NCBI GenBank assembly: GCA_018242205.1
Contig: JAFECJ010000010.1
Location: 1-64,000, forward strand
DNA: 64,000 nt
Origin: Pseudomonadota bacterium
GTDB taxonomy: Bacteria > Pseudomonadota > Alphaproteobacteria > Rhizobiales > Xanthobacteraceae
Reading direction: 5' to 3'
The translations under genes were made by a program, and so were the position numbers. Position 1 is the first letter of the stretch. Each line of letters opens with the position of its first letter. This document shows positions 1-64,000 of this stretch, piece after piece. The notes under the pieces are model-generated. The model had not been told where the DNA came from. It was given only the letters and a program-made list of their open reading frames with translations, and did not search any database.

Positions 1-1300
1 GCGCCTGCACGGTCTTGGCGACCTTGCCGTTCTTGCGGAACGTCAGGTCCCATTTGCCGTCGGCTTCGACCGCTTTGAGGAACTGGTCGTCGACGCGCAC
101 CGAGTTGTTCGAGTTCTGGCCGGAGACGGTGAGATAGGCATCGCTATCCCAGTCGGTGTCGTAGGTCGGGAAGTCGATGTCGGTGTAGCCCTGCTTGGCG
201 AACTGGATGACGCGCTTGATGAAGTTGTCCGGCACAAAGGCCTTGCGGGCGAGCTTGATCTCGCGCTTGAGCGCCGGGTTCTTCTCCGGGTTGAAGCAGG
301 AATCGTCCGGGCCTTCGCAATTGACGCAGGCCTTCATCACCGCCTTGAGGTGCTTCTGGTTGATCTTGGAGCCGGTGACCAGCGCCGCGACCTTCTGCTC
401 TTCCTGCACCTTCCAGTCGATGTACTTCTCGATATCCGGATGATCGGCATCGACGATCACCATCTTCGCGGCTCTCCGCGTCGTGCCGCCCGACTTGATG
501 GCGCCGGCGGCTCTGTCGCCGATCTTGAGGAACGACATCAGGCCCGACGACTTGCCGCCGCCCGACAGGCGCTCGCCTTCTCCGCGCAGGTTGGAGAAGT
601 TGGTGCCGGTGCCGGAGCCGTATTTGAACAGGCGCGCCTCGCGCACCCACAGGTCCATGATGCCGCCTTCGTTCACCAGGTCATCGGAGATCGACTGGAT
701 GAAGCAGGCGTGCGGCTGCGGATGCTCGTAGGACGACTTCGACTTGGTCAGCTTGCCGGTCTGGAAGTCGACGTAATAGTGGCCCTGGCCGGGGCCGTCG
801 ATGCCGTAAGCCCAGTGCAGGCCGGTGTTGAACCACTGTGGCGAGTTTGGCGCGCACATCTGGTTGGCCAGCATGTAGCGCAGCTCGTCATAGAAAGCCT
901 GGGCGTCGTCTTCATTGTCGAAGTAGCCGCCTTTCCAGCCCCAATAGGTCCAGGTCCCGGCCAGGCGATCGAACACCTGCTTCGACGAGGTCTCGCCGAT
1001 ATAGCGTTCCTTCTCCGGCAGCGTCGCGAGCGCCTCGGTGTCGGCGACCGAGCGCCACAGGAAGGAGGGGACCGAGTTCTCTTCGACCTTCTTCAGGCGC
1101 GCCGGTACGCCGGCCTTGCGGAAATACTTCTGCGCCAAAACATCGGACGCGACCTGCGACCAGAATTCGGGCACCTCGACATTGTCCAGCTTGAAGACAA
1201 TGGAGCCATCCGGATTCTTGATCTCGGACGTGGTCAGGCGAAAGTCGATCCCCGCGTAAGCCTGACCCGCTTCCTTCGTGTAGCGCCGTTCGATCCGCAT
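1..1300 (-). CDS. nrdJ: Vitamin B12-dependent (class II) ribonucleotide reductase, N-terminal part
   Basis: Reads leftward off the window edge; 433 residues from an ATG at 1300 are visible, roughly a third of the usual length. NrdJ makes deoxynucleotides from ribonucleotides with adenosylcobalamin as radical source, so it works with or without oxygen. Family-typical stretches seen are NSVPSFLWR (about residues 75-83), MCAPNSPQWFNTG (148-160), PQPHACFIQS (194-203; C199 is the probable N-terminal redox cysteine) and KYGSGTGTNFSNLRGEGE. The finger-loop cysteine and C-terminal cysteine pair lie outside the window. It has no close upstream neighbour in the same direction: about 750 bases of apparently non-coding sequence precede it, with strong hairpins that may form a long leader. 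Many long open frames on both strands here are GC-driven shadows. Confidence 0.95.
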   Translation of the reverse strand, partial: MRIERRYTKEAGQAYAGIDFRLTTSEIKNPDGSIVFKLDNVEVPEFWSQVASDVLAQKYFRKAGVPARLKKVEENSVPSFLWRSVADTEALATLPEKERYIGETSSKQVFDRLAGTWTYWGWKGGYFDNEDDAQAFYDELRYMLANQMCAPNSPQWFNTGLHWAYGIDGPGQGHYYVDFQTGKLTKSKSSYEHPQPHACFIQSISDDLVNEGGIMDLWVREARLFKYGSGTGTNFSNLRGEGERLSGGGKSSGLMSFLKIGDRAAGAIKSGGTTRRAAKMVIVDADHPDIEKYIDWKVQEEQKVAALVTGSKINQKHLKAVMKACVNCEGPDDSCFNPEKNPALKREIKLARKAFVPDNFIKRVIQFAKQGYTDIDFPTYDTDWDSDAYLTVSGQNSNNSVRVDDQFLKAVEADGKWDLTFRKNGKVAKTVQA

Positions 1301-2058
1301 TGTCTTCACGTCCCCAAATTCCGGGCGACCAGCGGCCGCCGACGATTATTCCAGACGGACCTGTCCTTGTCCGCCTTCCGTTCACTCAAAACCCTGTTTG
1401 ACACCCACCTGATGTAGGTCCGGGGCTCGTGCTGCGGCACCCGGTGAACTCCCGGGTTCCCATTGGAACCCGTTACGCAACAGTCTCCCGTCCCCTGAGA
1501 ACGCCTGAGGCGGCATCAGGGCTCAAAACGCGACTTCACGTCGGTTTGGAGGTTCCGGCGGGAACTCTTCATACGCATCACCCACACCGTACTGTCACAA
1601 AGCTATATGGGACTCGCCGTCGTCGTCAACAACAGTTAGTGGGTAGGTGTAACCAAATCCCTAAATCTTGTGTCAGTCCGGTGAAAAGTGAGGATAACGC
1701 CCGCGAGAACCGGGGGCAGTATGACCCTCCAGCCCCGACCGTGAAGCCCGTTTTTTTGCGGCCTGGACCTGGGTTTTGATGCCTAGGGCGGTGAAGAAAA
1801 AATGACGAAAAATGGGGGCTTGCCGACAACCCACAGCTTCTTTTCCGCTTCGGCCGGGCCGGGGATAAGCGCGGGATAAACACCGGTATCGTGGCCGACG
1901 AGTCCCTGATTCTCGATTTGAGGTCAGCCGCTTAGCCTGTGGGTGATCCGGACTGATGAGCGGGATGAAGTGTCCCACCCCTGTTGATGGCCCTACCGCT
2001 TGTGTTCTTGAGGCTTTGCAAAGGAATCGCGCCGGCAAAATTCGTCGGGGCCCAAGCG
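1301..2058. other. Gene-poor region upstream of nrdJ with structured segments
   Basis: No convincing protein gene in about 750 bases. A perfect 8-bp stem with a 4-base loop lies at 1453-1472 (CGGGTTCC/GGAACCCG). On the minus strand a nested structure can form from 1494-1523 (CCCTGA with TCAGGG, GCC-GGC inside), and GTTCC/GGAAC arms around 1552-1566. A run of seven T at 1751-1757 on the plus strand has no clean hairpin directly before it. Read leftward the region could be a long nrdJ leader or host a small RNA. Open frames here show no recognisable protein features. Confidence 0.5.
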
Positions 2059-2088
2059 AAAAGGCGGGCCCCTCGGAGGGAGCCCGCC
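2059..2088 (-). terminator. Intrinsic terminator of the candidate sRNA
   Basis: Stem GGCGGGC (2063-2069) with GCCCGCC (2082-2088) and a further short stem inside; on the minus strand it is followed by TTTT (2062-2059). On the plus strand only TT follows, so leftward termination is the better reading. Confidence 0.7.
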
Positions 2089-2158
2089 TTCGCATTTCCC
2101 GGCACTGTCATCTCGTTTTCAGCGGAAATGCCCAAACAACAGCGGCATTGCTGAATTC
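2059..2158 (-). ncRNA. Candidate ~100-nt small RNA (two stem-loops)
   Basis: Inferred unit between the promoter candidate at 2165-2194 and the terminator at 2059-2088. The RNA would contain a perfect 8-bp stem, GCATTTCC (2131-2124) with GGAAATGC (2099-2092) closing a 24-nt loop, followed by a GC-rich terminator hairpin whose upper part carries CUCCCUCC, complementary to Shine-Dalgarno sequences. A 9-codon frame (MPLLFGHFR) begins near the 5' end without a clear ribosome site. Not assigned to any known family; alphaproteobacterial sRNAs with unpaired CCUCC loops are known as trans-acting regulators. Start and end are predicted from sequence only. Confidence 0.4.
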
Positions 2159-2164
2159 GCGGGC

Positions 2165-2194
2165 ACCATAGCCCTAGATTCTGGGCAAAGGCAA
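2165..2194 (-). promoter_or_regulatory. Candidate sigma-70-type promoter of a small RNA
   Basis: On the minus strand TTGCCT (2194-2189) is followed after 18 bases by TATGGT (2170-2165), a pattern like housekeeping promoters of Rhizobiales. Transcription would start near 2158 and meets an intrinsic terminator only about 100 bases later, with no good protein start in between. Confidence 0.45.
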
Positions 2195-2324
2195 TGGCGG
2201 GCGTGGTCGTAACGCAGGTTGAAGAATGGCGACTAGCCTCAACTGATTGGCCAGAGAGTTCGCGGGAAAGGCGTCGAAGATGCGCAGTGTCTACACCCGC
2301 TACACACATAACAGACACGCAAAC

Positions 2325-2353
2325 TTGACGACATAATGAACGCGTCGTAACCT
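2325..2353 (+). promoter_or_regulatory. Candidate promoter of a small ORF
   Basis: TTGACG (2325-2330), 17-base spacer, TAACCT (2348-2353), about 65 bases ahead of the small ORF at 2419. Good -35 and spacing, weaker -10. Confidence 0.35.
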
Positions 2354-2418
2354 CTATGCGGGTAAGTGGGGGACTTAGCCCCATCGATCCCAGACGTAAC
2401 CCGGCAATGGAGGATGCA

Positions 2419-2595
2419 ATGCTGCATCTTGTTCCGAAGTCGGAGGATGAAGAGCCAAGTAAACTTAATCCATACAATGGGATATCTGAAATCCCGAAAT
2501 GGAGAAGACACTTGGAGGTGGCAAGTCAGATCGTCGGCTTTTTGGCCACTTTGGTTGCTTTAGTGCACGGTCTTTGGGGCTTTTGGCCCCTTTGA
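2419..2595 (+). CDS. Small hypothetical protein with one C-terminal membrane segment
   Basis: 58 residues. Start chosen at the ATG 5 bases after a GGAGG (2409-2413); an in-frame ATG lies at 2407 and another at 2356. A charged, proline-containing N-terminal half is followed by a hydrophobic stretch (about residues 34-54, IVGFLATLVALVHGLWGF) ending at the C-terminus, so a tail-anchored membrane protein is plausible. No family recognised. Base composition is more AT-rich than the flanking housekeeping genes and it has its own promoter candidate and terminator, which favours a real gene, possibly acquired. The stop codon lies in a small GGGGC/GCCCC hairpin (2576-2590). Confidence 0.4.
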   Translation: MLHLVPKSEDEEPSKLNPYNGISEIPKWRRHLEVASQIVGFLATLVALVHGLWGFWPL

Positions 2596-2626
2596 CATCT
2601 TCATTTTCGACCTCCCAAAACAACTT

Positions 2627-2653
2627 AATGCCCTCGAAAGGGGGCATTTTTTT
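2627..2653 (+). terminator. Intrinsic terminator after the small ORF
   Basis: AATGCCCTC (2627-2635), tetraloop GAAA, GGGGGCATT (2640-2648; one G-T pair), followed by T residues to 2653. Confidence 0.85.
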
Positions 2654-2666
2654 GTTAGAAAATATG

Positions 2667-2694
2667 TTTACAATGCACGTATCGTGTATTACAT
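2667..2694 (+). promoter_or_regulatory. Promoter with overlapping imperfect palindrome, likely operator of the RHH gene
   Basis: TTTACA (2667-2672), 16 bases, TTACAT (2689-2694). The same bases form an imperfect inverted repeat, TACAATGCACG (2669-2679), centre TAT, CGTGTATTACA (2683-2693), 8 of 11 positions matching. It lies 31 bases before a ribbon-helix-helix protein gene, a family that often represses its own promoter. Confidence 0.45.
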
Positions 2695-2724
2695 TTTGGG
2701 ATGTCAAGCCTAGGAGGGCAGATT

Positions 2725-2985
2725 ATGGGTCTCAGTAAGCGCCGTCTAAATCTCGTCATTCCCGAAAGGGCGATGGAGAGGTTGGATTGGCTTCGTGACC
2801 GCACCGATGCCGCATCCCATACTGAGGTAATTCGTCAGGCTTTGTTCGCGTACGAGCAGATAGTTGCCAAGATATCGGAAGGTTCGGTGCTGATGGAGAA
2901 AACCCCGGGAGGTCAGCTACATCCGCTGCCTCTCTCCGTCGATGTCCGGCCAATCGGTAAAGCCAACCTCAAAGTTGCCAGTTAA
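2725..2985 (+). CDS. Ribbon-helix-helix (Arc/MetJ-type) DNA-binding protein
   Basis: 86 residues from the ATG at 2725, placed 7 bases after AGGAGG (2712-2717); an earlier in-frame ATG at 2701 lacks this support. Residues 4-50 fit the RHH fold: a short basic beta strand (KRRLNLVIP) then two amphipathic helices with the typical turn DAASHTEVIRQALFAYE. Such proteins bind DNA as dimers of dimers. No toxin gene follows; the next gene is on the opposite strand beyond a strong terminator, so it is an orphan rather than an obvious antitoxin. The C-terminal 35 residues have no recognised fold. Likely autoregulated through the palindrome at 2669-2693. Confidence 0.75.
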   Translation: MGLSKRRLNLVIPERAMERLDWLRDRTDAASHTEVIRQALFAYEQIVAKISEGSVLMEKTPGGQLHPLPLSVDVRPIGKANLKVAS

Positions 2986-3023
2986 GCCGCTGTATCACCG
3001 CCACTCATCCAAATCGTCTGCTT

Positions 3024-3052
3024 GGGCCCGGTTTCTACCGGGCCCTTTTTTT
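3024..3052 (+). terminator. Intrinsic terminator after the RHH gene
   Basis: Perfect 8-bp stem GGGCCCGG (3024-3031) / CCGGGCCC (3038-3045), 6-base loop, then seven T (3046-3052). Confidence 0.9.
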
Positions 3053-3109
3053 GGATGGTACGTCTGCGGTCTGATTTCGCTAGCTGATTAGCGCCATTGG
3101 CGCTTCAGG

Positions 3110-3304
3110 CTACTTCGACGCCTTTTTGAGCCTGTAAACAGGGAACGTGGTCGAGTTCCAGCTATCCATTTCCTTTCCACAAACTTCGCAAGTGGCACTG
3201 TCTCGGTCAGTAGACGGCAAGCGATGAAGTTCGGTCTTGTAGACCGATCCGCAATGCGGGCACGTAAAGTCGTCCCCTTTGGCTGTTCCCCACGTCTTCA
3301 CCAT
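3110..3304 (-). CDS. Small zinc-ribbon-like protein of unknown function
   Basis: 64 residues from ATG 3304; an upstream in-frame ATG at 3367 would add 21 residues and neither start has a strong ribosome site. Two CxxC pairs, CPHC (C15, C18) and CEVC (C39, C42), are spaced as in a zinc ribbon; the rest is polar and the C-terminus is lysine-rich. No named family recognised. It lies just upstream of the MscS gene on the same strand but is separated from it by about 80 bases and transcribed toward the RHH terminator. Confidence 0.6.
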   Translation of the reverse strand: MVKTWGTAKGDDFTCPHCGSVYKTELHRLPSTDRDSATCEVCGKEMDSWNSTTFPVYRLKKASK

Positions 3305-3385
3305 CACAACAATATGACTTGGAATTCGGCTTCTAGCTAGTGGCGCCAAGTGCAAGTTTGCTCGCAATTCGGAGCGCTGTGCCAG

Positions 3386-4543
3386 TCAGAGCGGGCCTGA
3401 TGCCTCGTCGCCATCCCCCCAGTCGGTCGGACGATCGCTCCCGGCAGCGAGATGACCGCCATCGCCCGCGAGCACCACATCCGCCCTTCGCCGCGGCAGC
3501 GCCTCGGGATGCTCCCGCTGCAGGAAGTCGACGAGCTTCTCGCGCACCTCGCAACGCAGGTCGAAGGCCTTGCCGGCCGAGGCGGCGCTGACGAGGCAGC
3601 GCAGCTCGATGGTGTCGTCCTTGCAGTCGGTGACCTGGAGATTGACCACCCGGCCGTCCCAGTTCGGCGACGCCTTGGCAATCTCTGAAAGCTTGTCGCG
3701 GATGGCGCCGACCGGCGCGCGGTAATCGACATAGAGCATCGCCGTGCCGATCAGCGCCGAACTCTCGCGCGTCCAGTTCTGGAACGGCTTCTCGATGAAA
3801 TAGGTCAGCGGCACGATCAGCCGCCGCCAGTCCCAGATCTTGACCACCACGTAGGTCGAGGTGATCTCCTCGACGGTGCCCCATTCGTTTTCGACGATGA
3901 CGGCGTCGTCGATCCGGATCGGCTGTGTCATGGCGAGTTGCACGCCGGCAAACAAATTCGACAGCACCGGCCGCGCGGCGAGGCCCGCAACGAGGCCGGC
4001 GACGCCGGCGGAAGCGAACAGGCTGACGCCATATTGGCGCACCGGCTCGAAGGTCATCAGCGCCGCGCTGACCGTGATGACGACGATAACGACATCGATC
4101 GTGCGCAACAGGACGCGCACCTGGGTGTAATGCTTGCGCGCCAGCAAATTGTCGTCGGTGTCGATGCGGAATTGCAGCAGGTAGATGTCGGCGGCGATCT
4201 TCAGCGCGGTCATCGCCGCCCAGCCGATCATGGCGATGACGGCGATCACCAGGAACTTGGCGATCCAGGCCGCGGTGTCCGGATCGAATGGCGCCACCGG
4301 CACGGCGATGATCAGCGCCAGGATGATGAGGCCGAGCCGCGTTACGCCGCGCATCTGCTGCACCACCGTCAGCACGCGCGGATAGCGGGTCGCCAGCGTC
4401 ATGCGCAGCACCCGGCGCACCGTCTTGTGCAGCGAATAGGCAATGATGACGGCGAGGGTGACGATGACGAGGGCCACGACCTGATCGGGCAGCCAGGCGA
4501 GCCAGCGGGCGAGGGTGGACAAGACCGATCTAACCGAATCCAT
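3386..4543 (-). CDS. MscS-family mechanosensitive ion channel
   Basis: 385 residues. Forms a membrane channel that opens under tension to release solutes in hypo-osmotic shock. Hydrophobic segments are visible at about 20-38, 68-85, 95-117 and 146-166, followed by the pore helix and beta domain signature: FASAGVAGLVAGLAARP (176-192) with the Gly/Ala packing pattern, then SNLFAGVQLAMTQPIRIDD and the G-x-V-E-E-I strand (222-228). The family's C-terminal alpha/beta region continues to about 345; the last 40 residues are low-complexity. Longer than the minimal E. coli MscS (286 residues) because of an extra N-terminal membrane helix pair. Divergent from the NDUFA12-like gene. Confidence 0.92.
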   Translation of the reverse strand: MDSVRSVLSTLARWLAWLPDQVVALVIVTLAVIIAYSLHKTVRRVLRMTLATRYPRVLTVVQQMRGVTRLGLIILALIIAVPVAPFDPDTAAWIAKFLVIAVIAMIGWAAMTALKIAADIYLLQFRIDTDDNLLARKHYTQVRVLLRTIDVVIVVITVSAALMTFEPVRQYGVSLFASAGVAGLVAGLAARPVLSNLFAGVQLAMTQPIRIDDAVIVENEWGTVEEITSTYVVVKIWDWRRLIVPLTYFIEKPFQNWTRESSALIGTAMLYVDYRAPVGAIRDKLSEIAKASPNWDGRVVNLQVTDCKDDTIELRCLVSAASAGKAFDLRCEVREKLVDFLQREHPEALPRRRADVVLAGDGGHLAAGSDRPTDWGDGDEASGPL

Positions 4544-4661
4544 CAGCGATTTCAGCTCTCAATAAGGTGGGAAAACGGGTGTTCGGGCGCGCCGCGCGCG
4601 CTGGACATGGGCCCGGTGAGGTGGCACAACGCGCCCATCGCAACGGAAATGCGCATCGGCG

Positions 4662-5072
4662 ATGAAAAGTTTCCTGCTGAAATGCTTCACTTGGTGGAAT
4701 TCCTCCACTTTCGGGACCGATTTCTGGACCTGGCTCTACGGCGAGAAGGTCGGGACCGACGAGTTCGGCAATACCTATTACCGTACCAAGGGTGGCAAGA
4801 TCGACAAGCGCCTGCTCTTCGAGCGCCGCTGGGTGATCTATAACGGCTACGCCGAGGCGAGCACGATCCCGCCGGCGTGGCACGGCTGGATGCATCACAC
4901 CGTCGACGTGCCGCCGACCGACGAGAAATACACGCCGCGCGAATGGCAGAAGCCGCACCGGCCGAATCTGACCGGCACCGCCGGCGCCTATCGCCCGCAA
5001 GGCTCGACTCTGTCCTCGGGCCGCCGTCCCAAGGCGACCGGCGACTATAAGGCCTGGTCGCCGGAAGGTTGA
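4662..5072 (+). CDS. NDUFA12-like NADH:ubiquinone oxidoreductase accessory subunit
   Basis: 136 residues. Homologue of the mitochondrial complex I accessory subunit NDUFA12/B17.2, found in alphaproteobacteria, where it sits on the peripheral arm of complex I. Seen: the N-terminal WLYGEKVGTDEFGNTYY (24-40), RRWVIYNGYAEAS (56-68), and the PPAWHGWMHHTVDVPPT (70-86) blocks, which are the family core. The tail from about 100 is polar. In relatives this gene directly precedes the DUF2155 gene; here an MFS gene lies between them. The stop overlaps the MFS start by one base (TGATG), suggesting translational coupling. Confidence 0.93.
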   Translation: MKSFLLKCFTWWNSSTFGTDFWTWLYGEKVGTDEFGNTYYRTKGGKIDKRLLFERRWVIYNGYAEASTIPPAWHGWMHHTVDVPPTDEKYTPREWQKPHRPNLTGTAGAYRPQGSTLSSGRRPKATGDYKAWSPEG

Positions 5073-6283
5073 TGCCGCCGGGCGCGCCGTCGCGGTCGTC
5101 CTTGCGGCAACTGCCGCGCAGCATCTGGGCCCTCGGCTTTGTCAGCCTGTTCATGGATCTGTCGTCCGAGACGATCCATGCGCTTTTGCCCGTTTATCTG
5201 GTCACCGCGCTCGGCGCCTCGATGCTCGAAGTCGGGCTGATCGAAGGCATTGCCGAAGCCACCGCGATGATCGTGAAGGTCTTCTCGGGCGCGCTCAGCG
5301 ATTGGCTTGGCAAGCGCAAGCTGCTCGCCGTTATCGGCTACGGGCTGGCCGCGATCACCAAACCGGCATTTCCGCTCGCTTCCAGCCTGTCGTGGATCGT
5401 GGCGGCGCGCTTCGTCGATCGTATCGGCAAGGGCATTCGCGGTGCGCCGCGCGATGCGCTGGTCGCCGATCTCGCACCGCCGAATTTGCGCGGCGCGGCG
5501 TTCGGCTTACGCCAGACACTCGACACGATCGGCGCCTTTCTCGGCCCGCTCACGGCGATGGCGCTGATGTGGCTGAGCCACGATGCCTTCCGGCTGGTGT
5601 TCTGGATCGCGATCATTCCCGCTTTCGTGTCGTTCGCGCTTATCGTTTTCGTCGTCAAGGAGCCGGCATCGCCGGTCGCGGCGCAGCCTTCGGCTAAGAA
5701 GCTGCGATGGTCGGATGGACGGCGTCTGCCGGCGACGTATTGGTTGGTCGTCGCCATTGCCAGCGTGCTGATGGTGGCGCGGTTCAGCGAAGCGTTTCTG
5801 GTGCTCAAGGCGCAGAGCGTCGGCATCGCCGTCGCCTTCGTGCCCATCGTCATGGTGGTGATGAGCGCGGTCTATGCCCTGACGGCCTATCCGGCGGGCG
5901 TGATCTCCGACCGGTTCGGCCGCCACGGGGTGCTCGTTGCCGGCACGGCGGTACTGATCGTCGCCGATCTTGTCCTGGCCTTTGCCGCCGGTGTTATCGG
6001 TGCGCTGATCGGGGTTGCGCTCTGGGGCCTGCATATGGGCCTCAGCCAGGGCCTGTTGTCGGCGATGGTGGCCGATACCGCGCCGCCCGATCTGCGCGGC
6101 ACGGCCTTCGGCCTGTTCAACGTCGCCGGCGGCATCGCGGCGCTGCTGGCGAGCCTGGGGGCGGGGGGGCTGTGGGATCTCTATGGCCCGGCGGCGACCT
6201 TTACCGCGGGCGCGGCGGTGTCGCTCGCCGGACTTGCCGGCCTGATGTTGCTGCCGCGGCGTAGCGGAACAAAGCCGTCCTGA
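5072..6283 (+). CDS. Major facilitator superfamily transporter
   Basis: 403 residues from the ATG at 5072 (a TTG three bases earlier is less likely because ATG overlaps the upstream stop as TGATG). About twelve hydrophobic segments. The loop between helices 2 and 3 reads GALSDWLGKRKLL, a version of the MFS G-x-L-[ST]-D-[KRH] motif A, and a second copy SDRFGRHG occurs in the C-terminal half. RIGKGIRGAPRDALVAD (about 110-126) is a marked feature of a drug/metabolite MFS subgroup annotated as hypothetical MFS transporters. Substrate unknown. Apparently inserted between the usually adjacent NDUFA12-like and DUF2155 genes. Confidence 0.88.
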   Translation: MPPGAPSRSSLRQLPRSIWALGFVSLFMDLSSETIHALLPVYLVTALGASMLEVGLIEGIAEATAMIVKVFSGALSDWLGKRKLLAVIGYGLAAITKPAFPLASSLSWIVAARFVDRIGKGIRGAPRDALVADLAPPNLRGAAFGLRQTLDTIGAFLGPLTAMALMWLSHDAFRLVFWIAIIPAFVSFALIVFVVKEPASPVAAQPSAKKLRWSDGRRLPATYWLVVAIASVLMVARFSEAFLVLKAQSVGIAVAFVPIVMVVMSAVYALTAYPAGVISDRFGRHGVLVAGTAVLIVADLVLAFAAGVIGALIGVALWGLHMGLSQGLLSAMVADTAPPDLRGTAFGLFNVAGGIAALLASLGAGGLWDLYGPAATFTAGAAVSLAGLAGLMLLPRRSGTKPS

Positions 6284-6381
6284 CGCCCTTCCGCCGCCGC
6301 ATTCACCGTGTTAACCGGACCGCTGAAAACGCGTGCGAATCCGCGCGCGGGGCGCCCGAAACTCCCGAACAAGCGACCTCC

Positions 6382-7374
6382 ATGGCCCGGCTTCGGCTTT
6401 CAGCGATTGCGATGATGGTGCTGCTCGGGGCCGCTCCGGCTGCCGCGCAGTTCAGCACCATCTTCAGCGATCCGCCGCCGCCACGCCCGCCGGGCAGCGT
6501 GCCGACGGGCCGCCAGCCGCAGTCTTTACCGCCGGCCGATCTCGGCCGCGGTGGCGACGTGCAGAGCGGCGCCACCGCCACGCAATCGGGCAACTGGGTC
6601 AATCCCGATTTGCCGCCGGCGCAGCCGCTGCCGGCACCGATGAACCTGCCGCCCTCGAGCCGGCCCGGCCGCGGCACCATCCAGTCGAACGAGCTGGCGC
6701 CGCCGCCCGGCACGACCGCCGCGCCGTCGCAGAGCCTGACGCCGGTGACTCCGGTGGCGCCCAACGCGCCGGCCGGTCAGCCGCCGCAGAACGCGACGAC
6801 CAATCCGGTGCAGACCTTGCCGGGCTTGCCGCCGGGCGTTCGCCAGCCGCCGGGCACGCCGCAACAGCAGAACGCCAACACCGCGCCGCAGCCGAGCGAC
6901 GAAGTGGTGGTCGAGCCGCCGCCGCAGCGCATCGCCAACCCGACCGCGATCTTCGCCGGGCTCGACAAGATCACCGGTCGCATCACCAAGTTCGACGTCG
7001 CCATCAACGAGACGGTGCAGTTCGGCGCGCTCCGCGTGACGCCGCGCGTCTGCTATTCGCGGCCGCCGACCGAAACGCCGAACACCGACGCCTTCGTCCA
7101 GGTCGACGAGGTCACGCTCAACGGTGACATCAAGCGCATCTTCTCCGGCTGGATGTTCGCGGCGAGCCCGGGCCTGCACGCGGTCGAACACCCGATCTAC
7201 GACGTGTGGCTGACCGAGTGTAAGGGCGGCACCAATCCCAACGTCGCCGACGCCGGCGACGCGCCCAGCGAAACGAAGAAGCCGCAGCAGCCGGTGCGCA
7301 CGCCGCCGGCGCGGCCGCCGCGGCCGGCGCAGGCGCGGCCTTTGCCGTCCGGTACGTTCCAGCCGATCCGCTAA
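6382..7374 (+). CDS. DUF2155 domain exported protein
   Basis: 330 residues. A signal peptide with AAPAAAQ cleavage region occupies about residues 1-23. Residues 24-180 are rich in proline, glutamine and asparagine and look disordered. The DUF2155 domain spans about 190-280 (LDKITGRITKFDVAINETVQ, CYSRPP, VDEV, IFSGWMFAASPGLHAVEHP, YDVWLTEC); two conserved cysteines lie in it. Function not established; DUF2155 proteins are common in alphaproteobacteria beside aat/accBC and complex I accessory genes, as here. The tail is basic and proline-rich. Convergent with aat, ending one base from it. Confidence 0.9.
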   Translation: MARLRLSAIAMMVLLGAAPAAAQFSTIFSDPPPPRPPGSVPTGRQPQSLPPADLGRGGDVQSGATATQSGNWVNPDLPPAQPLPAPMNLPPSSRPGRGTIQSNELAPPPGTTAAPSQSLTPVTPVAPNAPAGQPPQNATTNPVQTLPGLPPGVRQPPGTPQQQNANTAPQPSDEVVVEPPPQRIANPTAIFAGLDKITGRITKFDVAINETVQFGALRVTPRVCYSRPPTETPNTDAFVQVDEVTLNGDIKRIFSGWMFAASPGLHAVEHPIYDVWLTECKGGTNPNVADAGDAPSETKKPQQPVRTPPARPPRPAQARPLPSGTFQPIR

Positions 7375-7375
7375 C

Positions 7376-8050
7376 TCAGTCGCTTTCCAGAACCGCCAGT
7401 GCTTCGTCGCCGCTCGGGGGCGGCTCGTCGCGAAGCGCGAAGAATTCGGCCTCGCCGGTGAGCGCGTCTTCCAGCAAGCGTTGATAGCGCTTCTTCGGCA
7501 CCTCGACGGCGCCGAAGGTGCGCAGGTGCTCGGTGACGTATTGCGTGTCGCACAAAGTGTAGCCGCCAGCCTTGAGCCGCGCCATCAAGTGCACCAGCGC
7601 GATCTTCGAGGCATCGCGCACACGGTGGAACATGCTCTCGCCGAAGAAGGCGCGGCCGAGCGAGACGCCGTAGAGGCCGCCGACCAGCGCGTCGCCGTCA
7701 TAGACCTCGACGGTGTGACAGTGGCCGCGATCGAACAGGCCGCGATAGAGCTTGCGGATGCGCGTGTTGATCCAGGTGCGGTCGCGGTCGGTGGCCGGCG
7801 TGGCGCAGCCGTCGATGACGGCGTCGAAATCGCGGTCGACATGGACGGTGAGGGGCGTCGCGCGCACGGTGCGGGCGAGCCGCGCCGGAACATGGAACCC
7901 GGCGAGCGGCAGGATGCCGCGATGTTCCGGCTCGATCCAGTACAGCGCCGGATCGTCGGCGTCCTCGGCCATCGGAAAGATGCCGCAGGCATAGGCCTTG
8001 AGCAGCACGTCCGGGGTGATTTCGAAATCGGTGTTGTCGCGGCCGGCCAT
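7376..8050 (-). CDS. aat: Leucyl/phenylalanyl-tRNA--protein transferase
   Basis: 224 residues, normal length. Transfers Leu or Phe from aminoacyl-tRNA to proteins with an N-terminal Lys or Arg, marking them for ClpAP/ClpS degradation (bacterial N-degron pathway). Characteristic blocks: [29 protein letters not shown] near the N-terminus, [30 protein letters not shown] in the middle, [12 protein letters not shown] and [16 protein letters not shown] near the C-terminus. Genes accC and accB follow on the same strand in relatives; here a two-component island separates them. Confidence 0.97.
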
Positions 8051-8221
8051 CGTCCGGCCGTTTTAACGCGCCGGGCGCTGCGGCGCCACGATTACGCTTC
8101 GGTTACCATGATCACTTTGAATTTTAAGTAGTTTGAACGATTTCGCGCCCCTGGCGTTAGCCCGGCATCGAACTGTCGATCGGAGCATGCGAACCCTCCG
8201 ATTCGCCGCACATCGAGCCTG

Positions 8222-8614
8222 ATGAGAACGACCATGCCGGACCGATCGCAACCCATCTACGTGCTTCTGGTCGAAGACGAGGAGCTCATCAGCATGGTCG
8301 TGGCGGACGAATTGCGCGAGCGAGGCTTTATTGTGCAAGAGGTCAGCACCGCCGAGGAGGCGCTGCGTCATCTCCAGAGTGGCGCGCCGGTCGATGTCGT
8401 CTTCACCGACGTCAACCTGCCGGGCGATATCGACGGCGCGGAACTGGCGGAGCGGGCGCGAACGATGCGGCCCGACCTGCCGATCCTTTATGCGTCCGGC
8501 CGCTACGCGGAGTTCGGGCTGAAAGGCATGGTGGCGCGCTCGCTGTTCGTGCCGAAGCCCTACAGTCCATCTGAGGTCTGCACGCTGATCGAGCGACTGT
8601 CGGCGCGCGTCTGA
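8222..8614 (+). CDS. Single-domain response regulator (CheY-like)
   Basis: 130 residues; the start may instead be the ATG at 8234. A lone receiver domain: acidic pocket VEDEE (17-21), phosphoacceptor D63 in VFTDVNLPG, A/S-G in LYASGRYA and conserved K-P in FVPKPYSP. No output domain, so it works by protein contact or as a phosphate sink. It faces away from aat and converges on the REC-kinase gene, with a gap of only 7 bases, so it likely belongs functionally to the neighbouring signalling genes. Partner kinase not identifiable from sequence. Confidence 0.9.
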   Translation: MRTTMPDRSQPIYVLLVEDEELISMVVADELRERGFIVQEVSTAEEALRHLQSGAPVDVVFTDVNLPGDIDGAELAERARTMRPDLPILYASGRYAEFGLKGMVARSLFVPKPYSPSEVCTLIERLSARV

Positions 8615-8621
8615 CCGCAGG

Positions 8622-9734
8622 TCAGGCGGCAGGTTTGGGCGCCGAGGCCTTGACCGCCGGCGCCGAAAACAGATCGAAGTCGACGGTCACGCGCGTGCCA
8701 TTCGGACCGCTGACATGGTTGATGTGTGCGTGCAGCTTGTCTCCCATGGCGTGGACGATGCGCTGACCGAGCCCGGTCGAGCGCACGGGGGCGGGGGCGG
8801 CGCCGTTGGAGGAATTGCCGACGCCGTCGTCTTCCACGCTCAGGACCGCGTGATTGTCGCCGTTCCGGCGCAACAGCACTCGGATGGCGCCTTTCTTGCC
8901 GTCGGGGTAGGCGTATTTCAGCGCGTTGGTGACGAGCTCATTGACGATCATGCCGAGGGCGACGGCGTGGTCCGGCGCTGCCGCCATGGGTTCGGCCTGC
9001 AGCGTCAATTGCGCCAGCACGCCGCCTTCGGCGGCGGTGGAGCGGCGCAGATCCTCGACCAGCGCCTCGAGATAGAGTTCGACGGCGACCGACTGCACAT
9101 CGTCGGAGGTATAGAGCCGGCGGTGCACCTGCGCGACCGCCATGACGCGGCCGGTGGCGTCGCTGAGCGCTTCCTTGACCTCGGCATTGGCGGCGGCGTT
9201 CGACTGGATCGTGAGCAGCGACGCGATCAGTTGCAGGCTGTTGCCGACGCGATGGTTGACTTCGCGCATCAGCAGCGCGCGCTCGGCGGCCAGCGCCTCG
9301 AAGCGGTCGCGCGCGGCGCGCACTTCGGCTTCGGCGGCTTCCTTGGCGCGACGCGTACGCATGGCGTCGGCGGCGGCGTGACACGCAGCCTTGAGCAGGA
9401 AGGTGAACTCGCCCTGGACTTCCTTGACGACATAGTCGAAGGCGCCGGCTTTCAGCGCTGCGACCGCCATGCGCGAGTCCTGGGCGCCGGTGACGACGAT
9501 GACCGGCGGATGATTGGGCAGCCGGTTGATGCGCTCGGTCAGTTCGATGCCGCCGAGGCCGGGCATGTACAGATCGACGGCGACGATGTCGATGTCCGCC
9601 TGCTCGCCGAGCAGCTTGAGGCCGCTTTCGCCGTCGCTGGCGGTGACGACCTCGATGCCCTCGCGTCCCAGCGTGCGCTTGACCAGCGCACACAGACCGG
9701 CGTCGTCGTCGATGTACAGAACCTTGCGCGGCAT
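8622..9734 (-). CDS. Hybrid receiver-histidine kinase (REC + HisKA_2/HATPase_c)
   Basis: 370 residues, no membrane segment. Receiver domain at about 4-120 with DDD (9-11) and phosphoacceptor D54 (VAVDLYMPG). A coiled linker (125-158) leads to a HisKA_2-type phosphotransfer helix with H161 in REVNHRVGNSLQL, the class of cytosolic sensor kinases related to HWE kinases, then a HATPase_c domain (NELVTNALKYA N-box, VEDDGVG G1 box). The receiver-first layout suggests that it is switched by another kinase: the CHASE3 kinase and the response regulator just upstream on the same strand are the obvious candidates, 7 bases away. Confidence 0.9.
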   Translation of the reverse strand: MPRKVLYIDDDAGLCALVKRTLGREGIEVVTASDGESGLKLLGEQADIDIVAVDLYMPGLGGIELTERINRLPNHPPVIVVTGAQDSRMAVAALKAGAFDYVVKEVQGEFTFLLKAACHAAADAMRTRRAKEAAEAEVRAARDRFEALAAERALLMREVNHRVGNSLQLIASLLTIQSNAAANAEVKEALSDATGRVMAVAQVHRRLYTSDDVQSVAVELYLEALVEDLRRSTAAEGGVLAQLTLQAEPMAAAPDHAVALGMIVNELVTNALKYAYPDGKKGAIRVLLRRNGDNHAVLSVEDDGVGNSSNGAAPAPVRSTGLGQRIVHAMGDKLHAHINHVSGPNGTRVTVDFDLFSAPAVKASAPKPAA

Positions 9735-9741
9735 GGATCGC

Positions 9742-10194
9742 TTAATGCGGTGAGGGAACCTGGATGACCGAGAAGAACAGACCGAGCTGGCGGATTGCGT
9801 TGGCGAAACTGTCGTAGTTTACCGGCTTGGTAATGTAGACGTTGCAGCCGAGATCGTAGCAGCGCTGGATCTCGAGGGCGTCGTCGGTGGTCGTCAGCAC
9901 GACCACCGGCACGCGCTTGAGATGCTCGTTCGACTTGATGCGGCCGAGGATCTCGACGCCGGTCATGTCGGGCAGATTGAGATCGAGCAGGACCAGCAGC
10001 GGCTTGCCCTTGCTGGCCAGCCCCGAACCGTCGGCGCCGAACAAATAGGTCATGGCGTCGGTGCCGTTGGCGAACGGGGAAATCGGATTGTTGACGCCGG
10101 CACGCCGGATGTTCTTTTCGATCAGGCGGGCATGACCTTCGTCGTCCTCGATCATCACGATCTCGACGGGAAGCTCCGACATACGGCTATTCAC
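9742..10194 (-). CDS. Response regulator of the Rcp1 type
   Basis: 150 residues from a GTG at 10194, which overlaps the stop of the upstream kinase as GTGA and has CAGGAG 6 bases before it; the ATG four codons later (10182) is an alternative. Stand-alone receiver: IEDDEGHARLIEKNIRRAG (15-33), phosphoacceptor D71 in VLLDLNLPDMTG, TTTDD and ITKPVNYDSF. This subfamily, like cyanobacterial Rcp1, usually partners a phytochrome-like or CHASE3-containing kinase encoded next to it, which is the case here. Confidence 0.92.
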   Translation of the reverse strand: MNSRMSELPVEIVMIEDDEGHARLIEKNIRRAGVNNPISPFANGTDAMTYLFGADGSGLASKGKPLLVLLDLNLPDMTGVEILGRIKSNEHLKRVPVVVLTTTDDALEIQRCYDLGCNVYITKPVNYDSFANAIRQLGLFFSVIQVPSPH

Positions 10195-11720
10195 GCTGCG
10201 CTCCTGTTCGCCGCCGACCATCGCCGGGGCAGTGTCACGGTGAAGGTGCTGCCCTTACCGAGTTCCGAAGTCAAACCCATGGTTCCACCGAGCCGTCGCA
10301 CCAAGGCCCTGACGTGGGCAAGGCCGATGCCTTCCCCGGGGCGATCCTGCCGTCCCGCCCTGCGGAACAGCTCGAAGACACGCTGAAAATCGGCCCGGTC
10401 GATGCCGCGGCCGTTGTCCTGGACTTCGTAAATGGCATGTGTGGCGGTCAGACGGCCTCTGATCTCGATCTGCAGTTTTTCGTCATCGCGACCATATTTC
10501 AAAGCATTATCAATGAGATTGCCAAAAATCTGCTGGGCCGCCAGCGGATCCGTCTCCACCGCTGGCAAGCTCTCAACGCGCAACGTGGCCTGAAGTTCCG
10601 CGGCGCGATGTGTCACCGTCTCGACGAGGCTGGCGATCAGCGCGTCCATATCCACGGTTTCTGGATGGAATTGGCGGCGGCCCTCGCGGGACAGCTTGAG
10701 GACGGCGTTGATCAGCCGGTCCATGTTGTCGATCGAGGTCTTGATGAAGCCGATGGCTTCGTCGAACTCGGCGCCAAGCTGCTGGACCGGTACTTTCTCC
10801 TCGCCGCCCGGTTCGGCGCCCTGTGTGGCGGCAAGCTCGCCGGCCAAGCGTTCGATCTCCTGGAAGATGTCCTGCCGCAACGTCTCGAGCTCCGAGGTGA
10901 AGCCCATGATGTTGACCAGCGGTGAGCGCAGGTCGTGGCTGACGATATAGGCGAAGCGCTGGATTTCCTCGTTGGCCTCAGTGAGATCCTCGGTGCGATA
11001 TTCGACGATGCGTTCGAGATTGGCGTTGGTCGCGGCGAGCTCCGACCGCGCCGCTTCGGCGCGGCGATAATTGCGCTGCACGAGGAGAATGGAGAGGGCG
11101 CCGATGCCGACGATGAGCAGGGCGCCGGCCAGCGACACGAACAGCAGCAGATTGCTGGTATTGCGCGAGGACTTGGCGCGCACCTCGGCGAGGTTGCTTT
11201 CCTGTTCGATGGCCTGATCGATGACGTCGCGCAGCTCGGTCATGATGCGACGGCCTTCACCCTGGCGCACCTGCAACAAGGCTTCGCGGCGCTGGCCTTG
11301 TTCGTTGAGGGCAATGATGCGTTGCATCTCGCGGAATTTTCCGGTGACGAGCTCGTCGACGCGATCGATCGTGGTCTGGCGCGTGGCGCTGGTCTTGGCC
11401 AATTCGCGGATCTCGGCGATCGTGTCGCGGGTCTCGGGTTCGGCGTCGCGGAAGTCTTCGAGATAGGTTCGGTCGTTGGTCAGCAGATATCCGCGCTGGC
11501 TGCTCTCGGCCCGGCGCACCGTGAGTTGAATGTCGGACAGCTTGTCCTCGATGCTGAGCGTGTCCGTGAGCTGCTTGCTATCGGACGCCGAGCGTTCGAC
11601 TAAATAGATAGTTGCGGCACTGATGCCGACCAGCAGCAGGAAGCCGATGCCGAGTAGCAGCGCCTGCAAATTGAGGAACCGCCAGCGAGGCAACATCCAG
11701 GCCAAGGGACGTCCTTTCAT
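10191..11720 (-). CDS. CHASE3-domain membrane sensor histidine kinase
   Basis: 509 residues. Membrane segment 18-41, an extracytoplasmic CHASE3 domain at about 45-182 (SIEDKLSDIQLTVRRAESSQRGYLLT is the typical start), second membrane segment 190-214, a short coiled coil, then HisKA with H262 in IVSHDLRSPLVN and HATPase_c with NLIDNALKYG, DNGRGID and GEGIGLAHVRALV. HisKA carries an acidic insertion at about 283-312. CHASE3 ligands are unknown. First gene of a minus-strand set: kinase, Rcp1-like regulator (4-base overlap), REC-kinase. Confidence 0.93.
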   Translation of the reverse strand: MKGRPLAWMLPRWRFLNLQALLLGIGFLLLVGISAATIYLVERSASDSKQLTDTLSIEDKLSDIQLTVRRAESSQRGYLLTNDRTYLEDFRDAEPETRDTIAEIRELAKTSATRQTTIDRVDELVTGKFREMQRIIALNEQGQRREALLQVRQGEGRRIMTELRDVIDQAIEQESNLAEVRAKSSRNTSNLLLFVSLAGALLIVGIGALSILLVQRNYRRAEAARSELAATNANLERIVEYRTEDLTEANEEIQRFAYIVSHDLRSPLVNIMGFTSELETLRQDIFQEIERLAGELAATQGAEPGGEEKVPVQQLGAEFDEAIGFIKTSIDNMDRLINAVLKLSREGRRQFHPETVDMDALIASLVETVTHRAAELQATLRVESLPAVETDPLAAQQIFGNLIDNALKYGRDDEKLQIEIRGRLTATHAIYEVQDNGRGIDRADFQRVFELFRRAGRQDRPGEGIGLAHVRALVRRLGGTMGLTSELGKGSTFTVTLPRRWSAANRSAA

Positions 11721-11825
11721 TCCGCGCGCGGCGGGCGTTGTTACGTTGTCGCAAAGAAGGCGGGGAATCGCCGTCGACGATATCGGATTCGGCCAGCGGC
11801 ACGAATTGCCCCGGACGACCGATGA

Positions 11826-12269
11826 TTATTGATTGATCTCCGGCTCGACAAGGCGAGCCAGATTACGCAGGGATTCCTGCCAGCCGAGGTAGCAGGCTTC
11901 AACCGGAATGGCGTCGGGTATGCCCTCCTGCACGATGTCGACCTCGGTGCCGACGAGGACTTTCCGGAGTTCCACCGTCACGCGGATTTCGCCCGGCAGG
12001 TTGGGGTCTTCGAACTTGTCGGTATAGCGAACGCGCGTCTCGGGCACGAGTTCCAAGAATTCGCCGCCGAAGGCGTGGCTGGCGCCGGTGGTGAAATTGC
12101 GGAATGACATCCGGAAAGTTCCGCCGACCGTGGCGTCGAGCGCGTGCACGGTGCAGGCAAAGCCATTGGGCGGCAGCCACTTCGCCAGCGCATCGGCCTC
12201 GAGGAAGGCGCGATAGACCTTGTCCGGTTTGGTGGCCAGGACGCGGTGCAGTCGAACGGTGCCGGGCAT
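11826..12269 (-). CDS. SRPBCC (AHSA1-like) domain protein
   Basis: 147 residues, a full START-like fold of the AHSA1/polyketide-cyclase type: N-terminal KPDKVYRAFLEADALAKWLPP, GGTFRMSFRNF and the closing helix with GWQESLRNLARLVE. Such domains bind hydrophobic ligands in a cavity; the specific role is unknown. Start supported by GGAGG 7 bases before ATG 12269. Sits between the kinase island and accC, on the same strand as both, with about 50 bases to accC's stop. Confidence 0.88.
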   Translation of the reverse strand: MPGTVRLHRVLATKPDKVYRAFLEADALAKWLPPNGFACTVHALDATVGGTFRMSFRNFTTGASHAFGGEFLELVPETRVRYTDKFEDPNLPGEIRVTVELRKVLVGTEVDIVQEGIPDAIPVEACYLGWQESLRNLARLVEPEINQ

Positions 12270-12318
12270 GACTTTTCCTCCAATGAGCGCGCCACCGGTT
12301 CATCGCCGGCTTGGCGCG

Positions 12319-13689
12319 TCAGGAGGATAGCGGCTGGCTTTCTTCCATTCCACCCTGAGCGAGGAACTGCTCGAGCCAGTGGATGTGATAGTCGCCGTTG
12401 ATGATGTCGGATTCACGCACCAAGGCGCGGAACAACGGCAGCGTCGTCTCGATGCCGTCGACCACGACTTCGTCGAGCGCGCGCTTGAGCCGCATCAGGC
12501 ATTCCTGGCGCGTCTTGCCGTGCACGATCAGCTTGCCGACCAGGGAGTCGTAATAAGGCGGGATCGAGTAGCCCTGATAGACTGCGGAATCGATACGCAC
12601 GCCGAGGCCGCCCGGCGGATGATAGTGCAGGATCTTGCCGGGCGACGGCCTGAACGACACCGGGTTCTCGGCATTGATGCGGCACTCGATGGCGTGGCCA
12701 TGGAAACGAATGTCGCTCTGCTTCAGCGTCAGATCGGCGCCGGCGGCGACGCGGATCTGTTCGAAGATCAGATCGATGTCGGTGATCATTTCGGTCACCG
12801 GATGCTCGACCTGGATGCGCGTGTTCATCTCGATGAAGTAGAATTCGCCGTTCTCGTAAAGGAATTCGACGGTGCCAACGCCGAGATACTGAATCTCGCG
12901 CATGGCCTTGGCGACCGTTTCGCCGATCTTGTCGCGCGCCGCGACGTTGAGCGCGGGCGAGGGGCTTTCCTCGAGCACCTTCTGGTGGCGGCGCTGTAGC
13001 GAGCAGTCGCGCTCGCCGAGATGGATGGCGTTGCCCTTTCCGTCGCCGAGCACCTGGATTTCGATGTGGCGCGGCTTGCCGAGATATTTCTCGATATAGA
13101 CGGCGTCGCTGCCGAAATTGGCTTTGGCTTCGGAACGCGCGGTGGACAGCGCGCTGGCGAGTTCGTCGGCCGAGCGCGCGACCCGCATGCCCTTGCCGCC
13201 GCCGCCGGCCGCGGCCTTGATCAAAACCGGGAAGCCGATCTCCTTGGCGACGCGCGCCGCCTCGGCGTCGTCGGAAACGCCGCCATCGGAGCCGGGCACG
13301 ACCGGAATGCCGAGGCGCTTGGCGGTGCGCTTGGCCTCGATCTTGTCGCCCATGATGCGGATGTGTTCGGCCTTCGGGCCGATGAAATGCAGGCCGTGTT
13401 CGGCGAGGATCTCGGCGAAGCGGGCGTTCTCCGACAGGAAGCCGTAGCCGGGATGCACGGCGTCGGCGCCGGTGATCTCGCAGGCGGCCAAGATCGCCGG
13501 GATGTTGAGGTAGCTGTCTTTCGCCGCCGGTGGACCGATGCAGACGCTCTCATCGGCGAAGCGCACATGCATGGCGTCGGCGTCGGCGGTGGAATGCACC
13601 GCGACGGTCTTGATGCCGAGCTCCTTGCAGGCGCGCAGCACGCGCAGTGCGATCTCGCCGCGATTGGCTATGAGGATTTTATCGAACAT
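12319..13689 (-). CDS. accC: Acetyl-CoA carboxylase, biotin carboxylase subunit
   Basis: 456 residues. Carboxylates the biotin carried on AccB with bicarbonate and ATP, the first step of malonyl-CoA and fatty acid synthesis. Biotin-carboxylase N-domain ([22 protein letters not shown]), ATP-grasp with the glycine loop [10 protein letters not shown] (about 161-170), [14 protein letters not shown] (about 288-301) with catalytic E and R, and C-domain through 445. Normal length. Downstream of accB with a 27-base gap, forming the common accBC pair. Confidence 0.98.
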
Positions 13690-13716
13690 GGCGGCTGCCC
13701 GGCGGAGTGAGGGACG

Positions 13717-14181
13717 TCACTCGATGATCACCAGCGGCTCGCCGAATTCCACCGGCTGGCCGTCTTCACACAGGATCTGGGTCACGGTACCGCCACGCGG
13801 CGCCGGGATCTGGTTCATTGTCTTCATCGCTTCGATGATCAGCAGCGTATCGCCCGCCTTCACCTTGGTGCCGACCTCGATGAAGGGGCGGGCGCCGGGC
13901 TCCGGCGCCATATAGGCGGTGCCGACCATCGGCGACTTGACCACGCCAGGGTGCTTGGCGGCATCCATCGGCGCGGCCGCGGATTCGCCAACCGGCTGCG
14001 GGGCGGCGGCGCGCACGACCGGCGCCGGCGCGGCGGCGACCGCGACGCTGCCACGGGCGACGCGGATGCGCTGACCGTCCTGCTCGATTTCGATCTCGGT
14101 CAGTCCGGTCTCGTCGAGAAGCTTGGACAGCTCCTGAATGAGTTCACGGTCAACCAGCGTAGTTTTCGGCGGTTTTGCCAT
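13717..14181 (-). CDS. accB: Acetyl-CoA carboxylase biotin carboxyl carrier protein
   Basis: 154 residues. N-terminal part with [26 protein letters not shown], an Ala/Pro linker (46-75), then the biotinyl domain (78-153) with biotinylated K120 in EAMKTMN. The usual AMKM becomes AMKT, which is common in Rhizobiales. Carries the carboxyl group from AccC to the carboxyltransferase. Directly upstream of accC and downstream of aroQ on the same strand. Confidence 0.98.
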
Positions 14182-14245
14182 TCAAACGGTTCCGACGTTG
14201 TGGGCGCTGCCGGCGCGGGCGGGCAGACGCATAGCGTGAGATGTC

Positions 14246-14698
14246 TTACTTTTCTTTTGCGCCGATCATGCCGGCCAGCCCCTGGATCGCCAGCGCATAG
14301 CCCTGGACGCCGAAGCCGGCCATGACCGCCTTGGCCACTTTCGACACGTAAGAGTGATGCCGGAAGCGCTCGCGCTGGTGGACGTTGGTGATGTGGATCT
14401 CGATCACGGGCAGTTCGGTCAGGGTCAGCGCATCGAGGATGGCGACCGACGTGTGCGTATAGGCCGCCGGGTTGATGACGATGCCGGCGGCCTTGTTCAG
14501 GCGGGCTTCCTGGATGTAGGTGACCAGTTCGCCTTCGATATTCGATTGTTTGAACACCATACCGAGGCCGAAGCGCTTGCAGGTCTCGCCGCACAGGCGC
14601 TCGACGTCGGCCAAGGTCGCCGAGCCATATTTCTCCGGCTCGCGCGTGCCCAGCATATTGAGGTTGGGTCCGTTGAGGACGTAGATCGTCTGGGCCAT
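14246..14698 (-). CDS. aroQ: 3-dehydroquinate dehydratase, type II
   Basis: 150 residues from ATG 14698; an upstream in-frame ATG at 14749 would add 17 residues that do not match the family. Third step of the shikimate pathway, trans-dehydration of 3-dehydroquinate. Catalytic Y24 (EPEKYGS), N76 in [11 protein letters not shown]102 in [11 protein letters not shown] and the dodecamer-forming C-terminus [11 protein letters not shown] are all present. aroQ-accB-accC on one strand is a conserved order in this group. Confidence 0.97.
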
Positions 14699-14859
14699 TG
14701 CAGTGGGCTGTCCGGCAGGGCTGGTGTGCGGTCGCTTTTTGACGCCCATCGCCGGGCGTTTTGTCGATACGAACGCTTTATAGGTGGCCGCAGCCGTCAG
14801 GGGAAGCCCGCACAGGGTGGCCCTGGGGATCGTTCAAGCCATTGATATAACGGCATTAA

Positions 14860-15687
14860 TTACGCCGCCGAGGCCGCGCCGGCCGTGGCCGTGAAAACAT
14901 AGGCCCGAATGCGGCCTTCGACCGGCCCGGCGCCGAACTTCCGTATCAACGCCGCCTCGGCAAGGCGCGTGGCGTGTTCGAGACCTTCCGGGTCGCGCGC
15001 TTCGATCTCGTTGCGCAGCGGCGTGCCGTGACAATATGCAATGGCCGGTACCTGCGCCGTCTCGGCTTTGCTGACGGCGTCCACCGCATCGCAATGGATG
15101 TCCGAGAAGCCGGCCGCCCGCAGTTCGCTCACGATCCGGGCCTTGTCGTGATAGCCATGCGGCGTGCGCGCGAGAAAGCGGGGCGGGTCGTCGGGAAATC
15201 GGCCGGCGAGAGCGGCGGTGACGACGTCGGCGAAGTCGTTCTCTTCGATGCGATCCCAGACGTTCAGCAGATAGACACCGCCGGGCTTGAGCACGCGCCG
15301 TGCCTCGCGATAGCCCTGCAGCTTGTCTGGAAAAAACATCGCGCCGAACTGGCAAAGGACGACGTCAAAGCGTCGATCGTCGAAGGGCAGCGCCAGCGCG
15401 TCGGCCTGCCGCCATTCGACCCGGTCGGCTTGCGGGTGGTGCGATCGGGCGAAATCCAGCATCGGTTGATTGAGGTCGGTGGCGACGATGCGCGCGCCGC
15501 CGAGGGCTGTCGCAAGCGCGCGTGTGACGACACCGGTTCCGGCGGCCGTCTCGAGCACGGCTTCCGGGCGCGCTTGTGCAGTGCGCCGCGCCAGGTCTTT
15601 CGCATAAGGCTCGAAGACAAGCGGCACCATCAGCCGATTATAAAGATCGGGGATCGAACCGGAGAAGACGGTGTCGCTGGCAGCCAT
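14860..15687 (-). CDS. SAM-dependent class I methyltransferase
   Basis: 275 residues from ATG 15687, which has AAGGAG 7 bases before it; an upstream in-frame ATG at 15708 is less likely. UbiE-like Rossmann methyltransferase: motif I VLETAAGTGVVTRAL (about 45-59), ATDLNQPMLDFAR (motif II), ADALALPFDDRRFDVVLCQFG and post-motif LKPGGVYLLNVWD. The C-terminal third is typical of small-molecule methyltransferases. Substrate unknown. Apparently a single-gene unit between aroQ and the dsbA-like gene. Confidence 0.88.
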   Translation of the reverse strand: MAASDTVFSGSIPDLYNRLMVPLVFEPYAKDLARRTAQARPEAVLETAAGTGVVTRALATALGGARIVATDLNQPMLDFARSHHPQADRVEWRQADALALPFDDRRFDVVLCQFGAMFFPDKLQGYREARRVLKPGGVYLLNVWDRIEENDFADVVTAALAGRFPDDPPRFLARTPHGYHDKARIVSELRAAGFSDIHCDAVDAVSKAETAQVPAIAYCHGTPLRNEIEARDPEGLEHATRLAEAALIRKFGAGPVEGRIRAYVFTATAGAASAA

Positions 15688-15800
15688 GGCTGCGCTCCTT
15701 TGCATCACGCCGGTCCCCGGCGGCGATCTGACTCCAATTCACGGCGAGATTTCAAGCCTGTTTATTCGTCCCGGTGGAACGGGTTCTGCTGCTGCGCAAA

Positions 15801-15827
15801 AAAAAGAGGCGCAGGATCCTGCGCCTC
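15801..15827 (-). terminator. Intrinsic terminator of the DsbA-like gene
   Basis: A perfect 22-base palindrome GAGGCGCAGGA/TCCTGCGCCTC at 15806-15827, followed leftward by an A run on the plus strand (15798-15805), that is eight U in the transcript. About 35 bases after the stop at 15863. Confidence 0.92.
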
Positions 15828-15862
15828 CTTCATGTTTTGCCGCTTTAAGCTCGTGTGATCGT

Positions 15863-16627
15863 TCAGCAGGTCGCCTTGCCGCAACGCGCCACATTGACCT
15901 TCTGGCGCAGCGCGTCGAGGCCGACGGCGCCGACGACGACGTCGTTGCCGATGACGTAGCTCGGCGTGCCGTTCATGCCGAGCGTTTCGGCAAGCTTGAA
16001 GTTCTCCTGCAAGGTCGTCTTCACCTCGGGGCTCGCCATGTCCTTTTCCAGTCGCGCCATGTCCAGACCGGCGGCTTTGGCGGCGGCGAGCGCATGGGCC
16101 TTGTCGGCCTGGCCGCGGCCGCCGAGCAGCTTCTGATGGAAGTCGAGATATTTCTGGCCGGTCGGATCCTGCATGCGCACCGCGACCGCGACCTGAGCGG
16201 CTTCGACCGAGCCGGGGCCAAGTACCGGGAATTCCTTGAGCACGACCTTCAGGTTCGGGTCCTTGAGCAGGGCGAGCATGTCGCCCATGGCGTGCTTGCA
16301 GTAGCCGCAGTTGTAATCGAAGAACTCGACGAAGGTGACGTCGCCTTTCGGATTGCCGAGCGTGACCTGGTTGGGCGAGGAGAACAGCGCCTTGGCGTTG
16401 TCCTTCACCGCGGCCTGATGCTTCTCGGCTTCGGCGGCCTGCTGGCGCTTGTCGAGTTCGGCCATCGCCTCCTGCAGGACTTCCGGGTGGGCGATGAGAT
16501 ATTCGCGGACGATGGCGCCGATCTCGTCGCGCTGGGTCGACGAGAACTCGGCGGCTGAAGCGCCTTGCGTCAGCGCCGACGCCAGCAGGGCGGCGCCGAA
16601 GGCAGCGATACGCAGTTTGAGGGTCAT
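15863..16627 (-). CDS. DsbA-family periplasmic thiol:disulfide oxidoreductase
   Basis: 254 residues. Signal peptide about 1-26 (ALTQGASAAE). A charged helical region (28-80, homologous to the N-terminal region of DsbA-like/ScsC proteins) precedes a thioredoxin fold with active site C107-G-Y-C110 and cis-proline P222 in NGTPSYVIG. Likely oxidises or isomerises periplasmic disulfides. Odd point: a second cysteine pair at the extreme C-terminus (C249, C254). Upstream on the same strand, 21 bases away, is the M48 protease gene, so both may be co-transcribed and share the terminator at 15801-15827. Confidence 0.9.
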   Translation of the reverse strand: MTLKLRIAAFGAALLASALTQGASAAEFSSTQRDEIGAIVREYLIAHPEVLQEAMAELDKRQQAAEAEKHQAAVKDNAKALFSSPNQVTLGNPKGDVTFVEFFDYNCGYCKHAMGDMLALLKDPNLKVVLKEFPVLGPGSVEAAQVAVAVRMQDPTGQKYLDFHQKLLGGRGQADKAHALAAAKAAGLDMARLEKDMASPEVKTTLQENFKLAETLGMNGTPSYVIGNDVVVGAVGLDALRQKVNVARCGKATC

Positions 16628-16648
16628 TGGCTGTGTCCTTGTCGATGA

Positions 16649-18085
16649 TCAGTTGCGGGCATTGGCGGGCTGCGGCTTGTCATTGGTGATGTCGTTCGCC
16701 CGCACCCAGGGCGGCGAGCCGACCGGTAGGCGTCCCTTGGCGCGCGCGGCGATCTGGCGTGCCGTTTTTAGATCACCGCGGTTAAGGGCGGCTTGCGCCG
16801 CGGCGAGGTCGGCGCGGCCGAGGTCGCCCTTGCGGCCATAGGCCATGGCGAGTTGGTCGTAGGCTTCCGGGATGGTCGGTTCGCGCGACAGCGCCGAATT
16901 GAGCAGGACGACGGCCTCGTCGGCGCCCGGTTTGTCGTTGCTGCTGATCAGCGCCTGCGCCAGCAGCACCTGGATGAGCGGCGCGTTGTTCGACAGCCGC
17001 GCCGCATGGCGCAGCGGGCCGACAGCTTCACGGGCGCGGCCGGATTCGAGCAAAGCCTGGCCCTTGAGTTCCTGGAAATAGGGATTGCCCGGCTGCGTCT
17101 GGATCAGGCTGTCGATCTGGGCGAGCGCGTTGCGGATGTCGGCGCTGCGATAGGCGACGATTGCCCGCGCGTAGCGCGCCGGCAGGCTGTGGTCGCTGAG
17201 CGGGTAACGCCGGGCGACGGTGTCGGGACGGTCGAGAAAGCCGGCCAGCTTGGCGCGCATCATGTCGTGACGTGCCTGCAGCGCCGGCGGATCCTTGACG
17301 TCGTAATAGGGGCTCGCCTTGGCGATCTGCTCCAGCGCGGCGATGCGCTCGGCCGGCATCGGGTGGGTCTGCAGATAGGGATCGACGTAGCGCGAGTTGA
17401 ACAGCGACTCGTTGCTCAGCCGCTTGAACAGCTCGAGCATGCCGCGCGCCGACTGGTGGGTCTCGGTGAGAAACTTCACGCCGGCATGATCGGCCTGGTC
17501 TTCCTGGGTGCGCACGTAAGCCAAGAGCGAGCGCTGGATGGCGGCCTGCGGCGCCATGATGGCGGCGGCGCCGGCGTTGGCGCCACCGGCGACCGCAGCA
17601 CCGGCGCCGAGCAGAAGGCCGATGATCGAGGCGGTCTGTGCGCGCGACAATTGTTCGCGCAAGCGCTGCAGATGGCCGCCGGCCAGATGGCCGGTTTCAT
17701 GGGCGAACACGCCGATGATCTCGTTCGGCGTTTTGGCGTCGAACAGCGCGCCGGCATTGATGAAGATGTGGCGGCCGTCCATGACAAAGGCGTTGAAGGT
17801 GCGGTCGTTGAGCACCACGACGCGGACATTCTGTTTGGCGAGGCCGGCGACGCGCAGGATGGGTGCGGCGTAGTCACGCAACAGGTTTTCGATCTCGGTA
17901 TCGCGGATGACCGGCATACCGCGGTTCTGTGCCTGCGCCGGCGTGATCGCCGCGGTGGCGACGGCCACGGCCGTCGCGGCGGCAAAGGCCAAGGGCCGGA
18001 CCGCGCCCGCCAAACCGGGTCGGCGGCGGTCCGCTGGCGCCCAGCATTCGCTCCTGTTAGGTAGGCCCGTCAATTCCATGGTCAC
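16649..18085 (-). CDS. M48 metalloprotease with C-terminal TPR repeats (BepA-like)
   Basis: 478 residues. N-terminal hydrophobic segment about 32-52 ending TPAQAQ looks like a signal peptide, preceded by about 30 polar residues, so the true start may be later. M48 protease motif H129-E-T-G-H133 with third zinc ligand E195 in EDQAD, then TPR-type helical repeats from about 290 to 460. Similar to BepA/YfgC, periplasmic quality-control protease of outer-membrane assembly. Its partner role with the downstream DsbA-like gene, for LptD-type disulfide substrates, is inference. Confidence 0.9.
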   Translation of the reverse strand: MTMELTGLPNRSECWAPADRRRPGLAGAVRPLAFAAATAVAVATAAITPAQAQNRGMPVIRDTEIENLLRDYAAPILRVAGLAKQNVRVVVLNDRTFNAFVMDGRHIFINAGALFDAKTPNEIIGVFAHETGHLAGGHLQRLREQLSRAQTASIIGLLLGAGAAVAGGANAGAAAIMAPQAAIQRSLLAYVRTQEDQADHAGVKFLTETHQSARGMLELFKRLSNESLFNSRYVDPYLQTHPMPAERIAALEQIAKASPYYDVKDPPALQARHDMMRAKLAGFLDRPDTVARRYPLSDHSLPARYARAIVAYRSADIRNALAQIDSLIQTQPGNPYFQELKGQALLESGRAREAVGPLRHAARLSNNAPLIQVLLAQALISSNDKPGADEAVVLLNSALSREPTIPEAYDQLAMAYGRKGDLGRADLAAAQAALNRGDLKTARQIAARAKGRLPVGSPPWVRANDITNDKPQPANARN

Positions 18086-18301
18086 AATGCTGCTATCGGC
18101 CAGTTCTGGTCATCTTGCGGCTGGCGCGGAACTTAGGTGACGCCGCCAAGCGCGGTCAACGCAGACACGGTCGTCGCCGGGGGCTCGAGGCCATCACGAA
18201 TTGGCGATATTGGACGCGAGTCGCCACCCGAGCCTGCTTTCCACGCAACCCTTTGAATGCGGCAGCAGCGGGGCGGGGGCCGATCCGGCGGGAATACGAT
18301 C

Positions 18302-19474
18302 ATGCTCGACAAGGCGAAAACACTCCTTTCTCCCTCCCGGCGGAGCGACGTGCCGCCTTTCATCGTCATGGATGTCATGGCGGCGGCGGCGCAGGCCGAG
18401 GCCGCCGGGCGCCATGTCGTGCATATGGAAGTCGGGCAGCCGTTCCAGCCGGCGCCGAAAACCGCGTTAGACGCGGCACGGGCGGCACTCGGCAGCCGGA
18501 TCGCCTATACCGAAGCGCTCGGCATGCCCTCGCTGCGCGCCCGCATCGCGCGGCATTACGCCGACACCTACGGCCTCGACCTCGATCCGGGGCGGGTGGT
18601 GGTTACGACCGGCTCGTCCGGCGGCTTCATGCTGGCGTTCCTGACGCTGTTCGAACCTGGCGACCGGGTGGCGCTCGCCAATCCCGGTTATCCGCCATAC
18701 CGGCACATCCTGACCGCGCTCGGCTGTGAACCGGTATTGCTCGAAACCTCGGCGGCGACGCGCTGGGTCATTTCGCCGGAGGCGCTGATCGAGGCGCACC
18801 GCGCGACGCCGCTCAAGGGACTTCTCGTGGCGAGCCCGGCCAATCCGACCGGTACCATGATGGATGCGCAGGCGCTGGCGCGGTTGATCGCGGTCGCCGA
18901 AGCCGAAGGCATCAAAGTGATCTCGGACGAGATCTATCACGGCCTCGATTATGCCTTTGACGCGGAGACGGCGGCGAAGCTGTCCGACAAGGCGGTGATC
19001 ATCAATTCATTCTCCAAGTATTTCTGCATGACCGGCTGGCGCGTCGGCTGGCTGGTCATGCCGGAGCCTCTGGTGCGTCCGGTCGAGCGCCTGCAGCAGA
19101 ATTTCGCCATCTCGGTGCCGGCTTTGTCGCAGATCGCCGCGGAAGCGGCGTTCGAGGGCCGCGACGAGATGGATGCCGTCAAACACGGTTACGAGGAGAA
19201 CCGGCGCATTCTTGTCGAGGGATTGCCGAAGGCCGGGCTCGACAAGTTCCTCCCCGTTGATGGCGCATTCTATCTCTATGCCGACATCTCGCGCTTCTCC
19301 AACGACAGTCTCGACTTCGCCAAGCGCATGCTGAGCGAGGCCAATGTCGCGGCGACCCCTGGCATCGATTTCGATCCGGTCAACGGCCACAACTTCCTGC
19401 GCTTCTGTTATGCTGGCTCGGCTGCCGAGATGCATGAAGCCGTCAAGCGGATTGGCGATTGGCTCAAGGCTTAG
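18302..19474 (+). CDS. Class I/II pyridoxal-phosphate aminotransferase
   Basis: 390 residues from ATG 18302; upstream in-frame codons lack family similarity. Fold-type I aminotransferase: YTEALGMPSLR (70-80), TTGSSGGF (103-110), ANPTG with N181, D209 and Y212 in ISDEIYHG, PLP lysine K239 in NSFSKYFCMTGWRVGW, and an arginine for the carboxylate near the C-terminus (FLRFCYAG). Probably transaminates an amino acid such as aspartate or an aromatic one; specificity cannot be read from the sequence. Divergent from the M48 gene, convergent with the GT39-like gene with an 11-base overlap. Confidence 0.92.
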   Translation: MLDKAKTLLSPSRRSDVPPFIVMDVMAAAAQAEAAGRHVVHMEVGQPFQPAPKTALDAARAALGSRIAYTEALGMPSLRARIARHYADTYGLDLDPGRVVVTTGSSGGFMLAFLTLFEPGDRVALANPGYPPYRHILTALGCEPVLLETSAATRWVISPEALIEAHRATPLKGLLVASPANPTGTMMDAQALARLIAVAEAEGIKVISDEIYHGLDYAFDAETAAKLSDKAVIINSFSKYFCMTGWRVGWLVMPEPLVRPVERLQQNFAISVPALSQIAAEAAFEGRDEMDAVKHGYEENRRILVEGLPKAGLDKFLPVDGAFYLYADISRFSNDSLDFAKRMLSEANVAATPGIDFDPVNGHNFLRFCYAGSAAEMHEAVKRIGDWLKA

Positions 19475-20741
19475 TCGCCGAGCGCGGCGACAGGCGGTCG
19501 ATCACGGCAACGAGTGCCACTCCGGCAAACACCATCCAGTAGACGTCGAGATAGACGCGGTGGCTGGTCTGGCCTGAGAACACCGCGGTGACGCCGATGA
19601 AGGCGACGAACAGCGACGCCACCAGCCAGGTGGCGTTGCGCCGCCACGTCATAGCCATGCCGGCGATACCGAACAGCGCCACCGACAGAAAGCTCGCGGC
19701 ATAGGCCCATTGCGCGAGCCCGGTACGGTACGGCGTGATGCGCCAGGAAAAGGCGATAGCGATTTTGCGCACGGCGTTGCGCGCGGTCGTTAGCGGATGT
19801 TCGAGGATATAATCCCGGGCGCGCTCGCCGTACCAGCCATCGGCGGCGCGCGGATTGCCTGGCGAGGCGCGTAACGCCTCGCGTTCTGCGGGCGTAAAGT
19901 GCGAATGCGCCACGGCGGAACTGGCGTCGATCGACTCCTGCGGGAAGCGGGAGAAAGTGTCGGGGTTGTTGCCGACCCATAATTCGTAACCGACATCGGT
20001 GCTGAGCGCGGCCTTGCCGGTGTGCAGCGCGGTGGTGAGGAGCCACGGCGATAACAATACGAAGCAGGCGATCGTCGTGGCGAGCGCACCGCGAAGGCGA
20101 TCGCGCGCCACCGGCGCTCGGCTCGCGGTAGCGATCCAGATCACGAGCAGGGCGATGGTCGGCGCCAGGGCGGCGCGGGTCAGCAAAGTCGCACCGCAAG
20201 CAAGCCCTGCGACCACCCAGTCGGCGATCCGGCCGCGGCGGTCGGCGCGCAAGGTCAGGCATAGCGCGAGCGCCAGAAAGAATGTCGTTAACGCGGTGTC
20301 CTGCAACGCGGTGTCGTGGACGACGTAATACGGATAGAAGGCCGCCAGCGCGCAGGCGATGAGCCCGGCGCGCGCATCGGCGACCTCGCGGCCGATGAGG
20401 AAAGCCAGTAGCGCGGTGCCGGCGCCGATCAATGCCTGCGGGATGATGACGAGCAGATAGTTCTTGCCGATCAGTACCGTGGCCGCGAGGAAACCCGGAT
20501 AAAGCGGCGGCCGCGGGCAGCGGTCGCCGTCGCAGAAGGCGCCGGTCGCGGCGATGCGTTCAGCCAGCCGATAGAGCGACGTGTAGCCTTGACTCCAGAA
20601 CGCTTGTTCCCCGAGCGCGATGCGCACTCCGAGCCGGGCGGCAAAGGCGGCGATGAACAGGGCGCTGAGTATGAGATAGATGGTGCGCCCGCTCAGGCCG
20701 GGGGTCGATAAGGTCGTGGTCGTTGATGCCGGCGCCGTCAT
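19464..20741 (-). CDS. Polytopic membrane protein, GT39/ArnT-like glycosyltransferase superfamily
   Basis: 425 residues with about ten hydrophobic segments. Resembles GT-C fold enzymes such as dolichyl-phosphate-mannose mannosyltransferase/ArnT: short N-terminal helix, first periplasmic loop with a possible acidic site (SLYRLAERIAATGAFCDGDRCPRPPLYPGF), and hydrophilic loops later (ELWVGNNPDTFSRFP, AREYIL-like region). Predicted to transfer a sugar from a polyprenyl phosphate donor to an envelope acceptor, which is inference. Its 3' end overlaps that of the aminotransferase gene. Confidence 0.7.
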   Translation of the reverse strand: MTAPASTTTTLSTPGLSGRTIYLILSALFIAAFAARLGVRIALGEQAFWSQGYTSLYRLAERIAATGAFCDGDRCPRPPLYPGFLAATVLIGKNYLLVIIPQALIGAGTALLAFLIGREVADARAGLIACALAAFYPYYVVHDTALQDTALTTFFLALALCLTLRADRRGRIADWVVAGLACGATLLTRAALAPTIALLVIWIATASRAPVARDRLRGALATTIACFVLLSPWLLTTALHTGKAALSTDVGYELWVGNNPDTFSRFPQESIDASSAVAHSHFTPAEREALRASPGNPRAADGWYGERARDYILEHPLTTARNAVRKIAIAFSWRITPYRTGLAQWAYAASFLSVALFGIAGMAMTWRRNATWLVASLFVAFIGVTAVFSGQTSHRVYLDVYWMVFAGVALVAVIDRLSPRSATKP

Positions 20742-20795
20742 GGCGCGATGCTATAGCGAACTGCGTGCTCGCGGGGCAGCGAAATCTGGCCGCCG

Positions 20796-21467
20796 TCAGA
20801 ACTCGACGTCGAGCTCGACCACCTCGTCCGGCTCGGCGAGCGCGCCGTCGACCCATTCCTTCACTGCCGGCAGATCCATGATCGCCTGGCAATAGGCGGC
20901 ACAGTCGGAATCGAGCTTGACGTCGTAAGTGAGGAAGCGCGTCACCACTGGCGCGAACATGGCGTCGGCCATACCGGGCGTGGCGCCAAACAAATAGGGC
21001 CCGCCGCTCTTCGACAGGCATTCGCGCCAGATAGAGATGACGCGGTCGATGTCGGCCTGCGCGCCGGCCCAGACCTTGAACCCCGGATGCCGCGCCTTCA
21101 GGTTCATCGGCAGCGCCGAACGCAAGTTGGTAAAGCCGGAATGCATCTCGCCGCAGATCGACCGGCAATGCGCGCGCGCGACGCGCTCTTTCGGCAGCAG
21201 GCCGCAATCCGGGAAGGTCTCGTTGAGATATTGCGCGATCGCCAAGGTGTCCCACACCTTGACGCCGTCATGCGTCAGGCACGGCACCAGGAATGATGGC
21301 GACAGCAGCAACAGTTCGGCGCGGGTTGAGGGATCGTCGCTGGCGACTTGCTGCTCGTCGAAGTCGAGGCCGGCGAGCTTGCACAACAGCCAGCCGCGCA
21401 TCGACCAGGAGCCGTAGTTTTTGCTGGCGATGGTCAGAGAAGCCTTGGCCGGGGCGAGCGAGTCCAT
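20796..21467 (-). CDS. Glutathione S-transferase family protein
   Basis: 223 residues from ATG 21467; an extension to 21596 is open but does not fit the family. N-terminal thioredoxin-like GST domain (SKNYGSWSMRGWLLCKLAGL, then LVPCLTHDGVKVWDTLAIAQYLNE with the cis-Pro and the D-T-L/S glutathione contact) and an all-helical C-domain. Likely catalytic residue is S in YGSWSMRG. Substrate unknown. Same strand as the GT39-like gene, 54 bases apart. Confidence 0.9.
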   Translation of the reverse strand: MDSLAPAKASLTIASKNYGSWSMRGWLLCKLAGLDFDEQQVASDDPSTRAELLLLSPSFLVPCLTHDGVKVWDTLAIAQYLNETFPDCGLLPKERVARAHCRSICGEMHSGFTNLRSALPMNLKARHPGFKVWAGAQADIDRVISIWRECLSKSGGPYLFGATPGMADAMFAPVVTRFLTYDVKLDSDCAAYCQAIMDLPAVKEWVDGALAEPDEVVELDVEF

Positions 21468-21669
21468 GAGATGAGCATCCCTTCGAACACAGCCCGGCTT
21501 CGTCAGCTTAGACGAAAGTGCAGGCCGATCAATCGTTTCCCGCCTAGACCCGCGACGGTCGACAAGCGGTTGTCCCCGGCCGCCCCGGTGGGCCAAGAAT
21601 TATCTCGCAGTGCAGCATGAATTGAACTAGCCTTGCAAGCAGGGTTCGCCGGGACCCACCGGGGAATGG

Positions 21670-22887
21670 ATGCTGTATCAGGCCTATCAGGCGCATTCGG
21701 ATTTTCTCGATCCGTTGCGTCAATTCGCCCTGTTCGCGGCCGAGTCGGTGGGCGCGCGCGTCAACGGCGCGGCGCGGCCGTCCGTGCTCGGCAATATGAC
21801 GGCGGCCTACGAACTCATCGCGCGCGCCAAGCTGACCCATACGCGGCCGAGCTACGGCATCGACAGCGTCATGGTCGGCAACCAGGAAGTCGGCGTGACC
21901 GAAGAGGCCGCCGATGTCACGCCGTTCGGCACGCTGCTGCATTTCAAGAAGGACACCGATCAGGCGCAGCCGCGCGTTCTGATCATCGCGCCGCTGTCCG
22001 GGCATTTCGCCACGCTCTTGCGCGCCACCGTGCGCACCATGCTCGCCGAGCATGACGTCTATATTACCGACTGGCATAATGCCCGCGACGTGCCGCTGTC
22101 GGCCGGCCGCTTCGGTTTCGACGAATATACGGGCCACCTGATCCGCTTCCTCGAGAAGATCGGGCCGGGCGCGCATATGGTCGCAGTGTGCCAGCCTTGC
22201 GTGTCGGCGCTGGTCGCGGCGAGCGTCATGGCGCAGGGCGGTCACCCGGCGCAGCCGCGATCGATGACGCTGATGGCGGGACCGATCGACACCCGGGTGC
22301 AGCCGACCAAGGTCAACGAGCTCGCCAAGGGCAAGCCGATCGAGTGGTTCGAGAAGAACATGATCGCCGTTGTGCCGGGGCGCTACGAGGGCGCCGGGCG
22401 GCGCGTCTATCCCGGCTTCGTCCAGTTGATGGCTTTCATGTCGATGAACCTCGACCGCCACGTCAAGGCGCATCGCGAGCTCTACATCAACATCGCCAGT
22501 GGCAATACCGAGAAGGCCGAGCAGACCAAGGCGTTCTACGACGAATATTTCGCCGTGCTCGATCTGGCCGCCGAATTCTATCTCGAAACGGTGAAGCTGG
22601 TGTTTCAGGATCACGCTTTGCCGCTCGGCGAATTGACCTATCAAGGCCGCAAGGTCGAGCCGGCGGCGATCAAACGCACCATGCTGTTCACGGTCGAGGG
22701 CGAGAAGGACGACATCTGCGCCGTCGGGCAGACCTTGGCGGCGCATGACCTGTGCACGTCGCTCAGGCCGTATCGCAAGCGCCATCACATGCAGGCCGGG
22801 GTCGGCCATTACGGCGTATTCTCCGGCAAGACCTGGCAGAACCAGATCTATCCGCAGGTCAAGAACGTCATCCTGCAGAGCGACTGA
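21670..22887 (+). CDS. phaZ: Intracellular polyhydroxyalkanoate depolymerase
   Basis: 405 residues. Degrades stored poly-3-hydroxybutyrate granules. Related to the intracellular PhaZ of Ralstonia: the nucleophile is a cysteine rather than serine, here C174 in VAVCQPCVSAL, with partner Asp and His expected near the C-terminus (GVGHYGVFSG contains a conserved His). N-terminal YQAYQAHSDFLDPLR is typical. Normal length. Single-gene unit. It shows that the organism stores PHA. Confidence 0.95.
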   Translation: MLYQAYQAHSDFLDPLRQFALFAAESVGARVNGAARPSVLGNMTAAYELIARAKLTHTRPSYGIDSVMVGNQEVGVTEEAADVTPFGTLLHFKKDTDQAQPRVLIIAPLSGHFATLLRATVRTMLAEHDVYITDWHNARDVPLSAGRFGFDEYTGHLIRFLEKIGPGAHMVAVCQPCVSALVAASVMAQGGHPAQPRSMTLMAGPIDTRVQPTKVNELAKGKPIEWFEKNMIAVVPGRYEGAGRRVYPGFVQLMAFMSMNLDRHVKAHRELYINIASGNTEKAEQTKAFYDEYFAVLDLAAEFYLETVKLVFQDHALPLGELTYQGRKVEPAAIKRTMLFTVEGEKDDICAVGQTLAAHDLCTSLRPYRKRHHMQAGVGHYGVFSGKTWQNQIYPQVKNVILQSD

Positions 22888-22896
22888 ATCCTGATC

Positions 22897-23154
22897 TCAG
22901 CGTACGCCGAGCAGGCGCTGGAACAAGGTGCCGCCGAGGAAGCGCGAGAACACGATAAAATACAGAATGACGATGCCGAACAGCGCGAAGGCCGGCGCGC
23001 CGTTGAGCTCGAAGCCGCCTTCGGTGGTGCCGCCGGCGAAGTGCGCCACGGCATAGCCGGCGACGATGAAGATGAAGAAGAAATCGAGGATGGCGGCGAA
23101 GACCTTGCGGGCGGTCGAGGCTTGTTTAGCCGGCGTGACGTCGGGTTGCGACAT
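22897..23154 (-). CDS. Short RDD-like membrane protein
   Basis: 85 residues with two hydrophobic segments (about 18-38 and 52-72). The R-x8-D spacing at the N-terminus and the C-terminal GGTLFQRLLGVR match the ends of an RDD domain. RDD proteins are membrane proteins of mostly unknown function, often fused to or encoded next to transporters. Convergent with phaZ (9 bases apart). Upstream on the same strand is the exported hypothetical gene at 23191. Confidence 0.75.
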   Translation of the reverse strand: MSQPDVTPAKQASTARKVFAAILDFFFIFIVAGYAVAHFAGGTTEGGFELNGAPAFALFGIVILYFIVFSRFLGGTLFQRLLGVR

Positions 23155-23190
23155 GATGCGTTTTCTCGGGTGCGGCGAGGGCGGGCGCGG

Positions 23191-23637
23191 CTATTTCTCC
23201 GACGCCGGCCTTACCTTGACGTTGATCGACAGCGGCTTCCATTCTTCCTCGGAGACGAGGAAATCGAGTTCGTAGAGCACGCGGCTCGGCTGGGTATCGA
23301 AATAGCCTCGCAACTGCAGCACGCCGCGGCTGTCGATCTTCGACGGCGTCGAGGCGACCGGTGTCTTGATGGCGACCACCGACAGATCGATCTGCTGGTC
23401 GGCGAAGCCTTTGAAGCCCGCCTTCAATTTGTCGGGGTTGAACTGGGTGCGGAACGGCTTGGCCAGTTTGGCATGCAGGACGGTGTAGTTGCCGGTGAGG
23501 TTGGCGTCGTTCAACGTCAACAGGCAGGTCTTGATCAGCTTTTCCTGGACCTGCTCGCTCGGCATCGCGGGTTCGGCAATGGCCGAGGCGAAGAACAGCA
23601 GGACGCCCAACACGGCGTATAGCAAACGGAGATGCAT
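23191..23637 (-). CDS. Exported hypothetical protein
   Basis: 148 residues from ATG 23637; an ATG four codons earlier is less typical for a signal peptide. A clear signal peptide (MHLRLLYAVLGVLLFFASAIAEP) of about 22 residues. The mature part, about 125 residues, alternates beta-like strands (LTGNYTVLHAKLAKPFRTQF, SRGVLQLRGYF, VLYELDFLVSEEEWKPLSINVKV). One cysteine (in KTCLLTLND). No known family recognised. Position ahead of the RDD-like gene, 36 bases away, suggests joint transcription. Confidence 0.75.
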   Translation of the reverse strand: MHLRLLYAVLGVLLFFASAIAEPAMPSEQVQEKLIKTCLLTLNDANLTGNYTVLHAKLAKPFRTQFNPDKLKAGFKGFADQQIDLSVVAIKTPVASTPSKIDSRGVLQLRGYFDTQPSRVLYELDFLVSEEEWKPLSINVKVRPASEK

Positions 23638-23789
23638 CGATCCCTCCATCGCCGTAGACCAAAGGATAGATAAAATAAGATGTGACCAGCCGGCGCCGGG
23701 CTTTGCGCTAGATCAACGCTTCGCTAAAAGCAGGTGACGGCTGCCGGGGCCGACGCGAGCTGCCTCCACTCACGACACGCCGTAAATCC

Positions 23790-24410
23790 ATGACGACCAA
23801 TGCCTTCGAAGCGCCGCGCCACAGCCTGGGCGAAGACCTTGTGGCGATCCTGATCGGTACCCTGTTCATCTCGTTCGCGCTGATGCTGTTCAAGCAAGCC
23901 GGATTGCTGACCGGCAGCACCGCGGGGTTGGCGTTTCTCACCTTCTATGCGACCGGCCTGCCATTCGGGGCGGCGTTCTTCGTCATCAACCTGCCGTTCT
24001 ATGTTCTGGCCTTCAAGCGCATGGGTTGGCGGTTCACCGCAAAGACCTTCGTGGCCGTCGCGTTGACCGCGGGCTTCACCGAATTGCACCCCCATCTGAT
24101 CGCGGTGGCCGGATTGACGCCGCTTTATGCCGCGGTATTTGGCGGTCTCCTGATGGGCGTCGGCTTCATCGTGCTGTTCCGTCATCAGGCGGGCCTGGGC
24201 GGTGTCAACATCCTCGCGCTTTACCTGCAGGATCGCTACGGCATCCGAGCTGGCAAGCTGCAACTGGCGATCGATCTCGTTATTCTGGCGATCGCCTATT
24301 TCGTCGTCGGGCCGAAGGCACTCATCGCCTCGGTGATCGGAGTCACCGCGCTCAACGGCGTGATCTGGATGAACCACCGGCGCGACCGCTACATCGCCTG
24401 GTCGCCCTGA
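23790..24410 (+). CDS. YitT-family membrane protein
   Basis: 206 residues with about five to six hydrophobic segments. Matches the YitT N-terminal membrane domain (DLVAILIGTLFISFALMLFKQAG, LTGSTAGLAFL, GLPFGAAFFVINLPFYVLAFKRMG, GGLLMGVGFIVLFRHQAGLGGVNILALYLQDR). Lacks the C-terminal soluble domain of longer YitT proteins. Function unknown; transport suggested for the family. Single gene, ends at a shared terminator. Confidence 0.85.
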   Translation: MTTNAFEAPRHSLGEDLVAILIGTLFISFALMLFKQAGLLTGSTAGLAFLTFYATGLPFGAAFFVINLPFYVLAFKRMGWRFTAKTFVAVALTAGFTELHPHLIAVAGLTPLYAAVFGGLLMGVGFIVLFRHQAGLGGVNILALYLQDRYGIRAGKLQLAIDLVILAIAYFVVGPKALIASVIGVTALNGVIWMNHRRDRYIAWSP

Positions 24411-24417
24411 TACGCAA

Positions 24418-24448
24418 AAGCCCGCCGCGTCTTGCGACCGGCGGGCTT
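24418..24448. terminator. Shared bidirectional terminator
   Basis: AAGCCCGCCG (24418-24427) and CGGCGGGCTT (24439-24448), 10-bp stem with an 11-base loop, between the plus-strand YitT gene (stop at 24410) and the minus-strand 24-residue gene (stop at 24467). On the minus strand TTTT follows. Confidence 0.8.
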
Positions 24449-24466
24449 CGCTTTGTGTCAGTTCGC

Positions 24467-24541
24467 TCAGGCAACGCCGAGCAGCATCAAGACGATGATG
24501 AGGCTGATCGGGACGCCCAGGAGCCACAACAGAATAGGCAT
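24467..24541 (-). CDS. 24-residue small membrane protein
   Basis: Too short for standard gene calling. Reads MPILLWLLGVPISLIIVLML plus LGVA, a single membrane helix with a GVP break. Support: GGGAG 6 bases before the ATG at 24541, and a terminator directly downstream of the stop. Similar very short hydrophobic proteins of the form M-x-LLWLLG-x-P occur in Rhizobiales genomes and are annotated as hypothetical. The function is not known; a regulator or partner of a membrane complex is possible. It lies downstream of the membrane protein gene at 24566 on the same strand, 24 bases away. Confidence 0.65.
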   Translation of the reverse strand: MPILLWLLGVPISLIIVLMLLGVA

Positions 24542-24565
24542 GATCGTCTCCCTGGATTGCGGTTG

Positions 24566-25513
24566 TTATTCGGCGGACGTCGTGCGCACGGCACGGCTGC
24601 CGGCAGGCAACCACCATTCTCGATTGCGCAGGTTGCCGCCTTCGATCGCCGCCAGTGACGCGGAAAGAGCGCCGGCCAGCATGGCGAAGGCAAGCCAGAA
24701 GGCGAATGCCGCCGACGATTTGCGCGCCTTGTCGGCAGCCGTCTTGGCCTGGTTGATGATCTGATCGACGCGCGCCCGAGCCTGAGCCTGCGGCAAGCCG
24801 GTGCGCGCCGCCACCAGCTGCGCGAGGTAGGCGCGGTCCGGCTCGCCGATGCTGCCGCCCTTCACCATCGCCGCCGCCAGTATGCGAGTGATCGAGGCGC
24901 GATTGACCGGTTGGATGCGCTGGTCGGTCGGCAATTGACCGCCTTGCAGCGTGGGCACATTTTCAGTGGTCGGCGCGGTGGAGGTGGCTTGATCCGCCGC
25001 ATTCAGTCCGGTTGCCGGGGCCGCCCGAGTTGCCGTGGCGGGATCGGTGCGCAGTAGCGTATCGACGTAGGTGTCGACCGGCTGCGAACCGGCAGCCACA
25101 AGTCCGGCACCGCTGGCGCCGACGAGCGCGGTGGTGGCGGTGCCGAGGACCGTGACCACGAGGCCGGTCGCCAGCGCCCAGGTCACCAGGCCGTGCGCGG
25201 AGTCGCGGAAATAACGTTCGTGCTCGTGGACGCCCGACCACAACGGGCGCAGGCGGCCGGCGAGATAGCCGCCAATGGTGGACGACAGCATCGCCACCAC
25301 GATGAGATAGATACCGCCGGTGACGGTAAAGGTCGTCGCCGAGATGCCTTGCCCGCTCCACGGCGAGATCACCGAGAAGCCGACGCCAACACCGAAGGCG
25401 ACGAGAATCAAAGTGAGCGCCGCCGAGGTCACCGCGCCGGCGATGATGGCTTTCCAACTGACCGCAGACCCGGCGTCGTCCGCGGTGATGATGTCGATTT
25501 CCGTCATAGACAT
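24566..25513 (-). CDS. Multi-pass membrane protein, sometimes annotated PhnA-like
   Basis: 315 residues from ATG 25513, which has GGAGG 8 bases before it (in-frame ATGs at 25540 and 25507 also exist). Four hydrophobic segments: WKAIIAGAVTSAALTLILVAFGVGVGF-type start, GGIYLIVVAMLSSTIGGYLAGRL, LVTWALATGLVVTVLGTAT and a C-terminal one (AFWLAFAMLAGALSASLAAI), separated by a polar, Ala/Thr-rich region (about 155-265). Rhizobial homologues are named PhnA-like, but no phosphonate link is seen here. Function unknown. Probably co-transcribed with the 24-residue gene that follows. Confidence 0.75.
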   Translation of the reverse strand: MSMTEIDIITADDAGSAVSWKAIIAGAVTSAALTLILVAFGVGVGFSVISPWSGQGISATTFTVTGGIYLIVVAMLSSTIGGYLAGRLRPLWSGVHEHERYFRDSAHGLVTWALATGLVVTVLGTATTALVGASGAGLVAAGSQPVDTYVDTLLRTDPATATRAAPATGLNAADQATSTAPTTENVPTLQGGQLPTDQRIQPVNRASITRILAAAMVKGGSIGEPDRAYLAQLVAARTGLPQAQARARVDQIINQAKTAADKARKSSAAFAFWLAFAMLAGALSASLAAIEGGNLRNREWWLPAGSRAVRTTSAE

Positions 25514-25654
25514 GAACCCAGCCTCCATGCACGCGGACACGTCTCCACGTTATGACGCGTCAACCCGACCTCGGCTGAATAGTTCCGATATGAAACGGCT
25601 GCCACTCACGGCGTGGCGCAATGGCCGTGTCTTTTGACACATGGCCGCCAGTGC

Positions 25655-26122
25655 CTAGCGGCGGAATCCCTCGATCACGCTGCGCATGCGCTCGGCGGAT
25701 TTCTCGACCTGGGTCTTCTGCATCTTGGCGAGCCGCTCGTCGCAATCGACTTCGCTGTTGTAGCGGATGTTGCCGGTCCAGTTATCGAAAGAGTAATCCG
25801 TGCAGGCTTCCGGGTCGACGAACAGGATCGTGCCCTGGCGATAGGCCCGACGGACGATGAGGTTTTTCTGCCGAATTTTCGCGGCGATCTCGTCTGCTGT
25901 CGGCTCGTGTTGATCCGGTTTGAGCGCTGGCGCGAAGAACACCAGTGCGGACAAGACGGTAATCAGCAGCGCGGCGCCGATCGTCAGCCCGCCGATATCC
26001 GATATGCGCAACGGCTTACGCTGGTGCGTCCGCGGAATTCGCGCCGCCCACTTCGCGGGATATGTTGCTGTCCTCGTCACTACCGTCGGATCCCAAGCGT
26101 AAGCGCACCTTAAGTAGGACAC
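25655..26122 (-). CDS. Hypothetical membrane-anchored protein
   Basis: 155 residues. A basic N-terminal half of about 44 residues precedes one membrane segment (about 45-66, LTIGAALLITVLSALVFFAPAL), then a soluble tail of about 85 residues with two cysteines (EACTDYSF, SEVDCDERL) and an amphipathic C-terminal helix. Likely a type II single-pass protein. No family recognised, and the true start may be internal. Separated from genes on both sides by 80-110 bases. Confidence 0.55.
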   Translation of the reverse strand: MSYLRCAYAWDPTVVTRTATYPAKWAARIPRTHQRKPLRISDIGGLTIGAALLITVLSALVFFAPALKPDQHEPTADEIAAKIRQKNLIVRRAYRQGTILFVDPEACTDYSFDNWTGNIRYNSEVDCDERLAKMQKTQVEKSAERMRSVIEGFRR

Positions 26123-26209
26123 CCTAGTCCCACCGCGCTTGCGGTCGCTTGAAGAACATTGGTCAAGTTTGAGGCGTTCGGAGAAAGGAACGGGTAACCA
26201 TTCCAGCCG

Positions 26210-27988
26210 CTACAGCGTATAGGCCGTGCGGAAGCCGCCCCATTTCTTGCCGAAGACGCGGATCGGCGCGCCGATTTCCCACATCATCACGATCTTGTCG
26301 CCCATGTCGCGCGGGTAGTTCTGGATGATGTAGGGCCGGACCACGCGGCCGGCAGAGAGGCCGGCGCGGTCGTCAAAGATGCGCCGGTTGCGTGAATGCG
26401 CGGCGTTCCAGATCGGATCGTTCGGCCGCTGGGGCTGCGAATAGATCGCATTGTGCACCGGCAGGTAGCCGTTGCGGTCGACCGCGGCGCAGAACACCAG
26501 GCGCGGGTCACTGGCGAGCAGCGGCTCCTGGATGGGCGGCAGAATTTCCTCGCACAAGGGTAGAAATTTGGTGCGGTGCTGGGGCGGATTGGTGCCCGGG
26601 ATCGGCACATAATTGTTGTCGAACAAATCCTCGGTCGAGATGCGTCCGGACCGCACTGCTTCTTCGAACAGGCCGGAGATGCGATCGGCGCCGCCAATGG
26701 CACGAGCGATGAATTCCCGGTTGGCCGAACGGATCGCATCGAGACGGCCCTCGAGATGTGCTTTGGTCTCCGGTTCGAGCGGGCCGAACTGCAGATGCAG
26801 GCCGAGCGGCGACTGGTTGACGAGCCGGACCTGACAGGGGCCGATGCCGTTGATCTCGGCCGGCAGGACGGCGCCGGTGTGCAGTTCATGCGGCTCGCGC
26901 AGGCGTACCAGCAGGCCGCCCTCGGAGATGTCGGCGGTCTGGCCGCGCAGCGGCACGCCGCTGATCTGCAGCGTAACATCGAGTTCGCAGGGCAGGCGTT
27001 CATGCCGGCGGCGATCGCCAATATCGGTGAGGCGGAGAAAGATCACGCAGCGCGTCTTCAATCGCTCCGCGAGGCGGCCGGCTTCCTGACCCGACTGATC
27101 GACCTGCTGACCATGCGCGGTGGCGTCCGCCGCGGCATTCTTGATCTCGCCGGCGCCATCGGCGACGGCACCGATGAACACCGAGGTCTCGGTGGCGTTG
27201 TGCGACAGGCCGTCGGTGGTCTTGACTTGGGCCTCAACCGCCTCCGCGATCGACGAGAATACCGGGCGCACCGCCTGCGTCGCTTGCGAAATGCGATGCA
27301 CGGCCGCGATCGACACCGCCGCGGCCTTCTGCAGCGTTTCGATCTTGCGGGTGATCTCTTCGGTCGCCGTCTGCGTGCGCACCGATAATTCCTTGACCTC
27401 GGCCGCGACCACCGCGAACCCGCGTCCGGCGGCGCCGGCCCGCGCCGCCTCGATCGTGGCGTTCAGCGCCAGCAGGTTGGTTTGGCGCGCGACATTGGCG
27501 ATCAGATTGACGACCTTGCCGATGTCGCCGATCGACGACTTGAGTTCGTCTACGCTGCGATTGGCGGCGTCGGCGGCGGCCTCGGCATCGTCGGTGAGTG
27601 CGCCGGCGGCGCGGACGCGCTGATCGATCTCGCCGGCTGACTGGGCGAGTTCAGTGGTGGCGGCGGCAACCTGGCCGGCATCGCGCCGCGCATCCTGCGA
27701 CTGGGCGGCGAGGGCTTCGCCGCGCGCGCGGATCGAGGCCAGCGCCTCAGCCGAAGCCGAGGTGCCGCTGTGCACCGCCTCGGCGGCCTGAGCGACGTCG
27801 CGGATCATGGCGCTGAGGTCGAGCTCGAGGAGGTCGATGGTCTCGCGCACCGTGGCGGCAGTTGCGCCGGAATCGACAGTCGCCTCCGGTGTCTGCGACT
27901 CGGCGAGAGGCAACGCGTCAGCCCAAGCTGAAGCGTCTCGCGTTTGCGATTTCCTGAAAAACGATGACCCCGACATTGGTGCCAGCAT
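26210..27988 (-). CDS. Soluble methyl-accepting chemotaxis protein with PilZ domain
   Basis: 592 residues, no membrane segment. Order of domains: MCP signalling coiled coil at about 60-310 with the tip [20 protein letters not shown] (171-190, the CheA/CheW contact); PilZ domain at about 326-415 with the c-di-GMP motifs R327-x3-R331 and D353-I-S-E-G-G; and a C-terminal region (about 420-592) with aromatic and His-rich conserved-looking blocks ([53 protein letters not shown]), similar to the sensor end of other alphaproteobacterial cytosolic MCPs and possibly Cache-like. It would couple c-di-GMP levels and another signal to chemotaxis. No che genes are nearby. Confidence 0.88.
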
Positions 27989-28131
27989 TAACCAGGATGG
28001 TTAATTTGGTTTTAAGATCGGTTCGCTGTTACCGCCTCGGAGCGGGAAGCCCAGCAATCGGCTCGGGCGCCGGGCTCTTCCATTAACCGAAGGGGGTACC
28101 TACATCCCTGTCCGATCGTCACAACAAGATA

Positions 28132-29172
28132 ATGAACATGCTCGACTTCACGTCTCCTTCCGGACCGGAAGACGAGGACGGGAGTGCGGCCACGGCCGCC
28201 TTTGCGTCCACTCCTGAATTAGCCACAGACGCCGAAATCCTTGACGCCTATTCCCGCGCGGTGACTTCGGTCGCCGACGCGGTGGGCCCCGCCGTGCTGC
28301 GCGTGGAAACACGCAGCGCCGGCGGGCGCCCGGCGGGGACCGGCTCCGGCGTCACCATCGCGCCGGACGGCCTGGTTCTGACCAACTGTCACGTCGTCGA
28401 AGGCGCCAAGGAGATCCGGCTGCTCGACACCGAAGGCCGCGTCATGGAAGCGCGCGTGATCGGCGTCGATCCGGACACCGACCTGGCGCTGCTGCGGGCC
28501 GGTGCGGTCCGCGACCTGCCGCACGCCGCGCTTGGCGATTCCAAGGCGCTGCGCCGCGGCCAGCTCGTCGTCGCCATCGGCAATCCGCTCGGCTTCGAAT
28601 CGACGGTGACCGCCGGCGTCATCTCTGCGCTCGGCCGCTCGTTGCGGGCGCGCAACGGCCGCCTGATCGAGGACGTCATCCAGACCGACGCCGCGCTCAA
28701 TCCCGGCAATTCCGGTGGGCCGCTGGTGTCGTCGCGAGGGGAGGTGATCGGCATCAATACCGCGGTGATCCGCGGCGCGCAGGGCATCTGCTTTGCGGTC
28801 GCCGCCAACACCGCGCAATTCGTGCTCTCGGAACTGATCCAGCACGGCCGGGTGCGCCGCGGTTATGTGGGCGTCTCCGGGCAGACCGTCGACGTGCCGC
28901 GCCGTCACGCGCGCCTTGCCGGAATCGACAACGGCGCCGGCGCGATGATCTCAGGGCTCGAGCCGAATGGACCGGCCGCCAAGGCGGGGCTGATGTCGCT
29001 CGACATCATCGTCCGCGCCGATGGGCTGCCGGTGACCGGCGTCGACGATCTCATCCGGTTGTTGAACGGCGAGCGCATCGGCCGGCCAATCGCGATCGAT
29101 GTGCTCCGGCGCGGCACGCTGCGCAGCTTCGAGGTGACGCCCTCGGAACGGCCGGCGCCGAAGGCGGCGTAG
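28132..29172 (+). CDS. HtrA/DegP-type serine protease (S1C) with PDZ domain, no signal peptide
   Basis: 346 residues. Trypsin-like domain at about 45-235 with catalytic triad H87 (TNCHVV), D117 (DPDTDLALL) and S194 (NPGNSGGPLV), then one PDZ domain at about 248-335 (GYVGVSGQTVD, GAMISGLEPNGPAAKAGL, DIIVRADG). No signal peptide or membrane segment is seen from the chosen start; the N-terminus is acidic, so the protein appears cytosolic, unlike classic DegP/DegQ. An earlier start was looked for and not found. Role unknown; perhaps protein quality control or signal processing. Confidence 0.92.
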   Translation: MNMLDFTSPSGPEDEDGSAATAAFASTPELATDAEILDAYSRAVTSVADAVGPAVLRVETRSAGGRPAGTGSGVTIAPDGLVLTNCHVVEGAKEIRLLDTEGRVMEARVIGVDPDTDLALLRAGAVRDLPHAALGDSKALRRGQLVVAIGNPLGFESTVTAGVISALGRSLRARNGRLIEDVIQTDAALNPGNSGGPLVSSRGEVIGINTAVIRGAQGICFAVAANTAQFVLSELIQHGRVRRGYVGVSGQTVDVPRRHARLAGIDNGAGAMISGLEPNGPAAKAGLMSLDIIVRADGLPVTGVDDLIRLLNGERIGRPIAIDVLRRGTLRSFEVTPSERPAPKAA

Positions 29173-29244
29173 CGATGTGACGGATGAATTACGCGCGGGT
29201 GGGAGGGGGCGGCGCAAGGCACCGCCCAATGCTCTTCGCGGGAG

Positions 29245-29565
29245 TTACTCGGCCTTCTCTTTCGGCTCTTCAGTGCCGGGGGGCGGCGGCATGGCACCAG
29301 GCTTGGCGGCAGCCGGCTTCTTGCTCTTAGCCTGCGACTTGGCCTGCTTCAGCGCATCCTTGCGCGCCTGCGGCTCGTAATTGGCATTGGCCATGCACTT
29401 CTTGATGAAGGCGGTGCGCTTGGCCCCGGTCAGGTTATCGTTATCCGCGCCGAACTTGCAGGTTTCCATTTTCTCCTTGCTGTTCGCGGCGGCGGCGGGT
29501 TGCGCGGCCATCACGACGGGCAGGAGACTCGCGAGCGCGAGCGCGGTGACCTTGAGATGCGGCAT
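29245..29565 (-). CDS. PsiF-repeat exported protein
   Basis: 106 residues. Signal peptide about 1-27 (AAQPAAAA). One PsiF repeat (MxTCxxxAxxxxLxGxxRxxFxxxCM-type: METCKFGADNDNLTG then KRTAFIKKCM) with its two cysteines, then a lysine/alanine- and proline-rich tail. PsiF was named for induction by phosphate starvation in E. coli; function unknown. Convergent with the protease gene. Nothing obvious about a Pho box upstream. Confidence 0.85.
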   Translation of the reverse strand: MPHLKVTALALASLLPVVMAAQPAAAANSKEKMETCKFGADNDNLTGAKRTAFIKKCMANANYEPQARKDALKQAKSQAKSKKPAAAKPGAMPPPPGTEEPKEKAE

Positions 29566-29698
29566 GGGTGTCGTCCCCTTCGTTTCCTCGGACTTGCCTC
29601 ATCGGACCAAGCCGAAGTCAATCTAACACGTTTCGGACCGCATTGGCGGCGGGCCGCGGCGATCAAGCTGCTGCCCGTACCGTAACCGCCAATTGCGG

Positions 29699-32600
29699 CT
29701 AGCTCTTGTCGCCGAGGAGGCGCTTGGCCCACCAGCCGCGCTTCGGCGGCTCCGCCGTCGTTTCGGCGGAGGTCGACGAAACGACCGGCGGTGGGGAAAC
29801 CGGCGCCGGCGTGACCGGCAACGCGACCGGTTCGCCGGTGACGATCGGCGCGGGTTCGCGGATGGTGGAGCGGCGGCGCGGCGCGGCCTCCGGCAGCGGT
29901 TCTGACGCCGTCGGCATGCTCGGCGCGGGCGCCGGCGCAACTTCGTGCACCGGCGTTGGCTGCGGGAAAGGCGGCGCCATCACGCCGGCATCCTCGTCGC
30001 TGAGCACCGGATGCGGCGCGCCTTCCGCGGTCTCGTGCACGCCTTGTTCGAAGGATGCGGCTTGCCCTTCGCCGGCCTCATGGCCATTGACCTGCTGGCC
30101 GTCGCCCTCGCGATGCCGGTTGCGTCGTCCGCCACGACGGCCGCGACGACGACGGCGGCGCGGTTCGCCATTCTGTTCCGATCCTTCGGCGGCGGCAGCG
30201 CCTTCACCTTCGCCATCCTGATCCTGAGCGACCAGGCCTTCTTCGTCAGGCGAGCCGGCGTCATGATCTTCGTGCGCGATCTCGTGCTCGCCGAGATTGC
30301 CTTGAGCCTGCTGCGGCTGCGCCTCGTCGCGCGGGCCGCCACGGCCACGGCCGCGACCGCGGCCACGCCGACGGCGGCGGCGGCGGCCGTTGTCCTGCTC
30401 GGCTTCGCCATCGCCGCTGGCGACGGCTTCGCCCTCGGTGCCTTCGTCTTCGCCGCTGTCGCCGACGAGCGCTTCGCCTTCGTCCTCGTCAAAAGCCTCG
30501 ATCTCGGGCTCGATGTAGTCCTCTTCCTCGACCGGAACGATCAGCGCCGGCGCCGCGGCGGCGATCGCCTTGGCCTCGTCGGCGCTGTGCATCTGTTCGC
30601 CGCGCTCCACCATATAAGAGACCTGCGGCCCCACGGTCGCATCCGCGGAAATGGTGATGGTGATGCGGAAGCGCTCTTCCAAGGCGCGCAGATGCGCGCG
30701 CTTGTGGTTGAGCACATAAAGCGCGACTTCCGAGCGGGTGCGGACGATGAGATTGTGCGTGCCGCCCTTGTTCAGCGTGTCCTCGATGGCGCGCAGCAAT
30801 TGTAGCGCGACCGACGACACCGAACGGACATGGCCAAGGCCGCCGCACAGCGGGCACTTCTCGGTCGAACTCTCCAGCACCGACGTGCGGATACGCTGGC
30901 GCGACATTTCCAGGAGGCCGAAATGCGAGATGCGGCCGACCTGGATACGCGCGCGGTCGTGCTTGAGCGCTTCCTTCATGCGCCGCTCGACCGTGCGGTT
31001 GTTGCGGCCTTCATCCATGTCGATGAAATCGATGACGATCAGGCCGGCGAGGTCGCGCAGGCGAAGCTGGCGCGCGACTTCGTCGGCGGCTTCGCAGTTG
31101 GTCTTGAGCGCGGTGTCCTCGATGTGGTGCTCGCGCGTGGCGCGGCCGGAGTTGACGTCGATCGCGACCAGCGCCTCGGTCTGGTTGATGACGATGTAGC
31201 CGCCGGAGCGCAGTTGCACGGTCGGCTGGAACATGGCGTCGAGCTGGCTCTCGATGCCGTAGCGTGTGAACAAAGGCTGCGCGTCGGAATAGAGCTTCAC
31301 GTTCTTGACGTGGCTCGGCATCAGCATGCGCATGAAGTCGCGCGCTTCCTTGTAGCCGGCTTCGCCGGCGACGATGATCTCGTCGATGTCCTTGGAATAG
31401 AGATCGCGGATCGAACGCTTGACCAGCGAGCCTTCCTCGTAAACGAGGGTAGGGGCCATCGACTTCAACGTGAGATCGCGCACCGTCTCCCACAGCCGCA
31501 GGAGATATTCGAAGTCGCGCTTGACCTCCATCTTGGTGCGGGAGGCGCCGGCGGTGCGCAGGATCACGCCCATGCCTTCCGGCACTTCGAGCTCCTGGGC
31601 GATTTCCTTGAGACGCGAGCGGTCTTCGCCGGAGGTGATCTTGCGCGAAATGCCGCCGCCGCGCGCGGTGTTTGGCATCAGCACCGAATAGCGGCCGGCC
31701 AGCGACAGATAGGTGGTCAGCGCCGCGCCCTTGGAGCCGCGCTCTTCCTTGACCACCTGCACCAGCATGACCTGGCGGCGCTTGATGACTTCCTGGATCT
31801 TGTAGTTGCGGCGGAAGCGCGGCGCGCGCTCCTGCGCTTCCTCGAGCGCGTCGGCGCCGCCGACGGATTCCACGGATTCGTCTTCGCCGTTGCCGTTTTC
31901 GGCATCGCCGTTTTCCGCGTCGTCGTCGTGCTCGTCGTCATCGTCACCGGGCGCGCGGGCTTCGACGGTTTCGGCGTCCTCGGCCTCGCCGTTCGATAGC
32001 GACTGGGCGTCGGGCAACAGAACCTCGTCGCCGGTCTCGGCGTGGTCTTCGCCGCCTTCCGGTTCGACCGCCACCGGTTCTTCGGCGGCGGGCGCTACCT
32101 CGGCGCGGCTCTCGAACATCGACGGGATGTCGACCGGCTCCGCTTGCGCCGGTTCCTCGGACGTTGTCACGGCCGACGGAGTTTCGGCGATGACGTCGCT
32201 GTCCGCGATCGGCGCTTCGGCGCCGGAATGCGGCGCCTCAGTGCGCTCAGCGTCGTCGGGCGGCAAGCCGCCAAGGGCGATTTCGAATGCGGCTTCGCCG
32301 CTCAGTTCGGGCGTCGTCTCGGCGTTCTCGGCGGCGACGGCCTCCGAGCGGCTGGCGTCGCGCGAGCGATCGGAGCGCCGGTGGCGATGGCGACCGCGTC
32401 CGCCGCGCGAGCGGTTCTCGTGCTCGGCTTCGGCCTGGCGCGCGTCGTACTCTTCCTGGGCGAGCAGCGCCTGCCGGTCGGCGACCGGGATCTGGTAATA
32501 GTCGGGGTGGATTTCGGAGAAGGCGAGGAAGCCGTGGCGGTTGCCGCCGTAATCGACGAAGGCCGCCTGCAGCGACGGTTCGACCCGCGTAACCTTGGCA

Positions 32601-32731
32601 AGATAGATGTTGCCGCGGAGCTGCTTGCGGTTAGCGGACTCGAAGTCGAATTCCTCGACGCGATTGCCACGCAGCACGACCACCCGTGTCTCTTCCGGGT
32701 GGGTCGCGTCGATCAACATTTTGTCGGGCAT
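29699..32731 (-). CDS. rne: Ribonuclease E
   Basis: 1010 residues. Endoribonuclease of mRNA decay and rRNA/tRNA processing. The S1 domain (about 37-345) is split by a very acidic insertion (about 95-305), typical for alphaproteobacteria. Catalytic D525 (VNSGR follows) and D568 keep exactly the 43-residue spacing of E. coli D303/D346, and C626/C629 of the Zn-link keep the 101-residue spacing. The C-terminal region (about 740-1010) is disordered with alternating Glu and Arg blocks (RRRRRGRGRGRG, RRRRRRGRRGGRR) for RNA and degradosome contacts. Long 5' region of about 690 bases to the next gene; rne is often autoregulated through its leader. Confidence 0.97.
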   Translation of the reverse strand: MPDKMLIDATHPEETRVVVLRGNRVEEFDFESANRKQLRGNIYLAKVTRVEPSLQAAFVDYGGNRHGFLAFSEIHPDYYQIPVADRQALLAQEEYDARQAEAEHENRSRGGRGRHRHRRSDRSRDASRSEAVAAENAETTPELSGEAAFEIALGGLPPDDAERTEAPHSGAEAPIADSDVIAETPSAVTTSEEPAQAEPVDIPSMFESRAEVAPAAEEPVAVEPEGGEDHAETGDEVLLPDAQSLSNGEAEDAETVEARAPGDDDDEHDDDAENGDAENGNGEDESVESVGGADALEEAQERAPRFRRNYKIQEVIKRRQVMLVQVVKEERGSKGAALTTYLSLAGRYSVLMPNTARGGGISRKITSGEDRSRLKEIAQELEVPEGMGVILRTAGASRTKMEVKRDFEYLLRLWETVRDLTLKSMAPTLVYEEGSLVKRSIRDLYSKDIDEIIVAGEAGYKEARDFMRMLMPSHVKNVKLYSDAQPLFTRYGIESQLDAMFQPTVQLRSGGYIVINQTEALVAIDVNSGRATREHHIEDTALKTNCEAADEVARQLRLRDLAGLIVIDFIDMDEGRNNRTVERRMKEALKHDRARIQVGRISHFGLLEMSRQRIRTSVLESSTEKCPLCGGLGHVRSVSSVALQLLRAIEDTLNKGGTHNLIVRTRSEVALYVLNHKRAHLRALEERFRITITISADATVGPQVSYMVERGEQMHSADEAKAIAAAAPALIVPVEEEDYIEPEIEAFDEDEGEALVGDSGEDEGTEGEAVASGDGEAEQDNGRRRRRRRGRGRGRGRGGPRDEAQPQQAQGNLGEHEIAHEDHDAGSPDEEGLVAQDQDGEGEGAAAAEGSEQNGEPRRRRRRGRRGGRRNRHREGDGQQVNGHEAGEGQAASFEQGVHETAEGAPHPVLSDEDAGVMAPPFPQPTPVHEVAPAPAPSMPTASEPLPEAAPRRRSTIREPAPIVTGEPVALPVTPAPVSPPPVVSSTSAETTAEPPKRGWWAKRLLGDKS

Positions 32732-33419
32732 TGGAAAGTCTCACTGAGGCCGTGCGGCCCGCATGCTCGCGCCGTGGCAACGAGTGCCATGAAAGCGCAA
32801 GCCCACGCCCAGAAGAGATCTTCTGGCGGCGGAGCGGGGAGGCGGCCTGATAGGGGTTCAAGGGAAGGGGCGCGCTTTCACGCCAAAGCAGACCGAGGCC
32901 CATAGAAATTCGCGCTGTCACGATGGCTTCGCGAAAGCGGGGGACCTCGAATGGCTTGTGCTGCAACCTTGGCAGCATAAATTTGCGACCCGTAGCGCTA
33001 CGGCCGCGCCCAAAACCGGCGCTGCCGAATTTGTCAAATGCTGACGGTCCGTACGCGAATGGCCAGCATGGCCAGGCGCTGTTCCGGGTGTCCTTCACAC
33101 CAAGCTCATCAAACGGGTTTCGGCTCGCTTCGCCGTCCGTCCGGCCTGCCTCCTCGAGGGACCGATCCTGGACTGGCGGGCCGGGATGCCCGAACGCGGC
33201 ACAACCGGAACTATAACCGTCAGCAGTCACTATGTACGGCCGGAATCTCGGGATGGCAAGCAAGGGCTTGGGCGCCCCTGTTGCGGTAGCATGCCCTTAC
33301 CGCGACCCAATCGACACAGTTCCGCGTGGACGAGCGCGAAAATGCGTCGAATCCTCAACTTCCGTTAACCGACGCAGCCCGTAATGGGGTAGAACCCGCC
33401 TCCGAAAGGGTCGGAATCG
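32732..33419. promoter_or_regulatory. Long divergent intergenic region: rne leader and amidase promoter
   Basis: About 690 bases without a supported gene. An 18-base inverted repeat CCAGAAGA-GA-TCTTCTGG lies at 32809-32826, about 80 bases before the rne start, within the probable rne 5' leader. A TTGACA -35-like hexamer reads leftward at 33037-33032, without a good -10. Rhizobial rne is expected to be controlled by its own protein through the leader. Small open frames here show no protein-like features. Confidence 0.45.
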
Positions 33420-34655
33420 GTGACAGCTCGGGCGCTGGCAATTCTTGCACTCGTGGCCGCCATGCTGGGCGGGGCGGTTCCGGCTGTCCCCGCGCAGGCC
33501 CAGTCGGCCGTGCCGACCTTGCCCGCAGTGACCGCGGTGCGGGTGGGGGGCGACGGCCAGAAGACCCGATTCATCATGGACCTGTCCCAGAAGCTCGATT
33601 TCGCTGCGTTCGCGCTGGCAAACCCGTACCGGGTCGTTCTCGATATGCCGCAGGTTGCCTTTCGTCTTCCGGACAAGGCAGGCGAGCAGAGCCGCGGGCT
33701 GGTCAAGGCGTTTCGCTACGGCCTGATCATGCAGGGCGGCTCCCGCGTCGTGCTCGACACCACCGGCCCCGTGAAGATCGAAAAGGCCTTCACCTTGGAG
33801 GCCACGTCCGACCAGCCGGCCCGGCTGGTGGTGGACTTGGCGACCACCGACCGAACGAGTTTCATGCGGGCCCTGACGCTCGACAACGGGCCCGAGCGCC
33901 GGGTGACCGCGAAGATGCCCGACGTGCCGAAGGCTGACGACGATCCGCGGCCGCTGATCGTGCTCGATCCCGGGCATGGCGGCATCGACCAGGGCACGCA
34001 CGCAGCCAGCGGCGAACTCGAAAAAGACATCGTCCTGCAATTCGCCAAGACGCTGCGGGCCCGGCTCGAGCAGGGCGGCAAGTACCGCGTCGCGATGACC
34101 CGGACCGACGACACCTTCATCCCGCTGTCGGAACGCGTGCGCTTCGGCCGCTCGCACGGCGCCTCCCTGTTCATTTCGATCCACGCCGACAGCTTGCCGA
34201 AGAACGAAGGTCAGGCCGAAGGCGCCACCGTCTATACCTTGTCGGAGAATGCCTCAGACGCCGAGGCCGCGCGCCTGGCGGAAGCCGAGAACAAGGCCGA
34301 CGTGATCGCCGGCGTCGACCTGACCGCCGAGCCGGACGACGTCGCTAATATCCTGGTCGATCTGGCGCAGCGCGAGACCAAGACCTATTCGTCGCAGTTC
34401 GCTCGGTCCGTGGTCGGCGAAATGAAATCGACCGCCCGGCTGCACAAGCATCCGCTGAAGTCGGCCGGCTTCAAGGTGCTGACCGCGCCCGACGTGCCGT
34501 CGGTGCTGATCGAACTCGGCTACATGTCGACCAAGCAGGACCTCAAGCAGCTCACCAATGATACCTGGCAGGCCAAGACTGCGGCGGCGGTGGCACGCGC
34601 CGTCGACCAGTTTTTCGCGCCGCGGCTGGCGCGCGGCAGCGCGAGGGCCAATTGA
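33420..34655 (+). CDS. N-acetylmuramoyl-L-alanine amidase with AMIN domain
   Basis: 411 residues from a GTG start. Signal peptide about 1-28 (VPAQAQ). AMIN domain at about 35-142 for septal targeting, Amidase_3 zinc domain at about 178-398 with H186 (LDPGHGG), E201, H255 (SIHAD) and E365 (VLIELGYMS). Cleaves peptide stems from peptidoglycan during cell separation (AmiC-like). Followed 127 bases downstream by the PBP1A gene. The neighbourhood rne-amiC-PBP1A-prfB is conserved in this group. Confidence 0.95.
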   Translation: MTARALAILALVAAMLGGAVPAVPAQAQSAVPTLPAVTAVRVGGDGQKTRFIMDLSQKLDFAAFALANPYRVVLDMPQVAFRLPDKAGEQSRGLVKAFRYGLIMQGGSRVVLDTTGPVKIEKAFTLEATSDQPARLVVDLATTDRTSFMRALTLDNGPERRVTAKMPDVPKADDDPRPLIVLDPGHGGIDQGTHAASGELEKDIVLQFAKTLRARLEQGGKYRVAMTRTDDTFIPLSERVRFGRSHGASLFISIHADSLPKNEGQAEGATVYTLSENASDAEAARLAEAENKADVIAGVDLTAEPDDVANILVDLAQRETKTYSSQFARSVVGEMKSTARLHKHPLKSAGFKVLTAPDVPSVLIELGYMSTKQDLKQLTNDTWQAKTAAAVARAVDQFFAPRLARGSARAN

Positions 34656-34782
34656 TGCCGGAAGTCCGCGATCTTGCCGCAGAAAAGCGGCCTCAGTTTC
34701 AACATAAAAGCGGGCGATCAGTAAGCTCCGCCATGACCTTAGGGGACAGCGCCGCGTTTCGCGGACGTTGCGTCACTCGCTC

Positions 34783-37272
34783 ATGAGATTACTTCTGCGT
34801 TTCCTCGGCTTCCTGTTCGCGGCGGGCACCATTGTGTTCGTCGTCGGCGTTGCCGCGGTGTCCGGCCTGCTGTGGCACTACTCCAAGGACCTGCCGGATT
34901 ACTCGCAGCTCCAGGACTACGAGCCGCCAGTGATGACGCGCGTCCACGCGGCCGACGGCTCTCTGGTGGCCGAATACGCCCGCGAGCGCCGGCTCTACCT
35001 GCCGATTCAGGCCGTGCCGAAGCTCGTCATCCATGCGTTCCTCGCCGCCGAGGACAAGAACTTCTACGAGCATGGCGGTCTCGATTTCACCGGCATCGCG
35101 CGCGCCGCGCTGAGCTATGTGCAGAACCTCGGCTCCAATCGCCGGCCGCAGGGTGCGTCGACCATCACGCAGCAGGTGGCGAAGAACTTCCTGTTGACCA
35201 ACGAGGTGTCGTTCTCGCGCAAGATCAAGGAAGCGCTGCTCGCGCTCAAGATCGAGCGCACCTATTCGAAGGACAAGATCCTCGAACTCTATCTCAACGA
35301 AATCTATCTCGGTCTCGGCGCCTACGGCGTCGCCGCCGCCTCACTCGTCTATTACGACAAGAGCGTCAACGAACTGACCATTCCGGAGGCGGCCTATCTC
35401 GCTTCGCTGCCGAAGGGTCCGGCGCTGTTCCACCCGTTCCGCCAGCGCGAGCGCGCGCTCGAGCGCCGCAACTGGGTGATCGATCGCATGGCCGAAGCCG
35501 GTTTCATCAAACAGTCCGATGCCGAAGCCGCCAAGAAGACCGGTCTCGGCGTCACCACCAAGCCGACCGTTGCCCACACGTTCTCGGCCGAATATTTCGC
35601 CGAGGAAGTGCGCCGCGAGCTGTACGATCGCTACGGCGAAAAGAAGCTGTATGAGGGCGGCCTGTCGGTGCGCACGACGCTCGACACCAAGATGCAGGTC
35701 ATTGCCCGCAAGACGCTGACCGACGGTCTCGTCAAATACGACGAAGCGCATGGCTGGCGCGGCCCGATCACCAAGATCGACATCGCCGGCGACTGGGGCA
35801 TCAAGCTCGCCGAGGTGAAGACGCTCAACGACGTCGCGCCGTGGCGCGGCGCGGTGGTGCTGGAAGTCACCGACCAGTCGGCGCGCGTCGGCCTGCAGCC
35901 CGCGCACGATCTGGCCGGCCGCGTCGATCGGGCCCGCGACATCGGCATCGTTCCGCTCGAGTACATGAAATGGGCGAAGGTCTCCGGCAAGGCCCCGACC
36001 AAGGTCGGCCAGGTGCTGGCGCCCGGCGACGTCGTCTATGTCGAGCCCGACGATAAGAAAGACGGCCAGTACCGCCTGCGCCAGGTTCCCGAAGTCTCTG
36101 GCGCCATGGTGGTGGAAGATCCGTGGACCGGCCGCGTGCTGGCGATGGTCGGCGGCTTCTCCTACGACCAGAGCCAGTTCAATCGCGCGACGCAGGCGCT
36201 GCGCCAGCCGGGCTCATCGTTCAAGCCGATCGTCTACGCGACCGCGCTCGACAACGGCTACACGCCGTCGTCGCTGGTACTCGACGCGCCGATCGAACTC
36301 GACCAGGGCCCCGGCCTCGGCGTGTGGAAACCGGAGAACTACGAACAGAACTTCTTCGGTCCATCGACCCTGCGCTTCGGCATCGAGCATTCGCGCAACG
36401 TGATGACGGTGCGTCTGGCGCAGGACATCGGCATGCCGCTGATCGCCGACTATGCGCGGCGCTTCGGCGTCTATGACAGCCTGCCGCCTTATCTGTCGTT
36501 CTCGCTCGGCGCAGGTGAAACCACGCTGCTGCGCATGGTCACGGCCTATTCGATGATCGACAATGGCGGCCGTAAGGTGAAGCCGACCTTGATCGACCGT
36601 ATCCAGGATCGCTACGGCCACACCGTCTATCGCCACGACGAGCGCGAATGCATCGGCTGCGACGCGGCGAAGTGGGAGAACCAGCCGGAGCCGTCGCTGA
36701 TCGATCGCCGCGAACAGGTTATCGACCCGATGACCGCCTATCAGATCACGTCGATCATGGAAGGCGTCGTGACGCGCGGCACCGCCGGCGGCGTCGGCTT
36801 CCAGCGCGAATTCGGCAAGCCGGTCGCCGGCAAGACCGGCACCACCAACGACTACAAGGACGCCTGGTTCATCGGCTTCACGCCTGACGTCGTGGTCGGC
36901 GTCTATTTCGGGTACGACAAGCCGCGTTCGCTTGGCCGCGGCGAAACCGGCGGCCGTCTGGCGGCGCCGGTGGTCAAGGACTTCATGAAGGCCGCGCTCG
37001 CCGACCGGCCGGCGGCGCCGTTCCGCGTGCCGCCCGGCATCAAGCTGATCCGCGTCGATCTCAAGACCGGCATGCGCGCCGGCCCCGATACGCAGAAGGC
37101 GATCCTTGAAGCGTTCAAGCCCGGCACCGCGCCGCCCGACAATTACTCCGTGGTCGGCTACGACAGCGGACAGGGCGGCGGCCCTGGCGCTCCACCGCCG
37201 CCGTATTTCGGTCAGAGCGTATCGCCCGAGTCCGGCCGCGCCGTAAGGTCCGGCACCGGCGGGCTGTACTGA
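34783..37272 (+). CDS. mrcA: Penicillin-binding protein 1A (bifunctional transglycosylase/transpeptidase)
   Basis: 829 residues from ATG 34783; a TTG 15 bases earlier is an alternative. Membrane anchor about 6-31. GT51 glycosyltransferase domain with catalytic E90 (AAEDKNFYEHGGLDF) and the downstream GASTITQQVAKNF and KxKEAxxA-type motifs. Linker (OB-like) domain around 300-440. Transpeptidase domain with S478-S-F-K481 and K684-T-G and the SRN-type motif HSRNVMT. Ends in a glycine/proline-rich tail. Polymerises and cross-links peptidoglycan at the cytoplasmic membrane. Confidence 0.97.
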   Translation: MRLLLRFLGFLFAAGTIVFVVGVAAVSGLLWHYSKDLPDYSQLQDYEPPVMTRVHAADGSLVAEYARERRLYLPIQAVPKLVIHAFLAAEDKNFYEHGGLDFTGIARAALSYVQNLGSNRRPQGASTITQQVAKNFLLTNEVSFSRKIKEALLALKIERTYSKDKILELYLNEIYLGLGAYGVAAASLVYYDKSVNELTIPEAAYLASLPKGPALFHPFRQRERALERRNWVIDRMAEAGFIKQSDAEAAKKTGLGVTTKPTVAHTFSAEYFAEEVRRELYDRYGEKKLYEGGLSVRTTLDTKMQVIARKTLTDGLVKYDEAHGWRGPITKIDIAGDWGIKLAEVKTLNDVAPWRGAVVLEVTDQSARVGLQPAHDLAGRVDRARDIGIVPLEYMKWAKVSGKAPTKVGQVLAPGDVVYVEPDDKKDGQYRLRQVPEVSGAMVVEDPWTGRVLAMVGGFSYDQSQFNRATQALRQPGSSFKPIVYATALDNGYTPSSLVLDAPIELDQGPGLGVWKPENYEQNFFGPSTLRFGIEHSRNVMTVRLAQDIGMPLIADYARRFGVYDSLPPYLSFSLGAGETTLLRMVTAYSMIDNGGRKVKPTLIDRIQDRYGHTVYRHDERECIGCDAAKWENQPEPSLIDRREQVIDPMTAYQITSIMEGVVTRGTAGGVGFQREFGKPVAGKTGTTNDYKDAWFIGFTPDVVVGVYFGYDKPRSLGRGETGGRLAAPVVKDFMKAALADRPAAPFRVPPGIKLIRVDLKTGMRAGPDTQKAILEAFKPGTAPPDNYSVVGYDSGQGGGPGAPPPPYFGQSVSPESGRAVRSGTGGLY

Positions 37273-37293
37273 CCGGATTCTGGATGTTCCGAA

Positions 37294-38655
37294 CTACGCG
37301 GCCGGCGCATGCGCCGGCCGTCGTGTTATGGCGCGCCAAAGATGTGCGAGCAGCGATTGCAGAGTTACGGGCGCGTCGGTCGCCAGGATCGCGGCGGCGA
37401 AGACGATGGCGATCGCGGCCGACTCGCTGCGATAGGTGAAGTGCGAGTGCGTCTGCGTGTGGTTGTTGAGAATCTCGAACCACGCCATCGCGATCAGTGT
37501 CGGCGAACTCAAGAGCAGAAAGCGCCGTCCGTCGAAGGCGCTCCAATGCGCGCGCAGGAATACGGCCGTCGCCGCCGCGAACAGCGCGACGAAGACGCTG
37601 CCGACCGAGATGAACGATTGCAGGATCATCGTCAGTGTCGGTACGAGCGGATACATCGGCACGACCGAGTCGGCTTCGACGCCGTACAGCCGCAGCGTGA
37701 TCTGCTTGAGGATCGACAGGCCCTGCTGCTGCGCGTCCGGTGACATCCAGACGGCGAGCGCCCATTCCGTCGCCCAGGTCAGGCCGTAGCCGCCGAACCA
37801 GGCAAGCGCCGTGAATCCGGCCGCGATCAGCGCCGGTGCCACGGCGGTGCGCGCGATCGGCACGGGGCGTGAAAGCTCGGTCGTCATGACGATGAAGGCG
37901 AACAGCATCGGCATCATTGGCGGGTTGATGAGGAAGTCGACGTAATTAAATACGGCGCCGAACAGCGCGGCGACGACGATGGCCAGCGTGAAGTTCCGTC
38001 GTGCCGGATAAAGTCGCGCGAACAGTCCGGCGCCGAAGAGGATCAGCATCATGCTCAGCGCGTGGGTGGTGATGTTCCACATGCGCCAGATGTCGGTGAG
38101 GCTCAGCAGCACGACGAAGAACAGGCCCGCCGCCGTCGGTCCGATGCCGCGGCGCAGGCCGACGAAGAAATAGAGCGTGGCCGCGAGCAGAAGGACGGCG
38201 TTGACGAAACGTGTCTCGCCAAGACTGAACACGCTCAGCATTGGCCACAGGTAAACGCGGTAGCCGTGCCAGTAGCGCGCGTAATCGGTGCGGTCGGCCG
38301 TCTCGATACCTTTGGCGAGGCTTTCGACTTCGCCGCATGGCCCGACATAGCGCGAATGCATCACCGGCCGCAGGGCGGCTGTCAGCGCATCGGGATCGGG
38401 ATCGATCGCGACCAGTAGCCCGGTACATTCGGTAAACTGGTGGCCGCCGCGGTGGATCAACTGGCGCGGTTTCTCGTCGGCCGACAGCACGCCACCGGCA
38501 AAGGCTTGGGTGATGTGGGCGCGAATCGCCGGCAGGTCGGCATGCTGGCGGGCGATGACGAGGGAGCCGACGAACAGCGGCTGCACCGCCAGCACGGCGG
38601 CGATCGCCAGGAACGAGGCAACCATCACGCGCCGGAGCAATGTCTTAACGGGCAA
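37294..38655 (-). CDS. Polytopic membrane protein of unknown function
   Basis: 453 residues with about ten hydrophobic segments. Between the first membrane helix (about 10-30) and the second lies a soluble extracytoplasmic loop of about 100 residues containing two cysteines (FTECTGLL, VGPCGEVES) and conserved-looking YARYWHGYRVYLWP. Resembles GT-C-type glycosyltransferases and hypothetical proteins of Rhizobiales in layout; no function can be stated. Overlaps a palindrome at its 3' end. Divergent from prfB, convergent with mrcA. Confidence 0.65.
   Translation of the reverse strand: MPVKTLLRRVMVASFLAIAAVLAVQPLFVGSLVIARQHADLPAIRAHITQAFAGGVLSADEKPRQLIHRGGHQFTECTGLLVAIDPDPDALTAALRPVMHSRYVGPCGEVESLAKGIETADRTDYARYWHGYRVYLWPMLSVFSLGETRFVNAVLLLAATLYFFVGLRRGIGPTAAGLFFVVLLSLTDIWRMWNITTHALSMMLILFGAGLFARLYPARRNFTLAIVVAALFGAVFNYVDFLINPPMMPMLFAFIVMTTELSRPVPIARTAVAPALIAAGFTALAWFGGYGLTWATEWALAVWMSPDAQQQGLSILKQITLRLYGVEADSVVPMYPLVPTLTMILQSFISVGSVFVALFAAATAVFLRAHWSAFDGRRFLLLSSPTLIAMAWFEILNNHTQTHSHFTYRSESAAIAIVFAAAILATDAPVTLQSLLAHLWRAITRRPAHAPAA
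37299..37320. terminator. Palindrome between convergent mrcA and membrane-protein genes
   Basis: Perfect 22-base palindrome made of CGGCCGGCGCA and its complement, inside the last codons of the minus gene and 27 bases after the mrcA stop. No T run follows on either side, so its action as terminator is only plausible. Confidence 0.4.
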
Positions 38656-38802
38656 GGGGCGCGCTTCCGTTTTGGGCCTGCCGGGCCGGGGCCAAGGCGG
38701 CGGGACCTTTGACCGGTTTGGCGCAGGCCGTCAATCGGCCGGGCCGGTTGCGAAACCGGGGCGATGCCGCTACATGCTGCGGCAAGAGACAGGATCCGAG
38801 AA

Positions 38803-39934
38803 ATGCGCGCAGAAACCCAGAATCTCATCGAAGAGATCAAGCAGTCGGTCGGGCTGCTGAGGAGGCATCTTTGACGTCGATGCCGCGACACGACGTCTGG
38901 CCGAACTGAACAAGGCGGCCGAAGACCCCAATCTCTGGAACGATCCCCTCAAGGCCCAGAAGGCCATGCGCGAGCGCGACGCGCTCGAAGACCAGCTCAA
39001 GGCGCTGGCTCGCATCGAACAGGAACTCGAAGACAACCTGATGCTGATCGAACTCGGTGAGGCCGAGGACGACCAGGCGACCATTGGCGACGCCGAAGTG
39101 GCGCTCAAGGGTCTCAAGGGCGAAGTGGCACGGCGCGAGCTCGAAGCGCTGCTATCGGGCGAAGCCGACGCCAACGACTGCTATCTCGAAGTCCATGCCG
39201 GCGCCGGCGGCACCGAGAGCAACGACTGGGCCGGCATGCTGCTGCGCATGTATGTGCGCTGGGCCGAGAAGAAGGGTTACAAGGTCGACTGGCTCGAAGA
39301 GAGCGAAGGCGAGGGCGCCGGCATCAAATCGGCGACCGTCCAGATCAAGGGCCACAACGCCTATGGCTGGCTCAAGAGCGAGAACGGCGTGCATCGTCTG
39401 GTGCGCATCTCGCCGTTCGATGCCAATGCGCGGCGGCACACTTCGTTCGCCAGCGTCGTCGTCTATCCGGTGGTCGACGACAACATCAAGATCGAGATCA
39501 ACGAGAAGGACGTGCGCACCGACGTGATGCGCTCGGGCGGCGCCGGCGGCCAGCACGTCAACAAGACGGAATCGGCGGTGCGTCTGACCCATGAACCTTC
39601 GGGCATCGTCGTGAAGTGCCAGCAGGACCGTTCGCAGCATCGCAACCGCGCCATGGCCTGGGACATGCTGCGCGCCAAGCTGTTCGAGCGCGAGGTGAAG
39701 AAGCGCGAGGCGGTCGCCGAAGCCGAGCAGGACGCCAAGACCGATATCGGCTGGGGCCATCAGATCCGCTCGTACGTCTTGCAGCCGTATCAGATGGTGA
39801 AGGACCTGCGTACCGGCGTTTCGACCTCGGATAGCTCCGGCGTGCTCGACGGCGACCTCGACCAGTTCATGCAGGCGGCGCTGGCGCAGAAGGCGTTTGG
39901 CGGCGGGCCTCTCGAAGTCGAGGACGTGGAGTAA
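38803..39934 (+). CDS. prfB: Peptide chain release factor 2 with programmed +1 frameshift
   Basis: Start ATG 38803; 22 codons are read before CTT (38869-38871) and in-frame TGA (38872-38874). After a +1 shift reading continues with GAC at 38873 to the stop at 39934, giving 376 residues. The signal is complete: a Shine-Dalgarno-like AGGAGG (38859-38864) 4 bases before the slippery CTT-TGA-C. RF2 thereby regulates its own level, since it reads UGA. SPF specificity motif at 203-205 (E. coli 205-207) and GGQ at 248-250. Frame-independent gene callers start it at 38966 or elsewhere. Confidence 0.97.
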
Positions 39935-39997
39935 GCTCGGGCGGAAGGTTGATTCGTTGCCGGCGCCGGCCAAGCGCCGGCTGACCGGACCGCCGCG

Positions 39998-40579
39998 ATG
40001 AGAAGCTTTCCCAAGTCTCGGGTCGATGCGCTGACCGACGGCATCTTCGCCTTTGCGATGACGCTTCTGGTGCTCGACGTGCGGTTGCCGGCGGACGTTG
40101 CCATCCACGACAGCGCCGAGCTGATCGCCAGACTGCGCGAGCTCGGCCCCGGATATCTCGTTTATGTCATCAGCTTCTTCGTGCTGGCCGCGCAATGGCG
40201 TGGCGCGATCGAATTGCGCCGCGTCGATGAGGTGTCGCATCAGGCGCTGAGCTGGTCGATCGTCTATCTGTTCTTCATCACCTCGGTGCCGTTCTCGAGC
40301 AGCATCGTCGGCCGCCATGGCGACCTGCCGCCGGCGGTGTGGCTCTACGCCGTCAATATGATCGTGGTCGCCGCATTGTCACTGTGGCTGCGGTCGCTCG
40401 AAGTCCTGCCTGAGCATCGGGCCAAGGCGCGCGCGGGCGATATCGGCACGCTGGTCTTCATCGCCTCGGCGCTTGTGTCGGTGGCCTTGACCTTCATTGC
40501 GCCGGGCCACGCGATGTACGCCTATCTGCTGAATTTCCTCGCCACGCCGCTGTCGCGCTGGCGCGGCGCGGAAGCCTGA
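39998..40579 (+). CDS. TMEM175-like potassium channel family protein (DUF1211)
   Basis: 193 residues, six hydrophobic segments. The TMEM175 signature is R-V-D-A-L-T-D-G-I-F-A-F-A-M-T-L-L-V-L-D (8-27) in the first membrane helix, whose Phe-x-x-x-Thr/Leu positions line the potassium pore in this family. Usually bacterial members carry one such repeat and form tetramers. Probably K+ leak conductance. Located 63 bases after prfB, with a GC-rich hairpin (39959-39981) between, so may have its own promoter. Confidence 0.88.
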   Translation: MRSFPKSRVDALTDGIFAFAMTLLVLDVRLPADVAIHDSAELIARLRELGPGYLVYVISFFVLAAQWRGAIELRRVDEVSHQALSWSIVYLFFITSVPFSSSIVGRHGDLPPAVWLYAVNMIVVAALSLWLRSLEVLPEHRAKARAGDIGTLVFIASALVSVALTFIAPGHAMYAYLLNFLATPLSRWRGAEA

Positions 40580-40757
40580 CGGCGACCTGTTACCTCCGAT
40601 CCCGAAATTGAAGCGAATCCAGGCCGTTAAGCGCTGCCGGGGCGGCGGCGGATTCGTGATGGTCAGCACAGCCGCCCCGGGCCGGCGCGACTAGCGTTGC
40701 AACCAATGAAGGCCGCTGACGTTGATGAGCAGCGGCCATCGGAAACAGGAGAGTGTC

Positions 40758-40973
40758 GTGTTTAAAAAAGTGACCCCAGCCGTGATCATCGCGGCCGTCC
40801 TTGCCGGCATTTTCACCGCCGTGGCGGGCTCGAGCGACAAGCTCGACGCCAGCCCGATCGCTGAGCCGGCGCAGAGCGTCTTGAAGTCCTGCACGCAGCA
40901 GGCATGGCCTTATCTCGATTGCGTCGGCACGCAGTTCGGCGACAAACACGTGCGCGTCATCAAGATGAATTGA
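40758..40973 (+). CDS. Small exported or membrane-anchored protein
   Basis: 71 residues from a GTG at 40758, chosen because CAGGAG sits 6 bases before it (a TTG/ATG further up is possible). N-terminal hydrophobic segment about 7-24 (TPAVIIAAVLAGIFTAVAG), then an acidic region and a C-terminal module CTQQAWPYLDCVGTQFG with a possible disulfide (C45/C55). Similar short exported proteins with a WPYLDC-like pattern occur in Bradyrhizobiaceae; function unknown. Apparently a single gene. Confidence 0.7.
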   Translation: MFKKVTPAVIIAAVLAGIFTAVAGSSDKLDASPIAEPAQSVLKSCTQQAWPYLDCVGTQFGDKHVRVIKMN

Positions 40974-41052
40974 TCGCGCCGCCGACATCCGCATTCGTCA
41001 ACGGCGCCGCATTCGGCGCCGTTTGCATGTTCAGGCTGACGATGTCGCCTGG

Positions 41053-42405
41053 TCAGATATTGGCGCCGAGCACGCTCGGGCCGAGCCGTAATCCGGCGCG
41101 CAGGAACTTTTGCGGGTTGACCGGCTTGTCGTCGATCCGCACTTCGTAATGCAGGTGCGGGCCCGTGGAGCGTCCGGTCGAGCCAATGCGGCCGATGGTC
41201 TGCCCCATGACGACGTGCTGGCCGACCTTGACCTCGATCTTCGACATATGGCCGTAACGGGTGACCAGGCCGTTGCCATGATCGACTTCGACCATGTTGC
41301 CATAACCACCGGCCCAGGCGGCGCGGGTGACGCGGCCATTGGCGGTGACGCGCACCGGATCGCCGATGTCGCCGCGTAGATCGATGCCGGTATGGATTGC
41401 CGGACCGCCGAGGAACGGGTCCATGCGCATGCCGAAGGGCGACGTCATGTCGACCTCGCCGACCACCGGCTTGCGCAGGGGAACGACGGTGAGGGCCTGG
41501 GTGTAACGGTTGAGCTGGGCGCGGGCGACGTTGATGCGCCAGATCTGCCGCTCGAACGGACCGGAGTCGCCGCGCGGCGCCTTGAGTGGCACGTATGGTC
41601 CGCCGCTGGCGGCGCCGGAACCCTTGCCGACATTGATGCCGAGGTCGGCGAGTACGCCGCCGATGGCGCGCGCTTTGCTGTCGGCTTTTTCTTCCATGTT
41701 GGTCAGCGCCGCGATCTGCCGGTGGTCGATCTTGTCGAGCGACAGCGATACGCGGTCGAGAAGACCGTCGATGCCGGCGCCGCCGGCATTGTCGGCAAGC
41801 CGCGTATTGGCGCCGGCCGGCTCGCGCGATTGCAGCCGCGCTTCGCGGTCAGGTGGGGCGGTAAAGATCACGGTGTCGCTGATTGGCGACGGCTTGATCG
41901 GACGAGCGCCGCGCAGGTCGGGCATCTTCGAGGGCTTGATCGAGCCGGTAACGCCGGCATCGCCGGCGATCGCCGATGTGCGCTGCTCGAGCAGGGCCTG
42001 CCGGCGCAGCAGCGCCTGCAGTTTCTGCTCGACTTGCTCCTGATCGAGCATCTGCCGGCTGGTGATGCGGTCGACCTGGGCGCGCAATTCGGCGATGCGG
42101 TCTTCGTAGGCGAACTGCATCGACGCCTGACGGCCGATCAGGCTCTTCAGGACGTCGTCCTTGAAGGCAAAATAGGTGCCGGTACCGATCGACCAGATGG
42201 CCATGATCACCAGCGTGCCGACGACGATCCAGAAGGCGACCGGGCCCAGCCGGACCTGACGGCCGTGGTGCACCAGCGTGTAGTCGTGGGCGTGGGCCTT
42301 GTTGGCCGCGTGGGCGCGATTGATGTGCCGCGACACGCTGGCCGCCGAAGGCGCGCGATTGGCGGCGGAAGGGTGGTCGTATTGGGAGTAGGCTACTTGC
42401 GACAT
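41053..42405 (-). CDS. M23-family (LytM) peptidoglycan endopeptidase, membrane-anchored
   Basis: 450 residues. Cytoplasmic His-rich N-terminus, one membrane segment about 54-80, a coiled-coil stretch about 95-150, a linker, then an M23 domain in the last 130 residues: HTGIDLRGDIGDPV (H and D zinc ligands), GHMSKI, GSTGRSTGPHLHYEV (HxH). All zinc ligands present, so probably an active endopeptidase; some NlpD/EnvC-like proteins with this layout regulate amidases. Upstream gap of about 180 bases to the Bcp gene. Confidence 0.92.
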   Translation of the reverse strand: MSQVAYSQYDHPSAANRAPSAASVSRHINRAHAANKAHAHDYTLVHHGRQVRLGPVAFWIVVGTLVIMAIWSIGTGTYFAFKDDVLKSLIGRQASMQFAYEDRIAELRAQVDRITSRQMLDQEQVEQKLQALLRRQALLEQRTSAIAGDAGVTGSIKPSKMPDLRGARPIKPSPISDTVIFTAPPDREARLQSREPAGANTRLADNAGGAGIDGLLDRVSLSLDKIDHRQIAALTNMEEKADSKARAIGGVLADLGINVGKGSGAASGGPYVPLKAPRGDSGPFERQIWRINVARAQLNRYTQALTVVPLRKPVVGEVDMTSPFGMRMDPFLGGPAIHTGIDLRGDIGDPVRVTANGRVTRAAWAGGYGNMVEVDHGNGLVTRYGHMSKIEVKVGQHVVMGQTIGRIGSTGRSTGPHLHYEVRIDDKPVNPQKFLRAGLRLGPSVLGANI

Positions 42406-42593
42406 GAACGCTCCGCGCGCGATCGCCGCCGCGCGGACGGGACCTCAGTCCCGATATCAGCCTCATATGGTTAAGAATATCGTAAGCCGATCCGCGCAGA
42501 GGGCGAATTTCGCTGCCTTCCCATACCTTTGCAGCCGCGACCTGATGTCGCCGGGCGCCGGCCGGGCGGCCATTTCACACTGGCCGGATGTGC

Positions 42594-43088
42594 TCAAAGA
42601 GCGCGGGCCGCCTCCAGCACCTCGTCGGCGTGGCCGGGCACCTTGACGCTCGGCCAGACGCGGACGATGCGGCCCTTGCCGTCGATCAGAAATGTCTTGC
42701 GGATGACCCCGAGGAACTTGCGGCCATACATCGATTTCTCGCCCCAGGCACCGTAGGCTTCCAGCATCGCCGTCGACTCGTCGGAGGCGAGGCCGATCTT
42801 GAGCTTGTGCTTGGTTTTGAACTTGGCCTGGGCCGCGACCGGGTCGGCCGAGACGCCGAGAATTTCCGTGTCGGCTTTGGCGAAGGCCGGGCGCAGACGC
42901 GAAAAATCCATCGCTTCCTTGGTGCAGCCGGGAGTGTCGGCCCGGGGGTAGAAATAAAGGACGAGGTTGCGGTCCTTGAAATCCTTCAGCGAGACGCTGG
43001 TACCGTCGTCGCGAGTCAGTTTGAAGGGGGGAGCCTTGGCGCCGGCGGCGAGTTCAGAGGCTTTTTCAACGGGTTTGGCCGGGGACAT
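42594..43088 (-). CDS. bcp: Peroxiredoxin of the Bcp/PrxQ family, 1-Cys type
   Basis: 164 residues from ATG 43088, preceded by AGGAAGG; an upstream in-frame ATG at 43154 adds a tail outside the family. Reduces peroxides. Peroxidatic cysteine C55 in RADTPGCTKEAMDF with T and R of the active site. The usual PrxQ resolving cysteine five residues later is methionine (M60) and no other cysteine is visible, so it is 1-Cys-like and would need an external thiol. Divergent from the AsmA-like gene. Confidence 0.92.
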   Translation of the reverse strand: MSPAKPVEKASELAAGAKAPPFKLTRDDGTSVSLKDFKDRNLVLYFYPRADTPGCTKEAMDFSRLRPAFAKADTEILGVSADPVAAQAKFKTKHKLKIGLASDESTAMLEAYGAWGEKSMYGRKFLGVIRKTFLIDGKGRIVRVWPSVKVPGHADEVLEAARAL

Positions 43089-43294
43089 GTGCCTTCCTTT
43101 CGTCGCTTTCGCGCGGTCAATCTCGGCCATGCCATTTGCATCGGGCGGATGCAACCGGCTTTACGGTCCGCGGGGACCGGGGCTGCGCCAGGCGGGCCGC
43201 GGAAGCAACAGACCGGCACACCGCAGGGGCGGTGGGGGGACCGGCGCGTGGTGAGGCCGTCACGGCCCCGCGCGCCTATACCATTCGCGAGGGC

Positions 43295-46200
43295 ATGAGC
43301 AGCAAGCCGCACCATCCCGGCCCGCGGGCCGCGCACCACGCCGAGGCGGCAAAGGCCGCGCCGTACGACGAGGCGCGCCACGAGCATGCGCATGGCCATC
43401 GCCCGCACCACGCCCATCAGCGCGCACATCCTGCCGACGGCATGACCGGCCACGATCTGTCGCATGTGCAGCCCAAGCGCGATCATGCGCGCCACCATTT
43501 GCGCAAGAGAACGGCGCGACGGCGCTGGCTGCGCCTGCGCCGCCGGGTCGTCCAGGTGCTGCGCCATCGCGGCACCAGACGTGTGTTCCTGGGGCTGGCC
43601 CTGACAGTGACTGTCCTGGCCGTCGCCGCCGGCGGCCTGTGGTGGCGGCTCAACAACGGACCGATCGAACTCGATATAGCGACGCCCTGGCTGAAGCAGG
43701 CCATTCAGGAAAACTTCGGCGCCGGCGATCAGGTGACCGTGGGCGGTACCCAGATCGAACGTGACGAAAAGGGACGTACGTCACTCAGGTTGCGCGACAT
43801 CGAGGTCCGCGACGCCGACGGCACGGTGGTGGCGAGCGCTCCCAAGGCCGAAGTCGGGCTGTCGGGCCTTGGTCTGCTCTACGGCCGGGTGCGCGCCCAA
43901 AGCCTCAATCTTGTCGGCGCGGCCATGTCGATCCGCATCGAAACCGATGGCCGGGTCACGGTCTTCGCCGGCGCCAATAGTCGGCCGATCGCCACGGCGC
44001 CACCGACGCTGGCGCCGAAAAGCAAGGACGATGCATCGCCATCGTTGCCGGATGCGACGCTCGATGCGCCGCCTGCCGCCATGGCCGGTCTCGCCGGCCT
44101 CATGAGCTGGATCGACAATGTCGGCGCCACCGGCCTCGATGGCCACGATCTTCGGGAGATCGGTCTCAAGGACGGCAGCCTGAGCGTCGACGATCGGCGC
44201 AACGGCAAGCGCTGGATGTTCGATCGTATCAACGCCAGCCTGACGCGCCCGGCGCAGGGCGGCGTCGTGTTCCGCCTGGAGTCGGTCAATCCGAAGCGGC
44301 CGTGGATCCTGAGCGCGGCGATGCGGCCGTTGCCCGATGGTACCCGGGCGCTGGGCATCGAGGCGCGCAAGGTGTCGACCCGCGACGTCTTGCTGGCAAT
44401 GCGTCTCGATAACGACGACTTCGAAGTCGACTTGCCGGTCTCGGCATCGGTGCGCGCCGAGGTCGCGGCCGATGGGCAATTGCGCGTCGTGCAGGGCGAG
44501 ATCTTCGCCGATGCCGGCGCCATCACCGATCGCGGCGGCAAGAGCCCCATTCGCTACGACATTGATCGCATCGATGCGCGTTTCAACTGGGACGCCCGGC
44601 GTGGCAACCTGATCGTGCCGTTCCAGATCCATGCCGGCGCCAATCAATTCACGCTGCGCGCTACGCTTGAGCCGCCGGCCGACAACGACACAGCGTGGCG
44701 GCTCGGCCTGACGCGCGGCGATCCCGTCATCGATCCGGTCATCCTCGGCGCTTCGCATGGCAAGGACGACACTGGCCTGGCGCTCAATCGCGTTAACATC
44801 CGCGCCCGCATCGATCCGACCCGGAAGCGCGTCGATCTCGATCAGGGCGATTTGAGCCGGATCGACAGTCGGCCGCTCAACAACGTCGCGGTGGCGGTGA
44901 CCGGCAGTCTGGATTTCTCCGGCGAACCGCATATCGCATTCGGCGTTGCCGGCACCCGCATGCCGATGGCGACGCTGAAGAAGTTCTGGCCGATTTTTGC
45001 CGCGACCGATCTGCGACGCTGGGTCGAGGATCATATCAGCGACGGCATCGTCGAGCGCGCGGTGGTTGCCGGCAATGCGCCGCTGATCGATTTCAAGGAC
45101 GGCGGCCCGCCGACGCCGGAGGATGGGCTGTCGGTCGATATCGAAACCAGCGGCACGACGATCAAACCAGTCGATCATCTGCCGGAAATCCGAGATGCCG
45201 ATCTCAACGTGCACGTCACCGGCGCCACCGCAACGGTCAACCTCGGTCGCGGCACGGTCGAGGTCGCCGGCGGGCGCAAGCTTAACATCGCGGGCGGCGT
45301 ATTCTCCATCCCCGACACGCATCGCAAACCGGCGGCCTCGGTGACGACCTTCCGGGTCGACGGCACGGTGCCGGCGGCGGCGGCCCTGTTAGCCAGCGAC
45401 GGGCTTCGCGACAAAATGGGACTGACGGTCGATCCGGCGTCCAGCCGCGGCACCATCTCGGCACAGGTGACGGTGCAGCAACTGCTCGGCAAGGACGTGC
45501 CGGCCGACGCCACGCGCTATTCGATCGATGCCGATTTGACGGCTTTTGCGGCCGACAAGCTGTTGCTCGGTCAGAAGATCGAAGCGCAGACCTTGCGCGT
45601 CACCGCATCGAACACCGGCTACCAGATCAAAGGCGATGTCAAGATCAACGGTACCGTAGCGAAGATCGATCTTCGTCGCGGCAAGAACGATGACGGCGCC
45701 CAACTGACGATGACGGCGTCGATCGACGAAGCTGCGCGGCGCAAGATGGGCATGGATTTCGGCCGCGGTATCGTTGGCTCGATTCCGGTCAAGGCGACGG
45801 CTGTCGTTGGCGATAACGTCAAGGACGACAAACTCAATGTCGATGCCGATCTCACACCGGTGAAAATCGACAACGTGCTGCCGGGATGGGTCAAGCCCGC
45901 CGGCAAACCGGCGCGCGCGACCTACACCATGATCAAGTCCGGTGATCGGACGCGCTTCGACGACATCAAAATCGACGGCGGCGGCGCCACAGTGAAAGGC
46001 TCGATCGAACTCGATGCCAACAATACGCTGAGTTCGGCGAATTTTCCGACCTTCAACCTGTCGGATGGCGACAAAGCGTCGGTGCGCGCCGATCGCGGCG
46101 ACAACGGCGTCCTCAAGGTGACGATCCGGGGCGACGTCTACGACGGGCGCAATTTCGTCAAGTCATCTTTGGCTGGTACCGGAGACGACGCCAAGGAAAA

Positions 46201-46993
46201 GCAGAGCGACCTCGACCTCGACGTCAAGCTCGGCGCCGTGGCGGGCCACAATGGTGAGACCTTGCGCGGGCTCAGCCTCAAGCTGTCGAGGCGCGGCGGC
46301 CATATCCGCAGCTTTAATATGAGCGCCAAGATCGGCCGCGACACGCCGTTGATCGGAGATCTGCGATTGCGCGCGCGCGACAACCACCAGGTCGTCTATC
46401 TGGAAACGGACGATGCCGGCGCGCTGTTCCGCTTCACCGATACCTATCCGCGCATGTTTGGCGGCCGCATGTGGGTCGCCATGGATCCGCCGACGCAGGA
46501 TCAGGCGCCGCAGGTCGGCACCATTGTCATCCGCGACTTCGTGGTGCGCGGCGAGGCGGCGCTTGACCGGGTGGTGGCGTCGAGCGGCGCCAATGGGCAA
46601 CAAGGCGTGACCTTCAGCGAATTGAGCGCCGGCTTCACGCGGTTCCCGGGCAAGATGTCGATACGCGACGGCGTGGTGCGCGGGCCGCTCGTTGGCGCCA
46701 CGGTGGAAGGTCAGGTGGATTTTGCCGCCAACGAGGTGCATTTGCGCGGCACTTTCGTGCCGCTTTACGGCCTCAACAACGTGTTCGGCCAAATTCCGAT
46801 TGTCGGTCTTTTCCTCGGTGGCGGCAGCAACGAGGGGCTGCTCGGCATCAACTATGAGGCGACTGGCGCGCCTAGCGCTCCGCGTCTCACGGTCAACCCG
46901 GTGAGTGCCATTGCGCCGGGCCTGTTGCGCAAGTTCATCCCGTCGCCGGGCTCGTTCGATCCGAAATTCATGCCGGTGCCGGCGCCGCAGTGA
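43295..46993 (+). CDS. Giant AsmA/YhdP-like (DUF3971) protein
   Basis: 1232 residues from ATG 43295 (a longer frame to 43136 needs a TTG start and lacks support). A His-rich cytoplasmic N-terminus (17 His in the first 68 residues), a basic patch, one membrane segment about 97-117, then about 1100 residues of beta-rich periplasmic sequence as in DUF3971/AsmA_2 proteins; the C-terminal part (VDFAANEVHLRGTFVPLYGLNNVFGQIPIVGLFLG) is the AsmA_2 signature. Related to YhdP/TamB/YdbH, thought to bridge inner and outer membrane and move phospholipids. The His-rich head is unusual and may bind metal. Confidence 0.88.
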   Translation: MSSKPHHPGPRAAHHAEAAKAAPYDEARHEHAHGHRPHHAHQRAHPADGMTGHDLSHVQPKRDHARHHLRKRTARRRWLRLRRRVVQVLRHRGTRRVFLGLALTVTVLAVAAGGLWWRLNNGPIELDIATPWLKQAIQENFGAGDQVTVGGTQIERDEKGRTSLRLRDIEVRDADGTVVASAPKAEVGLSGLGLLYGRVRAQSLNLVGAAMSIRIETDGRVTVFAGANSRPIATAPPTLAPKSKDDASPSLPDATLDAPPAAMAGLAGLMSWIDNVGATGLDGHDLREIGLKDGSLSVDDRRNGKRWMFDRINASLTRPAQGGVVFRLESVNPKRPWILSAAMRPLPDGTRALGIEARKVSTRDVLLAMRLDNDDFEVDLPVSASVRAEVAADGQLRVVQGEIFADAGAITDRGGKSPIRYDIDRIDARFNWDARRGNLIVPFQIHAGANQFTLRATLEPPADNDTAWRLGLTRGDPVIDPVILGASHGKDDTGLALNRVNIRARIDPTRKRVDLDQGDLSRIDSRPLNNVAVAVTGSLDFSGEPHIAFGVAGTRMPMATLKKFWPIFAATDLRRWVEDHISDGIVERAVVAGNAPLIDFKDGGPPTPEDGLSVDIETSGTTIKPVDHLPEIRDADLNVHVTGATATVNLGRGTVEVAGGRKLNIAGGVFSIPDTHRKPAASVTTFRVDGTVPAAAALLASDGLRDKMGLTVDPASSRGTISAQVTVQQLLGKDVPADATRYSIDADLTAFAADKLLLGQKIEAQTLRVTASNTGYQIKGDVKINGTVAKIDLRRGKNDDGAQLTMTASIDEAARRKMGMDFGRGIVGSIPVKATAVVGDNVKDDKLNVDADLTPVKIDNVLPGWVKPAGKPARATYTMIKSGDRTRFDDIKIDGGGATVKGSIELDANNTLSSANFPTFNLSDGDKASVRADRGDNGVLKVTIRGDVYDGRNFVKSSLAGTGDDAKEKQSDLDLDVKLGAVAGHNGETLRGLSLKLSRRGGHIRSFNMSAKIGRDTPLIGDLRLRARDNHQVVYLETDDAGALFRFTDTYPRMFGGRMWVAMDPPTQDQAPQVGTIVIRDFVVRGEAALDRVVASSGANGQQGVTFSELSAGFTRFPGKMSIRDGVVRGPLVGATVEGQVDFAANEVHLRGTFVPLYGLNNVFGQIPIVGLFLGGGSNEGLLGINYEATGAPSAPRLTVNPVSAIAPGLLRKFIPSPGSFDPKFMPVPAPQ

Positions 46994-46998
46994 TCCGG

Positions 46999-47090
46999 CC
47001 TCATGGTGAGGAGGCGCGAACGCGCCGTCGCGAACCATAGGCCGGCCCGTCCTTCGAGACGCGGACTGACGGCCGCTCCTCAGGACGAGG
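46999..47090. repeat. REP-like palindromic element of Rhizobiales type
   Basis: Begins CCTCATGGTGAGG (46999-47011) and ends CTCCTCAGGACGAGG (47076-47090), with inner short palindromes (GGCGCGAACGCGCC around 47013). This pattern, CTCATGGTGAGGAG...CTCCTCAGGATGAGG, is an abundant interspersed palindromic repeat in Bradyrhizobiaceae and relatives, recognised from experience, not from a search. It fills the 104-base gap between convergent genes, a usual REP site. Confidence 0.75.
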
Positions 47091-47097
47091 ACCGGAA

Positions 47098-48354
47098 TTA
47101 CACCGGCTTGAGCAGCACGTGCTTCTTCTTGCCGAGCGACAGCTTGATGACGCCTTCGGGCGTGAGGTCCTTCGGCGACAGCGACATCTTGTCGTCGGTG
47201 ACGATCGCGTCGTTGACCTTGAGGCCCCCGGCCTTGATCTGACGCCGCGCGTCGCCGTTCGAGGAGACGAGACCGGTCTTCTCGGCAAAAGCAACGAGCA
47301 CGCCGATGCCGGCGTCGAGATCGCCGCGCGGGATTTCGACAGTCGGCAGGCTTTCGGCGAGTGCGCCTTCCTCGAAGGTCTTCTTGGCGGTCGCTTCGGC
47401 CTGTTCGGCGGCGGCGCGGCCATGGACCAGCGCGGTCGCTTCCGTCGCCAAGACCTTCTTCGCTTCGTTGATTTCGGCGCCTTGCAACGCGGCGAGCTTG
47501 GCGATCTCGGCGAGCGGCAGCGTCGTGAACAATCTGAGGAAGCGCGACACGTCGCCGTCCTCGGTGTTGCGCCAGTACTGCCAGTAGTCGTAGGGGCTGA
47601 CCAGGTCGCCGTTGAGCCAGACGGCGCCGGCCGCGGTCTTGCCCATCTTGGCGCCGGAAGCGGTGGTGATCAGCGGCGCGGTAAGCGCGAAGAGCTGTGC
47701 ATTGTTCATACGCCGGCCGAGGTCGATGCCGGAGACGATGTTACCCCACTGGTCCGAGCCACCCATCTGCAGCGCGCAGCCATAGCGCTTGTTCAGTTCG
47801 ACGAAGTCGTAGGCCTGCAGGATCATGTAGTTGAATTCGAGGAACGACAGTTCCTGCTGGCGCTCGAGGCGCAGTTTCACCGAGTCGAAGGCGAGCATGC
47901 GGTTGACCGAGAAGTGGCGGCCGACGTCGCGTAGGAAGTCGATGTAGTTGAGCGTGTTCAGCCAGTCGGCGTTGTTCGCCATGATGGCGTTGCCGCCGTC
48001 GCCCTCGAACTTCAGGAACTTCGAGAAGATGGCGCGGATGCCGGCGAGGTTCTGGTTGATCATCTCGTCGGTGAGGATGCGCCGGCTCTCGTCCTTGCCG
48101 GAGGGGTCGCCGACCCGGGTGGTGCCGCCGCCCATCAGCGCGATCGGCCGGTGGCCGGTCTGCTGCATCCAGTACAGCATCATGATCGGCAACAGCGAGC
48201 CGATATGCAGCGAGGCGGCGGTGCAATCGAAGCCGATATAGGCCGTCAGTTCGCCAGAGGCGGCGCGGGCGTCCAGAAGGTCGGGCTCCGAGACCTGGTG
48301 GATGAAGCCGCGTTCGCTGAGAATATTAAGGAAATCAGACTTATAGGTGCTCAT
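47098..48354 (-). CDS. tyrS: Tyrosyl-tRNA synthetase
   Basis: 418 residues. Charges tRNA-Tyr. Class I catalytic domain with HIGS (H50-S53; HIGH motif) in [16 protein letters not shown] (KMSKS motif) in [15 protein letters not shown], and a C-terminal S4-type RNA-binding domain ([22 protein letters not shown]...). Normal length. Divergent from anmK. Confidence 0.98.
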
Positions 48355-48422
48355 CGGGGACCTGTTGGCGCGTCGAACCGGCGTGGTGTAACAGGTCCGG
48401 CGGCTGATTCAACGGGTGGGGC

Positions 48423-49529
48423 ATGAGGGGTCTGGCGATCGGGCTGATGAGCGGCACCTCGCTCGACGGCGTCGACGTGGCGGCGATCGACAGCGACGGC
48501 GAGCGCGTATTTCGCTTCGGTCCGACTGGATACCGGCCTTATTCCGACGACGAACGGGCGCTGCTGCGGCAGGCGCTCACGGACGCCAAGAACCTGACCC
48601 ACCGTCATGAAAGGCCGGGCGTGCTGGCCGAGGCCGAGGCCTTCATCACCCGGGCCCATGCCGAGGCGGTCGAGGGATTTCTCGAGGCCGAGGTCATCGA
48701 CCGCGCCGACGTCACCGTCGTCGGTTTCCACGGCCAGACCGTGCTGCATCGGCCCGCCAGCCGGCTCACGGTGCAGATCGGCGATGGCACGGCTTTGGCG
48801 AAGCGCCTCGGCCTGACGGTCGCCTACGACTTCCGCGCCGCCGATGTCGCGGCCGGCGGGCAGGGTGCGCCTCTGGTGCCGATCTTCCATCAGGCGCTGG
48901 CGCGCGACCTCGACCGGCCGCATCCGATCGCCGTGCTCAATATCGGAGGCGTCGCCAATGTCACTTTCGTCGATGGCGGCGATCCGGTCGCCTGCGACAC
49001 CGGGCCGGGCAATGCGCTGATCGACGACTTCATGCGTCTGAAGACCGGTGCGCCGCTCGACCGCGACGGCGATCAGGCGTCGCGCGGCACCGTCGATGAG
49101 GCCTTCGTCGCCCGCGTGCTGGCGCATCCGTTCTTCGACCTGCCGTGCCCCAAGTCGCTCGACCGCAACGATTTCGCGCTCGCCAATATCGGCCTGCCAG
49201 AGATGGCCGTCGTCGATGGCGCGGCGACCCTGTCGGCGCTGACGGCGGCGTCGGTGGCGCGCGTCGTGGCGCGCCTGCCGGTTGCACCGAAAACCTGGAT
49301 CGTCGCCGGTGGCGGCGCGCGCAATCCGACGCTGATGAAAATGCTGGCGGCGCGTCTGGCGCCGTCCAGCGTTGAGACCGCCGACACAGTCGGCTGGTCG
49401 TCGCAGTCGATCGAGGCGCAGGCGTTCGCTTATCTGGCGATGCGCACGCTCAACGATCTGCCGATCACGTTTCCGCTGACGACCGGCGCACCGCGGTCGA
49501 TGGTGGGCGGCGTCATCGTCAGGCCGTGA
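48423..49529 (+). CDS. anmK: Anhydro-N-acetylmuramic acid kinase
   Basis: 368 residues. Phosphorylates 1,6-anhydro-MurNAc from cell-wall recycling to MurNAc-6-P. ASKHA fold: [14 protein letters not shown] at the N-terminus, [34 protein letters not shown] and [10 protein letters not shown]. Normal length. Next gene (62 bases on) is an RpiR-family regulator, a family that includes MurR, regulator of MurNAc genes in E. coli; the two need not be linked. Start preceded by GTGGGG. Confidence 0.97.
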
Positions 49530-49576
49530 CCGCTTGCCCGGCCGGGCGCCGGCGTTGAAAACGGCTCCGGCCTCCG

Positions 49577-49592
49577 TGTAAAATCATTTTCA
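49577..49592 (+). promoter_or_regulatory. Candidate RpiR operator at its own start
   Basis: TGTAAAATCATTTTCA, an imperfect palindrome that ends on the start codon of the RpiR gene; 11 of 16 positions match the site at 50567-50582. Also TTTCATGAAA (49588-49597) spans the start. Confidence 0.45.
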
Positions 49593-50443
49593 TGAAAGAA
49601 AACGCCCACAAGGACGCGTCGTTTCTGGCGCGGGTGCGCCGTATCCTGCCGGATCTGCATCCGGCGGAACGCCGCCTCGGCGAGTTCGTCTGCGACTTTC
49701 CCGGCGAACTGGCGAGCTATTCCGGCTACGAGCTCGCCAACCTGGCACAGGTCTCGAACGCCACGGTGTCGCGTTTCGTCAGGCGTCTCGGCTACCGCAA
49801 CTATGAAGAGGCCCGGCGTCACGCGCGGGCGGAAGGGCAGAGCGGGTCGCGGCTGTTCCTGACGCGCTCGACCGACGCGGCCGCCGTGCAATCCAGCAAG
49901 GCCCATGTTGCACAAGGCATCGCCAATCTCGAGGCGACGTTCCTGGCGATCGGCGACCGGCAGATCGAGGCTGTCGTCGCCGCGATCCTCAAGGCGCGCA
50001 AGGTATGGGTCGCGGGCTTCCGCAGCAGCCATCCGTTTGCCGGTTACCTGCAGTGGCAGATGACGCAGGTGATCGAGAATATCGTGGCGATCCCCGGCGG
50101 CGGACAGACGCTCGGCGAACATCTGGTGAGCCTCACCAGCAAGGATGTCGTGATCTTTTTCGGCCTGCGCCGCCGCGTCGCCGGCACCGAGGCCATGCTG
50201 TCGGCGATCGAACAGAGCGGCGCCAAGCTGCTCTATATCACCGACGAGGGCGCGAAGGTTCGCCCCGGCGCGACCTGGCATTTGCGCTGCCAGACCTTGG
50301 CGCCGGGCTCGCTGTTCAACCACGTGGCGGTGATGGCGCTGTGTCACCTGATCGCGACGCGCACGATCGAGCGGGCGGGGGCGGTGGCGCGGCGCCGGCT
50401 GCGCGGCATCGAGGCGCTCAACGACAGCCTCGGCGAGCTCTGA
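49592..50443 (+). CDS. RpiR-family transcriptional regulator
   Basis: 283 residues. N-terminal HTH_6 domain (about 8-80; LGEFVCDFPGELASYSGYELANLAQVSNATVSRFVRRLGY) and a C-terminal SIS sugar-phosphate-binding domain (about 125-255; RKVWVAGFRSSHPFAGYLQWQM, KDVVIFFGLRRR, ALCHLIATRTIERAG). RpiR regulators bind sugar phosphates or related metabolites and usually control adjacent genes; the genes following are a TRAP transporter and a racemase-like protein, so they are the likely targets. Candidate operators: 49577-49592 and 50567-50582. Confidence 0.93.
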   Translation: MKENAHKDASFLARVRRILPDLHPAERRLGEFVCDFPGELASYSGYELANLAQVSNATVSRFVRRLGYRNYEEARRHARAEGQSGSRLFLTRSTDAAAVQSSKAHVAQGIANLEATFLAIGDRQIEAVVAAILKARKVWVAGFRSSHPFAGYLQWQMTQVIENIVAIPGGGQTLGEHLVSLTSKDVVIFFGLRRRVAGTEAMLSAIEQSGAKLLYITDEGAKVRPGATWHLRCQTLAPGSLFNHVAVMALCHLIATRTIERAGAVARRRLRGIEALNDSLGEL

Positions 50444-50566
50444 CTGCCGCCGGCTTAGGCATCGCGTCATCCTGTCTGCCTGTCGAAACATCAGCGCAGT
50501 GCTGGCTGCCCGGCTCCGCCATCCGCGTGTTGTGCGGCAAGCGCCTGAATTCACTTGAATCTCAGA

Positions 50567-50582
50567 TGAAAATAGAATTTCA
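50567..50582 (+). promoter_or_regulatory. Candidate RpiR operator before the TRAP transporter genes
   Basis: TGAAAATAGAATTTCA, arms TGAAA/TTTCA; extended by one more base pair on each side to GATGAAA-ATAGAA-TTTCATC (50565-50584), a perfect 7-bp inverted repeat. Lies about 60 bases before the transporter start. Confidence 0.5.
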
Positions 50583-50644
50583 TCATGTGTGGCACGAAAA
50601 TTGGATACCATGAAGCGGTCAAACCAGACGAAAGGCCCGTCACC

Positions 50645-51679
50645 ATGTCGCGCTTCGTTACCGTTCTCGCCGTCGCTGCGGCCCTTGCCGGAACCTCGGC
50701 TCACGCTGAATCCCTGACATTCAAAGTGCTCGGACAGCCCGCGGGCTCTGGGCTCATCCAGAAGGACCAGGAGCAGCCGTTCTTCGAAAGCCTGGCCGCG
50801 AAGTCCGGGCTCGACGTCAAGGTGCAGTACATTCCCGTCGACGTCGCCGGCATCCCGGACACGGACGGGCTGCGGGTACTGAAGTCCGGCCTGTTCGACA
50901 TCGTCTCGATCCGCGGGCCGCAGGTGAGCCGGGACGAACCGGAAATGCTCGGATTCGACTTGGTCGGTCTCAACCCGACTTTCGCGGCCGGCAAGAAACA
51001 CGTCGCGGCCTATTTCGCGACGGTCGATAAGCGGCTGCAAGGACGCTTCAACGCCAAGCTGCTCGGAATGTGGCCCGCCGGGCCACAGATCATTTTCTGC
51101 AAGCCCGCCGTCAAGAGCCTCGCCGATCTTAAGGGGCTGAAGGTGAGGGTCGGCGACCAGAGCGCCGCCAATTTCGTCTCCGGCCTCGGCGCCACTGGCA
51201 TCCCGATGCCGTTCGGCGAAGTGCAGCAGTCGCTGGCGCGCGGTGTGGTCGATTGCGCCATCACCGGACCGGCGTCGGCCAATTCGGCGGGCTGGCCGGA
51301 GGCGACGACGACAGTGCTGCCGGTCTCGCTGCAACTTGCCATGAATGGCTACGCCATCAATCTCGACCGCTGGAAGAAATTATCGGACGCCGAGCGCGAA
51401 AAGTTGCAGAAGGCCATCGATACGCTGACCGCGAATATCTGGTCGTATTCGCAGGAGCTGTATGACGACGCGATGCGTTGTAACGCCGGTCAGGAGCCCT
51501 GCAAGCGCGGTACGAAATACAAGCTGACCATTGCGCCGGTCAGCGAGGCCGATCTCAAGATCGTCAAGGAGGCGTTGACCAGCAAGTCGCTGCCGGTCTG
51601 GTTCAAGCAGTGTAACGCAACCAATCCGTCATGCGAGGCGGACTGGAAGGCAACCGTCGGCGCAGCGCTCGGACTTTAG
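50645..51679 (+). CDS. TRAP transporter solute-binding protein (DctP family)
   Basis: 344 residues from ATG 50645; an extension to 50585 is open but does not look like a signal peptide. Signal peptide about 1-22 (AAALAGTSAHAE). DctP/P-subunit fold: FKVLGQPAGSGLIQ, VKSLADLKGLKVRVGDQSAA, VDCAITGPASAN (ligand-binding region) and VLPVSLQLAMNGYAINLDRWKKLSD. Four cysteines near the C-terminus (CNAGQEPCKRG; CNATNPSCEADW) could form two disulfides. Substrate not identifiable; usual for carboxylates. First gene of the transporter set. Confidence 0.93.
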   Translation: MSRFVTVLAVAAALAGTSAHAESLTFKVLGQPAGSGLIQKDQEQPFFESLAAKSGLDVKVQYIPVDVAGIPDTDGLRVLKSGLFDIVSIRGPQVSRDEPEMLGFDLVGLNPTFAAGKKHVAAYFATVDKRLQGRFNAKLLGMWPAGPQIIFCKPAVKSLADLKGLKVRVGDQSAANFVSGLGATGIPMPFGEVQQSLARGVVDCAITGPASANSAGWPEATTTVLPVSLQLAMNGYAINLDRWKKLSDAEREKLQKAIDTLTANIWSYSQELYDDAMRCNAGQEPCKRGTKYKLTIAPVSEADLKIVKEALTSKSLPVWFKQCNATNPSCEADWKATVGAALGL

Positions 51680-51689
51680 GGGCTGCGCC

Positions 51690-52244
51690 ATGCAGGGTGT
51701 CGCCAGGGTTCTGAGCATCGTCTTCGGCGTCATGATGCTGGCGCTGTCCGCCGCGATCGCGGTGGAGGCGACGATCAGAAAATTGTTTTCAGTCTCCCTT
51801 GGCGGCATCGACGAACTGTCTGGATATGCGATCGCCATTGGCGGGCCCATAGCTTTCGCCGTGACGTTGATCGATCGATCGCATATCCGCATCAACCTGC
51901 TGCATATGAGGATGCCGCTGGCGCCGCGCGCAATCGTCAACGCGTTATCGGCCTTGACGCTGGCGGTGCTGGCTGTGGCGCTGCTGGCGTTTTCCGTCGC
52001 CACCGTGCTCGATACCCGGCTTTACGGGTCGATCGCCCAGACGCCTTGGGCGACGCCGTTGATCTATCCGCAGACGCTTTGGCTTGCCGCCATGGCCATT
52101 TTTGCCGCCGTCGCGCTGTGGCTGACGGTACGGGCGGCGGTGCTGGTCGCGCGCGCCGACTGGCAAAGCCTCGACCGCGACTACGCCCCGGAAACCGCGG
52201 CGGACGAGCTCAAAGCCGAGCTCGACGACCTGGACAGACGGTGA
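51690..52244 (+). CDS. TRAP transporter small membrane subunit (DctQ family)
   Basis: 184 residues. Four membrane helices with the DctQ signature around FSVSLGGIDELSGYAIAIGGPIAFAVTLIDRSHIRIN (about 34-70), followed by the helix-rich C-terminal tail. Forms the membrane complex with the large subunit and couples to the binding protein. Lies 10 bases after the P gene and 4-10 bases before the M gene, so one operon. Confidence 0.93.
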   Translation: MQGVARVLSIVFGVMMLALSAAIAVEATIRKLFSVSLGGIDELSGYAIAIGGPIAFAVTLIDRSHIRINLLHMRMPLAPRAIVNALSALTLAVLAVALLAFSVATVLDTRLYGSIAQTPWATPLIYPQTLWLAAMAIFAAVALWLTVRAAVLVARADWQSLDRDYAPETAADELKAELDDLDRR

Positions 52245-52254
52245 GGGGGTGACG

Positions 52255-53556
52255 ATGGCGCTCGGGACCATTGCGATCGGCTTTGCTGCGATGCTGACAC
52301 TGATGTTCGTCGGCCTGCCGGTGGCCGTGTCGATCATCGCGGTCGGTGCGCTCGGCGGCTACCTCGCCTATGGCGCACCGTTGGTCGACATGATGGGCGG
52401 CGTGGTGTGGAGCACGCTCAACAATCCGATCATGACGGCGGTGCCGTTGTTCATGCTGCTCGGCGAAATTCTGCTGCGCGGTGGCATTGCGGACAAGATG
52501 TACGACGCACTTGCGGTCTGGCTCGGGCGGCTGCCGGGCGGCTTGCTGCACACCAATATCGGCACTTGCGCGCTGTTCGCGGCAACCTCCGGCTCATCGG
52601 TCGCGACCGCGGCGACGGTTGGCACCATCGCCTTGCCGGCGCTCAAGGCGCGCGGCTATCCGGAAGCCGCCTCGCTCGGCTCGCTGGCGGCGGGCGGCAC
52701 GCTCGGCATTCTCATCCCGCCCAGCGTCAATCTTCTGGTTTACGGCTCGCTCGCCAATGTGTCGGTCGGCCAATTGTTCATCGCCGGAATCCTGCCCGGC
52801 CTCTTAATGACCGGCCTGTTTTCCGCCTACGTGCTGATCGCGCACGGCGACGCCGGCAATAGCGTGCCAACGCCGCCAATGCCGCTGGCCGAGAAACTGG
52901 TGTTGCTCAAGCATCTGTTTCCGCCCTTCGTGATCTTTTTCGTCGTCATGGGCAGCATCTATGGCGGGCTGGCGACGCCGACCGAGTCGGCGGCACTCGG
53001 CGTCATCGTTGCCATCTTTTTCGTGTGGTGGACCGGGCGTCTCAAGCTGGAACTGCTCGAGCACTGCTTTCGTCAGTCGGCGCGGACCACCGGCATGGTT
53101 ACGCTGGTCATCGTCTGCGCGCTGCTGCTCAATGTCACGCTGTCGATGCTCGGTACGGCGCAAAGCGTCACTGCGTGGGTAGCGACGCTCGGCCTGCATC
53201 GCGTCACGCTGCTGGCGGTGCTGATCGGGTTCTACATCATCCTCGGCATGTTCATGGACGCGATGTCGATGCTGGTGCTGACCGTGCCGATCGCGGTGCC
53301 GATGGTGAAGGCGGTCGGCGTCGATCCGGTCTGGTTCGGCATCTTCATCGTCATCATGTGCGAAATCGCGCTGATCACGCCGCCGGTCGGCATGAACCTG
53401 TTCGTAGTCCAGGGAATCCGGCGTGGTGGCGGCAGTTTCGGCGATGTCGTTCGCGGGTCATTGCCTTACGTCTTCCTGATGATCGGCTGTACCGCGCTTC
53501 TGATCGCGTGGCCGGACATTGCGCTCTGGTTGCCGCACTCGATGGCGGGGCGCTGA
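52255..53556 (+). CDS. TRAP transporter large membrane subunit (DctM family)
   Basis: 433 residues from ATG 52255 (GTG at 52249 is an alternative), with GGGGG just before. Eleven to twelve membrane helices; family motifs TSGSSVATAATVGTIALPALKARGYPEAASLGSLAAGGTLGILIPPS-type region are visible near residues 105-150, with PTESAALGV later and LITPPVGMNLFVVQGI near the end. This subunit carries Na+-coupled transport. Its stop TGA overlaps the racemase-like ATG (TGATG). Confidence 0.95.
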   Translation: MALGTIAIGFAAMLTLMFVGLPVAVSIIAVGALGGYLAYGAPLVDMMGGVVWSTLNNPIMTAVPLFMLLGEILLRGGIADKMYDALAVWLGRLPGGLLHTNIGTCALFAATSGSSVATAATVGTIALPALKARGYPEAASLGSLAAGGTLGILIPPSVNLLVYGSLANVSVGQLFIAGILPGLLMTGLFSAYVLIAHGDAGNSVPTPPMPLAEKLVLLKHLFPPFVIFFVVMGSIYGGLATPTESAALGVIVAIFFVWWTGRLKLELLEHCFRQSARTTGMVTLVIVCALLLNVTLSMLGTAQSVTAWVATLGLHRVTLLAVLIGFYIILGMFMDAMSMLVLTVPIAVPMVKAVGVDPVWFGIFIVIMCEIALITPPVGMNLFVVQGIRRGGGSFGDVVRGSLPYVFLMIGCTALLIAWPDIALWLPHSMAGR

Positions 53557-54245
53557 TGAGCCGCCTTGCCGGGGCCGGCGCGCGTTTGCTGGTGCTCAAT
53601 CCGAATACCAACGAACAGGTGACCGCGAACATCCGCAGCGCGGCCGAGCCCGCCGTTGCGGCCGGCACGCGGCTGACGGTGTGCAATCCGCCCCGCGGAC
53701 CTTTCGCCATCGAAGACGCGGCCGATCGCGCTGAAGCTGAGCCGAACGTGATGGAGCTCATTCGGGCCCAGGCGGCGCAATATGACGCCGTCGTCATGGC
53801 GTGCTTCGACGACATCGCGCTTGATGAAGCGCGTCACGTTGCGGGTTGCCCGGTGATCGGCGCGGTCGAGGCTGCCTTGACGGCGGCGCTGGCGCTGGCG
53901 CCGCGTTTTTCGGTGGTGACGACCGTGGTGGCGGCCGTGCCGACGATCGTCGCGCTGCTGGAGCGCTATGGCGCCGCCGACGTATGCACCGTGCGCGCGG
54001 CCGGCATCGGCGTTGCGGAGGCGGCCTCGGGCGAGGGGGAAGCGAGCCGCAAGATCGCGGCGGCGATTGCCGACGCGGTTCGTCTTGATGGCGCGAAAGC
54101 CGTCATTCTCGGATCGGGCGGACTGGCGGGCCGCGCCGGCGAATTCGCGGCTGCGGCCGGCGTCCCGGTGATCGACGCCATCCTCGCCGCCGTCAGGATG
54201 GCCGAGGACGTGGCGTCAGCGCGTGGTAGAACGGCGGTGCCCTAG
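53556..54245 (+). CDS. Asp/Glu/hydantoin racemase-family protein, second catalytic Cys replaced
   Basis: 229 residues; start overlaps the TRAP stop as TGATG. Fold of Asp/Glu racemases: LLVLNPNTNEQVT (11-23) and first catalytic cysteine C83 in VMACFDDIALDEARH, with E/H near it. The usual second catalytic cysteine in [VI]LGC[AT]G is serine here (S187 in VILGSGGLAGR). So a two-Cys racemization as in hydantoin racemase is unlikely without compensation; a decarboxylase-like or non-standard activity is possible. Ends convergent with the hydrolase, sharing CTAG at 54242-54245. Probably acts on what the TRAP system imports. Confidence 0.85.
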   Translation: MSRLAGAGARLLVLNPNTNEQVTANIRSAAEPAVAAGTRLTVCNPPRGPFAIEDAADRAEAEPNVMELIRAQAAQYDAVVMACFDDIALDEARHVAGCPVIGAVEAALTAALALAPRFSVVTTVVAAVPTIVALLERYGAADVCTVRAAGIGVAEAASGEGEASRKIAAAIADAVRLDGAKAVILGSGGLAGRAGEFAAAAGVPVIDAILAAVRMAEDVASARGRTAVP

Positions 54246-54904
54246 GCCGCCGGCTTGCGTTCGGGAGTCTTGAGACGCTTGTCGAGATACTGTTCGACCG
54301 AACCGAGCAGGGTGTCGACCTTGCCATCGAAGAAGTGGTTGGCACCGGGCACGACCTTCTGTTCGATGACGATGCCCTTCTGCGTCTTCAGCTTCTCGAC
54401 CAAGGTGTTCACGTCCTTGGCCGGCACGACGGCATCCTTGTCGCCGTGGATGATCAGGCCCGAGGACGGGCAGGGCGCCAGGAACGAGAAGTCATAGAGG
54501 TTGGCCGGCGGGCAGATTGAGATGAAGCCCTCGATCTCCGGGCGGCGCATCAGAAGCTGCATGCCGATCCAGGCGCCGAACGAGAAGCCGGCGATCCAGC
54601 ACGACTTCGCCTCCGGATTGATGGTTTGCGCCCAGTCGAGCGCAGCGGCCGCATCCGACAATTCGCCGGTGCCGTGGTCGAAGGAACCCTGCGAGCGGCC
54701 GACGCCGCGGAAATTGAAGCGCAGCGCCGAGAAGCCGCGGTGCACGAAGGCGTAGTAGAGTTGGTAGATGATCGCGTGATTCATTGTCCCGCCGAACTGC
54801 GGGTGCGGGTGCAGGATGATGGCGATGGGGGCGTTCTTCTGTCGGGCCGGGTGGTAACGACCTTCAATTCGGCCGGCCGGACCGGTGAAAATGACCTCTG
54901 GCAT
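54242..54904 (-). CDS. Alpha/beta hydrolase
   Basis: 220 residues from ATG 54904 (in-frame extension to 54970 not supported); GAGG 9 bases before. Alpha/beta hydrolase fold resembling dienelactone hydrolases and PHB-related esterases: HPHPQFGGTMNH oxyanion-type block (32-43), FNFRGVGRSQGSF (64-75), nucleophile S108 in GFSFGAWIG, acid D in HGDKDAVVP and H in GANHFF. Substrate unknown. Divergent from the suf operon; their shared upstream region holds an Irr box. Confidence 0.88.
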   Translation of the reverse strand: MPEVIFTGPAGRIEGRYHPARQKNAPIAIILHPHPQFGGTMNHAIIYQLYYAFVHRGFSALRFNFRGVGRSQGSFDHGTGELSDAAAALDWAQTINPEAKSCWIAGFSFGAWIGMQLLMRRPEIEGFISICPPANLYDFSFLAPCPSSGLIIHGDKDAVVPAKDVNTLVEKLKTQKGIVIEQKVVPGANHFFDGKVDTLLGSVEQYLDKRLKTPERKPAA

Positions 54905-54990
54905 AGGGTCTACCTCTTCAACTTTAAGACGGCCCGCCAAGCCATTGTATTGTCCGGCATTTGGCGGCACTCGGAACCGAACAATCCCTC

Positions 54991-55007
54991 TTTAGAATTG
55001 TTCTAAT
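54991..55007. promoter_or_regulatory. Iron control element (Irr box) upstream of the suf operon
   Basis: TTTAGAATTGTTCTAAT, arms TTTAGAA and TTCTAA(A) around a 3-base centre, a near-perfect match to the rhizobial ICE bound by Irr (TTTAGAA-N3-TTCTAAA). It is 157 bases before the iscS-like start and 86 bases before the hydrolase start in the other direction. Irr controls iron genes in response to heme/iron status. No Rrf2/IscR gene is present at the operon head. Confidence 0.75.
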
Positions 55008-55094
55008 TATATGGTTTTCGCTGGTCAGCGGCGCAACAATGGCTATAAGTGGCCAGTCTGCCAGCACTCGGCAGATGGCGGCTTCTACCACAGG

Positions 55095-55132
55095 CGCTAG
55101 GGCAAAAAGCAAGCTTTTTGCGAGGCCTAGCG
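55095..55132. other. Long hairpin in the suf leader
   Basis: Outer stem CGCTAGG (55095-55101) with CCTAGCG (55126-55132); inner stem GCAAAAAGC (55102-55110) and GCTTTTTGC (55113-55121) around AA. Ends 31 bases before the iscS-like start. No T run follows, so a terminator is unlikely on the plus strand. Confidence 0.55.
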
Positions 55133-55163
55133 GCCGGATGGTACTGCGTTATTCGATGGTTTC

Positions 55164-56321
55164 ATGAGCGACCGGGTCTATTTTGACTGGAATGCGACGG
55201 CACCGCTTCGCGCGGAAGCCAGGGCGGCCGTGCTCGGCGCGCTCGACGTCGTCGCAACGCCGTCGTCGGTCCACAGCGAGGGCCGCGCGGCCCGTGCGGT
55301 CGTCGAACGCGCCCGGTCCCAGGTCGCGGCGCTTGTCGACGCCGAGGCCAAGGAGGTGGTTTTCACCTCCGGCGCGACCGAGGCCAACGTCCTGGCCCTG
55401 ACCCCGGATCTGGTGGCCAGAGGGCGGCAGATCACTTGCGACCGTCTTTTCGTATCCGCGATCGAACACAGCTCCGTGCTGAGCGGCGGCCGTTTCGCGC
55501 CGGAGCAGGTCGAGCGCCTTCCGGTGACCACCGATGGCGTCGTTGATCTGGCGGCGCTGAAGGCCGCGCTCGCGCGCGCCACGACGCCGCTGGTGTCGGT
55601 GATGCACGCCAATAACGAAACCGGCGTCATCCAGCCGATTGCGGAAATTGCTGCCATCGTCCACGAGGCCGGCGGCTTGCTTCATGTCGATGCCGTGCAG
55701 ACCGCGGGCCGTATCGCCTGCGATATCGCGGCGCTGGGCGCCGACATGCTGACGATCTCCTCGCACAAGATCGGCGGGCCGCAGGGCGCCGGCGCCCTGA
55801 TCATGCGCGGCGTGCAGCCAGCCGCAGCGCTGCTCAAGGGCGGCGGGCAGGAGCGCGGGTTCCGCGCCGGTACCGAGAGCGTCGCGGCGATCGCCGGTTT
55901 CGGCGCGGCGGCCGAGGCGGCGGCATCGTCATATGAGGCGTCCGCCGACCGCATGGCGGCGCTGCGCGACCGTTTCGAGACGCTGTTGAAGCATACAAGC
56001 CCGGAAGCGGTGGTGTTCGGTGCCCAAGTTCCGCGCCTGCCGAACACCACGTATTTCTCGGTTCCCGGTCTGAAGGCGGAAACCGCGGTAATCTCCTTTG
56101 ATCTCAATGGTGTGGCGCTATCGTCCGGCTCTGCTTGTTCGTCCGGCAAGGTGACGCAGTCGCACGTCCTGACGGCGATGGCGGCCGATCCGGCGCTGAG
56201 CCCCGGTGCGCTGCGCGTCAGCCTCGGCTGGACCACCGCCGAAACCGATATCGACCGGCTGCTCATTGCTTGGAAGCGTGTGGCCGCAGCACTACTTAAG
56301 AGGCAGGCGCACGCCGCCTGA
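55164..56321 (+). CDS. Cysteine desulfurase (IscS/NifS-like) of the suf operon
   Basis: 385 residues. Removes sulfur from cysteine for Fe-S assembly. PLP-bound K202 in SSHKIGGPQGAG, H101 in SAIEHSSVL and catalytic C325 in LSSGSACSSGK, whose mobile loop is the group I (IscS/NifS) type. Head of the operon; the second desulfurase (SufS) lies five genes downstream. No SufE is present in the window. Confidence 0.95.
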   Translation: MSDRVYFDWNATAPLRAEARAAVLGALDVVATPSSVHSEGRAARAVVERARSQVAALVDAEAKEVVFTSGATEANVLALTPDLVARGRQITCDRLFVSAIEHSSVLSGGRFAPEQVERLPVTTDGVVDLAALKAALARATTPLVSVMHANNETGVIQPIAEIAAIVHEAGGLLHVDAVQTAGRIACDIAALGADMLTISSHKIGGPQGAGALIMRGVQPAAALLKGGGQERGFRAGTESVAAIAGFGAAAEAAASSYEASADRMAALRDRFETLLKHTSPEAVVFGAQVPRLPNTTYFSVPGLKAETAVISFDLNGVALSSGSACSSGKVTQSHVLTAMAADPALSPGALRVSLGWTTAETDIDRLLIAWKRVAAALLKRQAHAA

Positions 56322-56418
56322 ACCGAAGCAACACAGGGACGATCGCGACGGCACACGCGAACCGACCATAACCGACTGATCCAACCCGCGGTCCTTGAAA
56401 CCGTGAGCGGAGGGAAGA

Positions 56419-57941
<1,523 letters not shown>

Positions 57942-57942
<1 letters not shown>

Positions 57943-58241
57943 TGGCTGACCGGAGCAAGCTGAAAGCGGAAGCGGGCGCCTGCCTGGGTCAATCCAAGCC
58001 GGCCGGCGAACTGGTCGATTGCGTGAGCGCACACTTTCCGGACGTCGAGGTATTCCGCGAGAATGACGATCTGATCATCAAGGGCGGCCACCGCTTCTTG
58101 ATCGTGCGCCGGGCTGGACCCGATGCCTTTCGGGTCAGCGAGAACGTATCCGTGCCGTCGACCAACCTGGTCGATTCTGGCGGCGGCATGCCGCGGACGC
58201 TGGACCAGTTAATCGACGAAATCGCCACCTTGGCGGAATGA
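57942..58241 (+). CDS. 99-residue hypothetical protein between sufB and sufC
   Basis: Start ATG 57942 overlaps the sufB stop (TGATG), so translation is coupled; the longer open frame to 57693 lies inside sufB. N-terminal KLKAEAGACLGQSKPAGELVDCV and a beta-rich core (VFRENDDLIIKGGHRFLIVRRAGPDAFRVSEN) with helical end (TLDQLIDEIATLAE). Two cysteines (C14, C27). No known Suf protein (SufE, SufU, SufX) recognised with certainty. Its position in the middle of the core operon suggests a function in the SUF pathway, not established. Confidence 0.8.
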
Positions 58242-58264
58242 TTTAAAAAGAGACGCTGAACATC

Positions 58265-59026
58265 ATGTCGCTGCTTGAGATCAAGAATCTGCATGTCGAG
58301 ATCGAGGACGAGGGCAAGAAGATCCTCAACGGTCTCACTCTGACCATCGAGAAGGGCCAGGTCGCCGCCATCATGGGGCCGAACGGCTCCGGCAAGTCGA
58401 CGCTGGCTTATGTGCTCGCTGGCCGGCCCGGCTACGCGGTCACCGAAGGCGACATCCTGCTCGACGGTGAAAGCATTCTCGACATGGCGCCAAACGAGCG
58501 CGCCGCCAAGGGCGTGTTCCTCGCCTTCCAGTATCCGGTCGAAGTGCCGGGCGTCGCCACCATGACTTTCCTGCGCACCGCGCTCAACGCCCAGCGCAAG
58601 CTGCGCGGCGAAGGTGAAATTTCGACGCCGGAATTCCTGAAGCTCGTGCGCGCGGAAGCGGGCGACCTCGGCATCAACCAGGACATGTTGCGCCGTGGCG
58701 TCAATGTCGGCTTCTCTGGCGGCGAGAAGAAGCGCGCCGAGATCCTGCAGATGGCGATTTTGCAGCCGCGTATCGCCGTCCTCGACGAAACCGACTCGGG
58801 CCTCGACATCGACGCGCTGCGTATCGTCTCGGAAGGCGTCAATCGCCTGCGCTCGCCGGAGCGCTCGATGATCGTCATCACGCATTATCAGCGGCTCTTG
58901 AACTACATCGTGCCGGATGTCGTGCACGTGCTGGCCAAGGGCCGCGTCGTGCGCACCGGCGGCAAGGAGCTGGCACTCGAACTCGAGGCCAAGGGCTATG
59001 CGCAGTATACCGACGAGGCGGCGTAA
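58265..59026 (+). CDS. sufC: Fe-S assembly ATPase SufC
   Basis: 253 residues. ABC-type ATPase: Walker A GPNGSGKST (38-46), signature-like LSGGEKKRAEILQMA (with F-S-G-G-E-K-K variant, FSGGEKKR), Walker B IAVLDETDSGLDIDAL with catalytic E. Drives SufB/SufD conformational change. RBS-like AAAAAGAGAC before ATG. In order after the small gene, with a 23-base gap. Confidence 0.98.
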   Translation: MSLLEIKNLHVEIEDEGKKILNGLTLTIEKGQVAAIMGPNGSGKSTLAYVLAGRPGYAVTEGDILLDGESILDMAPNERAAKGVFLAFQYPVEVPGVATMTFLRTALNAQRKLRGEGEISTPEFLKLVRAEAGDLGINQDMLRRGVNVGFSGGEKKRAEILQMAILQPRIAVLDETDSGLDIDALRIVSEGVNRLRSPERSMIVITHYQRLLNYIVPDVVHVLAKGRVVRTGGKELALELEAKGYAQYTDEAA

Positions 59027-59035
59027 GGTTTGACG

Positions 59036-60349
59036 ATGGCTGACGTGACTCCCATCAAGACTCCCGCTGAGCAGGCGCTCGCCGCCGCCTATAACGGTGC
59101 GCGCGGCAAGCTGCCGGGGCAGGGCACCATCGCCATTCTGCGCGCCGACGCCTTCAAGCGCTTCGACGCCAAGGGGTTGCCGCACCGACGCGTCGAGGAA
59201 TGGAAATACACGGACCTGCGCACGCTATTGAGCGACGCGCTGCCGCTGGCGACCCCGCCCGACGCCGAGGCCAGGAAGACAGCGAAGGATTCGGGCGCGG
59301 TGTTCGCCGCCCTGAACCCGCGCCAACTGGTGTTCGTCGACGGCGCCTTCGTGCCGGAACTGTCGGACCTGTCGCCGGAGCCGGGTTTGACCATCGGTTC
59401 GATGGCGGAGGCGCTGCTCAAGGGAGACGCTCTGGTCGCGGCGCATCTCGGCAAGACCTTCGAGAGCGACGATACGGCGCTGGCGCTCAACACGGCGATG
59501 ATGGGCGATGGCGCGGTGATCCGGGTCGCCGCTGGCGCGGCGCTGACGCGGCCGCTGCAACTTGTCTATTTCACCGCGACCGAGACCTCGAATTACACGC
59601 GCTCGCTCATCGTCATCGAGAAGGGCGCCCAGGCGGCGATAGCCGAAACTCATGACGGCTGCGCCGCGCAGGTCAACACCGCGCTCGAACTCGTCGTCGG
59701 CGACGAGGCCCAGGTCGATTACTTCAAGATCGTGGCGGCGCGCGGCATCCACGTCGGCAGCCTGTTGATGAGCGTCGGCAAGAAGGCGCGCTTCGATACC
59801 TTCGTGCTCAACCAGGAAGTCGGCGTCGTCCGCAATCAGAGCTTCATCCGATTTGCCGGCGAGCATTCGACCGGCTCGGTGCGCGGGGTCAATTTGCTAC
59901 GCGGTGAGGAGCATGTCGACAATACGCTACTGATCGAGCATGCCGCCGCGCATTGTGCCGGCCGCGAGCAGTTTAAGGCGGTGCTCGACGGCGAGAGCCG
60001 CTCGGTGTTCCAGGGCAAGATCGTGGTCAAGCCCGGCGCGCAGAAGACCGATAGCAAGATGATGACGCGGGCGCTGCTGCTGTCCGACAAGGCCGAAGCC
60101 GACAACAAGCCGGAATTGGAAATCTTCGCCGACGACGTGGTCTGCGGTCACGGCGCCACCGCCGGCGCGCTCGATCCGACGCTGAAATTCTATCTGATGT
60201 CGCGCGGCATCGACGAGGCCCAGGCCGAGACGCTGCTGATCCAGGCCTTCATCGGCGAGACGGTGGAGGAAATCCCGCATGAAGGTTTCCGCGACGCCAT
60301 TATGAGCGCCGCGCTGGATTGGCTGAAGACCCGTGAGGTCAAGCCATGA
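59036..60349 (+). CDS. sufD: Fe-S assembly protein SufD
   Basis: 437 residues from ATG 59036 (a TTG two codons before is an alternative), 9 bases after the sufC stop. SufB/SufD-family beta-helix protein; features: RRVEEWKYTDLRTLL N-terminal block, TRSLIVIEKGAQAAIAETHDG, HVDNTLLIEHAAAHCAGREQFKAVLDGESRSVFQGKIVV and KPELEIFADDVVCGHGATAGALDP. Forms SufBC2D. Stop overlaps the sufS start by 4 bases (ATGA). Confidence 0.97.
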   Translation: MADVTPIKTPAEQALAAAYNGARGKLPGQGTIAILRADAFKRFDAKGLPHRRVEEWKYTDLRTLLSDALPLATPPDAEARKTAKDSGAVFAALNPRQLVFVDGAFVPELSDLSPEPGLTIGSMAEALLKGDALVAAHLGKTFESDDTALALNTAMMGDGAVIRVAAGAALTRPLQLVYFTATETSNYTRSLIVIEKGAQAAIAETHDGCAAQVNTALELVVGDEAQVDYFKIVAARGIHVGSLLMSVGKKARFDTFVLNQEVGVVRNQSFIRFAGEHSTGSVRGVNLLRGEEHVDNTLLIEHAAAHCAGREQFKAVLDGESRSVFQGKIVVKPGAQKTDSKMMTRALLLSDKAEADNKPELEIFADDVVCGHGATAGALDPTLKFYLMSRGIDEAQAETLLIQAFIGETVEEIPHEGFRDAIMSAALDWLKTREVKP

Positions 60350-61593
60350 ACATGCACGCGGCCATCGCCAACGGCGCCTACGACGTCGACAAGATCCGCG
60401 CCGATTTCCCGGCGCTGGCGATGCAGGTCTATGGCAAGCCGCTCGTTTATCTCGACAACGCCGCTTCGGCGCAGAAGCCGCAGGCCGTACTCGACCGCCT
60501 GACCAAGGCCTATACCCGCGAATACGCCAATGTGCATCGCGGCCTGCACTTCCTCGCCAATGAGGCGACCGAGGCTTACGAAGGCGCGCGAGAGAAGGTC
60601 GCGAGCTTCATCAACGCGCCGCGCAAGGAAGACATCGTTTTCACGCGCAATGCCACCGAGGCGATCAACCTCGTCGCGTCGAGCTTCGGCGCCGGGCGGA
60701 TCGGCGAGGGCGACGAGATCGTGCTCTCGATCATGGAGCACCACTCCAACATCGTGCCCTGGCATTTCTACCGCGAGCGCCACGGCGCGATTTTGAAGTT
60801 CGCGCCGGTCGACGAGGAGGGCAATTTCCTGATCGACGAGTTCGAAAAGCTGCTGTCGCCGCGCACCAAGATGGTGGCCATCACGCAGATGTCGAACGCG
60901 CTCGGCACCGTGGTGCCGGTCAAGGACGTCATCAGGATCGCGCATGCCCGCGGCATTCCGGTGCTGGTCGACGGCGCGCAGAGCTCCGTGCACATGGATA
61001 TCGACGTGCAGGCTCTCGATTGCGATTTCTTCGTGCTGACCGGCCACAAGCTCTACGGCCCGACGGGCATCGGCGCGCTGTACGGCAAGACCCAGCACCT
61101 CGAGGCGATGCGGCCGTTCCTCGGCGGCGGCGAGATGATCCGCGAAGTGTTCGAGGACCGCGTCACCTATGGCGAGCCGCCGCACAAGTTCGAGGCCGGC
61201 ACGCCGGCCATCGTCCAGGCGATCGGGCTCGGGGCCGCGCTCGACTACATCCAGTCGGTCGGCAAGAGCCGCATCCGCGCGCACGAGACCGAGCTCGTCA
61301 AATACGCCCACGAGAAGCTCGGCGCCATCAATTCGCTGCGCATCATCGGAACGGCCAAGGACAAGGGGCCGATCGTCTCCTTCGAGATGAAGGGCGCCCA
61401 TGCCCACGACATCGCCACTGTGATCGACCGCGCGGGCGTCGCCGTGCGCGCCGGCACCCATTGCACTATGCCGCTCCTGGCGCGGTTCGGCGTCACGGCC
61501 ACCTGTCGCGCCTCGTTCGGCATGTACAACACCAAGGCCGAGGTTGACGCCCTGGCCACAGCCCTGATCAAGGCTCAGGAGTTTTTCGCGTGA
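60346..61593 (+). CDS. sufS: Cysteine desulfurase SufS
   Basis: 415 residues. Group II desulfurase: PLP lysine K235 in LTGHKLYGPTGIGALYG, H133-type EHHSNIVPW, and catalytic C373 in RAGTHCTMPLLARFG. Typically needs a sulfur acceptor (SufE or SufU); none is encoded in the window, so either one lies elsewhere or the unknown gene between sufB and sufC or the IscS-like enzyme takes part. Overlaps both neighbours by four bases (sufD, sufT-like). Confidence 0.97.
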   Translation: MNMHAAIANGAYDVDKIRADFPALAMQVYGKPLVYLDNAASAQKPQAVLDRLTKAYTREYANVHRGLHFLANEATEAYEGAREKVASFINAPRKEDIVFTRNATEAINLVASSFGAGRIGEGDEIVLSIMEHHSNIVPWHFYRERHGAILKFAPVDEEGNFLIDEFEKLLSPRTKMVAITQMSNALGTVVPVKDVIRIAHARGIPVLVDGAQSSVHMDIDVQALDCDFFVLTGHKLYGPTGIGALYGKTQHLEAMRPFLGGGEMIREVFEDRVTYGEPPHKFEAGTPAIVQAIGLGAALDYIQSVGKSRIRAHETELVKYAHEKLGAINSLRIIGTAKDKGPIVSFEMKGAHAHDIATVIDRAGVAVRAGTHCTMPLLARFGVTATCRASFGMYNTKAEVDALATALIKAQEFFA

Positions 61594-62024
61594 CCGACAA
61601 TCCCGCAGACGAGACCGTCCAGCAGGCTGCGGCCGGGACCGCCGTCGCCGAGAAGGCGCCGGAGATCAGCGATCCGAATGCCGCCGTGACCGGCGCGTCG
61701 GCGCTGCCGCAGGAAGAGCTGAACCGGCTGACCGACGAGATCGTCGCCGGGCTCAAGACCGTCTACGACCCGGAAATCCCGGCCGACATTTACGAACTCG
61801 GCCTGATCTACAAGATCGACATCGCCGACGACCGCACCGTGAAAGTTGATATGTCGTTGACCTCGCCGAACTGCCCGTCGGCGCAGGAACTGCCGATCAT
61901 GGTCGAGAACGCCGTATCCGCCGTTCCTGGCGTCAAGGAAACCAAGGTCGCCGTGGTCTGGGATCCGCCGTGGGACCCGAGCCGCATGTCCGACGAGGCG
62001 CGGCTCGTTCTCAATATGTGGTGA
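61590..62024 (+). CDS. SufT-like DUF59 (MIP18 family) protein
   Basis: 144 residues from GTG 61590, which overlaps the sufS stop (GTGA). N-terminal 45 residues are disordered; the DUF59 domain follows with IVAGLKTVYDPEIPADIYELGLIYKIDI, SLTSPNCPSAQELPIMVENAV and VVWDPPWDPSRMSDEARLVLNMW. Has the conserved cysteine in PNCPSA. DUF59 proteins (SufT, Cia2/FAM96) help in Fe-S protein maturation. Standard part of alphaproteobacterial suf operons. Confidence 0.93.
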   Translation: MTDNPADETVQQAAAGTAVAEKAPEISDPNAAVTGASALPQEELNRLTDEIVAGLKTVYDPEIPADIYELGLIYKIDIADDRTVKVDMSLTSPNCPSAQELPIMVENAVSAVPGVKETKVAVVWDPPWDPSRMSDEARLVLNMW

Positions 62025-62076
62025 GTACAAATTCCAGAATCGGTGCTTAGATAAGGGTCAACTGACGAGGACGATC

Positions 62077-62469
62077 ATGGCGACTGCCAATCCGAGACCC
62101 CGCCCCCAGGTGATGCGGCTGACCGAAGCCGCGGCGACGCGCATCAAGGCCGTCATGGCCAATGCGGACAAGCCGGTTGCCGGCTTGCGCGTCGGCGTCA
62201 AGAACGGCGGCTGCGCCGGCATGGAATACACCATGGAATATGCCGACGCGGTGAAGCCGAGCGACGAGGTGATCGAGGACAAGGGCGTCAGGATCCTGGT
62301 CGATCCCAAGGCGGTGCTGTTCCTGCTCGGCACCGAGATGGACTACAAGACCGAGAAGCTGTCGTCGCAGTTCGTGTTCAACAATCCGAACCAGACCTCG
62401 GCCTGCGGTTGCGGCGAGAGCGTTCAGCTCACGCCGGCGCAACTCAGCGACGAGAAGCCGGCGCACTAA
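62077..62469 (+). CDS. sufA: A-type Fe-S carrier SufA/IscA
   Basis: 130 residues. HesB/IscA fold with the three cysteines C46 (KNGGCAGMEY), C110 and C112 (TSACGCGES) that bind iron or a cluster. A carrier of Fe-S clusters to target proteins. RBS CGAGGACG before ATG. Last gene of the suf set, 52 bases after the sufT-like gene. Confidence 0.96.
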   Translation: MATANPRPRPQVMRLTEAAATRIKAVMANADKPVAGLRVGVKNGGCAGMEYTMEYADAVKPSDEVIEDKGVRILVDPKAVLFLLGTEMDYKTEKLSSQFVFNNPNQTSACGCGESVQLTPAQLSDEKPAH

Positions 62470-62483
62470 TCCGGAGCGCTGCG

Positions 62484-62951
62484 GTGGACCGCGACGACCT
62501 CGCCGAGTTCTTCTCGTCCTACGGCCCGGTCAGCGTCAAACGCATGTTTTCCGGCTTCGGCGTGTACGCCGATGATGTCTGCTTCGCCGTGTTCCTGCGC
62601 GGCGAACTGTTCCTCAAGGTCGACTCCGCATCGGTCGCGCGTTTCCAGGCCGAGGGCTCGACACCGTTCAGTTACAGCCAGACCCGAAGCGGCAAGGTCA
62701 TCCAGGTCAATTCGTGGTGGCGGCTGCCGGCGCGGCTTTATGACGAGCCCGACGAACTCGCGGAATGGACCCGCGCTGCGGTGTCGGTCGCGCATGCCGT
62801 AAAGGTCAAGAAGGGCAAACGGAGGCGGGCCGGGATGGCCAAAGCGTCGGCGGGAAAGGCGGCACCCGCCAAACCCGCCGCGCGCAAGACGAAGACCGCG
62901 GTGCCCATTCGCCGGACCGCGAAGAAAGCGGTCAACAGGAAGAAGCGCTAG
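62484..62951 (+). CDS. TfoX N-terminal-domain protein
   Basis: 155 residues from GTG 62484, with GGAGC 7 bases before; longer frame to 62409 overlaps sufA. TfoX_N fold about 5-100 (SSYGPVSVKRMFSGFGVYADDVCFAVFLRGELFLKVD, FSYSQTRSGKVIQVNSWWRLPARLYDEPDELAEW). The last 55 residues are rich in Lys, Ala and Pro and could bind DNA or RNA. TfoX activates competence in some bacteria; stand-alone N-domain proteins have no established role. Starts 14 bases after the sufA stop, so may be read through with it. Confidence 0.85.
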   Translation: MDRDDLAEFFSSYGPVSVKRMFSGFGVYADDVCFAVFLRGELFLKVDSASVARFQAEGSTPFSYSQTRSGKVIQVNSWWRLPARLYDEPDELAEWTRAAVSVAHAVKVKKGKRRRAGMAKASAGKAAPAKPAARKTKTAVPIRRTAKKAVNRKKR

Positions 62952-63023
62952 GCCCGTTCCCTGCGCCTTGACTCATCGCCGGCTTTCCGCGCGAATGAGA
63001 TCGGTGGTGGGGACGGACGGAAC

Positions 63024-64000
63024 ATGGCGTCGCGTGGAGTCGATAGGGCCGGCGCCCGGCTTCTGTGGCTGCTGATGACGATGGCGGTGGCGTTTGCCGG
63101 TTCTTCATACGCCGCGCCGAAGGGCGGCGGAGCAAAAAGCGCTGGTGCCGCACCCTGCCAAAACGGCAAGACCGCCGACATCAAAAAGGACGGCGAAGAC
63201 GACAGCGGCGATGACGACGACGAGGGCGTGCGCTTCGCCGTCGGCGACGGCTGTGGCAAGCTGACCGCCGGCGTCTCCTATACCTATCAGGCAACCAAGC
63301 AGATCGCCGGCGTGCCGCGCATCGTCAACCGCAACGGCACGGTGACGCAGAACACCATGTCGCAATCGGTGACCGCCAGCAGCGGGCTGGAATACAGCCG
63401 GCAGACCTCGCTTGGCGAGTTCAAGACCACCATCGGCGGGGAATGGTCGAAGTCGACCGACGACGGCACGACCAATGGCAGCGCCTATTTCACCGGCTGG
63501 AGCGTCGGACTGGGGGGCCTGACGGTCGGCTACACCGGCTCGCTGATGAGTTTCTGGGAAGGCAATTTTCTTACCAGCGCCAGTTCGCCCGGCCGGTCGG
63601 CGACCACCGTCGTTTACGAGCACGCGCTCGACGACGCCAACAAGATCGCGGTCGGCCTGGAATCGAATCTGCCGACCTCGCCGAACGCCGACACCAATAT
63701 TTGGGCGTTCGATTTCTCCAACCCGATCTATTCGCTGCGCTGGCGCCGCGAAACCGACGCCCTGACGACCCATGTATCTGGCGTGGTGCGTCGGGTCGAT
63801 TTCTCCAGGTCGCCGCTGCTGCCGCAGATTTCCAGTACCGACACCGATCGCATCGGCTGGGCGGGGTCCTTCGGCCTCAAGGTGCCGATCAAATTCATCA
63901 CCGACGGCGACGAAGCGAGTTTCCAAGCGACCTATGCGGTCGATGCCTCGTCCTATCTCGGCACCACCAACGATCTCGTGACCTATCAGAATGTCGTGCG
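63024..64000 (+). CDS. Porin (Porin_2-like), N-terminal part
   Basis: Starts at ATG 63024 and continues past the window end; about 325 residues are visible. Signal peptide about 1-30 (LWLLMTMAVAFAGSSYAAP). Mature start carries a Lys/Asp/Glu-rich region with cysteines (APCQNGKTADIK, GDGCGKLTAG) and then alternating hydrophobic beta strands (GVSYTYQATKQIAG, GLEYSRQTSLGEFKTTIGGEWS), as in alphaproteobacterial outer-membrane porins. Forms general diffusion pores. Mature portion starts with an acidic Asp-Gly stretch (EDDSGDDDDEG), uncommon. Confidence 0.8.
   Translation, partial: MASRGVDRAGARLLWLLMTMAVAFAGSSYAAPKGGGAKSAGAAPCQNGKTADIKKDGEDDSGDDDDEGVRFAVGDGCGKLTAGVSYTYQATKQIAGVPRIVNRNGTVTQNTMSQSVTASSGLEYSRQTSLGEFKTTIGGEWSKSTDDGTTNGSAYFTGWSVGLGGLTVGYTGSLMSFWEGNFLTSASSPGRSATTVVYEHALDDANKIAVGLESNLPTSPNADTNIWAFDFSNPIYSLRWRRETDALTTHVSGVVRRVDFSRSPLLPQISSTDTDRIGWAGSFGLKVPIKFITDGDEASFQATYAVDASSYLGTTNDLVTYQNVV

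Follow-up and report, generated by a model that had tools for sequence, protein, structure and literature searches.

Alphaproteobacterial sRNAs of the alpha-r14/NfeR1 type carry conserved CUCCUCCC-like anti-Shine-Dalgarno loops. BjrC68 is treated as a separate sRNA in the passages of the literature that mention it, where its start site is tested and Madhugiri et al. 2012 is cited (PMC4842269), and in passages mentioning BjrC68 we found no target, partner, or function for it. Sponges of other sRNAs have been described, SroC being a sponge of GcvB and PspH a sponge of Spot 42 (PMC9438474). Here we describe an sRNA gene upstream of nrdJ in the window (the whole stretch of DNA analyzed, 64,000 nt). 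On balance, we regard its product as a lineage-specific partner of BjrC68, probably acting as a sponge, a reading drawn from sequence comparison.

The features of the locus are collected in Table 1. A preliminary description of this DNA had proposed a −35/−10 pair with an 18-base spacer on the minus strand (2194-2165) and a GC-rich terminator ending in TTTT at 2059, and both elements were recovered at these places. TTGC and TA(T/A)NNT, at near-constant spacing, are kept in nearly all of 30 species, and the terminator stem is kept as well, with 95.4% of cells paired and two-sided changes at 4 pairs across the 30 species. Neither the promoter nor the terminator appears in the list of a simple consensus scan, both being off the strict criteria of that scan. 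We set the 5′ end of the sRNA at its presumed start, 7 nt past the −10 box, and its 3′ end at the T run; our covariance model R1 scores 89.3 bits at this place, and the fold of 2160-2057 is lower than that of 200/200 dinucleotide shuffles (z = −3.2). A small protein encoded from AUGACAGUG was considered and rejected for want of a conserved start codon or frame: the triplet at the start of the core is ATG in 22 homologues, ACG in 5, and CTG in 3, and the spacer between core and terminator differs by 1 to 7 nt, out of frame. With its own conserved promoter, an intrinsic terminator, and no conserved reading frame, the element has the makeup of an autonomous sRNA gene. The gene is well supported by these features, and we infer that it is transcribed.

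Table 1. Positions of the features of the sRNA locus and of nrdJ in the window
Feature	Position	Strand	Basis
nrdJ, N-terminal part (the contig starts within the gene)	1..1300	−	Translation and tblastn synteny
Separate nrdJ promoter, TTGACG - 17 nt - ATAGCT	1601..1629	−	Alignment
sRNA, ∼100 nt	2059..2158	−	Covariance model R1
Rho-independent terminator, AAGGCGGGCUCC...GGGGCCCGCCUUUU	2059..2090	−	Fold and conservation
Invariant core, GACAGUGCCGG	2099..2109	−	Identical in 30/30 homologues
5′ hairpin P1 (UUCAGC-AAUGCC / GGCAUU-GCUGAA)	2118..2155	−	Pairing in relatives, folds
Conserved sRNA 5′ end, GAAUUCAGCA	2148..2158	−	Alignments
σ70-type promoter	TTGCCT 2194-2189, 18 nt, TATGGT 2170-2165	−	Sequence and conservation

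The same description had called the gene compact, complete, and uncharacterized, and had named conservation in relatives as a test of its proposal; both points are borne out by the conserved promoter and terminator and by the searches that follow. Using blastn on 40 related genomes, we retrieved homologues from ten of the same genus (the window's own genome included), and from these we built a covariance model, which gave matches above 49 bits in 30 of the 43 congeneric genomes. The window's own genome has a single match. Among 297 genomes of the order nothing scored above 38 bits outside the genus; the weak matches were mostly terminator-like, and at the loci fetched from this search every core has at least two mismatches. 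A scan for core plus terminator in the genomes of 84,980 species yielded 26 loci, several from Pseudolabrys and the rest from metagenome-assembled genomes that are unclassified or otherwise labeled, and every locus has an nrdJ, mscS, or NDUFA12 gene of like kind as a neighbor. Comparison with Rfam returned no match for the window at the gathering threshold, for the sRNA element at an E value of ≤5, or for 20 relatives at an E value of ≤0.1, which fits the uncharacterized status, and we found no literature joining a small RNA, nrdJ, and Alphaproteobacteria. It is almost certain, from this pattern of conservation, that the nrdJ-linked element represents a real and previously uncatalogued sRNA family of Pseudolabrys. 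In a tree of NrdJ the sRNA-bearing genomes do not form one clade; most forks are weak, and gains and losses are not countable on it.

Within the sRNA, the 11-nt core sits between a variable hairpin and the terminator, while the remainder of the RNA diverges. Its predicted accessibility is only moderate (0.07 to 0.88 in 22 homologues). The P1 hairpin (2155-2144/2132-2118) has 94.7% of cells paired in seven close relatives and varies in length and sequence among homologues. Its single-sequence z-scores range from −0.06 to −3.8 (22 homologues), which makes the hairpin more a tendency than a fixed fold. In two homologues (L036 and L041) it is lost or collapsed, so that the 5′ end and the core are joined and the core is kept; for this reason we take P1 to be a spacer. 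The 8-bp stem noted earlier competes with P1. Its two arms, GCATTTCC (2131-2124) and GGAAATGC (2099-2092), one of which overlaps the core by one base, are indeed present in the window, but close relatives do not preserve the stem: in seven of them 73.5% of cells are paired, with zero compensatory changes.

The preliminary description had further suggested that the terminator loop exposes CUCCCUCC and that the RNA acts by pairing with Shine-Dalgarno sequences. Among the 30 homologues only that of the window carries this motif (1/30); the sequence and the length of the loop vary freely, CCUCC occurs in 3/30, and no conserved exposed loop of the CCUCC type is seen. What is conserved is the core, and the core complements BjrC68, not Shine-Dalgarno sequences. 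An anti-Shine-Dalgarno sRNA acting through this loop can hence be practically dismissed; the observation of the sRNA gene stands, and the mechanism first proposed for it does not.

Downstream of the sRNA lies nrdJ, the gene for vitamin-B12-dependent ribonucleotide reductase. Wherever the contig is long enough, the sRNA is found between NDUFA12/mscS and nrdJ, and in every genome whose contig reaches nrdJ it is upstream of and codirectional with that gene. This constancy would suit an attenuated or riboswitch-type nrdJ leader, in which transcription from 2165 stops at 2059 unless a signal permits read-through. We consider such a leader highly improbable. The sRNA does not directly precede nrdJ but is separated from it by ∼700 to 1,150 nt across genomes (about 750 to 760 nt in the window); the terminator looks unconditional, and no conserved alternative pairing was seen. 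Moreover, nrdJ has a conserved promoter of its own, the TTGACG of which is kept in genomes that lack the sRNA, and because of this separate promoter nrdJ is independent of the sRNA promoter. The constancy of this location does not by itself imply that the sRNA regulates nrdJ.

The intervening DNA has features of its own. The minus strand of 1300-1980 is strongly conserved and noncoding, with repeated TTATCC-type boxes and GANTC sites; the nrdJ promoter is followed by a leader of ∼295 nt, and the region has no Rfam match. It is a candidate nrdJ regulatory region or leader RNA. A replication origin between the sRNA and nrdJ was rejected on the GC skew of a congener assembled in one contig, which changes sign at ∼0 to 0.2 and 2.3 to 2.5 Mb, while the locus lies at 2.75 Mb. 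Elsewhere in the window, a strong terminator at 2973-3052 on the plus strand, downstream of a small ribbon-helix-helix-like open reading frame, resembles SorY, with a score (26.8 bits; E = 0.008) far under the cutoff of 111, and the likeness is probably that of the terminator alone.

To look for a pairing partner, we searched 11 genomes, chosen for carrying the sRNA, for CCGGCACTGTC, which complements the core exactly. This gave 69 places, and we grouped the surroundings of those outside the sRNA by similarity. Besides the sRNA, one place was strongly recurrent, located after amtB in 10 of the 11 genomes, once in each; the remaining places formed a single further group, of two loci. When the 11-mer was reversed as a control, 28 places were obtained, of which at most 4 clustered together. 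The element downstream of amtB is BjrC68 (RF02353), with 54.7 bits in the window's own genome against a gathering cutoff of 39; the complement there (G000:C79:3247-3257) falls inside the BjrC68 loop and 3′ arm, where CCCGGCACUGUC is the exact complement of GACAGUGCCGGG in the core. The window sRNA is not itself a member of this family, showing no match to the RF02353 model. A second complement in the same genome (G000:C91), between ihfB-like and lapA-like genes, was rejected as a target: it resembles part of a promoter (TGACAG-17-TTATAA) and was judged a coincidence. One congener (G054) carries two BjrC68 copies ∼1.2 kb apart (L214 and L195), both with the 11-nt complement.

The complementarity, which extends over 11 to 13 bp, is conserved in the genomes that carry both RNAs, as would be looked for in an sRNA sponge. 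BjrC68 scores over the cutoff in 37 of the 43 Pseudolabrys genomes, and 35 of these 37 have the exact complement, among them all of the genomes that have both the sRNA and BjrC68 over the cutoff (27/27). The deviating copies, with CCATC (CCGGCACCATC) in G016 and CTGCC (CCGGCACTGCC) in G005, both belong to genomes without the sRNA at nrdJ. Since both pairing segments are invariant where both RNAs occur, compensatory change cannot appear. The argument from coevolution is weaker because BjrC68 keeps CACUGUC in several genomes that lack the sRNA (G019, G021, and G047); a genome of another genus (G438) likewise carries it, and the 3′ arm of BjrC68 may be constrained by its own stem, within which 5 of the 11 paired bases fall. 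BjrC68 folds with an open CCGGCA and a paired CUGUC. Across the bacterial family, where 75 of 120 genomes have BjrC68 over the cutoff, the stem arms vary, and almost every copy read retains the loop ACCCGGCA, which is unpaired in the fold; the openness and conservation of this loop are as expected for a seed.

The predicted joint fold reaches −105.3 kcal/mol, versus −95.4 kcal/mol for the two RNAs apart, a gain of 9.9 kcal/mol. For the whole sequences minus their terminators the duplex energy is unexceptional for RNAs so rich in G+C, with 422 of 2,000 shuffles as low; for the core segment 0 of 2,000 shuffles were as low, a comparison that is partly circular, BjrC68 having been found via the core. 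Given the recurrence and conservation of the complement, and the gain in the joint fold, base pairing between the sRNA and BjrC68 is likely.

A different reading of the core is that it pairs with one or several mRNAs and that the match to BjrC68 is coincidental. An invariant, partly single-stranded core is what an mRNA seed typically looks like, and mRNA targets need 7 to 9 nt only, which is below the 11-nt length of our search. Against this, 10 of 11 genomes have the exact 11-nt complement within a conserved sRNA, each mRNA context at 11 nt recurs in two loci at most, and the chance of an 11-mer match within the known noncoding RNAs of one genome is estimated to be on the order of 0.002. We thus hold a coincidental match to be unlikely. 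Rather unlikely, too, though somewhat less so, is that the sRNA is a regulator whose target is the 3′ untranslated region (3′UTR) of the amtB mRNA, with BjrC68 as its end, so that pairing would alter how stable that mRNA is or how BjrC68 is released. BjrC68 lies 37 to 64 nt past the amtB stop codon in the loci of Pseudolabrys that we examined, and no conserved promoter was seen in the aligned gap, as this reading would have it. The part with conserved, seed-like character is the BjrC68 loop, which suits a contact between two sRNAs, and the literature passages that mention BjrC68 treat it as an sRNA in its own right (PMC4842269).

We propose that the σ70 promoter gives rise to a trans-acting RNA of ∼70 to 120 nt in which a rapidly evolving spacer hairpin links a short, conserved 5′ end to the invariant core, followed by the terminator. 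Its first contact with BjrC68 would be made at the open loop, ACCCGGCA pairing with UGCCGGGU in the segment GACAGUGCCGG(G)(U) that the sRNA offers; the core would then invade the 3′ arm of BjrC68 (CUGUC with GACAG), and the hairpin would be opened. By occupying the seed loop, the sRNA would hide the seed or route BjrC68 to decay, so that BjrC68 targets are freed and a threshold is set for a signal increasing along with the expression of amtB. amtB is normally induced under nitrogen limitation. We call the sRNA a putative sponge because BjrC68 is older and more widespread and because the core matches its widely conserved loop; duplex formation, the direction of the effect (sponge versus target), and a connection with nitrogen status are what we infer from the comparisons above.

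The core is also found outside the sRNA gene. We scanned the 43 genomes for the core with a T run after it, a pattern that in reversed form, as a control, gave one match. Besides the sRNAs, the scan detected GACAGTGCCGG directly before real terminators at three sites: in the pckA 3′UTR of G047, 4 nt past the stop codon (L236); in G019, 6 nt past the stop codon of a gene for an L31-like ribosomal protein (L288); and in G055 after a multihaem-cytochrome-like gene with many CxxCH-type haem motifs (L162/L241, G055:C44). Other non-sRNA matches of the core were not before terminators. In the NrdJ tree G019 groups with G047 as its sister (support, 91/86), and neither genome has the sRNA at nrdJ; G055 has the nrdJ-linked sRNA too and would hold two baits. 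Small as these numbers are, they hint that the bait is able to sit in different transcripts. In Bradyrhizobium, a corresponding bait, the complement of the genus's own BjrC68 loop before a T run, was scattered over 14 of 61 genomes without a clear recurrent locus. As a tentative picture, a dedicated and independently transcribed sponge gene may have arisen in one genus against a family-wide sRNA, with the bait moving between hosts (as in the 3′UTRs of the sister genomes) and the BjrC68 loop remaining fixed.

If the pairing is true, it is the first predicted interaction of BjrC68 and indicates ACCCGGCA as its seed; it would also place BjrC68 in nitrogen control via amtB and offer a natural tool for testing BjrC68. 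The approach suggests that sRNA-sRNA pairs may be found by genome comparison alone, by asking where sequences complementary to an invariant core recur.

Compared with described systems, the window sRNA shares with the alpha-r14/NfeR1 group its size, a rho-independent terminator, and an alphaproteobacterial host, but the anti-Shine-Dalgarno motif of that group is not conserved among its homologues. BjrC68, an sRNA of the Bradyrhizobiaceae, is likewise short and comes from the same bacterial family; the two differ in locus (amtB versus nrdJ) and in distribution (most of the family versus Pseudolabrys only), and their sequences are complementary, not similar. The likeness to SroC and PspH is that of a small transcript in which one stretch is perfectly complementary to an exposed segment of another sRNA. 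Whereas SroC and PspH derive from the 3′ ends of mRNAs (PMC9438474), the window sRNA, as a putative sponge, comes from an intergenic gene that has a promoter of its own.
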